Positions 1 to 64,000 of a stretch of DNA of 64,000 nt are shown one piece after another. The stretch's first letter is position 1. Each line of letters opens with the position of its first letter. The notes under the pieces are model-generated. The model saw only the letters and a list, made by a program, of their open reading frames with translations. It had not been told where the DNA came from and ran no database searches. Source of the stretch: Sipunculus nudus. Taxonomy: Eukaryota > Annelida > Sipuncula > Golfingiida > Sipunculidae. The stretch spans positions 50,271,178 through 50,335,177 of the forward strand of contig CM049307.1 in the NCBI GenBank assembly GCA_026874595.1, written 5' to 3'. Position numbers and translations under genes: made by a program.

Positions 1-940
1 TTATATTAATAACTGTATTATCTAATCGAACAAATGCATTTGTAACAGGCCCCTTGCATCCATACATGTGTTTACCGTAACTTGATCAATATTTTGCATG
101 CCGATGCTATCTGGGGGAAGCTAATTTGCCATCTGTGTTGGGCCGTCTACTTAATTGCAATTGGGGTGACTGGTTCTAATTGATTTGTCCACAGACATTA
201 ATCTGCCCGCCCTAAATGAACTCAAAACACAAATTCCGGACAGTTGTTCTGGAAGTAATTGGTGTTAGACGGACACGGATACTGTTGACATAAGCCACTG
301 TACTTTCCCTCTGACATCGTCTGCATGAGCGGGAATCATTTCACTTCAGCCAGTCACATCGTTTGGGGTGCCTTACAAACCCGGAATTATACATTTTGCC
401 CTTGTAGGAACAGCTAAAATTTGATTAAAACTTTGAGAGTGTATTATCATGATGAGATTCAACAACAAAATATTCGAAGGTGAGGCGCAGTTTTTAAACT
501 TTCGTTAAAAATGAAAGCGACCGTCGCTCCTACAACAGTGGAGGCGGCCATATTGGATGTATACAGCGGTCACGCAGGCAGGATTTTTGAGCGAAATAAC
601 GGGTTTGGGAGTTCATATTAATGTGCATTCCATGCCAAACGCTAAAAATGCTATAATGGTTAACGGTAAGTACAATTGGTTTGTGTCGATTTTGTGCCAG
701 CAAATGAAACGTTGTTTCATTGGTTTTGCTCGCTCTGCAGGGTGAACCCTAGAGGTCTCAACGGCCATTTTCGAGTTTGGAAGAATACTGATCTAGTATT
801 TGCGGTTTAAATGTGCACAATTTCCACTGTGTTTACATGTTAAAATTAACATGGTTATGGTGCATGCACTTTTTATGAGCATTTTAGTATTCTAACAACC
901 AGGCCTTGCATTACTGGTATATGCTGAACGATCCTTAAAT
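1..940. other. Unique sequence, nothing recognised
   Basis: Moderately AT-rich single-copy sequence. No splice-supported or domain-bearing frame on either strand. Confidence 0.6.
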
Positions 941-948
941 ATATATTC

Positions 949-949
<1 letters not shown>

Positions 950-994
<45 letters not shown>

Positions 995-1017
995 GGTTAA
1001 ATATATATATATATATA

Positions 1018-1067
<50 letters not shown>
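950..1067. repeat. (TA)n tracts
   Basis: Two long TA runs (950-992 and 1,024-1,066) separated by a short AT-rich spacer. Confidence 0.98.
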
Positions 1068-1069
<2 letters not shown>

Positions 1070-1370
1070 CTCTATAATCAACATGCAGAGTTGAAGAAAA
1101 CAACAATCCATATTGATCGTGTAAATGTGAAGATTTTAGCACACACATCATGCATAAGTACATACAATATAATTTCAGGGTCATGAATATATATCGTTAC
1201 CAGGTAAATGCATTTATTAAGTGCATAAATATTTCTTTAAATAATTTGACTGTAGAAAACAAAACAAAGCCTTCTTAAACAGTGAAATAAAATATAGGAA
1301 ATAAATTCATACACGGAGGCTTAATTATGAGAAGAATTTATATATATGGATATATATTAAGTTGAGTAAC

Positions 1371-1388
1371 TATATATATATACATATA

Positions 1389-1423
<35 letters not shown>
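1371..1423. repeat. (TA)n tract
   Basis: Slightly imperfect TA run with c and tt interruptions near its left end. Confidence 0.97.
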
Positions 1424-1427
<4 letters not shown>

Positions 1428-1961
1428 TTAAAGCTATATCCTTTCTCACATGGTCAATTTAAATTACTTATGACTTGAACTCTTACTTGAGCGAGGGTGT
1501 TACCTTATAAAGACCTCTGTAAATGCATTTAATCATGATAGAAATATTTTGAATTAAAGAATTAAAACATGTATATGTCCAACTGAATTTTCCCTAATAA
1601 TCTAACCTTTTTCATGGAAAATTAAGTTTAAATACCCATTTTTTTATTTTATGCATGGTTATCCCGTCAATTACCAGGGGATAATTCTATTCGCAACATT
1701 TCATCTAACCAACTATTGATCCAATTGATTTATTCAATAGTCATACATGGTTTCTTGACTTTCCATGCAATTAAGAAGTTTAAGAACATAGGAGAAGTTT
1801 TTTTCAGCGTTAATACAGATTTTAAATTATGTGATTTCGTGTATGCATGTTCTATATAATTATTTTGTTGAAAACTTATAGAATTATATATTGAAATTAG
1901 AATAAAGAAATTGAGCTACATTAACGCATATATAAGGTTGTTATTGCATTAAAGAGTCAAA

Positions 1962-1962
<1 letters not shown>

Positions 1963-2042
<80 letters not shown>
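1963..2042. repeat. (CA)n-(TA)n compound microsatellite
   Basis: About 19 CA units (1,963-2,000) pass directly into about 21 TA units. Confidence 0.99.
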
Positions 2043-2046
<4 letters not shown>

Positions 2047-2386
2047 GATGTTTCATCCAAAGAGCTGTCCAGGTATAGATTTAGCTTTTGTTGTCGGTCA
2101 AAGTAAAATATAATTAATTTCATACAGGTTGCATTGTCATTTTATTACCATAAATTTTATAATTTCTATAATTATAAATCAGTTCCAACAATATTGTAGA
2201 CTTAAAAAACACACATTCAGTTAGCCATTAATAAATTCAGTCGGACTGCCCTGACAGTTCTTGATATGCACACAATATATAAAGATTACCTTTTCTTATT
2301 CTGTCTATTGCAGTTTTATCAATTATAAATATAATGTCTCATTTGGTCGAATATGTGTACAGATATTTTGAGCAAGTGCTCGATAA

Positions 2387-2389
<3 letters not shown>

Positions 2390-2455
<66 letters not shown>

Positions 2456-2459
2456 GGGA

Positions 2460-2494
<35 letters not shown>

Positions 2495-2512
2495 CAGACA
2501 GACAGACAGACA
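2390..2512. repeat. (TA)n-(GA)n-(GACA)n compound microsatellite
   Basis: TA run to 2,452, GA run about 2,460-2,487, then four to five GACA units. All predicted peptides here are IYIY/RERE artefacts. Confidence 0.99.
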
Positions 2513-2700
2513 GAGAGGCAAACTATATTTTTGTATATACTATATTTATAAGAACATATTTCATACCATTTTTATGTACAAATGTACTTAAATGCAGGAG
2601 TATTTGTAGGCACACATGTATTATACATTAAACTTCATTCAAAGTATATATAATACATTTAACTTTACCAGCATTTTATAAGTTTAAATTTTTGTAGTAA

Positions 2701-2703
<3 letters not shown>

Positions 2704-2751
<48 letters not shown>
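2704..2751. repeat. (TA)n tract
   Basis: Uninterrupted TA run. Confidence 0.99.
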
Positions 2752-2753
<2 letters not shown>

Positions 2754-3099
2754 CGGTATATTCAGTAAGAGTGCGTGCATGGATGTTCTTACAAATATTT
2801 ATGTCTCTAAAGGCAATGCATGCATGCATACAGGTCTGGAAGAAATAGCCACAAAACATATTGATAAAGGACGGTCAGAACATGGGAGTATATGATTTGA
2901 CTATTTTTAACAGAAGGACTCATTCAGTGGTGTTTAACACTTGTTTATGGTGAAGAGCATTTGTGCTAATACCGAATTCCCATAAATGAACCAGGTGATA
3001 AAAACCAACTGGTCATGCCCGCATATACTACAATAAAGAGACCCCTTTTGTGCTTTTAGAGGCTGATTTAAGATGAACACGTACAGTGCCAGCATTTTC

Positions 3100-3760
3100 T
3101 GGAACACAAACGATAATTCTGTCAGGAAATCTTTATTAAAGATCCACTCATCCTAACCAGAAAATGATTTTAACATCTGTTCATCTCATCTTTTTGGACC
3201 GCCAACCAAACCAGACTATGCCCGCTTTTTCTTTTCTACCAGCATACCTCTCGAGCGGGTAACGTGTGAGGCAGCTTCCGTGTTTGCCCAGCAACTAACT
3301 CATTAAACAAACTGTGTTAATTAGAAGAGCAATATTGAAAGCTACGAGTGGCTCATGAGTTTCTAGACAGTTTGCTTTAAGAGCCTTCACTTGGCCTCCG
3401 GGAAATGTCGAGAGCCATCCAGGAATTATTAGTGCTTGACACGCTGCGAGTCGTTAGAACTTGAAGCCATCCGCTTGAGTGTTTTGGGCTTCCGCACAGA
3501 TTCAGTCTAGCTGGCTGGGGATGGGTTGCCACTCACTCACTGTGTTCCAGTCTCGTCTGTATGTCATTAAATCCAGCATAGGCTGAGTTCTTAAATATCG
3601 ACCCCCATGCATGCTTCACTGTAATTACCTATAGACGGTCCGGAAAGTCAGGTCGCCAGTCCATTAACAGAACAGTATCTCAGCACATGTCAGACTTTTC
3701 CCATCCATGTATAAAACGCATTTTCTTTACCCGTCAAACCTTAGGCCAAATTAATAATTA
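3100..3760. other. Less AT-rich unique island
   Basis: Non-repetitive stretch of more even base composition than its flanks, with homeodomain-type ttaattag at ~3.32 kb. No open frame of note. Could be a regulatory element. Confidence 0.3.
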
Positions 3761-3865
3761 TAAGTTATTTAAAAGACAACTTTAATCCTAGAATTCATAC
3801 AAGTAGTTTTGATATTTACAAAATGAAAAATATTGGGCCTTCATGAATATTGATCCATGAGCCTG

Positions 3866-3868
<3 letters not shown>

Positions 3869-3910
<42 letters not shown>
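3869..3910. repeat. (TA)n tract
   Basis: Uninterrupted TA run. Confidence 0.99.
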
Positions 3911-3913
<3 letters not shown>

Positions 3914-4703
3914 AACATAATGGAAAAAGGATGATGCCTTTTATTTTCGAATGTGCAGATCTGTTCATATTTAATTCAACTATATAATATATCACATAAA
4001 TTATATATTTCATGCGTATAAATTGAATAAACATGGAATGGTTTTATAAGATATCATTCGGTCTGCATGGACATCTATGCGTGTTTTTTAAAGAAGAAGA
4101 AAACTGCAGTCTAATTACTAAATACTTTGAATAATAGCCTACACTCTTCTTGCAGAAACAGGGATCATTCCGCCTGAAGTCCAATGGTATGACTGACGGC
4201 GGACAATGATCATTTATTTGAAACTAATTGTATACTTTGTCTTTTGCATGGTTTGAGGTTTAACAGTAGAAATTTTTTTTATATACGTTATGTTCGTTCA
4301 TTTTTTTTTTCAATTTGATGAGATGTAATAAAACTATAGATTATGAATATCAGGAAGATATAAGCTGGCCGGACAACATGCTTGGGAAATATCTATATAT
4401 AACATTAATAAGATGGCAAAATATACCTTAACACAGATTCACAACAAAATCAGATCCATGCATATATAAAGTATCAGTATTTATCTGACACAAAATTGAT
4501 GTCTATACTTACAAGCACCAATTCATTTCTTTTAGCTTTAAATAATGTATGCGTGGATTCATGCATATATTCACCAAAACTGCCTTCTTGAAAATAGTAC
4601 ATGTATATCACCATAAATTATCTATAAATGGCATTCTTTTCATATATGATTAATGATTAATAAAGTACATCATGTATCATTTTGGTTTAAAAAATGCTGA
4701 ACA

Positions 4704-4706
<3 letters not shown>

Positions 4707-4749
<43 letters not shown>
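4707..4749. repeat. (TA)n tract
   Basis: Uninterrupted TA run. Confidence 0.99.
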
Positions 4750-4750
<1 letters not shown>

Positions 4751-5534
4751 TGCCAGTAACAACAGTTAAAAATGTATAGATCAATTGATTCGCATGCATC
4801 TTAAACAGCTGTTCTCCACTTACCAAAGAAAACGATTTATCCTTCAGATAATTATATGTGTAGAGCCTGTCTATATAACATTGCCATATTGATATCAGAT
4901 TTAGTATATGCATATGTTTAACGTGTCCCAGATTTAGAAAATATTTGTTTGAATCTGCAAATGAACATGCACGAAATATACGTTGTCTGATAAAAAAATA
5001 TGATAAAAGTGTATGATGGCCTTGCCTGAATAGGTTAAATCACTAGCTGTGAAACACGGGCGGTTTAAACAGACTTGATAACATAGTGTACTGATATTAA
5101 CTCGTGAGTTCATAGATCTTAGTATCTGTACATCAGGTCATACAACAAATCATTTTTGCTTGATTTTTTTCTACCCGGAGCAGTTCGGGGTTTAATGTTG
5201 ATCCGATTCACACCATATTGACAAAGTGGGATTTGCAGTATAGATGAGGGATTAAGTTTTATCTGTCAGACAAGCTGTTCCTTCATACCTAAAGTGAAAA
5301 GTAGATGTGACCCCTGTGGTCTCAACCGAGCCAAAGTCCCGATGTATACTTGTTAAGCGGACTTTTATTTATGACGGGTCATGTCGTGGGGTGAGACCCG
5401 TAATTCTTTCAGCCTGGGCGAGAACAACCTCTCTTGCGCGGCTTGTAACACATCATGCACTTGTTAAATTTGAATGGCTGATATACTGGCCTCGTTATCG
5501 ATTTATCTTGCTCTCAACGGCTTGTATATGTCAT

Positions 5535-5535
<1 letters not shown>

Positions 5536-5599
<64 letters not shown>
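5536..5599. repeat. (TA)n tract
   Basis: Uninterrupted TA run of about 32 units. Confidence 0.99.
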
Positions 5600-5601
<2 letters not shown>

Positions 5602-6378
5602 AGTTTTTACAACACATGTATATATATATGTAATTATGCATTTGTATATTGTATTATATTATAGTAATGATATGGAAAAAATAATTTAAATTATCATTAA
5701 TTTAACAATTTTAGAAACATAACTCTAATTTCAATATTTTATTCATTTTCAGTTGGTAAGCTCTATAAATTGGTCTATTGCCAGATGTTATTTAATTTAT
5801 TCCCCATAATGTAAACGTTGGGAGGTCATTGACTTATCAACTTGCCACATTAAAACATATAGTCTGAACATAAAACATAATTTATAGTATTCAAACATCT
5901 GTTTGTTGTGCACACTAATACATAAATTTTATTTTTATTTGTTAAGGTTAACAGTTGAAGTGCGCTTGTTTAGCAGTAAATGGAACCTAAAGTGACGTCA
6001 ATCCTTGCCAGAGAGTTTTTTTTCTGTCTCAAGAAGGTCTAAACAAACCAGGCTTGGCACAAGTGATTGAAAGCATGGAAAGAGGGTCTGCCCAAAGTGC
6101 ACTTTGTTCGCCGACGTTCAGGTCTATAGCTTCGATACAAATGGATTCGAGATAAGCTGGTAAATACAGAGAAATCGGGATCTCGACCCGTAAATTAACT
6201 TACTATATCATATGCAGATATATGAGGTTAAAGTGAAATTGTTAGTTCAAATTAAGAGATTAAGACAGGATTATGGAAACCCAGAAATGCTGCAGGATTT
6301 GTATCTATAATTAATAGACTGATTTGTTTAAACATTTCACTCCAAAATTTGAATATATACTCTTTTATCTCGATAATA

Positions 6379-6380
<2 letters not shown>

Positions 6381-6425
<45 letters not shown>
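6381..6425. repeat. (TA)n tract
   Basis: TA run about 60 bp upstream of the candidate promoter at 6.48 kb. Confidence 0.99.
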
Positions 6426-6428
<3 letters not shown>

Positions 6429-6479
6429 CATGTGCTAAAAATACCAGACGCCATAATGGGCATTTATCCTTATTTCGCT

Positions 6480-6600
6480 TCCCATTGGTTGTACATACGA
6501 ATCACGTGACGTCTTAACTAGCTGACTGACCAATGGTCATTCCACTTGCACTGCCCAGGGTGTATATAAGTAGGGCGATGACAATAAATAAGTTGCATAT
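6480..6600 (+). promoter_or_regulatory. Candidate core promoter (CCAAT, E-box/CRE, TATA)
   Basis: In order on the plus strand: cattgg (inverted CCAAT) at ~6,483, cacgtgacgtc (E-box fused to a CRE core) at ~6,503, ccaatgg at ~6,530 and gtgtatataagtagggcg at ~6,559. The spacing suits an RNA polymerase II promoter with a start near 6,590. No coding exon downstream could be recognised. Confidence 0.35.
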
Positions 6601-7714
6601 CACTCGCTGGACTACATATGTTACAGGGCCGATAGATGAGGGACGATATACCATCTAATATAGTTTTAAAGAACAGAATATTATTGGAAATTAATATTAT
6701 CTTGCAGAACAAAGTATTTTCTTAATCATATGTTAATCATATGTTAATCAAATGTACTTTTCCATACAGTATATTTATATATGTTGTAGTGATGTGAACT
6801 GAACAGAAAAAATATAGAAAACGAATATATTGGTGAAGATGTTTACTTGCATCAAATGTCTTTTTTAATTGATAAAATTTTAATTTACTACCATTTCCTA
6901 ACCTCTATACTTAACCATAACGTTTCGAACAATTCTGAAATAATATTTTATTCATTAATTCTATCAAACAAAGAGAACTTTATACAACTTGAGGATCATT
7001 AATAGGAGCAAGAGGTTTTGGTCTTTGTGTTCTTCCTGTCCCAATTCTATATTTAATTTTACGTTATTTTCAACCGATGTATACTCCTTACTCTATAATG
7101 ATAATATAAAAAGAGGAATGATGCACATCTTGAATTTAAGAATATAATCCCATGGTAGCACAATGCCATAAATCAAACTTGTACAGGTTTGAAAAAACGG
7201 TCTTAACAGATCGTTGTTGGTACATTTCTAGAGTGTTCTCGTGAGTCGAGCGGCAGCAACGGTCACGTGATAAAAATCTGACGGAAACCTGGAGAACGCA
7301 TGCTCGACCGTGACATAATCGCACAACTGCAAATACATAATACGTATGACACAAGTGCAACTCATATTTACATAAACCGATAGCCAGCTAACTGGACGTG
7401 CTAGAGTCAACATGTCGCGCATATAGAAGGGTGGAATCGCTTATTTTGTGCAAGTTTTCACGTTGCGAATATATAAATTATGACATTTTGAAACAAACAC
7501 TTTTATCTTTTTGAAAAAAGCTGTAACAATTTGATTTGCAGATATACCTGGAAATCTAGCTATGCATCAAGATAAGGAATATAATAATAATGTGTGTATG
7601 TGAGCATGTTTATATATATTATACTATACACCTTTCGATTTTTAATTTAAAGTTTAATATTTTTCTTAACAAATTTTAATGAGGATTACACCTGTAGGAA
7701 TGATATTAATATAC

Positions 7715-7717
<3 letters not shown>

Positions 7718-7761
<44 letters not shown>
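7718..7761. repeat. (TA)n tract
   Basis: TA run ending in a short ACAC stretch. Confidence 0.99.
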
Positions 7762-7768
<7 letters not shown>

Positions 7769-7973
7769 CCCTCAGCCTCTGAATAATGCATCGGTGATAT
7801 TCAAGGAGCCAATGAAGGAATTCAAGGTTGCATATATATTTTGAAAATTTATTCAGAGGTAGACATAGCTTTCATATAAGAAAAAAAACAAATGAAATGC
7901 AGACGCAGAAGAGAGAGAATATTTCGGAGATAAAAGTAGACTTTTAATATTACATACACACATCTATAATATT

Positions 7974-7978
<5 letters not shown>

Positions 7979-8011
<33 letters not shown>

Positions 8012-8065
8012 GGATCTGAAAGAAGTTAATCATATACTTTATATTAACATGTAAACAGTAATGGC

Positions 8066-8123
<58 letters not shown>
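7979..8123. repeat. Two (TA)n tracts
   Basis: TA runs at 7,979-8,007 and 8,070-8,123 around a 60-bp unique spacer. Confidence 0.98.
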
Positions 8124-8125
<2 letters not shown>

Positions 8126-9945
8126 TCAACTGCGTGTATATATATGCATGCGCGGGAGTTTTGCTTATGGAAAGAAATGTGTTGAAATGGCACAAATATA
8201 CTTGAAAATTTTACTCAAATGCAATCAGAAAGTTTCTTTAATTGTTCAGAAAGAATGTTGAATTGTTTTGCCAATGAAGAATACACAGTTTTATATAGGT
8301 GAAAGTTCTTTGAAGGCCTATTCGGTAAAATCGTTCGATTATAAAGCAATATCCGTATTGGATTAAAAATATGTAAAACTTTCATTCATTGAATATTATA
8401 CATTTATTTTCACATATATGCGTGTTTTCAACTGGAAATTCATAATTACTTAATCTTTGCCTCGGAATTCTTAAAAATAATATAATAAGACCTAATTGAA
8501 GATAGTTACATGGCAGTGCTTTAGAGATATCTAATAGTCCTGGATCAGTTTTAGAATGTTTGAGGGAGATAATTCCTCCGATTTCTTCTTAGCACCACAG
8601 AAGAGGTTTATGTAACTCCACTCCCGTGGCGTCGAAGGTTCCCGGGAGGGGGATCAGGCCGTGATAAAACTTCCCCACCAAATGTAAGAAGGAACGTTCC
8701 ACTGTTGCCGGGCACCAGCTAATACATTCGTTTCCACCCGCTGCTAAGATTCCTAAACAAAGACACTTTTAAATTTTTGCTATCCCATCATGCAACGTTC
8801 TGGTATCCCATGATTCCAATTGTCAAGATTTTTTTTCAGAATTTTTTGTTGTTGCTAGTTTGACGCCTCAGCACTCCATGATAACTCACTTCATGTTACT
8901 TTCTAAATGGATGTGTAATAGAAAGCCAAGAGGCGCCCGTTCTTTCCTTCCCTTCCTGTAGGACAAGCTATAGTTATTGATTTAATCAGTTTAAATCCCG
9001 AGAATACAATAATTCTTTGACAATTTGTTTGATATGAAATGAAAGATGAAGATATATAAAATGACTTTGTTACTACAAAATAAAAATTCGAGTTGTATTT
9101 ACATAATATTCATATACCCCTTACAGTCGTTTAGAGTCTAGTATAAAAGCATTAAAGGTATTTTATATTTGTCTCCAAAGATGTGTTTACATATTTTATC
9201 CTATATAGAAAATCTTGGTATACACAGACCTACACTCCTGATTTCTGAAAATGATTATTATACCGAGAAAATATTTTCCCATTGCATGAACTTTTGCAAT
9301 ATTCTCAGAGTTTTATAAAATAAATATCTTTCATCACATGCATGGATGTTGTGGAATATATGCTTTCTACCAAAAGGGGTATTTTTTTCTTTGAAACATG
9401 CAGATATTTTCAGTTCATCATAACAAGTGATCGCATAAATAGCTCTGTCAAAACATACATATGTATATCAAAATATAAGTAATGGTCCTGTAATAAATAT
9501 TATTAAAACCATATATCCTTCTGCAAATTTCCCAATAACATGCTTTTTTAATTATTTCCACTAGCGTTCTTAATTATGGGTTCTTTCATCCGCCTATATA
9601 TGTAGTGGCACACATTTTTTTCTTAATCTATTTTGAGTCATGGCGTTTTGATAAGTTTTTAAAACATTTTAAAAGAATGAGTTTTGAATACCTATATCGA
9701 TGATAATAGTTCTTCTATATATTTTAAGTTGTTTATATGTGTACAAAATTCATTTTTCATTGATATTTCAACCCTGCAGAATTAGTTATGAAGTTTCAGA
9801 ATTGCTTGATTTGCAGAATCATTCATACATGTGCACATGTGAATTGGCATACATTATATAGTAAGTGCGTTGTATATTTCATAGCGAAATCAAAGGAAGC
9901 AATGAGTGAATTTGTTCTCTCTCTCTATATATGTATATAGATGTA

Positions 9946-9948
9946 AAG

Positions 9949-9979
<31 letters not shown>

Positions 9980-10005
9980 AATATATACGTGTGTATATAT
10001 ATACA
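9946..10005. repeat. Imperfect TA-rich tract
   Basis: Interrupted TA runs with ac and gt steps, followed by a short cactattgtatt direct duplication at about 10,010-10,035. Confidence 0.9.
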
Positions 10006-10805
10006 CTGATGCACTATTGTATTCACTATTGTATTCACGGGATCAAACATCCCTGACAAGATCATACACGCTGACCATGCAGCCTACCATGCATAAGGCC
10101 ACTGAAATCGACCACCACTGTAGCTGCAAGATCATGTTCCGACCGGCTACACATACATGTAGTCTCGGACAAATCACTGAAATTTATACATGCCAAGGTC
10201 CTTTGGATAAATTTCCCGTATTTATCAACGGGTCGCCCCTGCTGCCTAGTTGCCGACCTTTCACTAAGCAGGATTTCCCATGTTTGCTTGGGGACTAGTA
10301 AAATTTATTTGCCTAAGCCTCTAAGAAAGGGACTTGTTTACGTTCGGCTAGGTTTGGGTCCCCTAAATTTGCCCTCCGATTAGCTAAACCGGGCATTTTA
10401 CCTGAAGGTGATACATGAATAAACATAAAGGTCGACCTCTGCGGCTCCCGAGATGCCCATTGGCCTATACATGACCGACGCTCGCCATTTGTTGACATTC
10501 CTCCGCACACGCAACAAAGTCCACTCTGTGTTTATACATATCTCGATTTGTGCCCATGTAGGATTTTTGCTTTTAAATAAAATGTTATTATTATACAGTT
10601 CCTCTAATAAATTTTTCATTCTCTTTCCCCCAAATATATAGCTTTAAATTTATTAAAGATAAGCAAGATTTGTCTAAATATTATAAACTTTATATTGAAC
10701 TTATTTACACTTTATATTTTTGGGTACTGCTTTAAGCATTTAATTAGGGTCTTCAGTTATATAAACATTTTATATATGTCAGATTTATAAAGATAAATCA
10801 TATAA

Positions 10806-10808
<3 letters not shown>

Positions 10809-10861
<53 letters not shown>
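10809..10861. repeat. (TA)n tract
   Basis: Uninterrupted TA run. Confidence 0.99.
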
Positions 10862-10866
<5 letters not shown>

Positions 10867-12069
10867 TGCTTTAAAGAAATTGTCGTCGCGTTATGAACCA
10901 TGATTTTAATGTCAAATAAAATATCAAATATATATTTTATTTATTAAGAAACATACCTATACCATGAAAAGTCATGATATTGAATTTTTAGCTTCTTAGA
11001 GCACAAAAACAAAACCATTGTCCTTTTATCTTAACTGCAATAGATCAACTACGACTTAGTTAACGCTCGTTTTATATTATATATAAATATATTTTTTAAT
11101 ATATACACTCACATTTTAAGGATTAACTTTCTTTTGCTCGCATGAGCGCATATATAAAACGTATTTTCTTTTTTGTTTATGTACCTTTAAAATAGTTTGT
11201 CAGTTTATAAGTAACATGCGCTGGACTTTATACACCTAAATAAATACATGCACTTACATGTTTATATGGATTTATCTTTGCATTATTTTGTCGATACACT
11301 ACAGAACAAACCTTCTATTCTGTTCCTTTTAGTGCAAGAGATGCATTTGACACGTTGGACGGAATTCAAATAAATATCCAAATACAGACTGGGAGATATA
11401 TATGCTACATTCATTCCCTTATAAATGCAGAATTTCTTTACTTTATTTGATCCGATACATATTGTGGCTGCGGGTGAACAGAAATGAAAGAGAAGCCTTA
11501 TATTATTGTGATTATCTCCTCAATTTATATATTTTCAAATCGCAAAATATCTTGATTATAAACATGGAAAACGGTTTCAATCAACCTATATTTTTTTTAA
11601 AACGTTTGTGATGCATGTTCTACAATTTTTTAAAATATTTTTCCAGTTTATTTTATATGGGCCATTTAGGTACATTTATATTGTTGTTTAACAATGTACA
11701 CGAGCAGTGTTATTTTGATGACCCGTGTATATATTAATTTTACAACATGCACCCGTCCAAAACGAGCATAAAACACCTCTGTATATGAAACAAAAGTTAT
11801 AGATATGTATATAGTTATAAACAACGAATGTGTTTTTCATATAAATGATATAAATATTATAATGAAAATTCATAATTAAATGTATGTCTATTATCTGCAC
11901 ACACAAAATACTCATTTCTGTTGGATTATGACAAAATACCAAACATACTTTAGTAAAGGTACCGAGCATAAAACCAGACCTCTTCAGCACTACTTAAAAA
12001 GCCTTTATCTGTCGCCATTAAACGCGAGCACATGTTGTAAATTTGCAATAATTTGTCAGTTACATCAGC

Positions 12070-12420
12070 TCTTAAAGTGACAAGGAGCTTGAAGGGAGGG
12101 AAGTCAATACGTGTTTATGGCCTTGTCGATTTCACTGAGGACTCCCTGTTGAAGTCTTGTGACGTAATAAAGGGCTGTCCCTACGCAACGCTTCCTTTCA
12201 GCACGTTATGCAAATGAGCAGCCAAGATGAGTTAAGTCAAATCGGCACTTCTGAACTGGGAGGGGGAGGGGTGGGGTAAAGGGGGGTATCATCTTACTCC
12301 TTTGGGAATCTCAAACCACCTTGACAGATGCGTAAACATGCCCTGAATTTTAAACACCCTCCCACTTTAAAGTCCTGTCACGAATGGCTAGTCCGAGGGA
12401 AGTCATTGCATAGAACATAT
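12070..12420. promoter_or_regulatory. Unique island with CRE-like and octamer motifs
   Basis: A less AT-rich, non-repetitive stretch containing TGACGTAA (12,160-12,167) and the POU octamer ATGCAAAT (12,208-12,215), then a purine-rich ggagggggaggggtgggg tract. No open frame or splice pattern supports a gene. An enhancer role is only a guess. Confidence 0.25.
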
Positions 12421-14309
12421 TTGTCTCTGTTTGAATTTTAATTTGAGTACTATACTCTTGCATATTAAACAGATGTTTTATTTAATTAAGGATCTATTTT
12501 GAACTTTCAAAGAATTCGGCCAGGAATTAGGGAATTAGGGTTAGAATTGCTGTTATAAATTAATCAAATATTTCCATTTTTCAATATTATTTTATTTTGT
12601 CAGAATATTTTTTTTCCAAATAATAAATCACTAAATTTATTGCAGACTTTTTTTTTTCTAGATAGGCCTATAATAGTACCGAACTTATCAGAATTAAATG
12701 TCAACAATATATAAATATTCACTTTTGTAAAAAAAGTTTTTTGCCCTGAATAATATCATTAATACAGTCATTCATAATCATTTTAAAATAACATACATTA
12801 CACTATATATCAGTTAATAATCGATTAATACCGACACAAACAAGCACTCTCTGTATATATAATATTTATCTATAAACGCATAAATATTATAACATCATTG
12901 TACAGAAAAACGTATGTTGCAGTTTCACAAAAATATACATGTACAATTCATATATAAATAAATACATTTATGAAAATGTTTTACAATTAATTTTAATTAT
13001 TCTCATAAAAAAAACTCATAAATCAACGAAAAACTAAATGCTGTATTGGAGATAGAGTTGTGAACAACTTTGTGGCCCATGTATACAACATATAACACAC
13101 ACAGATTGCCCTGTGTGCTCCGAGGTTTGATGTGACTGTGAACTTTGAGGTGTTTTAGTACCTGATCTTGAGCTCTCTTATCTCTATCTTGGGCTCATTA
13201 ATATCTTCTTGTATCGGTAAGTGTGGACAGATGTCAGATATCTGACCGGCAGGAACTAATGTATATGCATAGGTGTGATATGGAGGCTGTGAGGCCCCAT
13301 CAAACAACACTCTTACGTTTTGAATTTGCGCGCTGTAAAAACAGTTTCAGATCCCATGCAGGGAAAGTACTTGTACGTATGAGGCTTGCATGCAGGTGGT
13401 GTGACAAAACTTTTTTTCATCCTTATAACTGTTTACTCTCTTAGGCTGATAAGCTTATTTATTTGGTTAAAATAATCAAAATTACATCCGCAATAGACAG
13501 CTGCATTGATATTAATTAATGTATGTGGTTCAACCACTTTGTTTTTAATTTATAGTTCTAATAAGAATCCAACCCGCCCTCTCGGTCTTCCGAAAAAATA
13601 CAAAAAAAATTTTGCAAATTTAAAAAAAAAGAATACAAAAGTCACATTTAAATTATATCTAAAGTAAATAAAGAATTACTCATTTATGAATTTGCTCTGA
13701 AATCATTATTAACTACTATTTGTATATCTTTTTTCTTGCTTAATTATATATAAATAAGGACTGAACTCTTGTAGAAAATCAATTTATTGTTATTATTACT
13801 ATAAATATATATAATATATGTATTATGCATAAATATATATTATATTATATATGCATAAAAATACAGTCGTATAGGTCACATGCATGCAGAAATACCTGAA
13901 TTTTATATGTATATGTACATGTGTTTTTTTTTTTAGGAAATTTGTTCTACCACACGGTACCTATATGCATTCTCGTATTAAAAAAAAACATTTAAAATAA
14001 ATAACGGATAAATATATACAGCATGTATGCAAAAAATAGTCATATGTATACTACATATATATCAGACACTTTTATACGTATTTGCATGTGTAAATGCTTG
14101 TTTTAAGTTTAAATTAGAATTTCACATTTTACCTATATATATATATACGCAATCTTGCATTATCACTGAACATTTTAAATAAACAATTTAACGGATACAT
14201 GCATATATATATATTCGAGAGAGCTATATAGGGACAAATAAATAAGGTGAGAAGTAATGAGTATTTCATGGCCACGTTTAGCCATCAGGCTAAATACGCA
14301 GTTAAAGAT

Positions 14310-14312
<3 letters not shown>

Positions 14313-14371
<59 letters not shown>
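14313..14371. repeat. (TA)n tract
   Basis: Uninterrupted TA run. Confidence 0.99.
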
Positions 14372-14375
<4 letters not shown>

Positions 14376-14379
14376 TATA

Positions 14380-15850
14380 TTACATAAAAAAAACTATATG
14401 CATGTGTCAACGAAATTGTCTGTGCTATTATTAAATAGATATAGCAGTTATATGGTCGCAGTGCTCCGCATGTACTGGTAAAGTAACAAATGTCCCATTA
14501 AATTAAGGCATATGAACGCATGGGCACGCATACGCCTGCCGGTGAGGTTTGGACTTCACAAGCACACATAAAGGATGGACGACAGAGTGTTTGCCCTGCT
14601 TTCAAAAGAACCCTAACGAAATGAAACGGGGACAGATTGGTCAATTTGTTTGCCGTAAATGTTCACAATAACTATTTTGGTTGGGACAGGAACACGGAGC
14701 GAAGGCTAGCGTAACACAAAATCCCACCTGACAATGGGTTTTGCTTTGAGCTTCCCGCACGTTGACATAAAGATTACCAGAGCCCCATCACAACACCTCA
14801 GATAGTATTAATGCGCACAAATGTTGATCCTTCAAAGTCGCCAGGCATAAAAGCCCTGTTATAAGTTGCATGTCTAGCCGTTGTGAAATTTGTTGCCTAT
14901 ATATTGGAGGCAGAAATATTTCTTTTATGGGTTTTAATTAGCAGGCTTATCAGTGGATACACTTGTATGTATTTCTGATCCCCTCTAAGCCCGGCTTGAT
15001 CACGCGGTATCACCGCCACACGCATCGTCTTATCCCGGATTTGTACGGGTTACCCACGTGCTTTACTGATATATTTTTAAATATACATGACAGAACACCG
15101 CTACAATCATTACAGGTTGCTGAGGACAGGCCCAGGATATTCCCAAATCAACCTATCTGTCATTTACGATTGACCCTCTTAAAAGAATTCGATGACGTGC
15201 ATGTTATTTTTCTTGAAGTATTCGATAATGTTGAGCTCCCATATTAAATATACCTTCAAATAATTTTCCGTGCAAACCAACGCCATAATTTATATTTCAT
15301 TCCTTATTTCGTACAAATTACACTTTGTATATAATTTATATTGAACCTGTAAAATAATTTTATATTTCAATTTTCTAATGTAACTTTATACAGGGGATAG
15401 GGGGTTTGTTTTATATTACCTGCATGCATATATACATTAAAAACAAGAGAAATATTAAGTAATTTTTTAGGCAAAATACTCTGTTCAGAGCATACGTTTC
15501 TTAAGATACATATAGCTAATTTAAAATTTCTATTTTGTATTTTTAAAATATAATAATATATGTTTTCTTTTTTTTCCATTTCGACTTAAAACGAATTATA
15601 CTATTAAAACGAATTTTTCGTTTATTTACATATATTGATATTGATATATATTTATATGTAAATATACAGTTCCCATATTTATATTTTATGTTTACGATCG
15701 GCCAATATAAATGTAATGCCTTATACAAAATAATACTCAGCATGCAGATATGCAATTGAACAATTCACAATCAAATAAATTTTCATAGAAGACACATTTC
15801 ATGCACCTTTTTTTTATAAAACTATCGTGTGTATATATACACATGTATGT
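14380..15850. other. Intergenic stretch
   Basis: GC-richer unique pocket 14.52-15.23 kb, with a 94-codon open frame at 14,963 that has no recognisable domain. AT-rich beyond it. Confidence 0.45.
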
Positions 15851-15852
15851 AT

Positions 15853-15854
<2 letters not shown>

Positions 15855-15928
<74 letters not shown>
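15855..15928. repeat. (TA)n-(GA)n compound microsatellite
   Basis: TA run passing into a GA run at about 15,896. Confidence 0.99.
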
Positions 15929-15934
<6 letters not shown>

Positions 15935-16058
15935 CGACTGTATATATTATTGCTGTGAACACGTTGAAATGAGTCAACTGAACCTTTCCATATATTGTTC
16001 AGTTGCTTTCATTCTTTTTTGGGAATATTCCTTAATTATACTGAAGTACCAGTTGCAT

Positions 16059-16060
<2 letters not shown>

Positions 16061-16111
<51 letters not shown>

Positions 16112-16132
16112 TATATAAATATATATATATAT
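16061..16132. repeat. (TA)n tract
   Basis: Clean TA run to about 16,109, then a shorter interrupted run. Confidence 0.98.
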
Positions 16133-16309
16133 ACATAGTAGATAGTATAGTTATTATAGTGTCTTGTGCAATATTTTCAAAACACGAAAGGTTACAAATT
16201 CCATAGTACCCAATCCATAGCGGGGTTTATACGACACTCCATAACCACAAATTAAATAAAAGTACGTTGGATTGAATAAGTTTGACTGTCTAATTTCCGA
16301 GGCTGTGAC

Positions 16310-16564
16310 TTAATATTGACACATGATTAACATGATTTGATAACAAAAATACAATTTTTTTTCTGCACATGCAGCCATGTTATTGAAATCACTATTCTCT
16401 GGGCAAACACTATTATAAAGTAATGTTTGAGACACATTATATAATGGACCCTGGCATACAAAATAAATCTCTTCGACCTCGCTATCATTACAATATAGAC
16501 AAATTCTTTCGTTTGCTATAAGCTTTCGTAATTTACCATGCACCAAACAAAACTGGTTTACCAA
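16310..16564 (-). pseudogene. LINE-type reverse transcriptase 3' end relic
   Basis: An 84-codon open frame contains ERICLYCNDSEVEEIYFVC followed by a Pro-Leu-Tyr. This resembles the zinc-knuckle-like C-terminal tail of non-LTR retrotransposon ORF2 proteins (R.C..C....EDE.HF...C..Y). The usual His of the knuckle is Tyr here. No upstream reverse transcriptase domain is seen, so this is a decayed fragment. Confidence 0.5.
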
Positions 16565-16599
16565 TAATGATTTCTAAGTTAAATAGTTTTCAAATATGC

Positions 16600-17840
16600 T
16601 TATAACCAGTAATGCTTTAAAATATGCCTTGTTTAAATTGACTCCCGTATATGCATATAAGCAAGTGATTTATTGACTTTTAAAAGTCTGAAATCATCGA
16701 CCATGGGGAGCTGAGGACATGCTGGCGTGGCACTCTGAATAGTGGGTGGTCAGGTTTACACCTAGCAGCATGATCCCGGGGTAGTGTGTCAATTAAAATT
16801 CCTAACAGGATTTGTATAAGGGATTAAAATAAAAGTGGGCTGGAGTGGACCGGAGCTGTCATATATGATTGATGTATGAACTAAATCCTTAGGTCTCTTG
16901 AGTTACTAACTGGGCTTGGGCTAGCTGGTGCCACCCCCTTAAGTGGTCATTGTTGACAAGTTCACTCCGACAATGATCCCATTTTTCGGTGCTGAGGAAC
17001 CCACCTCACGCTTCCATGGCGCCACGCGAGACAACGGCCTATTGGGGCGACATCTGGTGACAGCTGCCAACACTCCCATCTGACGGCTCCTTTTCAAACT
17101 GCGCAAGAATGTTCATTTTACCTCCGCCGGGGTTTACCTTGTTTTTTTTTTATTTTCGCTAGATGGTTATTATATTTGCTCTATATGATTATTCGGCCAG
17201 TGTGTCTGCAAGCATCTTTTTTTTTTCAAAAGGCTATGAACGCATTTGGTTAAATTTACTTCAGAGTTAGGGAAACGCCCAAGGATCAATAAAGATACAT
17301 GTAATATGACTGTCATAATATGTTTTAAAGGTCTCTTTGTGGTTGTGGGATTAGGCACTTTGTTCATCCCGCCCGACGGCTTTTGGTGTACTTATTGGCC
17401 TCCTTTGTTATAGGGAGCAGAGCTCACCCGTAATTCAGCTACGAGGATGGTGACACGGGACATGTCTCGGTGTAGCACACATCAAAGTTTGATCTGGATA
17501 TATTGCGGAGGTATATATGTGTTTTCTGACTACTTTCTTTTCCTTGATTTAATTCTATACATCCCAGACGGTGGTGTTTTCTCACTAAATAAATATATCA
17601 AGTGCGTGGTTGGTATTTTTTTCCTCAAAGAGACCATTGGTAAATTAAGTCCGTTCCCGCAGGGATGCCATTTTAAAATTTAAAATCCATTTTGTTAAAA
17701 ATTGTTTCTACTCTTAAACGAAATATTAAGCATAATGGCTTGATATGAGATAACAAGACCATGACTAGAACTCCATTTTCGGAGACATATTTTATTTATG
17801 TCCTTTGTTCGGATGATATATGGTTTGCACTCTCATCGTT
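16600..17840. other. Unique island, unassigned
   Basis: 16.68-17.12 kb is non-repetitive and less AT-rich (for example gaacccacctcacgcttcca). No coding pattern. Open frames at 17.17-17.68 kb lack support. Confidence 0.4.
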
Positions 17841-17849
17841 GACGGTTCC

Positions 17850-18202
17850 TCAACCAGCTAAAGAAGTCGAAGACGGCGCCTGAGCTGCACTGTTGACACG
17901 GCCGAAACCGGGCTCAGCCAGCTCCCTCAGCAATGTGAAAGTGGATAGCTGAGAGGGTATTGGAGGTTTATTCTGCCCAGTTTTGAGCAGAAACTTGAGA
18001 TGATAGAGTTGAGATATAGCCTCAGTATAATTTTGTAGATGCCACACCAAGTCCAGCGCAAAAGAATCCGAGAGACACGATCCAGCGAAGATCCAGCTCC
18101 ACGAACCGGAGACAAAATGAGAAGTCATACGAGCCAGAAGAGCAGCAGCACCCACGCCCACACTTCTACCACAAATGCAGACAGTTTGGCGGTTGTCTAG
18201 AA
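17850..18202. other. GC-richer stretch before the polyC-polyA junction, unassigned
   Basis: Both strands have open frames (141 codons on the minus strand running into the homopolymers). Composition suggests an old transposon piece, but I recognise no domain. Confidence 0.3.
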
Positions 18203-18239
18203 CCCCCCCCCCCCCCCCCAAAAAAAAAAAAAAAAAAAA
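18203..18239. repeat. PolyC-polyA junction
   Basis: About 17 C directly followed by about 20 A, at the right end of the 17.85-18.2 kb GC-richer stretch. Confidence 0.97.
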
Positions 18240-18463
18240 CAAAGAATGAATGAGAGCGATCTTATGTTCCTTCATTAGCCCTTTGATAGTTCCATGGTTT
18301 AGAATATTTATGACACCAGCAACCAGTTAGTGTAGCACTCACCAACGTTTGACCAGGACCATGGCGGAGGTACATATGTGGTCTCTGACTACCTGATTTT
18401 CCGTTTATTCAATTTTAAATGTTGTTACCTTCACCGAGAAATGTATGTGATCACCGGTGTTTG

Positions 18464-19740
18464 TTGCGTGCCGGAAATCTTCGATTTCGGCGAGCATGTT
18501 GGTCAGTTCCGTATGTCTGTTTGTTGGTCTGTGGCCACTCTACAGGTTGCAATTTTGCAGCAATCGCTTTCAAACTTACACAGTTGATTGACGATCAAAA
18601 GTTACAAGAGCCTCTTGTTTTTGGTCAATATAGATCAGAGTTCAAGGTCATAAAAAACTTTGAAATTTTAAAATCATAACTTCGTTAATATGTCTTATCT
18701 TCACAAACCATGGCTAATTTTCTTCCCCTGGATCCTCTTCATAGCCTGGTTTAGTCAGCTGGTCTCAAACTAGTGTCAGTTGGTTAGTATGTCTGGCTGT
18801 TTGTTAGTTGTCCTCAATTTCGACTGCTTGCTGGTTCTCCCTTCTGAAGTATAGCATATTCTACAGGCCACAATTTTGCAGGAATTACTTTATAACCTAC
18901 ACATATTGTATATCGGGACGATATCGGGAAGCCGTTTACATTTAATTCAAATAGGTCAAAGTTCAAGATCAAGGTCATCAAAACACCTCGACATCCTATT
19001 TTCCTCATAAATTTGTCAATATTGGTCCTATTTTTACAAATCACAAAACACCTCGACATCCTATTTTCCTCATAAATTTGTCAATATTGGTCCTATTTTT
19101 ACAAATCACAATGGCTCATTTTGTTTCTCTTTGTCTTCTTCATAAAAATGTCTAGTCAACTTCCATTAACTTTGTCAGTATGTCTGTCTCTTTGTCGGTT
19201 GTCTTCTATTTCGCCCCCTTGCTTGTTCTTGTGCATTACATATAGCATTCTACAGATGACAGTTTTGCAGGATTCACTTTGATGCTTACGCATAGGGACG
19301 ATTTCTGGAAGCCTTATATGTATTATTAAAATAGGTCAAAGTTCAAGCTCAAGGAAATCACAACACATTAAAATCTCATTTTCCTCATAACTTTGTCAAT
19401 ATTGGTCATCTTCTCACAATCTTTGACTCATTTTCTTCCTCTTACTCTTCTTCATGATATGGTTTAGTTACTTTGTCAGTATGTCTGTCTGTTTGTCAGT
19501 AGTCTTCAATTTTGGCTGGCTTGCGGGTTCTTGTGTCTTACAATTAGCATTCTACAGGCAACAGTTTGGCAGGAATCCTTTTGAACTGGTACACCTTATG
19601 TCTTATACTAATATCTCGAAAAAAGTTTTTCATTTTCCGAAAATAGCCGCTTGGGGGCGCTGCACTCGAGACACTACAACATATCATTGTTTGGTCATAT
19701 CACTTAATCTATAAATCTTACGTACATAAACTATAGCTCA
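18464..19740. repeat. Inverted-orientation relative of the 43-45 kb tandem-unit element
   Basis: It starts gtgccggaaatc...gatttcggcgagc, matching the reverse complement of the end at 45.31-45.34 kb. It continues with diverged units carrying 'gtatgtctgtctgtttgtcag', 'attctacaggc(c)acagttttg' and a GGGGGCGCTGCACTCGAG motif at ~19.65 kb, all found in reverse orientation at 43-44.4 kb. About four degenerate ~300-bp units. The right border is approximate. Confidence 0.7.
18979..19108. repeat. Exact 65-bp direct duplication
   Basis: The 65-bp stretch beginning caaaacacctcgacatccta occurs twice back to back (18,979-19,043 and 19,044-19,108) without a visible mismatch, inside the degenerate array. 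Confidence 0.9.
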
Positions 19741-20639
19741 GAATCTGTGACGTTTGGTAGTATAAGACATTGTATTGCCTTATTAGACCTATGGAGTACA
19801 CAACACTTTGTGCTGCGTGCACGTGGAAAGCGCCAATTTAATGTCTTCCTATGATGCGTGATGGTCTTGACCTTGCCGGAATATAATGCATGGCGGCTTC
19901 TTTTATACATCGGAGGCAAGAAACTAGCAGCCAGGTATTCGTGTGTCTTTGGCAAAGGTCTATGCACGACACTGAATGCAATGATTTTTATGCGACCTTT
20001 TTACTGTATTAAGGGGTTTGAAAAGCTGGAAAGACAGAATTTTAACTTAATATCATATTATTTGCTTTCATAAATGTGTTTGAAATGTATAGTATGTTTT
20101 CATTTAATGGTCTCATTTTTTTCTTCTTTGACTCAAATTGCCAAATTTTAATAAATCCCCTTTACGGAGCGAACAAAAGTTGTTAGCTATTTGATCACAG
20201 ACAGAATCCCAACTCTGACACAGGCTTTTACGTGCCATCTGTCTGGTAAGGCTTTTCCCCGTGAGAAGGCGAGGCTTATAGGGGTTGATGAGTTTATTTT
20301 TATATGCATATTTAGATAAAAAAACAATTCTTGTGGGTCGACCGACTTAGGTTCCCGTGAGTGCAAAATCATAGATTTAAACAATTTCTTTCTTTCTTTC
20401 TTTGTTCTGTCATTTTCGGTTTCGCTTAGAACCCCAATATTGCCGATTTAAAAAACTCAAATTTGGGCACAATTTTAGTCGTATATCACATATTTGCGCC
20501 TATTTATTTACCTTGACCCTATTCTCATGGTCGTACACTACATAGCCGACCCCCCCCCCCCCCCCCATTATCGCTCATTCTCTGATCAGGGTCTTCCATT
20601 GATTACGTTGTGACTGCATGCTAACATCTTGTAGTGCAC

Positions 20640-22340
20640 CCATGTTTCCTTGTTTCCCTTCTTGTCATCTGTTTCCTTCCTGTAATCCACTCTGTATTTC
20701 CATGCTGTAAACCTCCCTATATTTTTGTTACAGGGTCTATCCTTTAATCTGTCCCGTCGTCCACACGTTACTAAAATTCTGTATCACAGCCTATAGATCC
20801 ACCCTGTATTTCCGTCTGTAGTCCAAACTATACTTCCATCTTGTAGTATACTTTATATTTCCGTCACGTTGTCAGTCCTATATAGATTCACCCTGTATTT
20901 CCGTCTATAGTCCAAACTATACTTCCATCTTGTACCGACTTCTGTTGCTCATGGGTAGAGCGCAGGACTCAAAGCCGGGAGATCGTGAGTTCGAATCTCA
21001 GCCGAGGCGGTGAGGTTTTTCACGGTCGGCCCCAACTCAGGTGAGCGCTCTGCAGGCTTAATTGGAAGGTCGTGCCCAACGGCCGTGTTTCACTCACAAA
21101 CGAGTGCGCCTTTCGGGGGTTACCAACCCAGGGCCCGCAGGTGCAGTAGTCACCGGGCCTGGTTAACGCCAGGATATAAAATGAGAGGAAGCGTGTGATA
21201 CTGCCCTGTCAAGTAGTCCGAAACCGGAAAGGAAATCTGCAGATGTACATATACTTAGTTAAGCTGGCATTATCAAAAAATGGAGGCGGTTATCTCCGAC
21301 AAAAAAATATTTAAAAAAAAAATACTTCCATCTTGTAGTATACTTTATATTTCCGTCACGTTGTCAGTCCTATATATATATCCACCCTGTATTTCCGTCT
21401 ATAGTCCAAACTATACTTCCATCTTGTAGTATACTTTAAATTTCCGTCACGTTATCCATCCTATATGGGTCTACCCTGTATTTCCGTCCATAGTCAAATC
21501 TATACTTTCATCCTGTAGTATACGTTACCCATCCTATCTATAGATCCACCCTGTATTTCCGTCTTTAGTCCAAACTATACTTCCATCTTGTAGTATACTT
21601 TAAAATTCCGTCACATTATCCATCCTATATAGATCTACCCTGTATTTCCGTCCATAGTCAAATCTATACATTTATCCTGTAGTATACTTTATATTTCCGA
21701 AACGTTACACATCCTATATAGATTCACCCTGTAGTTTTGTCTATAGTCCAAACTATACTTCTATCTTGTAGTATACTTTATATTTCCGTCACGTTGTCAG
21801 TCCTATATAGATCCACCCTGTATTTCCGTCTACAATCCAAACTATACTTCCATCTTGTAGTATACTTTAAATTTCCGTCACGTTGTCAGTCCTACATATA
21901 GATTCATCTTGTATTTCCGTCTAAAGTCCAAACTATACTTCAAACTTGTAGTATACTTTATATTTCCGTCACGTTATCCATCCTATATAGATCCACCCTG
22001 TATTTCCGTCCATAGTCAAAACTATACTTCCATCCTGTAGTATACTTTATATTTCCTGCAGTTGGTCCTATACATCCCGTTTTATATGTCATTATTTGTT
22101 TCCGTCCTATGGTGCATACTCTAATTCTACCCAGAAGTCAGTCTTATAATTCCATCCTGTTGTCTATCCTATAGATCAGCCTTTAAGTCCCCTATCAGTT
22201 CCGTTTGTGTAGCCCATCCTAAAGTTTCATCCCTGAAATTCTGTAATTCTGTCATGTAGTCTATCCTTTGTACCCTGTGGTCCACCCTATATATAGTTCC
22301 ACCCAGTAGTCTATATAAACGCTGTAACAATTCATCCTGT
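20640..22340. repeat. ~89-bp satellite array split by a SINE
   Basis: Degenerate units share ccctgtatttccgtctatag, caaactatacttccatcttg and tatttccgtcacgttgtc. Unit starts at 20,802 and 20,891, then after the SINE at 21,385, 21,474, 21,549 and 21,638 give spacings of 89 with one 75-bp short unit. The array is cleanest at 20.78-22.07 kb and decays at both ends. Confidence 0.9.
20935..21321 (+). mobile_element. Full-length tRNA-derived SINE with 16-bp target site duplication
   Basis: The element starts with a tRNA-like head containing an A-box-like gggtagagcgc and a B-box-like gagttcgaatctc. A GC-rich body follows (hallmarks cggccccaactcagg and caccgggcctggttaac), and it ends in an A-rich tail. 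The identical sequence atacttccatcttgta flanks it at 20,919-20,934 and 21,322-21,337. It lies inside one unit of the 89-bp satellite. Confidence 0.88.
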
Positions 22341-22683
22341 TGTCCACCCTATAACTGTAACCGAGTTTTGCGGATACCATGTTTTCCTTCGGAGGTCGTT
22401 TCCGGATAGGTTTCCGGAGAACTCCTTCGTAACCACTGGACGGAATTTACGAAGCTCGAATCATGAACGGGTAACATGCGAACTGCTGCATCCTCATCTC
22501 TACAGAGCATCCTTCTGTGTATCTGTTTTCCAACATAAACCATCATATCTTGGGACCAATCGGGCTCGACTTAAACATGAGTATATACAGCACTTGGAAA
22601 GCTTTATATCATACACAAAACTGGTGGCACCATCTACCAACAATTTTTGCACAGCGTCGATCTTTTTGTCTGCCTTGGGTTAA

Positions 22684-22890
22684 AATCATTTATATCTATG
22701 CAGTTGTTGGACTTTTTGAACACATAGACATTATATATAGGTTTCTCGTTAAAAAAATATTCAAACTCACGGTAAAAATCACTCATATCTCAGCAGTTGT
22801 TCGACGTATATATATCGAACTAAAATTTTCAAACTCACGGTAAAAATCACTCATATCTCAGCAGTTGTTTGACGTATATCGAACTGAATT
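22684..22890. repeat. 68-bp direct duplication
   Basis: tcaaactcacggtaaaaatc starts at 22,761 and 22,829 and is followed by actcatatctcagcagttgt in both. A third, more diverged relative precedes at ~22.68 kb. Confidence 0.8.
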
Positions 22891-23026
22891 TTGCTTGAGA
22901 TTTTGTAAACATCTTGGAAAGCTTTCTCGTTCAAATGACAGAAGACACAACCTACAATCATGTTTTCGTGGCAGACATCCATGCATGCATGCTATTATGC
23001 TACATATCTCACTCTATTACCAGCAG

Positions 23027-23028
<2 letters not shown>

Positions 23029-23087
<59 letters not shown>
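23029..23087. repeat. (TA)n tract
   Basis: TA run directly left of the MITE at 23,090. Confidence 0.99.
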
Positions 23088-23089
<2 letters not shown>

Positions 23090-23091
<2 letters not shown>

Positions 23092-23247
23092 GTAAACCTT
23101 GCCTAACAACCACCGCGGTTTAGCCACCGCCTCGATCAAAACAACAACACAATTCTGTACCACTCTGTACCAGCTTGGACGACCATCTCGCAAATGCGAC
23201 AACTTTAGCGAGGTCCCGGTGATGGTCGTAATTGCTAGGTTTCACTG
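23090..23247. mobile_element. pogo/mariner-type MITE
   Basis: The left end CAGTAAACCTTGCCTAAC and right end tgctaggtttcactg are imperfect inverted repeats of the CAGT(G)AAACCT type. The right end is followed by TA. The left end directly abuts a (TA)n microsatellite (23,029-23,087). 158 bp, no coding capacity. Confidence 0.6.
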
Positions 23248-24022
23248 TATATATGGACAGTTTATCAGGTATACTATTGGTATGTGTTCCTGTATATATA
23301 TACGTTCAACAAGTATGCATAATGTTCACCTGGCACAGGGTAACTGTTATTGAAATCATCTAAATGAGCTGAATAGGTCATCGTGGCAAAACTTGTTCGA
23401 AATAAATAAGTAAATGCCAGTTTTGAGCAGTCTGTACCTGATCGGAATGCGCCAATGTTCTTGTCTGTCCGTGCGTGCGTGTGCCTGCCCCCCCCCCCCC
23501 CCCCCCAATTATAGCTATCACCAAAGATTAGGTATGTCAGCTCCGGACAGCTGGTCAGCTATCTGACTAGTGCGTGCCTGGCGGGGAAGGCCTGAGTGTA
23601 TTTAGCTGTGGTATATACAGATCAGTTCAAGACGACTCACGATAAGTACTACCTACCTGAAGTTAAGCATGGGCCTATCGAGATCGCTGGGTCCTGCGTG
23701 ATAGGTTTTATTAAGGCGGTTTTAATCTGAATGTCACTTGTCAGAAGCCAAATGAGTTGTAAATGATGTAGACCACAGGTATTAGTTAATAACAGACTTG
23801 ATGTGAGTGCACGTACTGACCTGGTCAGATCTGCAATGCGTTTAATACACATACAATCTATACGTCTTATAAATTCGGGAGGACTAAATGACCCTTCCAA
23901 GATTTAATTTTGAATGTAGGTGAATTTAATGGTGAGATGGTGTAAATAGTGTATTATAATGTATGTTATGTTTTGATCATACTCAAATAATTTTAATAAT
24001 TCTTGTAATACAATTGTGAGCA

Positions 24023-24045
24023 GATGTGAACACACACACACACAC

Positions 24046-24108
<63 letters not shown>
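24023..24108. repeat. (CA)n-(TA)n tract
   Basis: Short CA run, then TA run ending just before the TIR element at 24,111. Confidence 0.98.
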
Positions 24109-24110
24109 CC

Positions 24111-24587
24111 CTGTGGTTGGCTTTATGTTCACGAGAATTTCAAATTCACGATATTTGCAAGAGGGATATTATCATGAAAATGAAACCGTCAGGAATAAGA
24201 CGCTCCTTCAGCACTTCTAAGCAGTCATTTATATTATGACCACATTATTCATCTCACCTGTCTGAAAAGGGTCACTTTCAAACAAACCTACAAACTACTG
24301 TGTCCATGGAATCTACAGGGGCAAACCTTGAAAGCACGGCTTCTAATACGAGTAAATTTCTAAGGTGAATAGCTACAATACACTTATTACTTCAACTAGT
24401 TAGGTAAATGAAATAGAGTGGCGGATTGTTATCAGATTTGTTTTTTAAAATATGTAATTTAACACACTTAGAGTACTTTTTACGTTTTTGGTGAGATTGC
24501 GAAAAATAAACCCTCGCGAGACACCAATGTTATATTATCGCGATATTATCGCAAAATTTCAGCCTCGCGAATATGAGCCAACTACAG
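24111..24587. mobile_element. 477-bp TIR element
   Basis: The left end ctgtggttggctttatgttc and the reverse complement of the right end ctgtagttggctcatattcg match over about 45 bp, including a cgag...aaatt(t)..cgata part. Like the 23.1-kb MITE, it begins just after a (TA)n tract. The interior is AT-rich and non-coding. Confidence 0.65.
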
Positions 24588-24589
24588 TT

Positions 24590-25017
24590 TTAAGACGGAA
24601 CGAAGTCCAACTATAACTGAACATTGAATACATGATGTAGCGCACTATCACCACGATATGTTCAGTCCATAATATTTAAACTTTAAATCAGCAAAAGACT
24701 CAGATTGTAGGCAGAGTTGTAATATATTATACACTCCCATTTGCGAATTAATGTAAATAATGAGACAACATTATTTAATTCAGAAATGTCTTCGAAGAAC
24801 ATGCAATGCTTTAAATATTGTAGCGGAGAAATTCTTAAACATACATATGCGTATATAAAACTGTTTCAAAAATGAATTTGTGATCACGTGTGTGCCAAGT
24901 ATGTAAGATTATGAAATAAAACAATTATCATGCAATATTCTCCAGTTTTGTTGTTTTTATATGGACATCTATCTCAGTTCTGTGTGTCTGCCTGTCTATG
25001 TGTGTAATACTGTGTAT

Positions 25018-25050
<33 letters not shown>

Positions 25051-26280
25051 GCGAGGGGGGGGGGGGGGAGTCATGGAATGTTGAAACATAAATTTAAAAT
25101 AAGTTAAACAAATATGCTAGCAAATCAATGGTCGTAAAAGCACTATCATATCAGCTGAGGTTAAAAAAGAATAAAGAAAAGAATTATCCACATGCAACAG
25201 CTATAACGCCCTAAATCGCAACAGTATGGGCCAAACAGAGTTGAAACATTGTACTGATTATAGATAATTAAGGTAATATTGTTCCTTCAAAAGAAGGTTT
25301 TCTGAGAAAAAGGTATATGGGACAAACCAAAGGAGTAACGACAACCCCCCCCCCCTCCCCTCCTTCCTCCCTGAAATGAGGACACCCGCTCAAAATCCCC
25401 AGACAAGCTCCCCCTCTCCCCTTATGACAAACAGATCTAAACCCCTCTCCCAGAATAAAAGAATTTTCTACACTCTCCCCCCCCCCCACATATTAAAAAA
25501 GATAGGTTTTTATTAAAGAAAAATAATATTTGTTCAGTTTTTTATAATTACATTGTATTTTATTCATAATTCATATATAAGATTTAAACATTCAGAAACA
25601 CGGGCTAGTGTTTATGCAAATTATGTGTGGCAGTGGACACATGCAATATTCTTTTTTCAATATTTGATGCATATATACCCCTTAAACAAGGCTACACTAA
25701 ATTTTTTCTCCAGTAATAAGTAAAAGGAAGTGATTTGCAGGAAGCCTCCCGTATATTAATTCTGAAAGTACTAATTTTATTTTTAATCTGTAGATTGGCA
25801 ATAGATTGTGAAAAAAAATCACTAAAAACAAACCACCTGGAATATAAAACAAACAGTATTGAATCTATATGTACATTTATATTAAAATGTCTTTATTTTG
25901 AAGGTGAAATGAAACTTCCATCAGTTGGCCCCTGATATTTTTCATTTCGCTTTCTGTCTGTTTGTCTGTCTGTCTTAATTTTTGTCCCCCCCCCCCCCTT
26001 TCCACTCTCTGCGTCAAGAAATTTATCGTTCCTATTGTTGTGATAATTTGAAACTAATCACCTCCCCAGAACGGAAATTGGTCTGAGAGAAAAAAGGTTT
26101 TTCATTCCTATCAGTACAACTTAAATGGCGCTATTAATAAGAAAAAGGTAAAATTAAAAAAAGGAAATAGTGATAACTCCTTTTTCCCATAGGATGAAAG
26201 AAAAAAATACAGAAGTGGTAAGATTATTAACATATCACTAGATATGGGCGCACTTTCTTCGGAAAGGAAAAAAAGATTAA
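24590..26280. other. AT-rich stretch with homopolymer runs
   Basis: polyG at 25.05, polyC at 25.35-25.5 and 25.99 kb. No gene recognised. Confidence 0.5.
25017..25069. repeat. (GA)n-polyG tract
   Basis: GA run then G11, cga, G14. Confidence 0.98.
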
Positions 26281-26289
26281 TTTGTAATT

Positions 26290-26890
26290 AATGAGTACAA
26301 ATTGCCTTTTTCGTAACTTCATGGAATTCCATTCAAAATCGGCCCGTGCTGACACGAACTTGAATGACCTGCAGTTAAGCCAGAGGACCAGAGTTTATCT
26401 TCTGACGTGGGTCACTGTTGTCTCTTCTCCATATGGCACTTTTTATCAGCCCATTGTCCGGCCGCGAACACCGACAGGGGCCACGTGCGGTTGACGCCAT
26501 ACAAGTCACCATATCGTAAACAAACAACTCTATTATAACTGGCTACTGTGACGGCCACGTGGCCTGAAACTGACGCGGGGTGAAACTGAACAGTTTGTCG
26601 ATTTCCAAGTGTCAGGCTGGCGTAATGCCGGCCGCTTGTTCATTTCCCGGGAAGCCCCCGGGCGCGTGATCGCTTTCAGCCCCCCACTCTCAAACACCGC
26701 TCCCCTAGTCAAGAGGGGTTTACCAGGAAATCCTCGCGGATTAATCGCTGATTAATCACACATGTGCCCTGGAAATAAAGTGCGACGATACTAACCGCAC
26801 CGAGGGATCATTCCGCCCAAACATAAAGCACCGTGCCCTGGAGCTGGGTCAAAAAATGTACTAAAATCAAATGACAGGAAATGATAAACC
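26290..26890. other. GC-rich unique island
   Basis: The most GC-rich unique stretch of the left half, with CpG clusters (gccggccgcttgttc, gaagcccccgggcgcgtgat), two cacgtgg/gccacgtg E-boxes and the palindrome ttaatcgctgattaatc. No splice-supported frame. Might be a CpG-type promoter or regulatory element. Confidence 0.3.
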
Positions 26891-26899
26891 AGTTGCCCA

Positions 26900-27880
26900 A
26901 GGCGTATTGATGCAGTTCCTTATTACAGACTCCAGTTTCATAAGAAACTTATAAAGAAAAATCAATACCCAAAAATTAGCCACAGAAAAGAAACAAGCAT
27001 GTTAATAAAAAATATGAAGGCATAAAACAAATCATTAACCAATAGTTTAATTTTAATGTTAGTTTCTGCATAACTGGTATTAAATATATTGCATTCTTTT
27101 ACAGTGTAAATTCTACATTCACCCATGGTTTCGTTAGATAATAGGGAGCCCCTATAGGGTACCCAAGGGGTTATGATGCAAGAAGAAAAAATATCTCCGT
27201 TAGGTTTATTTAAAGTTTTGTTGCAAGATGGATCAGTGTCATGGTAATCATTTGTGTCCGTTATCAAGGTAATTAATTCAGAATTTGATTAATTAAAAAA
27301 ACACCCACAAGGCTTTATAACAAGCCATAGAAGTTCCACGGAACTACATGCAGTGTAACCATTGACACTTCATGTACAGTAAGTAAGATACACGAAAATA
27401 AAACAATTATACCCATATCGATCATTTTTGGGTAAAAAAACTCATGGCAATGCATTACAACAAAGGTAGTATTTTATACCTTAATGACCTGTCCCGTTAG
27501 GACTTGTGCAATTTAGCTCCAGTCTGTAGTAAACCGGTGGAGTGAGCTATGTATCCGATTAAGATGCGAACCAATTGAGTGCCGATACGGCCAAGGTTAG
27601 CGATTTTACAGTCTGGTATATTTTGGAATATGGGGGGGGGGGGGGTCCAGTATGGATCTCACACCTCACATACGCGAAACAGGCGAATACCATGCAGGTG
27701 CGCTTATTAAGATAAATACGGTATACCGTTCTGATTAGTATGACCGATATGGTGATCAACGCCTGTGACAGGAATCGATAAAATAAAATAAGTTGCCTTC
27801 ATAAAATGCAACCACTGACAAAACCACTTACTTCCAAATTATTCTGCGCACGGAAACAGGCAAGTGAAGAAAGAAATGCA
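26900..27880. other. Intergenic stretch, nothing recognised
   Basis: Contains a G14 run at ~27.63 kb. The 101-codon frame on the minus strand at 26,962-27,267 has a hydrophobic N-terminal tail end but no family I know. Confidence 0.4.
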
Positions 27881-27884
27881 AGGA

Positions 27885-28215
27885 TAGGTTTATTAAAGAG
27901 GCCTATACTGACATTTGACGTCAGTTAACTAAAGATAAACCATTGAACCTCTGGTAAAAATAAACCAGTAAACGCTGGCCCCATGCACCGTGAACATGCA
28001 GGCTGATCGTTTTGTTTTAATCCACGTCTTCTTAACAAGTGGGGTCTACCTAAATAATCCATACACATTCAACAAGGACATTTTTTCGGCAAGTAAGAGA
28101 AACCAGGGTTTTGCAATGGACTGAGCTTCAAACTTCCACATTTATGCAACCAACCACCTACATATATGATGTTTTTCAAAACTGGCGCATGTACCGTACT
28201 GACTAACAGCTCGTA
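27885..28215 (+). repeat. Dispersed repeat, copy A (see 49.3 kb)
   Basis: It shares gttaactaaaga, cagtaaacgc, ttgttttgttt-like, attcaacaaggaca and gttttgcaa with 49,345-49,570. Then aactggcgcatgtacc at ~28.18 kb recurs at ~50.37 kb, suggesting the second copy is interrupted. Confidence 0.65.
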
Positions 28216-28589
28216 GATTAACAAGCTCATGCAACTGTTCCAAGAGGCGTTATAGGACCTTTTCATTGCAGGGAATACCTACAGTTCATGAATATGAACA
28301 AAGCGTAAGTCTGAAATCATAAAAATTTTAATGAAAAGTTTGTTGAATAGATCCCTTTAATCGTTGATACGTCAAGCGATTCTATAATGGTTGAATCACC
28401 GTTTATTGAGATGCAACACACATACCGCCGAAAAGGAAACGTAACTTTTACACCCATGATATTGATGTCAATAAACAAAGGCCCAAGGACTTAATACTCA
28501 CTTAACAACATATTGCCTTAAAAAATAAGAAAAACAATTAAGTTTCCTTTGAAGCTATATGGGCACACCTTGTTTCCATAAAAATAACG

Positions 28590-28730
28590 TGGTGGTGTAA
28601 TGGCTAGTGCGCTGGACTCGTTACCGCAAGGTTGTGGGTTCGCGTCCCGACCTAACCCCTATCCATGCCAAGACTCCTAGCAAAAGTCTTTTAATACAAT
28701 TAAGGGTGCGCTCTCTTCACCCAGGAGTGA
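28590..28730 (+). mobile_element. tRNA-derived SINE-like sequence, second family
   Basis: tggctagtgcgctggactcg resembles a tRNA A-box/anticodon-stem region and gtgggttcgcgtccc a B box at normal spacing. No acceptor-stem pairing was found, and unrelated sequence follows, so I read it as a SINE or tRNA relic rather than a working tRNA gene. The end is not defined. Confidence 0.55.
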
Positions 28731-29689
28731 ATGGGTATTGGTCAAACATGGGTTTCAAGCACATGTAGAACGAATAACCTTCTGGTGCTGTATGTGGCTG
28801 CTTGGTGTATGCTCAACAGGGAGTCGAGAAAAGCTACAAGAATGAACAGGCCCGACAGACCAGGAAGGCAAAGTGTAAAACTGAAGTCGGTTCAGATTGA
28901 CAATGTCGGTGATATCAGACTATAAACCCCCCACGACTTTTACTTTATAACATGAGTCTTTTATATGTGAAACATATACTCAAAATAGGCCACTAGTAGG
29001 TCAATGCCCCTCATACCAATGTCTGATCATATTTTAATGGTTCATGTTTCTCACAAGTCTATGTATTGGCGAAACTTCAAACATGTAAGTAATTTCTTAT
29101 AGTTCACCTTGTTTAAAAGGGAAAGAGATATTATAAAATTACGATGAAAGAGCATCAGGGAGCACCTCCAGTCAATTCTTTGAAAAAACATTATAAAGCT
29201 AATCACAGAATGCTCATCTCATATATCCAGAGATATTTCAAATTATCCCCCCCCCCCAATCGGGCTACCGCAGCGCTACCTGTCGGCAACTTCGATTGTG
29301 TATCAAGATATAGGAAGAAGTTTATTACTCTGAATCTTCACCCGAGGCCCTCCGCCCCGTGTACTGACAGTGACGCGGCTATATTTTTCTTCATCGCAAG
29401 CAGTGCAAAACGAGGACAAACAGCTCCAGATAAAGTTTCTTAATTTGTCGAAAGTTAAGCAGAGATAAATCAAATTTCTTTACTGAAACAAAAAATATAT
29501 ATTTGTACCAACTTATTGCTGCTGAATGACAAACTATCTTACTTTGATGTACTTTCGGAATTTTAAAATGTGTATTTATAGTTAACGAAACGGACTCTAA
29601 AATGGCCCATGGTTGCTGTCAATCTTTATGTTACTGTTGGGTCAGATTAACAAAATCACTGTGACACAGTGTTCAAGCTACTAGTATGT

Positions 29690-30220
29690 TTTATGAGTCC
29701 CCGCCGTAGGAGAAAGGACAACTAAAATGGTCTACGTCTGTCCGTCCGTCCTTCCGTCTCTTCCCATTCTTTAACAACATATCTCTAAAACACTTGCTGC
29801 TTTCTGCACCAAATTTAACAGACCTACTCAGCACATGACTGACATGTGACTTTAACCTGCAGGTGGCGCCACCACTGTTTAACGTCTTTCTGCTCTCCAG
29901 AATGTTCTTTTTCACTTTCCTTCAGGTAAGCCAGAAAATAAGAACACTTTAACCTTCAAATCATATGCAAGGATTCCTTGGAGCTGGGGGACTTCAATGA
30001 AAATTATTTATATTGAATATTATTATTTTCAGACTGATGTTTCCACCGGAGGTCAAATTTTCTATATATGGTGCAAAACCTTTACCTTTTATCTTATAAA
30101 CCACTTTACCAATCATTACCAACTTTTAGGCATATTGATCACATGACTAGCAGGTAGCGCAACCTCTGTTTAAAGATTCTCTGCATAAAATGTCACAACC
30201 ATATTACTTGGCCACAGCCA
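29690..30220. repeat. Degenerate dispersed repeat with internal duplication
   Basis: gtccgtccgtccttccgtc opens the stretch. gcaggtggcgccaccactgt at ~29.86 kb recurs as gcaggtagcgcaacctctgt at ~30.15 kb, each preceded by a cacatgac motif. A related ggcgccaccactg is seen at ~59.74 kb. Confidence 0.5.
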
Positions 30221-30889
30221 TTTTATTAATTACATCCCCATTGCTCCAGTTTTAAACATGGCCATCTGGATAACTGAAAACTTATTATATTTTTTTTTTA
30301 ATCAAGTTTGTATTTTGCAAGTTTTTTATTTAAAAACGGGTTCTTGTCACGATTCGGGAAATTTTTGTGTCACTGATGCTACGTTTTCCTCGGTAAACAT
30401 ATGGCGGGGTACTATTTGTGCCTACAGGCCCTTGTAGTGCTTGCTTTACAGATCTTCTTCTTCCGTGGATGGCTCAGTGGTAAGTGGTAAGTAGGATCTG
30501 AAATAAACTTTTGTCTTATCTGTTGCTTATTAATTCATAAATCATCTTTAGGCATGTTATTCCTATGGCATGTGCAACAAAATAATCCCGTGTCTCTTAT
30601 GCGTTATTGTGTTAATATATTTATATTAAAATATGTAACCTAGGCGTCGTTGTATATTAGCGCCATCTGTCGTATTTGAGAGCTAACTGAACTGGTTTTC
30701 AAGATATGAAAGTTAGGATAAGACAGTAACTATAAAGATAGCAGATTCACATCAGAAGTAGATTACTTGAGGTGGTAAGGCCCAGGAATTAAGGGAAAAG
30801 ATGGCTTATTAAAGTGCAACCCAATTATTATATTGGATAGAAACTAGGTTCGATTATAAATACATGAAGAGTTACTGAAATGTTAAAAT

Positions 30890-31540
30890 GTAAAAAAAAC
30901 CCTGACCGGGCACTCGAGTCCTGTTGTCTGACTCAAATAATCGATTAGATTTACTTGGACTCGAGTACTCAGTTAGAAGAACATGGGCTCGAGTACTCAC
31001 AATTACTCGAGCACTCGGTTAGAAATAATCGGAGTCGAGTACTCCGTTAAGTTACTCTGGCTTGAGTATTCCTTAGGAATTACCCTGACTCTAGTACTCG
31101 GTAAGAATTACACTGACTCAAGCTCTCGGTTAGAATAAAGCGGACTAGAGTACTTAGAACTGCCTGCGAGATAAGGGGAACGGTGACTTATTACAGTGCT
31201 TTTAATTTTTTTTTTATATTTGGTAGAAACTAGGTTCGATTATTAAAACATTAGGAGTTACTCAAATGTAAAAATGTAAACAACCCTACCCGGGTACTCG
31301 AGTACCCAGAATCACTCTAACTCGAGTACATGGTAGGTATTACCCTGGCTCGAGTTCTCGGTTAGAATACTAGAGTACTCAGAATTACTCAGACTCGAGT
31401 GTTCTGTTAGAATAACTCGGACCCGAGTAATCGGTTAGAATTACTCGGACTTGAGTACTTGATTAGAATTACTCGAACTCGAGTACTCAAAGAATTTCTC
31501 GGACTCCAGTACTGAGAATTACTCGGACTCGAGTGTACTC
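30890..31540. repeat. CTCGAGTACTC minisatellite with higher-order duplication
   Basis: Two blocks (about 30.91-31.16 and 31.29-31.54 kb) of ~26-30-bp units with the core actcgagtactcggttagaa. Each block is preceded by a similar ~120-bp leader (gaaactaggttcgatta and gttac..aaatgt at ~30.84 and ~31.23 kb), so a ~385-bp segment was duplicated as a whole. Confidence 0.85.
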
Positions 31541-31781
31541 AATCTTCTTTTTTTCAGCAACAGCCATGATTTGTTTTTCTCCTCTTCACGCAGGCTTTTG
31601 TTATAGACAAATTTAACTCCTAAATCACAAATCACCAGCAACAATAATGCCTTCTGCAGAACTTTTCAATTATTTTGGTTGATAACAGGTATAACTAAAT
31701 ATGTGCGTCTGCAGAATTCTTTTGCGGTTCTGAATACGTGACAGGATAGCAGCACACGCTACCTCTCGTTTTATATCATAG

Positions 31782-31985
31782 TGTTAACCAGGCCCGGTGA
31801 CTACTGCACCTTCGGACCCTGGGTGTGCAAAAGTCCCCATTGCTGGGTCATGCCACCGCGGAACCCCGAAAGGCATCCTCGTTTGTAAGTGAAACACGGC
31901 CGTTGGGCACGGCCTCCCCATCGTGCCTGGAGAGTGTTCATCCTGGGTTGGGGTCGATCGTGAACAATCTCACCACCTTCAATAC
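31782..31985 (-). mobile_element. SINE body fragment, same family as 20.9 kb
   Basis: gttaaccaggcccggtgac, gaaacacggccgttgggcac and gttggggtcgatcgtgaac are the reverse complement of the body of the SINE at 20,935-21,321. The tRNA-like head is missing, as in a 5'-truncated copy. It carries an extra ~20-30 bp near 31,830. Confidence 0.82.
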
Positions 31986-31989
31986 ATCC

Positions 31990-32385
31990 CCTTACGGCTA
32001 GGGCTTAAATAAAACATTCATATTAAAATTATTAATTTTGTGGTCAAAGAGGCTTTGTTGAGAGAAAATGAAAATGTACAACCCTAATTGTGCAGTGTGC
32101 CATAATAAGAACACCCAAGAATACGTCCTTCCATATCACCAGAGGTGTACTGTCATATTTGTAACGACACAACCTGAACCTAGATGTTGTGGATTTCGCA
32201 GGAAACATAAGCCAATTATATTAACTAATTAAGAAAATGCAAACTTAAGTACGGCTAAATTTGAGAGGTCTTGTCGTGAAAAAGTATAAATATCACCCCT
32301 GTAGCACTACAGATGGATAGATATATAAATTGGTAGATGGATGGATAGCTAGATAGATAGCAGATAAATATAGCAGATAGAAAGT

Positions 32386-32430
<45 letters not shown>

Positions 32431-33530
32431 TCATGTCACTGATATCTGCAGGCACATAACAGATAGGTAAAAGGGTTTCTCGTGGGAAGTACATCAAATT
32501 TGAAATATTTTCAGTACATCGGTTCTGATGTAGATTTCGATAGAAAGAATGTCGGATATAAAAGATTGATGAACCAGAAATAAGATATACCAGCGGAAAT
32601 GATGGTTCTGCGGACGCTGTAAAAGATATGCAGAAGATGGACAGACATATATTGAGAGATGTATATGGGAGTTTCAGCTAAAAGAACCCCACATATATGG
32701 GAGCTTATACTCTTCACACAACGGGTATACACCGCAGTGGTTCCAGATGGACGCAAAATGTGATACTAGACCCTCATTGGTCAACTTATAATTTTTGGCC
32801 CCTGGTGGAGAAACCGGGTGAATCTTCCTGTACGAAGCAGCGGTAAAAAACGAAGGAGACCTGGTAAGACTGCATTTAATAACAGCTGCGTGAGGCGTGT
32901 AATGGGGGCTTTGCAGACAAAGAAAATGAGACATAGCTGGTAGACATACGTTGAATAAATCTGAAGAAACACCAGATCTTAAACTCATCAATTTAAGGAA
33001 ATGGAAACAAACAAATATAGGATGTATGGTAACAAGACACCGTTTGCTATATAAAAATATTGATATAATTTCCAGCGTCTCATGCAGCATCATATTCACT
33101 GAACTGTTATACGAATCTTATGCATGAACAGCATGATCAAGAGAAGAGTTTTCAATATTAACCTCTTCAAATTATAGTCACTGTCGGACTGCCTACTTGT
33201 CTCAACTGTCAAACCTCAAAATCAACTTTTGTTGCATTTCAAGGAAACACTTTCTGTTTACTTTTCCCATGTCCATGCTTACATAATATTCTTCCGACTC
33301 TTCGTAGTGTGCTACCGAACCATGGACCAGACATTTATCGCCTCCTTTTTACCTTGATATATGTTGAGGTGAATCTTTTTATTATGTATATCTTTGGAGG
33401 TTGGCTTAGGCGCTCGGCCCGGTCTGGGACTTAGTCCCAGTCAACGGGCCCCTGTCTTCCGCGTGATCATTCATTAAGAAAACTATAAACTATATTTATT
33501 TTACCTGAATTATACAAATAGTTATTAAAA
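31990..33530. other. Intergenic stretch, nothing recognised
   Basis: Contains GATA-type and AG microsatellites at 32.3-32.43 kb. The 141-codon minus-strand frame at 32,674-33,099 has no recognisable domain. Confidence 0.4.
32391..32427. repeat. (AG)n tract
   Basis: AG run preceded by degenerate gatagata-type repeats (32,312-32,380). Confidence 0.98.
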
Positions 33531-33540
33531 CAAACCAAAG

Positions 33541-33715
33541 CACTCTCCATGGCCCAGATGGTGGTGTCCGGTTGTGTTTGAGGTGAAGGAAACCGGGGGA
33601 CCCGGAGAAAAGTGAACACCGACCTTTGACGGGCAACTACAACCCATGCATTCTCAAGCCAACTGCGGGGATCGAACCCGGGTCGCGTTTCACCACTCGA
33701 CTGTCCAGGACCTTT
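33541..33715 (-). mobile_element. Possible third SINE-like repeat with B-box motif
   Basis: On the minus strand cgacccgggttcgatccccg gives a B-box-like motif followed by a GC-rich body (gggtcccccggtttcct). The 5' half of a tRNA is not recognisable. Only one copy is seen in the window. Confidence 0.35.
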
Positions 33716-33719
33716 CTAG

Positions 33720-35590
33720 TGTCAGACCATAATGCCTGGTCGTAATTACTTATTAACTCAGCGTTAACATACATTTCTATATCTTTATACTAATTTCACT
33801 GCAGGGTCCTGAAGAAAATGCATGTGCGGGAAAGAGACTATTGAGAAGACAGGTTCACATTTCAGGCTCAAAATTTTACCGTGGGCCATACATACCTCAC
33901 TCCTTGGTAGGTGTCGGGCAATCTGCGTTGCGAATTAATCTATTTAATCAATTTAACATTAATTAGACAATAGCGAAATACAAATAGATGTTTAATGCCA
34001 GTATTACAGGATTGAATAACTACATGTTAGGTTTTGTAATTGCCTGTCTGTTAAACAATTATATTTTTTTTATAAAAAGCAAGTGACCTGTTAACTGCTC
34101 CTTTTTCACAGGAAACCATTCGTTACTACTCTGTGTGACAATGTGTGTATGACTGAAGATTTATTTATTTTTATTTATTTATTTATTACAATATTATGCG
34201 GGGTAGCCTGCACCAGAAGAACCCTTCTGTTGTAAGCAGGGCCCTGTTAATTGGATTGATTATGTTCGTCGAGCACTCTAGGCTGATGGAAGTCTAGGAT
34301 CTCCGCCTAAGCTTGAATTCTGAAATTTTGATGGAGCCGATAGACGCGATGCCACACAAACCATGCAAGAAACTAAACCTCGAGAAACCGCCACCGTGTT
34401 TACCATACAGGGACCGGGGATAGCTACAGCATCCACACACCCAGAGCCCAAGGCAGGACATAAACCGCCACCTGCCCCAACAGCAGAAGCCACGCCGGTA
34501 GAACCTTTGCGAATGTTTGAGGAGCGATCATTTATCTTCATCAGCGAAAATGAGTGTAAATAATTTTGTTGATATCCAGTTCACACTCCTTAACGTTAAT
34601 ACGGATAATATTCAAAAGAGGGCGCCACATACCTTACTGTGCTTCTCACAGTCTTATAATCCAATTCATTGAGTACAGGACTGTGTAACAGTTTGTTCAG
34701 TATTGTATCATTAAGCAAAATCGTCATCTTCATATTATTTCGGAATTATTTAAAATTTAGTCATCTATATAAATTATTACCTTTAAAGTTTATAACACAG
34801 CATAAAATTTGTTTAAAGCGTGCACATGCTGTTCTGCTATAACCGCTATAAAAGTGAATAATCATTACGAACTAAACAAGTAAATAAAAATAAAGCAAAT
34901 CAGGCAACATATTGATTTAAAAGGGACGGAATTTGTTTTGTGTAATTTACTTTTTCCAAATATCAAAACGAACTAGAAAAAAGCCATAAGACAAATACAA
35001 CAATCGTACTTGTTCAAGTTAAGCATACGAAAGTCCTTTACATAATGAAATTCCTACTAAACTGTGAAACCAGTAGCATATTTTACCTGATGTAAGTTAT
35101 TTATTAAAGGCACTAACGTATTGATCAAAAAAATTTTAACATAACTATATATAGTTCAATATAACTTTCATACAACATTATAAAAATAGTAGCATGTGGT
35201 ATTTCGAAATTACAGCAAATTTTATACATACACACATACAAATATATATTTTTTGCAAAATGACAGATATATTTAATAATATTTACATTTATACTGCATA
35301 ATACGAAATGTATTTATCAACAGAATACAAATGCACTTATATTATACCCAACATATCTTAAAGTGAGAAAATCCTGCAAACTGCTGTTACAACAAGAATA
35401 AACAAACCTATTACAGGAACCAAGTCATGTTTACATGGCAGAGCGCATGTCAGATGACGTCACTTTAGGTCAAGTCAGGTCATGCAAATCTTGATTTAAC
35501 TGCGGTAGCGGCTCTAGTATACTTTAACTCCTATAAAAGGTTAGTCCACCACCAAATTAATAATGTGCGGAAAGCGTCTGTGTTTGAAGA
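33720..35590. other. Downstream flank of the aminopeptidase gene
   Basis: AT-rich with no gene seen except a doubtful short frame at 34.36 kb. A minus-strand AATAAA (plus strand tttatt, 35,100-35,105) could serve the aminopeptidase transcript, but it is about 830 bp from the stop and unproven. Confidence 0.35.
34363..34563 (+). other. Short Pro/Ala-rich open frame, unassigned
   Basis: A 66-codon frame in a GC-richer pocket, with Pro/Thr/Ala-rich PEPKAGHKPPPAPTAEATPV and the ending FEERSFIFISENECK. The frame stays open upstream to ~34,325. It could be a terminal exon, but no good acceptor, homologous domain or neighbour exon is visible, and the opposite strand is also open here. Confidence 0.15.
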
Positions 35591-35599
35591 CAAGTATAT

Positions 35600-35970
35600 A
35601 TGTATTAATCTGACGTTCGCGTCCAGCCAATCATTGATAACCTGTCTAAATGTATTTATCTGACGTTGCGTCCAGCTAATCGTTGATTACCTGTACATAT
35701 CTGTATCTATCTGACGTTAGCGTCCTGCCAATCGTTGATCACCTGTATATCTGTATCTACCTGACGTTTGCGTCCAGCCAATAGTTGATAACCTGTATAT
35801 ATGTATTTATCTGACGTTTGCGTCTCTGTATCTATCTGACGTTCGCGTCTAGCCAATCGCTGATAACCTGTATATCTGTATCTATCTGACGTTTGCGTCC
35901 AGCCAATCATTGATTATCTGTATATTTGTATCTATCTGACGTTCGCGTCCAGCCAGTCGTTGATAACCTG
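35600..35970. repeat. 50-bp tandem repeat overlapping the end of the aminopeptidase CDS
   Basis: About 7.5 units of ~50 bp share the core tctgacgttcgcgtccagcc and a tgataacctgtatatctgta stretch. Unit starts lie near 35,608, 35,659, 35,709, 35,759, 35,834, 35,884 and 35,934, with a truncated unit near 35,809. The highest-coordinate unit is the coding end of the gene, so the array looks seeded from the C-terminal codons and extends through the presumptive 3' UTR. Read on the minus strand, most units still spell a version of INDWxDANVR plus stop. Confidence 0.93.
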
Positions 35971-36078
35971 TTCGTTTCGCTCAAGCCACGCGATATTGTT
36001 TCTGATGCTACTGAGTGCTTGCTGGCGAGGTCTGGTGCCCGTCCCGGCGTCTGGATACTTAGCAAAATGAGCCTCCAC
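35932..36078 (-). CDS. Aminopeptidase terminal coding exon with stop
   Basis: 147 bp, 48 codons plus TAG, phase 0 start, acceptor cgcag. It encodes VEAHFAKYPDAGTG, then RQQALSSIRNNIAWLERN and the C-terminus INDWLDANVR, matching the G.G.R...QA.E....NI.W...N ending of M1 enzymes. The last ~35 nt form the first unit of a 50-bp tandem repeat that continues into the 3' region. Confidence 0.93.
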   Translation of the reverse strand: MEAHFAKYPDAGTGTRPRQQALSSIRNNIAWLERNEQVINDWLDANVR

Positions 36079-36595
36079 CTGCGGAGCAGAATATTAATAA
36101 GCATATATTGCATGATTTCCCGAAATGGTTCAAGCCTACGTTTTTTAGATACGAGGCTAACATACCCTAACCAAAAGTGTTTCAAAATAATGTCTTTGTA
36201 TTGCATACATAAAAACCGATGCATTGACACAACCTATAATTGTTACTTTTTGTACTCTTAAGTTGAAATAAAAGGTATAAAAGGATTTATAATTTATTAA
36301 TCTGAAAGATAACTCTCAATGTCGCCAGTAGATGGCAAGCTTTAACAGAATGCGCCCAGTATTTGCTGCCATCTAGCGGCTGGTAGTGATATTACATTTT
36401 TGCTCAAATTGGCGTGTCCTCAGTATATCTTAACTGACCAATACGATGACAAAAAAGTTATTTATTTACCTGCTCCAGGCGAAATTTATTTTTAAATCGT
36501 GCTACCATATTTGGGACCATTCTTCCAAAACTGCGGTTGCTTGTTGTAAACCTGTAAATTAAAGTGCAGTAAAATGAAAATACTGTGTCAGGACA

Positions 36596-36676
<81 letters not shown>

Positions 36677-39600
36677 GAATGAGTGAAATGTAAGAAGACA
36701 GGGATGACACTCAGAGATAAGTACAGGGGTTGCCGTGGTGCCCTAATTATGCATGTGCCAATAAGTCTTGAATATTTTGCTGCGATATATAATTCCTGTC
36801 TGGCTGGGTTTCTGGTATCGAACATAACAATTATCTAGAGAAATTACTGTCAATTAAGAAAAACAAAATAAAAACATTTACTCAACTGAGCTTTTTTATA
36901 TTTGGTTGATAAAATAGGTCTTTCATAATGTCGCAAAATATAAAAGCATTATGTTACATGAAAATCTACATGCTTATTAGAATAGGAATGAGCCGTTTTA
37001 ATTGAGGAAATGTGTCAGTGGTTATATGCTTGTCCAATCACCTGTACATTAAGTTCTCATAAATGTCTCACGAGTTTGCCTAAATGTTGTTTAATTGTTC
37101 TATAATATTAAAAATTCGTTGCTCTCGGACCATTCGACATATTTTGAATGATAAATATATTCACTGTATATTATGGTACATGAACATTTTCAGATTTCAC
37201 AAAATTGGTTGATACTTTAAAAACTGAATTAAACAAAATTTAATCGTTTAATATATTTAAATGTGAAATTAATACTTTAGCCATAAACAATCATTAGCAA
37301 CGCATCGAGTCGTAAATATATGTACTATAAAGCGTAAATTTGTATAATTAATTTAAAATTATATTAAATACCCAATTCAGTCATAGTTTAAAATTTAACA
37401 CTAAAGCTTTGGTAAAAAAAAAATAAATAAATAAAAATTAACTTGAAGGGTTGTGCACATTTTAGCATTAAGCTCAAGACCCTGTTTCTGCAACAGGACA
37501 CTGGAACAAGTTATTTGCTTTCAGTCAACCTAAATAGGTCCAACAGCATTATTTTGTAAAATATTATTTGATATGTGAAACAATGCACATGCATTCTGAG
37601 ACATTAATGAGACATATGTTTAAAAACAAAGGCCTTTATCATTCCGAAAAGACTGCCAAGTGGAGATTGAACGAATAAAAAAAAATAATCCTAATATGTC
37701 CATTGGAAATTATCTGGAGAAGATTTACTCCAATCAGGAAATAGGATTGGTGGATGCAGGACATTCATCGCCTGTATTATGTGATTAAATGAGTACATTT
37801 GCTAGTATTTCCAATCAATGAAGCCCCATTTACCTTGCTAACAGCTGATCGTAGTGCTCGCGTACCCAGTCCCATGCGACTCGGATACCCACGTCCGTGG
37901 CCGACACGTAGGACACCACCGTAAAGAAGTCCTGCTCTCTGACGTAACGAGTGTCTGTGGCGCGGTCCAGGTATCTGTGAATATAGAAAAACCTCTCCAT
38001 TTGGACATCTTCCTGTTAAAAACACCCCTCTACCGCAGAGACTATGAGGCGATCCCATGGGAAATGGACTGAAAAATCTCTAATACGGGATCCGCTAAAT
38101 ATTGAAAAAAAAAAACTTTGCTCGGTCCGCCGCCCGTGTACATAATTGAAGGGCGGATTCAAGGTTTTCGCCAGGGAGGTGCAAAATTAATATTTTATTT
38201 AAACCCTCTGGATTTATTATATGAGTATGGAAGTTCATCTGCCTAACCTCGAATATTTACGGAACCATATACAAACCGGACAAATACATTGCGGAATCCA
38301 GCATTCATGCTTTTGAAGTTCAACCCTAAAATGGTGGTAAAATACACATCCTAGGGAGTATTCAAACAAAATTAATATCCGCTTTGATAGTTTAGATTTA
38401 ATTTTCATTTTCTCAATGTATCCTCAATTTACAGATTGTTAATATTATTTACATTTGTTTTTTTTTTCATGGTTACACTTAACTTTAACAACTTCAAACG
38501 ATAGTTCTATTCTTTAATATTCCAATATAGCGGCACAATTCCTATTTCTATACATTTGCGATAGGAAGTAGACATTTACGACAGGAAGTAAACATTTACG
38601 ACAGGATGTAAATACTTCCGACATGAAGTACATGACGTACCTTTGTAAAAGCCATGCTGTCCGTGTGCTGGCAAGTCCACGCATGAGGTAGGACCGTTGA
38701 AGAGCTGAAGACTCCGCCAGGTAGCGCTCCCACATGATGTCCCATTCAGTTTCTCCGCCGGTAGCTTCCATTCCAATACGATAAACCAGGGCGCGGAGGT
38801 TAGGGCTCACGGCGTTCTCGCTAGAAGAACAAATAGCTAAGACATCAAACGTCACATGTCTAAAGCAAGCATTTCACGTTTCTACGACTTTCTGAGATTT
38901 TCTATGAATTCCTGCAATTTTCTACAATTGTTTAACGATTTTATAAATTTTCTACGTTTTCTACTATGGAAATTGCAAAGCAACCACAGCGCATGGGAGG
39001 AACCGCGGCAAGTTTCTGTCGTAGCAAAGCATAGCGTTCATGAGTGCAGGAAATAGTAGCAAGTGGCAGGGTATTTGGCATGTTCAAAAGTTTGGCGGCG
39101 TCTTGGTTTATCATACGAAATCTTAAAAAAAAATGATCTGAACATAACATATGCACATTTATGACAGGAAACGTCTGTTCTGTGAGAAAAACTTGTACAG
39201 CCCACGTGCATTGGAGAGTGTACGACCAGCGTATAAGCGTCCGTTATGCATCTTGGATCGATGACCACACTTTAACGTTCTATGAGGACGCAAACATTTT
39301 CTTTATTTTTGACAGCGCCTCATGGCCTACAAGTACGCTGTCATTTTTGGTAAGTATAGTATCTAAAAATATCTACCATATGCGAGAAAAATTTCCATAA
39401 AGGTCAGCACTTTGGTCAATCCCTCTGCATGTTTGTTGAATTTCTGACCGCATGAATACAAGCATTGCTCTTTCTGGTAACTGGACCACAGCCAAGTTGT
39501 ACGCGATACAGGACATGCTTCTTTACCACGGAGACGGATTTTCAGATTGGTTTGTTAGTGCACATGTATTCTTTCGTGTGAATTCGTCATATCTTTGCTT

Positions 39601-42600
39601 AATATTAAGATTATCAGCTGTTTTCCACGACATAAAATCAACAGAATGGGTGGCCGTTGCAGTACATTCCCCAACATGGCTTGTATCACGACTCTGGTTA
39701 GGCTTACCAGCCCAATATAAACAACTGAGGCATGTAATCACGGCTAGTTTCTCCCATCCTACGATTTCTATGGAATCATAGAAATTTACAGAAGACTGTA
39801 GGATATCGCACTGTTAGGCCTGATTTTGATGGAATCGACGGACCATGACAAAGTTTAAATGCCTTTAGACAGGTCATTGGTACATGTCTGTATATAAACT
39901 TAACTTACTCAAACTGCTTGTTAAGGCCAAGGGGGCTGCGTAATATTTTATATTGGATATAAACCATTAAGGAACCGACATAGAACATTTTTATAAACAC
40001 TGGTAGGTAGCTATACGATAATCGAAACCTGTCCGAGTATACCATGTAAGAAAATTGGAGAACATTAATTATCACGAAACGATACAGAAGTTGTATGTAT
40101 TCAATATGACCAATATTTCAATACTTTCAATTGCTATCCCCCAGCCCCACCCCCGACCCCAAAAAAAAACCCTTTCAATTTTTTGTTGTACTTTAATAAT
40201 ATTACTTATTTTTAAAAGCTCGCTCGATATTAAATCTAAAAATCTACTGGAATCTAAACATAAAAGTAAGATGTTTCTTAGTAAAAATAATACAGTATAG
40301 TAGTCATTATTTAGATCAACTGACCTCATTCAACAGGATACAGGAAATGCTGTATCATCAGAATGAATATAACATAATATAGAATCTACAGTCTACAACT
40401 GAAGCCAATCATACACCATTTTCTTTTGAAATGGACCTCTCAGTAATCTTACCATGACTGAGCCTGCAATTCGTTAAACTGGTTCTTCAGGGATAATATT
40501 GCAATGAAACAACAGTGACATTTTTAAAGGTAAACTTACGTATCGTCTTCTAACCACTTGATAAAGAGCTCCGTGACGTTCTGGAGACAAGCGCTGTTTC
40601 CGTTGCCACAGGCAACGCTGATCACGGTGCTGCGCAAAAGTCTGAAGAATAAAAAGTTTGAAATGATCAAAGGAAATTGAAGGGTGAAAATAGATAAATT
40701 TTAAATGATAAAAACAATGAGGCTCACTCATTTATATTTATATATTAATTCCATCGGTAATTGGATCACCTGTGTTGATACCGGTCATCAGGTGGTGTTG
40801 GTGTCTTTTTCCTGTCCGTTGGAGAAAAACAAGGGACGTGTGGGTCACGGCGCTCAGATGAAATTGATTATTTTTTTTATAACCAACTGGATTTTTGTAT
40901 AAGGATATGTTTATGAGCTTTTACAAAATGTGGGTCCTTTGATCAAGTCTGGAGCCAATCTGTTAACCATACTGGAATTATTATCCATTAATCAATGTGT
41001 AAATGGATGGGTCCTGTAATCTTGAACTTTGAGCTTTTGATCCCCAAATCATTCAGAATCTTCCCCTATTTGCAGGTCACCCATATGGCTATTGGCTTCA
41101 AATGCATCCACAATCTTTTTAAATAAGTGGGTCCTGTGACCTAGTCCTTTGACCTCATGACCCCAAAATTTATAGAGTTCTTTCGTTCATATAGAAGTCA
41201 AGTTTGAAATTCTTATGTCAATCCAAACTGGAGTTATCATCCGGAAATTAATTTGACGGACATACAAAAAGACGAACAGACGAACGGACGGACAGACAGG
41301 GTGATAAGGGCGCATCCGCTTATTCAAGCAGGGTCCTAATAAGCACACAAGGTTTCAGGACGCAGATGGTTCGAAATCACAGTTGCGAATCTGATAATAT
41401 CAATATAATTTGGCAGTCTCAAACATTTGGGCAAAAATAATGATAAATATGCATAAAAAATGGAAAAAATACAAATGGCGCCACCAGTCTTCAGGAGCTT
41501 AAGAAACCAGCCTTAATTGATTAACACCACTGGATTAAACCACAGCTGGGAAACTGACATAATTACTGTTATATGATGGTCTCAAAGACCGAAAAAAATC
41601 GATGAAATTAGAAAAAAAATTTAGGTGGCGCCATCAGTTTACGGGAATGACAAAAAAACTAGTCATGGTCAATATTCAAGGCAAGATTCATGGCAATCTA
41701 TTCATGAATTATAAAGATACTGGAGGTTTTTTTTATCAAATGTTAAATTATTCTGTGGAGTATTTACGAGCCGATATCTCGGAGAATATAGGTTACAGCG
41801 ACCTCATTTCAGGTTCCCAAGGAGATTTTTTATAAACCTACCCCAATGACCAGTTACAAGTTTCTAGGATTAGCGGTTACGATTTGAGTCCTGCTAACGG
41901 GAGGCCGGACGGATCACGGACATACCGCTGTTCCTATACCTCAGTTGACTTTCAGTCAGCTGAGCTAAAATGCAGGTTGTGGCCACCAGTTTTCGGGAAC
42001 TGACAACCCTATAGTCATGGTCAATATTCAAGGCAAGATTTAGGGCAAAGTTAATGAATTTTATTTAAATTAGGTTCAGGCTACATCCTGTTGGTAATAT
42101 GAAGGTAATTTGATGTGTTCATACAGACAATGGTTGATGCAAAATCCATGTCTAAGATCTCCGTCACTTCCTCATTATATCACTGTATATTAATTTACTC
42201 TCCCAGATCTTACTTTACGATAAACTTTTTTTTTGCATCTCTGGCAAATACCAAATACCTCTTCCTTTGTTATATATCCAAAAGTTGTTTTAATTTCACT
42301 TTAGTTTCAAGCATCATTAGTAAACCCACTAAAAATTGACTTGATCTTACTGAGTTCTTAAAATAGTGAATTTTTCAATTTAAATCTGTAACGGTATTAT
42401 AACAAGTTAACAACATAAAGAATAAATAAATATGTCATATATAAAGACCACCGTACCAGGTTTAATAATGCTCTATAATTCATGTATTCAATATAAATTT
42501 TAAACAAACTTAATTTGAAATGAATACCCCCCCCCCCCCCCCACGCACACAGGGGTTTTAATATAGGGGGATGGGGGTATATGTCCCTCCCCCACATTTT

Positions 42601-42975
42601 TGCAAGAGAGTTGGTCAATGTAATCATCCCCCCTGCTATTCAGAGTATAACAATTACATATTGGAAATGAAATATATTAAGAATTAGAATTATAGACCTT
42701 GGTTCAATTTATGAGTTATTATGAAATCTGTTATATCTAAACGTGGTTTAGAGTTAACCTATACTAGAAACGTAATACGTTTTTCTACAACCTAATTCTT
42801 AATTGTAATATAATTGAAAAGTGTCATACAGACACAAAAAACGTGCATATCAGGGTTCGTAATAACGGCTTTCCGCCTGTCTCCAACAGGCAGACATGTC
42901 CCGGGAAAGGCATTTTGTACCAATCCGTTGGAAAAGTGAACACCTTTAGATGTTTTCATATTGGTGGTTGAAAAA

Positions 42976-43013
<38 letters not shown>

Positions 43014-46000
43014 AGACGACCATAGGTCGAACGCTTGCCGGAATTCGGAAGTGAAACACAGACGGACAGACAGAACATATTGTCGGTTTTCTATTAATGG
43101 AATGACTCTCAGGGACATTGCTGAGAATATGTGGCCCGTAGAATGACATATGAGACAAAAGAACAGGCAAGCAGACAAAGCTGACAACAAAAGACGAACA
43201 GACAGACATACTGACTTTGTGAGACAAGATTGACACCAGATGACATAAGCTAGTTATTGAGAAGATTCAAAGGAAGAAAATGAGTTATAATTTATGTAAT
43301 TTAGATTTATAGTTTACGAGGTATGGCGAATTAATGATATACTTGGGAGGCTCGACTGTAGCGCCCTCTAGCAGACATATTCCTAAGACGACAGATGCGT
43401 TTCGTATTATTAGTGTATGACATGAGATGTCTCAGTTTCAAAAGGATTCCGTCAAAGCTGTGGCATGTAGAATGCTATATGCAAGGCGTAAGAACCAGCA
43501 AGCAGGCGACTTTGAGGATAACGGACAAACAGATGGACACACTGACAAAGTGACAGAAGATTGAAACCATATGCCTTAATCAGGTTATGGAGAAGACTCA
43601 AAGGAAGAAAATAAGCTATAGCTTATGTAACTGAGGCTTTGGGTGTAGAGATATGGCCAATACAATGGTATGTGTGTGAGGGTCGTGTGCAGCGCCCACT
43701 AGTGGCCATATCAGGAAAATGAAAAATTTATTTTAGAAATTAGTGTAAGACATAAGATGTAATAGTTTCAAAAGGATTCCGTCAAAACTGTGGCCTATAG
43801 AATGCTATATGTGAGACGCAAGAACCAACAAGCAGGCGAATTTGAGGACAACTGACAAACAGACGAAAACACTGACAAAGTGATTCAAGATTGAGTCCAG
43901 ATGACTACTCCAGGTTATGGAGAAGACCCAAAGGAAGAAAAAAGCCACAGTTTATGTTACTGAGGTTTATAGTTTTGGAGATATTGCCAAAGCATGATAT
44001 GTTGGGAGAGGTTCGAGTTCAGCGCCCCCTAGCGGCCATATCCGGAAAATGAAAAATTGGTCTGGAGATATAAGTGTAAGACTTAAGATGTTATAGTTTC
44101 AAAAGGATTCTTTCAAAACTGTGGCCTGTAGAATGCTATATGTGAGACGCAAGAGCAAGCAGGCGAATTTGAGGACAACTGACAAACAGACAGACACACT
44201 GACAAAGTGTCACAAAAGTGTGACCAGATGACTACACTAGGTTATGGAGAAGACCCAGAGGAAGAAAATAAGCTATAGTTTATGTAATTGAGGCTTATAA
44301 TTTTGGAGATATGGCCAAAATATGATATGTTCGGGAGGTTCGCATCTAGCGCCCCCTAGCGGCCCTATTCAAAAAATGAAAAAAAAAAATTTCGAGATAC
44401 TAGTGTAGGACTTATAATATGTCAGTTTCAAAAAGATTCCTGCAATAATGTGGCCTTTGGCGCAAGATGAATGAAATCTCGAAATATCTCTATTCACGAG
44501 ATATTTTACGAGATACTGCAAGACTTTAATAAAATCTTGTAGTACTAGTTGAATGCTACTTGATGCAAAAAACTAGATCACTCTAGCTTTAAAACTGACA
44601 AAGTTAGAAAAATAAGACCCCTTATTTTCGAATATCATGACTTTTCCCCCAAAATTTGTAACCATGGTTACGGCAAATTTGAATCAGCTACACACCAGAT
44701 GACAGGCCTTGGAATGACGATTAAAATGAGCTATCGTTGAAGTAGATACGACTAATAGTCACAAAGATATGAAGAAAAAACCGTTTTGAGATGTTTTGAT
44801 GACGTTGACCTTGACCTTTGTCCTATTTTGACCAAAAACAATAGGGCACCTAGAAATTTAATTCTCCATCATCTCTGAAAGTCTCAAGGTGATTGCTGCA
44901 AAATTGTGGCCTGTACTGTACTAAATGTCAGACAGAACATCAAGGCCGTTGTCAAAATTGACAACAACAGAGGAACAGACAGACATACTGACAAGGGGAC
45001 ACAAAGTCAACAAAAGTTGATCATACCATGATATGGGGAAAGGAAAGACGAACAAAATGATCTTAGAATGAGGTTGATACGATCATTTTTGACTAAGTTA
45101 TGAGGAAAATAAAATTTCGAGGTTTTTTCGATGACCTTGACCTTAATCGTTGACCTATATTAACCAGAAACAATAGGGCACCTAGAAATATTGTTTCCCA
45201 TTATCCCTGTAAGTTTCAAGGTGATTGTGGCAAAATTGTGGCCAGGAGAGTGATGACAAACAAACAGACAAACAGACAAACAGACAAACAGACATACGCA
45301 ACTGACCAATATGCTTGCCGAAATCTTTGATTCCGGCAAGCAACAAACACAAAAACAATATAGTTTACTGATGGTGTTCCACCGACTCCCTATGTGTTCT
45401 ATAATTTCTTGTAAAATGGTCTTGGTTTCTTATACTTTCCGGCATTTAGGCCCTTATCTCCTGTATTTTCTGTGTTTTCCTGCACAGTTGTGTTTCTAAT
45501 ATAACAGTATTATTATTAAAAACATTCAGTTCTTTTTGCATGCAGGTGTGCAAGTAGGATGACATGTAAGATTGCAGAATCAGATTTACACTAAGCGAAG
45601 TGTGCGAGGTATTATGCTACCTTGAGTGCATTTTGCTCAGACAGACACGTCAGGGCCCAATAGATTAATAAGATTTAATAGGGGAAATCTCTCAAGTTAC
45701 CATGGACTAACGTCCTTGGTGGATGACGCACATTGGATGAGGAATATGTGGAGACAGCTCTTGTGCCTAATGATATCGTTTTTCTCACAGTGTTTTGTGA
45801 CAATAAAATTCCATTATATATACTGGATAAATTGTCATATTGACGAAGACTCATTGTCATTTTGTTCTACTTTAGATTTTATTTGAGCTAGTTGACAGGT
45901 TATACAACCCCAACAGCGTCCTTAGCTGCCATATTTCTTATGGCAAACTTTTGATAGCATTCTATGTATACTGTTTTCTAACTATAGATTCTATTGCAGC

Positions 46001-49000
46001 TAGTTGCAGGGTTATGTAAACAAACAGCGTCCTTGGCTGTCATAATTCTTGGCGGAAACTAGGATCACATTACGTTTATAATTTTGAAATATTTGTTTTA
46101 TATAGATTCTATTTGAGTTAGTTGTCGGGTTATTTAATAACACTAACGTCCTTGGCTGCCACATTTCTTAGGAAAGTATAATAAATCTGAAGTTTTACCT
46201 TCGCGTTAATGATCCAGGTTTTTTTGTTTGTCAAATTGTCTGTTTGCGATTCAAAGTGGTTATTCATGTTAATTTAGAATAGTACCATATACTATACATT
46301 TAACTAGAAATCTGTATTCTAAGGAATGCAAGCCTCCGCCATGTAGGGGTTCCTATTGTTTAGATGTTCCAAAACATCTTTGATGGTGTTGTTGAATCCC
46401 GATCCACACCAAAATCTAATCGGTTCTTTATTCACTCTTTCCCCAAATGCCCTGAAAATTTCATCAGATTCGGTTTGTGATTGCATTAGTTATGTTGTTA
46501 ACAAAAACACAATATGGATAAATCAATTTATATATACTGAGTTGAATAAAATGTAATTCAAAGTATTCTAGTTCTGTTTTTCAATGGGATGGCCTTGCAA
46601 ATTTACAAACATGGTCTTGTCAATGTTTGCATGTCGGTGGTTACTACGTTAATAAATGTTTTGTAAGGTAAAGAGACGGTACTGACGAAATTAAGTGTAA
46701 TGCATAAGATTGTATCAGGTAATGTGAACAACTGCATGTACTGTCTTGTACATTGTAATTGTATGTTGTGACGTATGTAATTGTATGTCTTCAATGTATG
46801 TAAATGTAAAGTTCCAAATATATTTGGTTAATAGCAAAATGTCGTGTCGTTAGATATTTTAAAATATATTTTATTAGATATTTTAAAATGTATTTTTTAT
46901 TAAACTGTTCCCTGAATATCCAGGTACAGTGCGTTATTAAATCCATCTTAAATTTTAGACGATTAACATCTCAAGGTGTCTTGTCTGTACGGTGAACATG
47001 TTTATAGTTTCAATAGATCAACAGAACACCTACCTTTTGAAAAAGAATTTAAGTGATTTCAGGCTTCCTCTGTGTAAATTTTAATGATCTAAGGATAATT
47101 GTGGTTGTGAAAATTTCTTATAAGACGTTCGTGGAGGATGTTTGAAAACAACACAGCATTGTAGACAAACGGAACAAAACATGTAACTTAAGGTTGCACT
47201 TAAGTTGCACATCTGCGGAGGTAGAAAGGTCACTTGTTGAAAAACACCATTTGCAAAGCTCTGGCTTATCTGACTTGCTGCCAGATGCCCTTGTTGAATT
47301 TGTTTTGATTATTTTGGCGGGCCCCAACATATAATAAACACGCTGATATAAAGAAAACAAGCAGCCTCTGTCCACAGTTCTGGCCCATATTTTATAAAAG
47401 CACAAAGGGATTACCTTTAGGTTATAAAGGTCAGATAGGTGATTGGGCCCCTTTAAATGACTCACTCATGTAAAAATCTTCATTTATGTTTAATCAAAGA
47501 GGAGCCTTGAATCAGTATTAGTAACTAGAATATAGGCACTCAGAGAGCGCACACCTCCACCAAGGCAGCTCATTACCCTCATACGGCATTGTCAGCAATG
47601 CAGCATTTTCCCTTCAAAAAGATTCCCGGTCCAGATGGTGATCCGAGCACCAACAATTTTAACAAATGTTACTTGCCGAGTTGTTTCATCATAGTACGTT
47701 CATATTTTTTCAGTAATGTTGCTAACAAACAGACAAACAGAACCAAGGACCCACGGGTCTCGACGCTTAGCTGAATGACTCTATATGGATATGTTTATAT
47801 GCTTTTTTTTCAAAATATGTGTCCTGTGATTAGTTTGAAGCTAACCTGTCAACTCAAACCGGATTCCACAATCTTTTTAAAAAGTGGGTCCTGCGACCTT
47901 GTCCTTTGACCTCATTACCCTAAAATCAAAAGGTATCTTTTTCTTCTTTTTTAGTGGATTTAACCGCCTCGGCTGAGATGCAAACTCACGATCTCCCGGC
48001 TTTGAGGCCTGTGCTCTACTCCTGAGCCACAGAAGCTGGTCTTTAACAAAAGGGTTTTTTTACATGGGTTCTTGGTGTGTGGTATGTTAGAGTCAAGATT
48101 GAAACCAATATGTCAATCCAAACTGGAGTAATCTTCCAGAAACAAATATGTGCACGGACGGAAAGGGTGATTATAATATAGGGCATCCCTCATTCAAGCG
48201 GGGCCCGAATAAACACGCAAGGTTTTAAGACACAGATGAAACCACAGTTTCTCATCTGGTAGTATCAATATAACTTGGCAGTGTCAAAATAAAGGAAAAC
48301 AATGCATAAAAAAATAAAACATATAGGTGGCGCGATTAGTCTTAAGTAACTGAAGAAATCAATCATGATCAATAAACACGCTGGGTTTCGGGACACTGGA
48401 TGAAACCAAAGCTGAGAAAATGACATAACTGCTGTCATTTGATGGCCTCCAAAACGAAAAATCGATAAAATTAGAAAAAAAATCCAGGTGGCGCCACTAG
48501 ATTTCGGGAACTGACAAAACTAGTCTTGTCAATATTCATGGCAAGATTCATGGCAATCCATTCCTTAATAATCAAGGTACACGAGTTTTTGTATCAAATA
48601 TTTACTTATTCTGGGGGGTGGGGGGGGGGGGGTGGAGTTACATACGAGCCCAAAATCTGAGGGGATATAGTTCACGGTGACCTAATTTCAGGGTATCCAA
48701 GGAAATGTGTTATTTACCTACCTGCATATTCAGTAACAAGTTTCTATAGGTTTAGCGGTTACGATACGATTTGTGCCTGCCAAGGGACGGAAGGACGGTC
48801 GGACAAACTGCCATTCCTATACCTCAGTTGACTTTCAGTCAGCTGAGCTAAAAACGCCAGCAACGCAAGCAAAATCATAACCCGCTTGGCGGAGGTATTA
48901 AGGGGTTGATGATGAAAGCATGTGCGTCAGTGAAGGAAACCCTATGTCAGGTTTTCCATTATTATCTCCCTCTCTTTCTGAGTATGTATGACGAGTATAG

Positions 49001-52000
49001 CACGGGGTCAAATTATTCACGTCTGAGTCTCCGAAATAAAGAGAACTTTAATTAAAAAGACAGACATCATCTTTAAAGCTTAGCATCGCTATGGGTTTAC
49101 TTTCAATAGAGAATCCCCCTAGCTCGCCAGAGGAAAACAAAATTAAATCTGTCATGCTGTGCCTCAACGTCCGTGAACACGGCTTATCGCAAGAAAAATA
49201 TTAGGAGGTTAAAAAGTGAAAGTCATCATGGACATATCTGCAGAGTGTGCAGTATAGACACCAACGGCTCAGATTTCGTTCACACTCGTAAATCAATTCA
49301 TCTTAAGAATTCCAAAACAGAGACAGCAAATTTTCATCAATGTTAAAGAAGCCTATTCAGATATCGGACGTCTGTTAACTAAAGAGGATCCCTTGAACCT
49401 TATAGACAGTAAAGACAGTAAACGCCGATCCCACAGTACACATATTGTTTGTTTTGTTTATACCCACGTGTTTATAACGTAGGGGGGGGGGCGCCAAAAT
49501 ATTTTAAACAGATTCAACAAGGACATCTGGAGGCAAGTCAGACGAACCAAATTAAGTTTTGCAACTAGTGAACGACGCTTCTGAAATCTTAACAGTTAAA
49601 AATAGTGTGTACGCTTGTCGACAACTATGTATTCATTGGAATCATCCCTGCAGAAAATGTCACATACCAGTATATACCTGGTCGGAAACGCTTGAATACG
49701 CTAGCTGTGTCAAGCTGAATCAGTTAAAAGACGCTAGGAGAGGGTCACGAAAATGAATTACGCTGTGCCATATAAGTACAACCCCCACCCCGTATTTCGA
49801 TGGAACCAATGTTACCAGTTATGCGTGGTGCACAGTTCATGGAAGGGCCACCCCGCGTTCATAGGGAAACAATGTAACCACCTGCACGCGGTGTAAAACA
49901 ATGGAACAGCCACATGAAGCACCGGGGTACCTGGTTTCGAGAGGACCGCGCGGACAGATCCCTGTGCACCACTACAATCTTTCGCTGTGATTTCCCGTAA
50001 ATACTTATTATGGTTTGTGATTGTGGAGATTGTGCGTGCCCCTTATCCCCATGGCATCTAAGGAAATTTCGTAAACACCACCCGTGTACCGGCGATGTTT
50101 TCAATTGTGTCCGTGTGTAGTGACCGGCGGGTTTAAATGAACCGGGCGCTTTTATTGTTTCGACGTGTTCTTGTTTTTCAGTTTTGTCTATTTTTTTAAT
50201 GAACTCCGGCCTTAAATAGAAGCCGGCCTTGTTTAGTCGCCGGGTCAAAGCAGGATCTGGAAAAAAAACCCGCCCGGACGTCTGATCAAGGAATTACGGT
50301 ATTTCAGCTTCCGTGCATATACAAGTTGTTACAACAAACCCTCTTAGTTTAACTGATTTTTTGTTGGTCAACACTGGCGCATGTACCAAGTTTACTATTA
50401 CCTTGCGTATAAACCACCTCATACATCGGTTAAAGTGGCGTTAAATGAACTTTTATCAAACAGGAATTACCAGCAGTTACATGCATTCTACAGACAGGGT
50501 AGGCGAATAGGTGACGTTAATAATATACGTAGAATTCGTCCATCTGTTTTAATTTCCGACCGCGCTATTGTTTCTTCATCAAGGCACATGTTATCAGTAA
50601 TGATGTAATAAGCCAGGTATACATTTAAGAGTGAAGTTCTGTTTATCCGAGGAGCCACATAAAGAGTCTCTGCTTCAGCAGCTTTATATTTTCTTCCACC
50701 AGCTACTTTAACCTTTAAACAGTCATTATTTCCAGCCAAATACCTGTTGATTAATTATTCATGAACGTTTTAATACTTGGAAATCGTGGGTAAGTTATTT
50801 CCAAGAATACGTGTACGTATAATAAATAGCTGTTTAATGGGAATGGTTGCAAGGTCTATATGGTCCGCCTTTGTTAACATGAAACTATTAAAATTAAAAT
50901 GTCATGGTCACGCTTCATAAATATAAATAATTGACTAGTGTCACTCCAATAATATGAAGGCGATTAATGCGTCAAGTAGTTTGTGCTTCAATTGTATACC
51001 TGTATAACTTTTTTTCTATGGATCTGACTTAAAGTAAAGACAAAAGATGATATCAATGATCGAGCTACCTGCTCTTGAAGATAAATCCACGAAATTATTA
51101 TTCAAATTTTCAAACTCGGAGAAGTTAGAATCAATCAATTAAACTTCTCATTGAATCCCCAAAGTATAGAAAATGTTCATCTCTTACTTTTCCAGGTGTG
51201 TTCCGTTATCATTGACGCCCAGTCTGTCCATGATGGGTGCCGACATGTCACGGAGATATTTCTGTGAAAATTAAAAAGTGCTCGAACTAATTAAGATTAT
51301 ACTGTTTTATGCATATTACTATAGATTCAGAAATTTGAGTAGGGGTTTTATTTTCATGGTTTTCATGGGCAAGGTAATCCACGAATTCATGATTCCAACC
51401 ATAAAAAAATCACGAGATCATGAGATCATCTTAATGACAGCAGGTGGTCGAGTTCATCTGTAGTTATTGCAATTGGCTGATGAGTTTTCAAAAATGGAAC
51501 ATACAACTCTTTTTCTCTAATTTTATGAATGCCATTGGTACAAATGATAAATGTGATGAATCACGTTTTCTGTAAATAACATAACTAATACTGAACATAA
51601 TTTATAAATACTCTGTTGCCCATTCCATTATTTTCCTATATAGTATCGAAAAAACATGGCCCCTGAAACGACGATTAATGATTACAATCAAACAGTATCA
51701 AAACTTAAACTTTAAACTGAAAACATTTCCATATACTTTCTTTCTTCAACGTATCGGATGAAACATTTAAAAACGCTATCACGTTTCTATACCGCAAAGC
51801 GGTAGTTTCGACATGTGCACCACCAGAACGGTACACCTGTCACAATGTTCATAAGCTTTTCTTTGGCTTAAAAGACAAGAGACAGGTTCTCTCATTTGCA
51901 TTTCCTCGGGAAGCGAATGTCAAAACACTTATTCTGATTACTGGCGACCACAGTGCTTACAAATATAAAACATGCGTATCTTCTTCCAAAAACTACCAAT

Positions 52001-55000
52001 AGTTGCATGTATAAATATGACAGAAAACTATTAAGTAGGCCTATGTAAATTATACCCGCTTATTTTGCGTGAATAAGTTCTTGTATTCATTGCGTAACTG
52101 TATAGATATTGATAACCCATGAATAGCTTACATTTACATTCTCATACCACGAATTCACACACCCCACGATCTGCGTTTTACACAAAACCACGAAATTTAA
52201 AGCCCACGGTATTATCCGAATCTTCAGTATACGTGTATTATGATAACAAACTGATGAACATGAAATTTGCTTCAAGGCGGATTACTTTTGTGTTAACGTC
52301 GATAAGAGATAATTAATAATAAAACTGAAACACACTCTAATTCTGAGATAAAATAAATTCTAATATATATATAAGAGATACTTACTCTACACTTCTCATA
52401 GTGACTTCTTCCAAACAAGTAGATCGAGACGCCACCGACGGCGCCAGCGGTTGCGCTCCAAGCGACGTAATGGGTCTCGTCTTTCAAGTAGCGTGTCAAG
52501 TTCAAGGCCGTTGGGAAGTCTAGCTGCTGGGCGCCAGCGAGAGCGAAGGCATCACGAACCAGGTGTGCACGGTCTGATACGCTGAATACCTGAAGCAGCA
52601 GATAAACATCGCGAATTAGTTAAAACCATGAAGACCCATGTTTATTCTTTAAGAAATCAATTATTGTTTTCTTTGTAGCATTTATTTTTTATTTTATTTT
52701 GTAATATAGTATGGGTGATTTCTTACAGTGCACTTCAATTCGCATGTGATTAACCGTAAATCAACTAAATAAATTGCTAGTTATTACTCTTTAAAACAAA
52801 ATGTTGATTCATATTTTTGTCTTAATAATATCAACTTGCTGTAATTACACTATATACAAGAGAAAAACAAGTGACTTATAATAAGGGGAAATCCCGGAAA
52901 TCCCGAAAGTAAAGAATCTCTATTTTGACAGCAAATGAGGGAAAGGGACACATTTCATAAAAACGATTATGGCTGTATATACCGGGGCGGATACAGGATC
53001 ATAGAACGGTGTGTATGGGGGGGGGGGGGGGGGGGGTGAGCGCTCAACATCCTTGTACAGACAAACAAGTGTCCATGCCAGAAGTCCTACTATACTACAC
53101 TTTATACATATTTCTCGCACGCAGAATACATGTGATGAAAATGGTATCAAATGCAAAATCCGCCGTCGTTTTCCGGTATTAATCGTATTTTATTTTTTTT
53201 TTTTTGTTGGAAAAAATTGGACACCCGCCCCCTGCGCCCCCCCCCCCCAATGCGACCATGATTTAACTACATGAACTTCGGATGCTGCTGCTGTTCCTAC
53301 TATAGCTGTTAGTACTACCACCACCACAACAACAGCTACTACTACTACTACTGCAACTCTAACTCCTCCTCCTACTACAACTACTAATACTCCTACTACT
53401 GTACCGTATAACGCCACATGAACTTAATTTCAATTTACCTTTAACATTTTAACATAAACATATTTTTCACATCTTTGATGTGAATTTTATATTTCTAGAA
53501 CAATTTTCTAAATTCTGGAACGACAGGTTGTGGGATGTACCGGTCTATGTGACGTAAGTATGTAAAGATGAATATGCATATAATGACTAAGAAATCATGG
53601 GAAGTATGACGTCATACTGTATGACTGTTAAGCAGCTGGTTAGCGAGGCTTGTCCACATGGGCTTGTCGTAGTTCACCCGGAAGTAGCAATGCTGGCGTC
53701 GGTTGAATTTGATCCAGCTTCCGGGGTTGTTAATGGTGAAATCCAAGCCTTAAAAGAAATAGTCAGTAATAAGCAAAAATTGTTATCTTTAAATTTGTTA
53801 TGATGTAAAATGGATATGTTTTAATAGTAACATTGCAAAAAATAAACCCCTTTTAGGTGGATTAATATTCCATAGCCTTCTGTGACTTGTGTCTAGTGAC
53901 GACAAGCCTGGCATTTTAGTTTTAAAGCCTGCTATTTGCCTAACTTTTCTATAGGATTTATGTGCTCTCTGGCTTACACTGCGTACATGTCAATGCACTA
54001 TAGGTAAGTCCTGTTAAGAAACGTTCTTATAACGCTTCAGTGAGGGCTTTTTATCTACAAGCTATAAATAAATAGCAATGTTAACAAACAGAAAAACCAT
54101 GTAACCCATGTCGGTGGTAACATATCAAATTGAAAGGTCATTAGTTACGAAAAGCCCTTTGAAAAATTTGGTTTGTCTGAGCTGCAACCAGATTTCCTTG
54201 TTCAATTAGTTTGAATTATTTTTGCGGGCCCCCACATTTTATAAACAGCCTTTGTGCACTAGGATCTGTGTTTTTGGGACTATGTTTTTCAAAGATCCAA
54301 GGGGTTATCTTTAAGTAATATACGTCTGTTATCGTAATAGGCCCTTTTAAAATTCCGAGCATCCTATGGCGACCTCTTTTTCTAAATTTGTGGAAGTTAC
54401 CCTGTCAGAATCATTCACTTACTATCAGTCCGGTTCATCCAGATAAGGCCTTCAGCGCCGTTCTCTGTTGTGTAAGTCAGTGGCACATACCATTTGTACC
54501 TTAAAAAAAGGCATTGCATATTAACTATAGCGCTATCACAAGGACAGAAATGTAAGAAATGTAGCCATTATATTGTATGCTGAAGAAACCCCTATATACA
54601 AACATGGAATTAATACACCAAGTGGGGAATATGGAAAATAAATGTAAAAAAATTTTGGTGAAAAATAATGTCTCCATGAAATATTTTTTAGTGAGTATTC
54701 CTATGACGTATTCATTTACAATTATAAGGGCCCCGCTTGAAAAGCGGTGCGTTATAGCGGTCGTCTTGTCCGTCCGTCCGTTCGTCACGGACACGTTCTT
54801 TCGCGCGAAATATCACAAAGACGATTTACTGGATCTTCCTCAAAGTTACAGGGATGATTGTTGCCAATGAGGGCTCCAGCCCTATCACATCACAGACTGA
54901 TCTGAATTTCAATATGGCCGCCAGAGCACAATCAACGATTTTATTCGGGCGCTATATCTCAAAGAGAATTTGCTTGATCTTTCTCAAATTCACAGGGATG

Positions 55001-55250
55001 ATTGGTGCCTGTGAGAGCCCAAGCCCTTCCGAATTACAGACCCATCCAAAAACCAACATGGCCGCCACAACACAGTTTTCTTCTGCGAAAATTTAACCAC
55101 AGCCCAATGTGACATGTAATATGGTCACAGGGCTGCCATTTTGAGGAACTGGCAATCGCGGGGCCCTAATTGAGGACTTTGAGGGGCCGAAACCTCTAGA
55201 CAATAATGTTCCAACGCTCAGCTTACATGTCTATTCTGTAATTAATCGCT

Positions 55251-55313
<63 letters not shown>

Positions 55314-58300
55314 CCCCCCCCCCATGATATATATCTAGTATGAATAAACTAGACGTACTGGTATGGTGAGTCAGGCTTAGACAAGTCGTCGTTAGGGTTG
55401 GCCATAAACCTCTTCTGTCTAGCCGTGACCTCAGCATTCACGCCGTTCATGGTGACGCTGACGTCAACCACAGGAAACCCCATCTGATACACCCACGGGT
55501 CCATCACGGTCTTAATGTTCAGTTTGTGTCCTACAACCTGTCAAAGTACATTTTTAAATAGATAATTAAATATTAATTGTGAGAGTGGAAATATTTCTAA
55601 AGAAACATCCTGTGGATGCATGCATAATTGATTGAAAAAGGAAGTAGACAATATAAAAACAAATGCTGTATCATTAATATTATGCTTTCTTGGTGTCAAA
55701 GTTTGTTTTGCATAGGGTTTGCCTGAAGTTAAAGATGTTTCATGCTTAAAATTCTTATTATAATACATGAGATTTCCATATTATGTATTTTTTGTTGGGT
55801 TGAACCGGATATTTTTCATCTCAGAAGTCCAATCCTTTAAAATGTGGAAATAACTCTTTTAACTAGAAAAAAAACATTAGTTATATCATATTTAGAATAT
55901 GATATATATAATTTGAATTTTATTTTTGTTTCTTAGAATAATGTTTATAAATTTATAAATTCAATCATGACATTACAATACATCAAGCCACCTATAATTG
56001 TTCGCTCAATGTTTCCACCAAATCCTGACTTTTCGAAATGTGTTTCGTGTATACTTATTGTTACAGATGTCTGTTTTATTGTGAGCTGTTGACATGTCTC
56101 TTTTATTGTGCGCTGTTGACATTCTGATTTGTGTTTGGCTCAAGCCCTGGGCGTTGCTATGCTACGGCGTTCCTTGTTCTAGATGGCCGGGTGCGGCCAA
56201 CGTGTAAACACAGCGGTCATGCTAGTCTTGGGCTTTCTCACCTGGCCGAGCCGGGCCTGCCCACGTGTAAACCCTAATATGTAGAAACACAACATTCGTT
56301 GTTCTAGATGTTTCCTGTAACGTGTGTATTATAAAGTTCTTTGGACTGTTCGGGAAATGGAAAGTTCTCGGCTTGGGGTGAAAAGTTATAAATATGAGGC
56401 TGTGTTTTAGACCCGAGACAGAGGAGAGAAAAATTCCAGCGGACACAGAAGAGTGCGTGTCAATTTGAAGACCTTTTCCGATAATTGCGGCAGTTATTCA
56501 CTTTTGAATTACAACGGATTGATTTTGTGAATGAACTGGACTGTTATTCTCTGAGAAGATTTATGTGAAATGTTCATCTTGATTGTACGTTATAAAGGAC
56601 TTGTTGTCGCTGTGGCAGTGGTGGTATCCTGGTACTGTACACTTTATTTATACACTTGTTACTGTTGTACTGTTGTTATACTGTATAATTGTATTGAAAT
56701 AATGTATTGTAAAGCTAGGGTTGTTTTAAGAATAAACTATAATAATTTGTTAACAAAACACTGACTTCTTTATTCATTCCCCTAGACATTTCACGCTGCC
56801 TAGTGTTGCAGGATCTGATTTTTTTTATCTCCATTACAGGGTTTGTGTTCGTCACGGCTACGTGATCTGTTGATATTGGGTTCCGTAACAATATGTATTA
56901 CATAACTTAATCTTATGTAAAAGGTCTAACTTGTGTACCCCCGCCGTGGGGTCACTCAACATACACACACAGAGATCCATAAACATTATAGTTTTCTTGA
57001 TCCTCAAGACATACAAGTACTGATGATACCGACACTAACCTCGTTGAAGTCCGCCCACATCTGCTGGGTCGTCGCCGTTGAGTATTCGCGTTTCCTTAGA
57101 TAATGCTGAAAGAAAGAACGGCCACAGACAGTTTATTAATCAGAAACAAATCTCGAGGACAGGGTTTATTTTAAAGAATATTTATAATATTTTTTATATG
57201 AATAGTATCACTGAATTATGAATGAAAAGATCACAAATCATATATAATTATTTCAGCGAGCTCATACTCAGACTCATATCCCTACTAATATGTGTGAGTT
57301 ATCGTTATAATTCATTAATTGTAGAAGTAGTTTTCAGTCCGTGACTAAAACAAAAATCTGCAAATTATCCATTTCAAATGCCTGTTGAAATATACCCTAT
57401 CCAAGGACTACAAAAGTTACAATGTTAGAGAAGCATTCAAGTAGTAGTAATGTACACGACGGAGTGACGGATATAAGATAGGCAGAAAAATCGTTCTGTT
57501 GTTCGTCGTGACGGTTTGTCTCATATACATAGGCTTTGGAGCTGGGGGTTGCGGGGGGGGATTGGCAAAAGGGGGTGCAGTCTTTGCAGTCTCTGCAGTT
57601 TGTTGACAGGTTAAAGGGAGGCTTTTCCTATGAAACTTTGTTTCTAAAATTGTCATATCAGGTGCAAAAATCCAGTGTCTCTTGTAATTTAGATCAGTAC
57701 AGTACTGTGCGATTCGTAGATGCAATGGATTGAAATATAATGTAGGTAAAATTGTAGGAAATACATACATCATGCTAAATATCTAATTTGGTCACTTTAA
57801 GACGAGTCTGCTTTGGAATATAACAATTTTAGAGTATAGGACAAAGTGTAATTATATCCTTTAATTCTGGCCAGTATTCCATAAACTGTTCATATTCATA
57901 TGGATTTGATACTTACATCTTAAATTTCATATAGGCCTAAGTGTGAAAATGGTATATCCATTGTCTCTCAGTATATTTGTTTCATGCTTCATATGACATG
58001 CAGTTTTTAGCACTGAATTTTAGATTAAAAATTCGAATCTGCTTCATTTTCTTCTGCATCCAAGGCATATTATTATGCTAATATACCGTCCATGAATTAA
58101 AGCGGGATTTCTCGATTTCACATATTAAACACTGAATGGTCACTGGATGATATTTAGTTGAGTTAACGCCATAATTGACAACTACCACAATTCTAAACAT
58201 ATTCGTTTGCTTTCGTGTCTGGGTAAATCAAATCAATGTGAAATTGTAATGTCTTGCGATTACAAACTTAATTTACTCGTGTATATGTTCTCGTCTTCAC

Positions 58301-59028
58301 GGCGCATATGGAGATATTAAGAAACCACGAATTAAGAATAGACAGTATTAAGAAATTGGGGTATTTAATTGAAAAATAACTAAAACCAGAGGTTCACATA
58401 GCAATGAAACGTTCCCAGTGCTTTAAATACTGCTTGCTGGTGATTATGTTTGCAGGGTTTTTTTCATTACATTGGTTTCTGTACTATCATCTGCTCTTCA
58501 TTTTCATAGTAAGAACCGATCTTACCCGAACGCATTCCCGGAAGTCATCGGGACCAAGGAAAGCTCGCATCATCAAAAGGATGGATGACCCCTGAAACAA
58601 AATACCATATATTGTTATTTGAAAAGTATATCCTGACGTCAGAACAGCTTTAGGTAATATTCAGACTCTATTTACCATTCTCTGTGATCAGTACAACACC
58701 AAAACAATGCATGTGCAACTAGATGTATGCAATCGCCAAGCGAACACTAGAAGCCCTATAAATCCCCCCCCCCCCAACAACACTTTTTAGCAAGTGGATG
58801 GGATGGTAAATGTAATCAGCCCCCTGTTATTCAGAGAAAAATATTGGTATATAGGAAATGAAAGATATTAATAATTAGAATTACAGGACTTTGGTTCCAT
58901 TTCTATGTTTACTATGAAATTTTAGATATTTTTACCTGGTTTAGAATTAACATATACCTGAAACATTCAGCCTTATTCTTTTTTTAAACCTTACACTTAA
59001 TTGTAATATATTTGGAATGTGTTACACA

Positions 59029-59070
<42 letters not shown>

Positions 59071-62000
59071 TAGTTGATAACTTTCCCACTCCGAGGCATC
59101 CCTAAAACCATTGGAGACTCAAAAAAAAAACCTTTTTTATATAAACCATTTTTATCCTCCTATAGCCTTCTTACCTTACTGTAGGTTATACCATCAAAAA
59201 CAGAATTGATAGAATCCGGATGGTTCACTTCTATTACAAGGGGACGTGATGTGTTGAGGGCATCCGTTCCCATGATGCTGTTCACTGTTCCACCGGGATA
59301 TTCCAACTGAAGGGTTAACAGGATTTCCATTATACCAGGAAGCAAAAACACACAATCAAACATTCGTTTTATTCTTCAGCTCCAGCAACCACACAACCCT
59401 AAGCGTTCTGTTTTACAACAAATTTCCTTGTTTTTAGCTAACCATGTGATAACGTAATACATATTATGATTAAAAACGCATTCATATACATTGTGGTTTT
59501 GATACTATTATATGACTATTATATAAACATGTTGTACAACAATGACAGAATAAGACATATATACAGAAGTTTTCAAATGACAAGAGCAGAACGTGTAGCA
59601 GAAAGACCAATATACTTATAATTTGTTTCCGTCACCACACAGAAATAATAAAATTAGAATAATCGCTTCCCGAGAGAGAGAGTTCCATTGATAAAAACGG
59701 ATAAGTAGCAGTAGTTTGTCCTACAATATATAGATGGCGCCACCACTGCTACCTTTAACAAGCACATTTGCTAAGTTTCAGGAACAAACATCTTTCAGAA
59801 TATATAAAAATGTAACAATGAAAAAAAATCAAAATTTATGCAATCACATTGTATCGTAAAATATTCATTATGCAAACAGTCAATTTATATTTCGTATTTC
59901 ATCTGCAATCATCAGGCATAGTGATATTGTTGATAATTTTGTTTTCCTCATCACAAGGATCCGAGGTAATGTATTTTCCGCGTCGGTTGGTTACTTGGGT
60001 GGTTTGTATGTTAGCAGCCCAAACCCAAATGATCTTATTTTGATACATTATATTGATCCAGATTAGTGTTGATTGATTGTTTATTTGGTGTTAACTTAGC
60101 CCTCAACGAAATTTCGTTAAAACCGTTTATAACTTTTTGCATAATGTTTTTGAAGGACAAACCAGCTAACGTGACCAACGGACAAAGATACTACCTCGCC
60201 ACCAGACGCAAATATAACAATGATTATCTTTTATCAGTATACGTGTAGTCTATTAGTAGATGGAACAGGTTACATAGAATCACCCACAGAAACCGACGAA
60301 ATGAAGACCATGTGTTAGCTGTAGAAGAGAAGAAGGCTGTAGGTAAGCAGGAGATGACGTCATCAGGCGGTGGCGTCTGGTATATAGGCTCTTGTATAAT
60401 CGGCGTAATCCAGCAGTTAGTTACGTTACAGGGTCAAAAGGGGGTAATATGAGGGTAAATGTTACTTGTAACGTTGGAAGTTCACGTAAATATTGTTGTA
60501 AAGTCCGAAGAGGGATAACATGCAGGGAAAAGATTATGGGAGAAATAACTTTAGCTCGTAATAAATTATGAGAAATGTTTATGGAAACGGGGGTGCGTGC
60601 TGGCTCAATAACATCCTCAGTAATTTTTGTTCTGCCTCCTTTTTGTTACATTATACAGCAGAATAAAAGTTCTTTGATATAAATCTAAAAAGATGATAAA
60701 TGTATAGATAAAGCTAGGAAGGAAAAGACATATTCACCGGAGGGTAAAATATTTTAAAGCAGATATGTTATTACATATCTTGCATGATAAAATAAAGTCA
60801 GTCATTGCAATTAATTTTGAAACATCAATTGATTATTTAATTCAAGGAAATATATTTTTCAACTTCCAAAAAGATCTCATGAGTATATGAATTTTTCCTG
60901 TCCGGAAAATCATACTCTACAAAGTATTTACTTGGCACATTTATATAGTTTTCTGAAATTATAATTGTTGATGATAAAAGGTTCAGGGGTAAAGCAGTAT
61001 TGAGACAAATAAGACTCAAAATATCAAGGAGAATAAGATGTTAATTTTTTTGCATTAAAATGATGAGTTAATGATCGTCGTTGCTGGCCATGGAGTTGGA
61101 GGAGGGTTGGGGGGGGGGGGGGGGGGGGGAGGTTAATGAGAAGGGAATCTATCTATGGCAGTTAGCAGGGTACGAGACCAGGGTAAGGGGTCAAGGTCAC
61201 CACTTACCATATCCCACGTGGGTTCTGAGTAGTTCACGGAAAATCTCGAATATAAACTCGCGTATCCTTCATTAAGCCAGATGTCGTCCCACCAGTGACA
61301 CGTCACAATATTGCCAAAGTACTAGACAGAGAGAACCAGAGACAGAAGATAGACAGACAGCAGTGACAAGAGACAGAGCAACAGTGCTTGTGTGCTACCA
61401 TGACACCTAGCGGCAGTCAGAGAGACCAAACCTGCAAATATGTCGGGATCACTGTAAGCGTCGTCAAAATTTTATCTGATTTTTGTATATAGGTTAATAT
61501 TGACTTTCCAACAAACACCCTGTGAATAATAAGGTGACAGTATTGGTTGGAAGTGTAATATGCACACCTTCATATAGTTCAAGGTAACTATAGTCCGTTT
61601 CATCCCCTTATGTCCACCTGTTTTTTTGCTATGAAAATATTTAATAGTTACATTTCAAAGGAAAAAAATTGTAGTGTAGAGTAGAGGATTAAAGGACCTA
61701 ATTTTCAACAAGGTAAATAAATACCTACCTTACACCTTATTTAAGGAACAGAATTATTTGAAAATATGAGAAATAAGTCTACATTTTACATGTCAGACCC
61801 ACTTATGGCGGTCAAGGTCATTGGTCACATGCAAAAACAGCCTCAACTGACAGCTTCTGATTGGATGATGTCATGTAAATACTCTAAAAAATATAACCAG
61901 CTAAAACAAAAATGGCTACTTATTGAGAGACATAACGTATCTGCCAGATCACAGTGAAGTGACTAAAATGTTGTGAAACATAAATTGGCGATTTATTGTA

Positions 62001-62944
62001 AAATTCTTAATTGCCATATTAGGTTGTCACTTCCATATGTTGTTTTCTTGGAAATTATTGAAAAATATAAACTTTTAAGTAAACCATCTACAAAAAAACA
62101 TGTGGATGGCAGTTGGTGAAATGGACTATAGTTTTGATTAATTTCCGTTATGACATTTCATCAATTGATCATTTGAGACTAAAATTAATATTTGTGATAA
62201 ATTTTCATGTTGCATATGATTATATTTTATATATCAAGTCGTTATGATACACCAAATAATCTACGATCACTTCCCATGAGCTTCTAAATCTTGATGACGC
62301 TTCCACTGATATTCCTTTCCATACAAAGAGCTTCTACTGTACACAGGTGCTTAAATCCCTATAGTTGTATCTGACTCTACCGGGTAATGATAATGATCAG
62401 TTCGGTTATTGATTTGATGCAAATGGGGTAAAATATTGGACCGTATCCTTGGCAAGCATGATGATTTTATATTAAGACACGCGGCCAACCATATCTGCGC
62501 AGCGGAACGCAGTGGCATAAGGTTCCGTGTATGATCAGCCATAACATGAGACGTCCTCGATTTTCGGTAAAGCTAAACCTTCGCTTGCTGAACAAGAATA
62601 TAATTTCTTGTATTATCGTCCAACGCAGATGTCGCCTTTCCAGGCTTTTCTATTTATTACATATTGATTTTGTTATTATTAATTATTATTAATTTTCCCC
62701 TTTTGCCTCTATTTGTAACAAAACTCATTTATTTTCACTGTACTTAATTAAGTCAGATCCGTTTATTGGGAATAAAAAGCACCTATGGACAGTATTGATA
62801 TAATTTATATAAAATAGAACAAATTTATACCATGTCCCAGTCGGGTTCAGATACATTAACCGACAACTCCTCATAAAAGCTGGCGTAGCCCTCGTTCAGC
62901 CATATATCGTCCCACCATTCACATGTTACCAGGTTCCCAAAAAA
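35932..62944 (-). CDS. Aminopeptidase N-like M1 zinc metallopeptidase, C-terminal half, multi-exon (5' part beyond the window)
   Basis: Fifteen GT-AG coding segments on the minus strand can be recognised. Using one of the two alternative catalytic exons, 14 segments join in phase to 1695 nt (564 residues plus stop). Family knowledge: M1 aminopeptidases remove N-terminal residues from peptides, usually as glycosylated ectoenzymes. The product starts right after the expected HELAHQ zinc motif, carries the third zinc ligand in WLNEG and the catalytic Tyr in TYSKG, then a beta-sandwich segment (WIKFN...YFRVNYD) and the alpha-helical ERAP1_C-like domain to the end. The length from HEXXH to the C-terminus fits vertebrate aminopeptidase N. 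Several N-glycosylation sequons (NTS, NRT, NLT, NGT, NVT, plus NVS/NYS in the alternative exons) suit an extracellular enzyme. The N-terminal domain, any membrane anchor and the promoter lie above 64,000. No AATAAA was seen on the minus strand close below the stop; the nearest is at 35,100-35,105. Orthology to a named vertebrate gene is not claimed. Confidence 0.93.
36470..36551 (-). CDS. Aminopeptidase exon (SFGRMVPNMVARF)
   Basis: 82 bp, completing an Arg codon then 27 codons, phase 0 end, acceptor tacag, donor CAG|gtaaat. It encodes RSFGRMVPNMVARFKNKFRL, matching the F.LGR.I......F.T...L segment near the C-terminus. It is too short to stand out as an open frame and was found by following the phase. 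Confidence 0.88.
36599..36672. repeat. (TA)n tract in an aminopeptidase intron
   Basis: About 37 TA units, the longest in the window. It lies about 50 bp from the acceptor of the exon at 36,470-36,551, so it is in the branch-point zone. Confidence 0.99.
37834..37974 (-). CDS. Aminopeptidase exon (VREQDFFTVVSYV)
   Basis: 141 bp, phase 2 to 2, acceptor tcacag, donor AG|gtaaat. It encodes YVREQDFFTVVSYVSATDVG and VAWDWVREHYDQL, the family's IRKQD...V......G....WDFV motif. Confidence 0.94.
38561..38640. repeat. 20-bp tandem repeat abutting a splice donor
   Basis: Four consecutive 20-bp units (38,561-580, 581-600, 601-620, 621-640; consensus acaggaagtaaacatttacg) end exactly at the exon border 38,640/38,641. 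On the minus strand the units begin GTACGT (the donor used), GGAAGT, GTAAAT and GTAAAT. Confidence 0.9.
38641..38820 (-). CDS. Aminopeptidase exon (NLRALVYRIGMEATGG)
   Basis: 180 bp, phase 2 to 2, acceptor ttctag, donor AG|gtacgt. It encodes SPNLRALVYRIGMEATGGET, EWDIMWERYL and GLASTRTAWLLQ, the P.LR..VY..G...GG..EW and L...W.L motifs of the helical domain. The Cys residues that vertebrate enzymes have at these two motifs are absent. The donor abuts a 20-bp tandem repeat. Confidence 0.94.
40540..40641 (-). CDS. Aminopeptidase exon (LLRSTVISVAC)
   Basis: 102 bp, entering in phase 2 and leaving in phase 2, acceptor ttcag, donor AC|gtaagt. It encodes LLRSTVISVACGNGNSACLQ and a WLED helix. The two Cys, six residues apart, match the first ectodomain disulfide of vertebrate aminopeptidase N. 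Confidence 0.93.
40900..42070. repeat. Partial copy of the 47.5-48.9 kb element
   Basis: It is co-linear with 47.79-48.87 kb, including the landmark acctcagttgactttcagtc. The segment ggtggcgcca..actagtcatggtcaatattc (41.63 kb) is repeated in degenerate form at 41.97 kb. Inverted termini were not found here. Confidence 0.7.
42590..42840 (+). repeat. Dispersed repeat, copy A (see 58.78 kb)
   Basis: The segment shares, in order and orientation, caatgtaatc, gctattcagag, gaaatgaaa.atatta, aattagaatta, ccttggttc, ggtttaga.ttaac and cttaattgtaatat with 58,780-59,030. A polyC run precedes both copies. Confidence 0.75.
42971..43011. repeat. PolyA tract
   Basis: A9-gt-A30 ending 21 bp before the 2.3-kb TIR element. 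Confidence 0.97.
43033..45341. mobile_element. 2.3-kb element with inverted termini and internal ~330-bp tandem units
   Basis: The left end reads gcttgccggaattcgg and the right end gattccggcaagc, giving a 12-bp terminal inverted repeat (GCTTGCCGGAAT). The right end also forms a hairpin with gcttgccgaaatc just inside. From ~43.2 to 44.45 kb there are about four ~330-bp units (the 'gttatggagaagac' landmark recurs near 43.26, 43.59, 43.92 and 44.25 kb), each with a GCGCC(C)CCTAGCGGCC-type motif. A diverged two-unit block follows at 44.65-45.3 kb. No protein-coding frame is visible, so it is non-autonomous. AAC flanks both ends and could be a 3-bp target duplication. Confidence 0.65.
45873..46180. 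repeat. 112-118-bp tandem repeat, about 2.7 units
   Basis: Units start with tagatt(t/c)tatt at 45,873, 45,985 and 46,103. Each contains agctagttg..gggttat and a cgtccttggctgccatattt core. A further degenerate core occurs at ~45.71 kb. Confidence 0.85.
47190..47470 (+). repeat. Dispersed repeat, copy A (see 54.1 kb)
   Basis: It shares gaaaggtca..., ccagat..ccttgtt.aatt, gcgggcccc.acat and a gggatta/gggttat block with 54,110-54,370, in the same orientation. Confidence 0.7.
47549..48897. mobile_element. 1.35-kb TIR-like dispersed element
   Basis: The left edge reads acctccaccaagg and the right edge gcttggcggaggt, an imperfect inverted pair (about 11 of 13). The interior from 47.79 kb on is shared with 40.90-42.07 kb in the same orientation (ggatatgtttat, gtcctttgacctcat, ggtggcgcca, acctcagttgactttcagtc). 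A SINE head is nested at 47,965-48,041. No coding frame. Confidence 0.6.
47965..48041 (-). mobile_element. SINE head-only copy nested in another repeat
   Basis: Reverse-complemented, it matches the tRNA-like head of the 20.9-kb SINE (agccgggagatcgtgag and ctcagccgaggcgg are shared). The B box is mutated (gtttgcatctc) and the GC-rich body is absent. An A-rich stretch follows the head directly (t-rich on the plus strand, 47,935-47,960). It interrupts the 47.55-48.90 kb element relative to its relative at 40.9-42.1 kb. Confidence 0.8.
49345..50400 (+). repeat. Dispersed repeat, copy B, apparently interrupted
   Basis: Left part (49.34-49.6 kb) and right part (acactggcgcatgtacc, 50.37 kb) match successive parts of 27.88-28.2 kb. 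The 49.74-50.3 kb stretch between them is a GC-richer, unrelated insertion. Confidence 0.5.
51188..51261 (-). CDS. Aminopeptidase exon (KYLRDMSAPIMDRLG)
   Basis: 74 bp, phase 0 to 2, acceptor cacag, donor AA|gtaaga. It encodes KYLRDMSAPIMDRLGV...HLE, and the split Lys codon is completed by the next exon 10.5 kb downstream. Confidence 0.92.
52386..52589 (-). CDS. Aminopeptidase exon (VSDRAHLVRDAF)
   Basis: 204 bp, 68 codons, phase 0 to 0, acceptor cttcag, donor AGA|gtaaga. It opens with VFSVSDRAHLVRDAFALA, the SDRA.L..DAF motif that begins the ERAP1_C-like helical domain, followed by YLKDETHYVAW and GRSHYEKCR. Confidence 0.95.
53281..53402. repeat. Degenerate (ACT/ACC)n trinucleotide tract
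   Basis: Runs of cta/act/acc/cct triplets in an aminopeptidase intron. The Val-rich frame on the minus strand is an artefact of this repeat. Confidence 0.93.
53618..53748 (-). CDS. Aminopeptidase exon (WIKFN...YFRVNYD)
   Basis: 131 bp, starting by completing a Ser codon and ending in phase 0, acceptor tttaag, donor ACA|gtatga. It encodes NPGSWIKFNRRQHCYFRVNY then a helix ending LLNSHT. In most relatives the strand reads W.K.N..Q.GYYRVNYD; here Gly is replaced by Cys. Confidence 0.93.
54110..54370 (+). repeat. Dispersed repeat, copy B (see 47.2 kb)
   Basis: Counterpart of 47,190-47,470. It sits between the aminopeptidase exons at 53,618-53,748 and 54,423-54,499, ending about 50 bp from the latter's donor. 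Confidence 0.7.
54423..54499 (-). CDS. Aminopeptidase exon (YKWYVPLTYTT)
   Basis: 77 bp, phase 2 to 1, acceptor tttaag, donor A|gtaagt. It encodes YKWYVPLTYTTENGAEGLIW, the family's W.VPL.Y.T motif, and an NRT sequon. Confidence 0.93.
54728..55166. mobile_element. 439-bp TIR element (Harbinger-like MITE candidate)
   Basis: GGGCCCCGC at 54,728-54,736 and GCGGGGCCC at 55,158-55,166 are perfect 9-bp inverted termini, flanked on both sides by TAA (54,725-54,727 and 55,167-55,169). A TWA target duplication is typical of PIF/Harbinger elements. Inside, a ~120-bp segment (catgatt..agggatgattg..atggccgcca) is present twice as degenerate direct repeats. It is located in an aminopeptidase intron. Confidence 0.7.
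55254..55323. repeat. (CT)n-polyC tract in an intron
   Basis: About 27 CT units followed by a run of about 13 C, 35 bp beyond the donor of the exon at 55,359-55,537. Confidence 0.98.
55359..55537 (-). CDS. Aminopeptidase exon (MDPWVYQMGFPVV)
   Basis: 179 bp, phase 0 to 2, acceptor gacag, donor CA|gtacgt. It contains TVMDPWVYQMGFPVV, the classic M1 'MDTWT.Q.GYPV' motif, followed by RQKRFMANP (the QxRF strand motif). A (CT)n-polyC tract lies just beyond its donor in the intron. Confidence 0.95.
56059..56890 (+). mobile_element. Probable solo LTR
   Basis: The 832-bp interval begins TGTTAC and ends GTAACA, the inverted dinucleotide-type ends of LTRs. It is less AT-rich than its surroundings, contains TATAAATA at 56,387-56,394 and AATAAA at 56,731-56,736, spaced like an LTR promoter and polyadenylation signal, and has a GT-rich stretch after the signal. 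No second LTR, primer-binding site or convincing 5-bp target duplication was found, so the borders are tentative. Confidence 0.45.
57040..57105 (-). CDS. Aminopeptidase exon (HYLRKREYS...MWADFNE)
   Basis: 66 bp, 22 codons, phase 0 to 0, acceptor tttcag, donor GAG|gttagt. It encodes the HYLRKREYSTATTQQMWADF segment, matching the YL...Y.NA...DLW motif of M1 enzymes. Confidence 0.9.
58526..58591 (-). CDS. Aminopeptidase exon (GSSILLMM...FRECVR)
   Basis: 66 bp, 22 codons, phase 0 to 0, acceptor tttcag, donor CGG|gtaaga. It continues TYSK with GSSILLMMRAFLGPDDFREC, the family's KGASVLRML...LG.. FR helices. Confidence 0.92.
58780..59030 (+). repeat. Dispersed repeat, copy B (see 42.6 kb)
   Basis: Same block of landmarks as copy A at 42,590-42,840, in the intron between the catalytic-tyrosine exon and the next aminopeptidase exon. 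A (TA)n tract follows its right end. Confidence 0.75.
59034..59067. repeat. (TA)n tract in an aminopeptidase intron
   Basis: Short TA run about 110 bp from the donor side of the catalytic-tyrosine exon. Confidence 0.98.
59175..59306 (-). CDS. Aminopeptidase exon with the catalytic tyrosine
   Basis: 132 bp, phase 0 to 0, acceptor ttcag, donor AAG|gtaaga. It encodes LEYPGG..., then GTDALNTSRPLVIEVNHP and ends FDGITYSK. The tyrosine of TYSK(G) corresponds to the transition-state-stabilising Tyr of M1 aminopeptidases (FDxISYSKG in the family). Confidence 0.93.
59307..61207 (-). other. Aminopeptidase intron
   Basis: No coding segment found. It holds a ggcgccaccactg repeat relic (~59.74 kb) and a G21 run at 61,109-61,129, about 80 bp from the donor of catalytic exon version 2. 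Confidence 0.6.
61208..61321 (-). CDS. Aminopeptidase exon, catalytic version 2 (YFGNIVT...WLNEG)
   Basis: This exon has the same length (114 bp), the same phase (0 to 0) and the same borders as the exon at 62,831-62,944. The acceptor follows a pyrimidine-rich tract (ctctctgtctag) and the donor is strong (ATG|gtaagt). It encodes WWDDIWLNEGYAS identically but differs at 9 of 38 residues, including Tyr for Phe at position 1, His for Glu at position 9, and the SRF/EEL segment after the zinc ligand. It joins in frame to the exon at 59,175-59,306. Confidence 0.9.
61322..62830 (-). other. 1.5-kb intron between the two catalytic exon versions
   Basis: No other exon (in particular no HELAHQ-type exon) is seen on the minus strand. 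Just upstream of version 2 the intron is purine-rich on the plus strand (61,322-61,385), that is a long pyrimidine tract on the transcript. Confidence 0.65.
62831..62944 (-). CDS. Aminopeptidase exon, catalytic version 1 (FFGNLVT...WLNEG)
   Basis: The exon is 114 bp (38 codons), phase 0 to 0, with acceptor tttcag and donor ATG|gtataa. It encodes the FGNLVT strand, then WWDDIWLNEGYAS, and ends EPDWDM. The Glu of WLNEG is the third zinc ligand in M1 enzymes. The first residue is Phe where most family members have the Trp of HQWFGN. A second copy of the same exon lies 1.5 kb downstream at 61,208-61,321. The donor (gtataa) is weaker than that of the second copy (gtaagt). No other exon lies between the two copies, so they appear to be alternatives within one gene rather than parts of two genes. 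Confidence 0.9.
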
Positions 62945-64000
62945 CTGAAACATACTCAATGTTAAACATATCCATATGTGAAAAAATACGTACGATGGGC
63001 CCTCGGGGCATAATTTAGCGGTTCGGTTACCCAGAGACCGTATCCGAGAATGGGCTCATGTGGAGAAAGTCGGCGGGGGTGGATGACAATTGCACGTCTG
63101 ATAATAGGACTTTTTTTATTCAAATACATATGCGGCCGCGTATATAAATAAATATGTGGCCTCAGTGTGACCTCAATAAGAATACGGGGCTGTTATTTAT
63201 TAGACATACAGTATTAATACAATATATACAAATAAAAACTGACAGCGTGCATAATAACCCTATTGTTTTATATATCTTGAAACTGTGACAGTGACAACTG
63301 TAAGATGAACCAACCGCAGATCAAGTGCACAAACGGATAACATCCCCCCCCCCCCCCCACCCGCCCAGGTGGAAAACTGAGAGCCTTTGCGGTTGTAATT
63401 TATAATAACTTATAAAAATATCTTCATGTAAGTAATTAAAGCGAATTCTATACATTTCCATATTCACAAAATGTTACATCCTCCAATAACCGCTTGTTTG
63501 TTGAAGAAATATATTTCAGCTATGTAATTATGAAAACCATGATTGCTCCTTATATAATATTCCTATCAAGAGTATCAATTTTTAACCAATAAAACTCCGC
63601 AAACGATGCAACTAGTTACAGTCAGCACATCCAAGCATCCAATGTTTACATTCACATGTTTAAGGGTAATGGTAACTAAATGCATGGGGGGGGGGGGGGG
63701 GGGGCTGAGCGATAATCGGGGATAGACAAATGGACTGTACGGCCTTGCAAATAAGGTAAAAGGGTAATAACAAATATCAGTTACAAACACGTGATCTAGG
63801 ACTAATATATTGTGCCGACATTTCAGCTTTTGAAAATCAGCCATATTGGAGATCTGACACATACAGATAATAGCTCAAGAAAAAAAAAATAAATCGATGA
63901 TTTTCCATCTGGGGTAATTTTTAATCAAATATGCATTTATAAATAAACTAATGAACCCCTAAATAGGCCTACTAGTCCTAATTCGATTGTAATGTGCTCG
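62945..64000 (-). other. Aminopeptidase intron, truncated by the window edge
   Basis: polyC at 63,344-63,358 and polyG at 63,686-63,704. The exon with HELAHQ is expected above 64,000. Confidence 0.55.

Follow-up and report, generated by a model that had tools for sequence, protein, structure and literature searches.

The exon pair and its gene

The window analyzed here is a stretch of 64,000 nucleotides of the Sipunculus nudus genome (C2:50271178-50335177). Its minus strand carries part of a gene for an M1-type zinc aminopeptidase, in which the exon that follows the one encoding the HELAH motif is present in two adjacent versions. We refer to the 5′ copy as exon A and to the 3′ copy as exon B (Table 1). 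Exon A is translated into FFGNLVTCEWWDDIWLNEGYASFYEELSVNVSEPDWDM and exon B into YFGNIVTCHWWDDIWLNEGYASLYSRFSVNYSEPTWDM. Both encode the part of the M1 peptidase that holds the third zinc ligand, residue Glu18 of the exon, and each exon alone matches Pfam Peptidase_M1 (E = 4.9e-12 for A and 2.3e-11 for B). The two copies share 29 of 38 residues, while 36 of their 114 bases differ, 6, 5 and 25 of these at the first, second and third codon positions. The codon differs at 17 of the 29 identical residues and, in the common core WWDDIWLNEGYAS, at 8 of 13. The first-pass annotation of this stretch had given the coordinates, strand, 114-bp length, 0-0 phase and splice dinucleotides as we find them, and its figures of 29 identical residues and eight synonymous codon differences in the core were correct on recounting. 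The nine differing positions are 1, 5, 9, 23, 25, 26, 27, 31 and 35. From A to B, the changes of charge type are E9H, E25S, E26R and D35T, which shift the net charge by about +5, and the remaining changes are F1Y, L5I, F23L, L27F and V31Y.

Table 1. Features of the M1 aminopeptidase gene (window coordinates) and of the coq-2 exon pair (contig coordinates)
Feature	Position	Strand	Remarks
Exon A (5′ copy)	62831-62944	minus	114 bp, phase 0-0, 38 residues, FFGN...WLNEGYAS...DM
MITE-like element in the A-B intron	61586-62133		548 bp, terminal inverted repeats of ~43 bp
CU-rich tract upstream of exon B	61322-61391	minus	71% pyrimidine over 70 nt; candidate regulatory element, putative role
Exon B (3′ copy)	61208-61321	minus	114 bp, phase 0-0, 38 residues, YFGN...WLNEGYAS...DM
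Shared next exon, LEYPGG...FDGITYSK	59175-59306	minus	phase 0 in
Shared exon, GSSILLMMRAFLGPDDFRECVR	58526-58591	minus	spliced alignment
Shared exon, HYLRKREYSTATTQQMWADFNE	57040-57105	minus	3′ border set by hand
Shared exon, VVGHKLNIKT...SPY(Q)	55359-55537	minus	phase 2 out; 3′ border set by hand
Shared exon, YKWYVPLTYTTENGAEGLIWMNRTD	54423-54499	minus	5′ border set by hand
Shared exon, LDFTINNPGSW...LLNSHT	53618-53748	minus	spliced alignment
Shared exon, VFSVSDRAHLVRDAF...DETHYV	52464-52589	minus	in the ERAP1_C domain; 3′ border provisional
Likely last coding exon, ...WLERNEQVINDWLDANVR, then TAG	35932-36078	minus	weakly supported
coq-2 exon (L050)	C10:12260552-12260683
Second coq-2 exon copy (L051)	C10:12257067-12257201		57% identical, 3.4 kb away

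With 100 kb of flank added to the window, 164 kb were examined in total, and a single M1-type HEXXH exon is found there. It lies at window coordinates 65865-65711, about 1.7 kb past the window edge, and its 3′ end encodes HELAHN and is followed by the donor gtaagt in phase 0. The first-pass annotation had expected this upstream exon to read HELAHQ, which has to be amended. Its claim that the copies belong to one gene rather than two stands, as a second HELAH exon was sought by a motif scan of the minus strand, by the family profile over the genome (1.43 Gb in 153 contigs) and by tblastn over the 164 kb, and none was found. Motif scan, profile and tblastn likewise detected neither a further M1 exon nor a relic in the stretch from A to B. 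These results support a single M1 gene with one HELAH exon and two alternative versions of the following exon.

By spliced alignment, the exons are open and joined at GT-AG junctions over the range 88178 to 52464; with weaker support, the model continues through five further exons to a stop at 35932. In this gene model no exons are assigned between 52464 and 40652, and the borders at 59306, 57040, 55359, 54499 and 65711 were set by hand. Either isoform, with A or with B, is free of stops over the 622 residues encoded from 88178 to 52464. The zinc site HELAH-X18-E is formed in both isoforms by the HELAHN exon together with A or B, and the Tyr in the following LEYPGG exon is presumably the catalytic Tyr of M1 enzymes. 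When compared as products of 485 residues, both isoforms cover positions 2-218 of the 218 of Peptidase_M1 (PF01433), with 219.5 bits for A and 216.7 bits for B, and the neighboring M1_N and ERAP1_C domains (PF17900 and PF11838) are above cut-off, as partial matches, in each. A shortened product without the exon scores 135.4 bits for Peptidase_M1 and a product with both A and B 248.2 bits in total, each in two stretches; these products are of 276 and 352 residues, respectively, and stop about 15 residues short of where the M1 match ends, so their scores are not strictly comparable with those of the two isoforms, and the A+B product scores higher because the repeated piece is counted twice. The closest solved chain to isoform A (485 residues) is that of human glutamyl aminopeptidase (4kx7, E = 1.8e-127). 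At the GXMEN position the shared HELAHN exon reads GATEHWG, in which the Glu is kept and the Met and Asn are replaced; MENWG is found in all 23 other multi-exon hits, and TENWG and LENWG in two single-frame genes.

Paralogues and the ancestral exon

The family profile identified 67 exon-level M1 matches in the genome, and we fetched 30 paralogous loci (L019-L048). In 21 of the 30 loci, the exon after the border between HELAHx and XFGN is 114 bp long between AG and GT. All counts over the 38 residues use these 21 exons, L031, L035, L042 and L043 having been dropped because their exon ends are unlike in length and L044-L048 because they are differently built. Locus L041 has no HELAH exon in its 7 kb. 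The identical length, phase and borders of the pair, to which the first-pass annotation had pointed, are indeed present, but they are ancestral among the M1 paralogues and not peculiar to A and B, and any copy of the exon would have them. Each of the 30 loci has exactly one FGN-type match (E <= 0.01) in the stretch that was read, and two copies appear, within the limits of this search, in the A/B gene only. Genome-wide, no processed form of the A/B gene was detected; among 31 scored candidates, the best exon match other than A and B was 63%.

Eight positions are invariant among the 21 paralogous exons (G3, N4, V6, T7, W10, W11, E18 and A21), and neither A nor B shows a change at any of them. 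Residue 1, described earlier as Trp in relatives, is Trp in 20 of the 21 paralogous exons and Phe in the remaining one; it is Phe in A and Tyr in B. At position 9, 16 of the 21 have Asp or Glu; A has Glu, and the His of B is found in none of them.

Two of the loci (L045 at C1:43555873-43556544 and L046 at C4:48748236-48748898) carry M1 genes that each consist of one open frame, 1290 and 1292 residues long. They have long N-terminal extensions that resemble MAM domains by eye, WIKEG replaces WLNEG in them, and they are possibly retrogenes.

Origin, age and selection

In a tree of 23 rows (the two copies and the 21 paralogous exons), A groups with B as its sister, with support of 96/92 for protein and 100/97 for DNA over few columns (38). 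The branch leading to B is longer than that leading to A, both for protein (0.39 vs. 0.056) and for DNA (0.49 vs. 0.23), and A is nearer to the M1 family than B. Ser28 and Ser32 are common to A and B and occur in none of the 21 paralogous exons, which speaks for duplication within the gene after its split from the paralogues. Judged by sequence comparison, A and B are neighboring homologues whose lengths and phases are compatible, and each is nearer to the other copy than to the paralogous exons. The duplication event is old, since synonymous sites are saturated. At least 40 other near-full-length copies of the MITE-like element in the A-B intron are present in the genome with 89-94% identity (40 scored of 3560 first-look candidates), and this level of identity suggests that the element is probably younger than the exon pair.

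When 36 random changes were applied to A, the best runs kept 22 residues (5000 uniform runs) and 24 residues (5000 transition-biased runs). The 29 identical residues observed were never reached, so the similarity of the two copies is not due to chance. With 18 random changes on B, at most nine residue changes and no stop were obtained in 1.4% of runs, and with 24 random changes in 0 of 20,000 runs.

We further fitted a three-sequence codon model, without an equal-time constraint, with L020, L019 and L034 as outgroups. A neutral B fits nearly equally well with L020 (−346.71 vs. −347.10) and L019 (−354.76 vs. −355.17) and worse with L034 (−342.40 vs. −346.87), and a neutral A costs 0.3-2.3 in log-likelihood. 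Given the saturation, branch-wise selection without equal times is indecisive. Equal time is a reasonable constraint, as a single event in one gene gave rise to both copies. When it is imposed, with four outgroups, neutrality costs B 15.2, 12.9, 16.6 and 12.1 log units; for A the cost is 18.4, 22.2, 17.8 and 26.8. Several branch lengths lie at their bounds in both sets of models, and omega values are unreliable. The earlier view that both copies are old and kept by purifying selection agrees with the saturated synonymous sites and with the rejection of neutrality given equal time, but neutrality is mostly not rejected without that constraint. Taken together, purifying selection is likely on both A and B.

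Splicing signals

Exon A is preceded by the acceptor atgtttcag and followed by the donor gtataa, and exon B lies between tctgtctag and gtaagt. The difference in donor strength that the first-pass annotation had noted is also seen among 54 comparison donors, of which the weak donor of A exceeds 5 and the strong donor of B exceeds 52. In an acceptor matrix trained on the family, B falls below all 36 training sites and A above only 8 of the 36. This counts against B, although the matrix is biased by the TGG with which most paralogous exons begin. The CU-rich tract upstream of exon B contains 11 CU-type motif hits, and the maxima among 36 comparison acceptors are 70% pyrimidine and 6 hits. In other animals, PTB-like repressors bind tracts of this kind.

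Double inclusion of A and B and double skipping are both in frame, so decay of frame-shifted mRNA cannot enforce exclusivity. The A-B intron, with 1509 bp, or 961 without the MITE-like element, is too long for steric blocking. Both donors are GT, and no U12-like motif was seen by eye. In a scan for RNA pairing between the flanking introns, with poly-G/C runs masked and the MITE-like element omitted, the best energies were −35.6, −34.1 and −36.4, compared with −36.2 to −40.5, −33.2 to −40.0 and −36.6 to −41.6 in five shuffles. Pairing is thus not above that of shuffled sequences, and no steric, U12-type or RNA-pairing device for exclusivity was found. The longest intronic inverted repeat (61586-61628 and 62091-62133) was considered as a pairing device and rejected, as it consists of the ends of the 548-bp repeated element.

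A coq-2 exon pair in the same genome

One exon on contig C10 (L050; Table 1), which we take to be an exon of coq-2 and which has a UbiA match nearby, has a second copy on the same contig. The UbiA matches are at C10:12268496, above cut-off, and at 12265204, below it. One copy of the exon reads TLNWG...IYSHQ and the other TFNWG...IYAHQ. In helminths, annelids and mollusks, coq-2 is reported to have a pair of active-site exons that are mutually exclusive and are told apart by a change of Phe to Leu and of Ala to Ser, and exchanges by splicing within the catalytic core of an enzyme are described as rare (PMC7434440, in excerpt). The C10 pair is consistent with these published marks of the rhodoquinone-type exon, as matched without an alignment to the C. 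elegans numbering. By analogy, this genome would hold at least one pair of a kind that is exclusive elsewhere and that resembles the M1 pair in anatomy. Such a pair would also suit a mollusk or annelid host.

The coq-2 gene region (L049, reverse strand, ~2126-3150) also contains a tandem minisatellite with copies spaced by multiples of 47 bp and with long open frames (CCMFCDCSVFLGASYNVVCSV...). Intronless UbiA-family genes of 296 aa with identical scores occur in 12 places on contigs C61-C66, C69, C72, C75, C89, C90 and others, and the same small contigs carry a second UbiA-family set of 351-364 aa. These contigs look bacterial and may represent a symbiont, in several copies or strains, within the animal assembly.

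Probable alternative use of the two exons

We consider it probable that A and B are tandem-duplicated alternative exons of one M1 gene; that both are used, and one at a time, is what we infer. In the mechanism we propose, the exon after the HELAH exon would have been duplicated in tandem in a single M1 zinc aminopeptidase gene, and the transcript would run from HELAHN through one of the two copies into the LEYPGG exon. Each copy would supply the third zinc ligand, Glu18, and complete the M1 domain, and both products are thus predicted to be zinc enzymes. Since the nine differences between A and B miss the eight invariant positions, zinc binding should survive in both. The choice between the copies would most likely be governed by splice-site strength together with trans-acting factors, A having a weak donor and B a strong donor behind a CU-rich tract of the type bound by PTB-like repressors. 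Given the changes of charge and of other residues in B, it is probable that substrate preference, stability or regulation is not the same in the two forms.

The clustering of M1 genes in this genome would suit a remnant of two tandem genes, in which one copy comes from a separate or fused gene, but with one HELAH exon, one LEYPGG exon and no M1 exon or relic between the copies, this origin is largely refuted within the 164 kb and very improbable. One copy, more likely B, might be a relic that is no longer spliced, so that the gene runs on A alone. The longer branch of B, its lowest place in the biased acceptor matrix and the failure of two of the three outgroups to reject a neutral B when equal time is not imposed would all fit such decay. 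Yet B retains an open frame, canonical AG and GT and a donor above 52 of the 54 compared, it is unchanged at the eight positions invariant in 21 paralogous exons, and given equal time its neutrality is rejected by 12.1-16.6 log units; we therefore regard a relic as unlikely.

It may also be that A or B is an optional extra, and that some mRNAs carry both and encode a protein 38 residues longer, possibly inactive and regulatory. The phases permit A and B together in frame, the intron between them is long enough for ordinary splicing, and neither a structural nor an RNA device for exclusivity was found. Such a protein would repeat the middle of the catalytic domain, however, which Pfam then matches in two stretches, and the coq-2 pair of similar anatomy is exclusive in the species studied (PMC7434440, in excerpt). 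We hold inclusion of both exons to be less probable than a relic, and alternative use of A and B one at a time is the reading we retain. By analogy, exclusivity and a switch of specificity are plausible. A more specific proposal, that the gene encodes a splice-controlled M1 metallopeptidase in which the swap of the zinc-ligand exon, with a shift of about five charge units, would alter the peptides trimmed, much as quinone synthesis is switched by coq-2 splicing, is put forward as tentative and rather doubtful.

Were both exons in use, a single gene would yield a pair of zinc aminopeptidases with nine differing residues around the metal site, and with it a natural experiment on substrate choice by M1 enzymes. 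Under the more specific proposal, this would be the first M1 enzyme we know of in which splicing changes the catalytic segment. The M1 family in this genome is large, clustered and diversified by gene duplication; the A/B gene would show exon duplication instead.

Comparison with known systems

The A/B gene has the same domain order and HEXXH-X18-E zinc site as glutamyl aminopeptidase, ERAP1/2 and aminopeptidase N. It differs from the M1 family here, which has one exon version per locus at 30 paralogous loci, in its two versions and in its GATEHWG and HELAHN. In the open-access full-text literature searched, which covers few subscription journals and includes PMC9741552, PMC11266112 and PMC7434440 in excerpt, no description of an M1 exon swap was found, and the M1 splice variation that does appear in the abstracts concerns ERAP2 haplotypes and not an exon swap. 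Tandem-duplicated alternative exons such as A and B are thus apparently undescribed for M1 enzymes in the open-access literature searched.

Among other enzymes, human KHK has a duplicated exon beside its ATP site, with the catalytic arginine in both versions (PMC9741552, in excerpt), and in this it is like the A/B gene. KHK is a kinase with known transcripts, whereas in the M1 gene the swapped exon itself carries the metal ligand, which is likewise present in both versions. For CYP4F3, the choice of splice form is reported to alter substrate specificity (PMC7434440, in excerpt), but this enzyme is a tissue-specific P450 and not a metallopeptidase. Similar too is coq-2, a polyprenyltransferase gene, in which, according to the same excerpts, the neighboring homologous exons 6a and 6e exchange the active-site core, as A and B would do. 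The a-form of coq-2 resembles the general family and the e-form is distinct, which parallels A and B. The coq-2 enzyme is unrelated, its exclusivity is known from RNA data and its product switch from exon deletions in C. elegans (PMC7434440, in excerpt), whereas for the M1 pair exclusivity and a switch are proposed by analogy. Within this genome, the two M1 exons are more alike than the two coq-2 exons (76% vs. 57%) and are equal in length.
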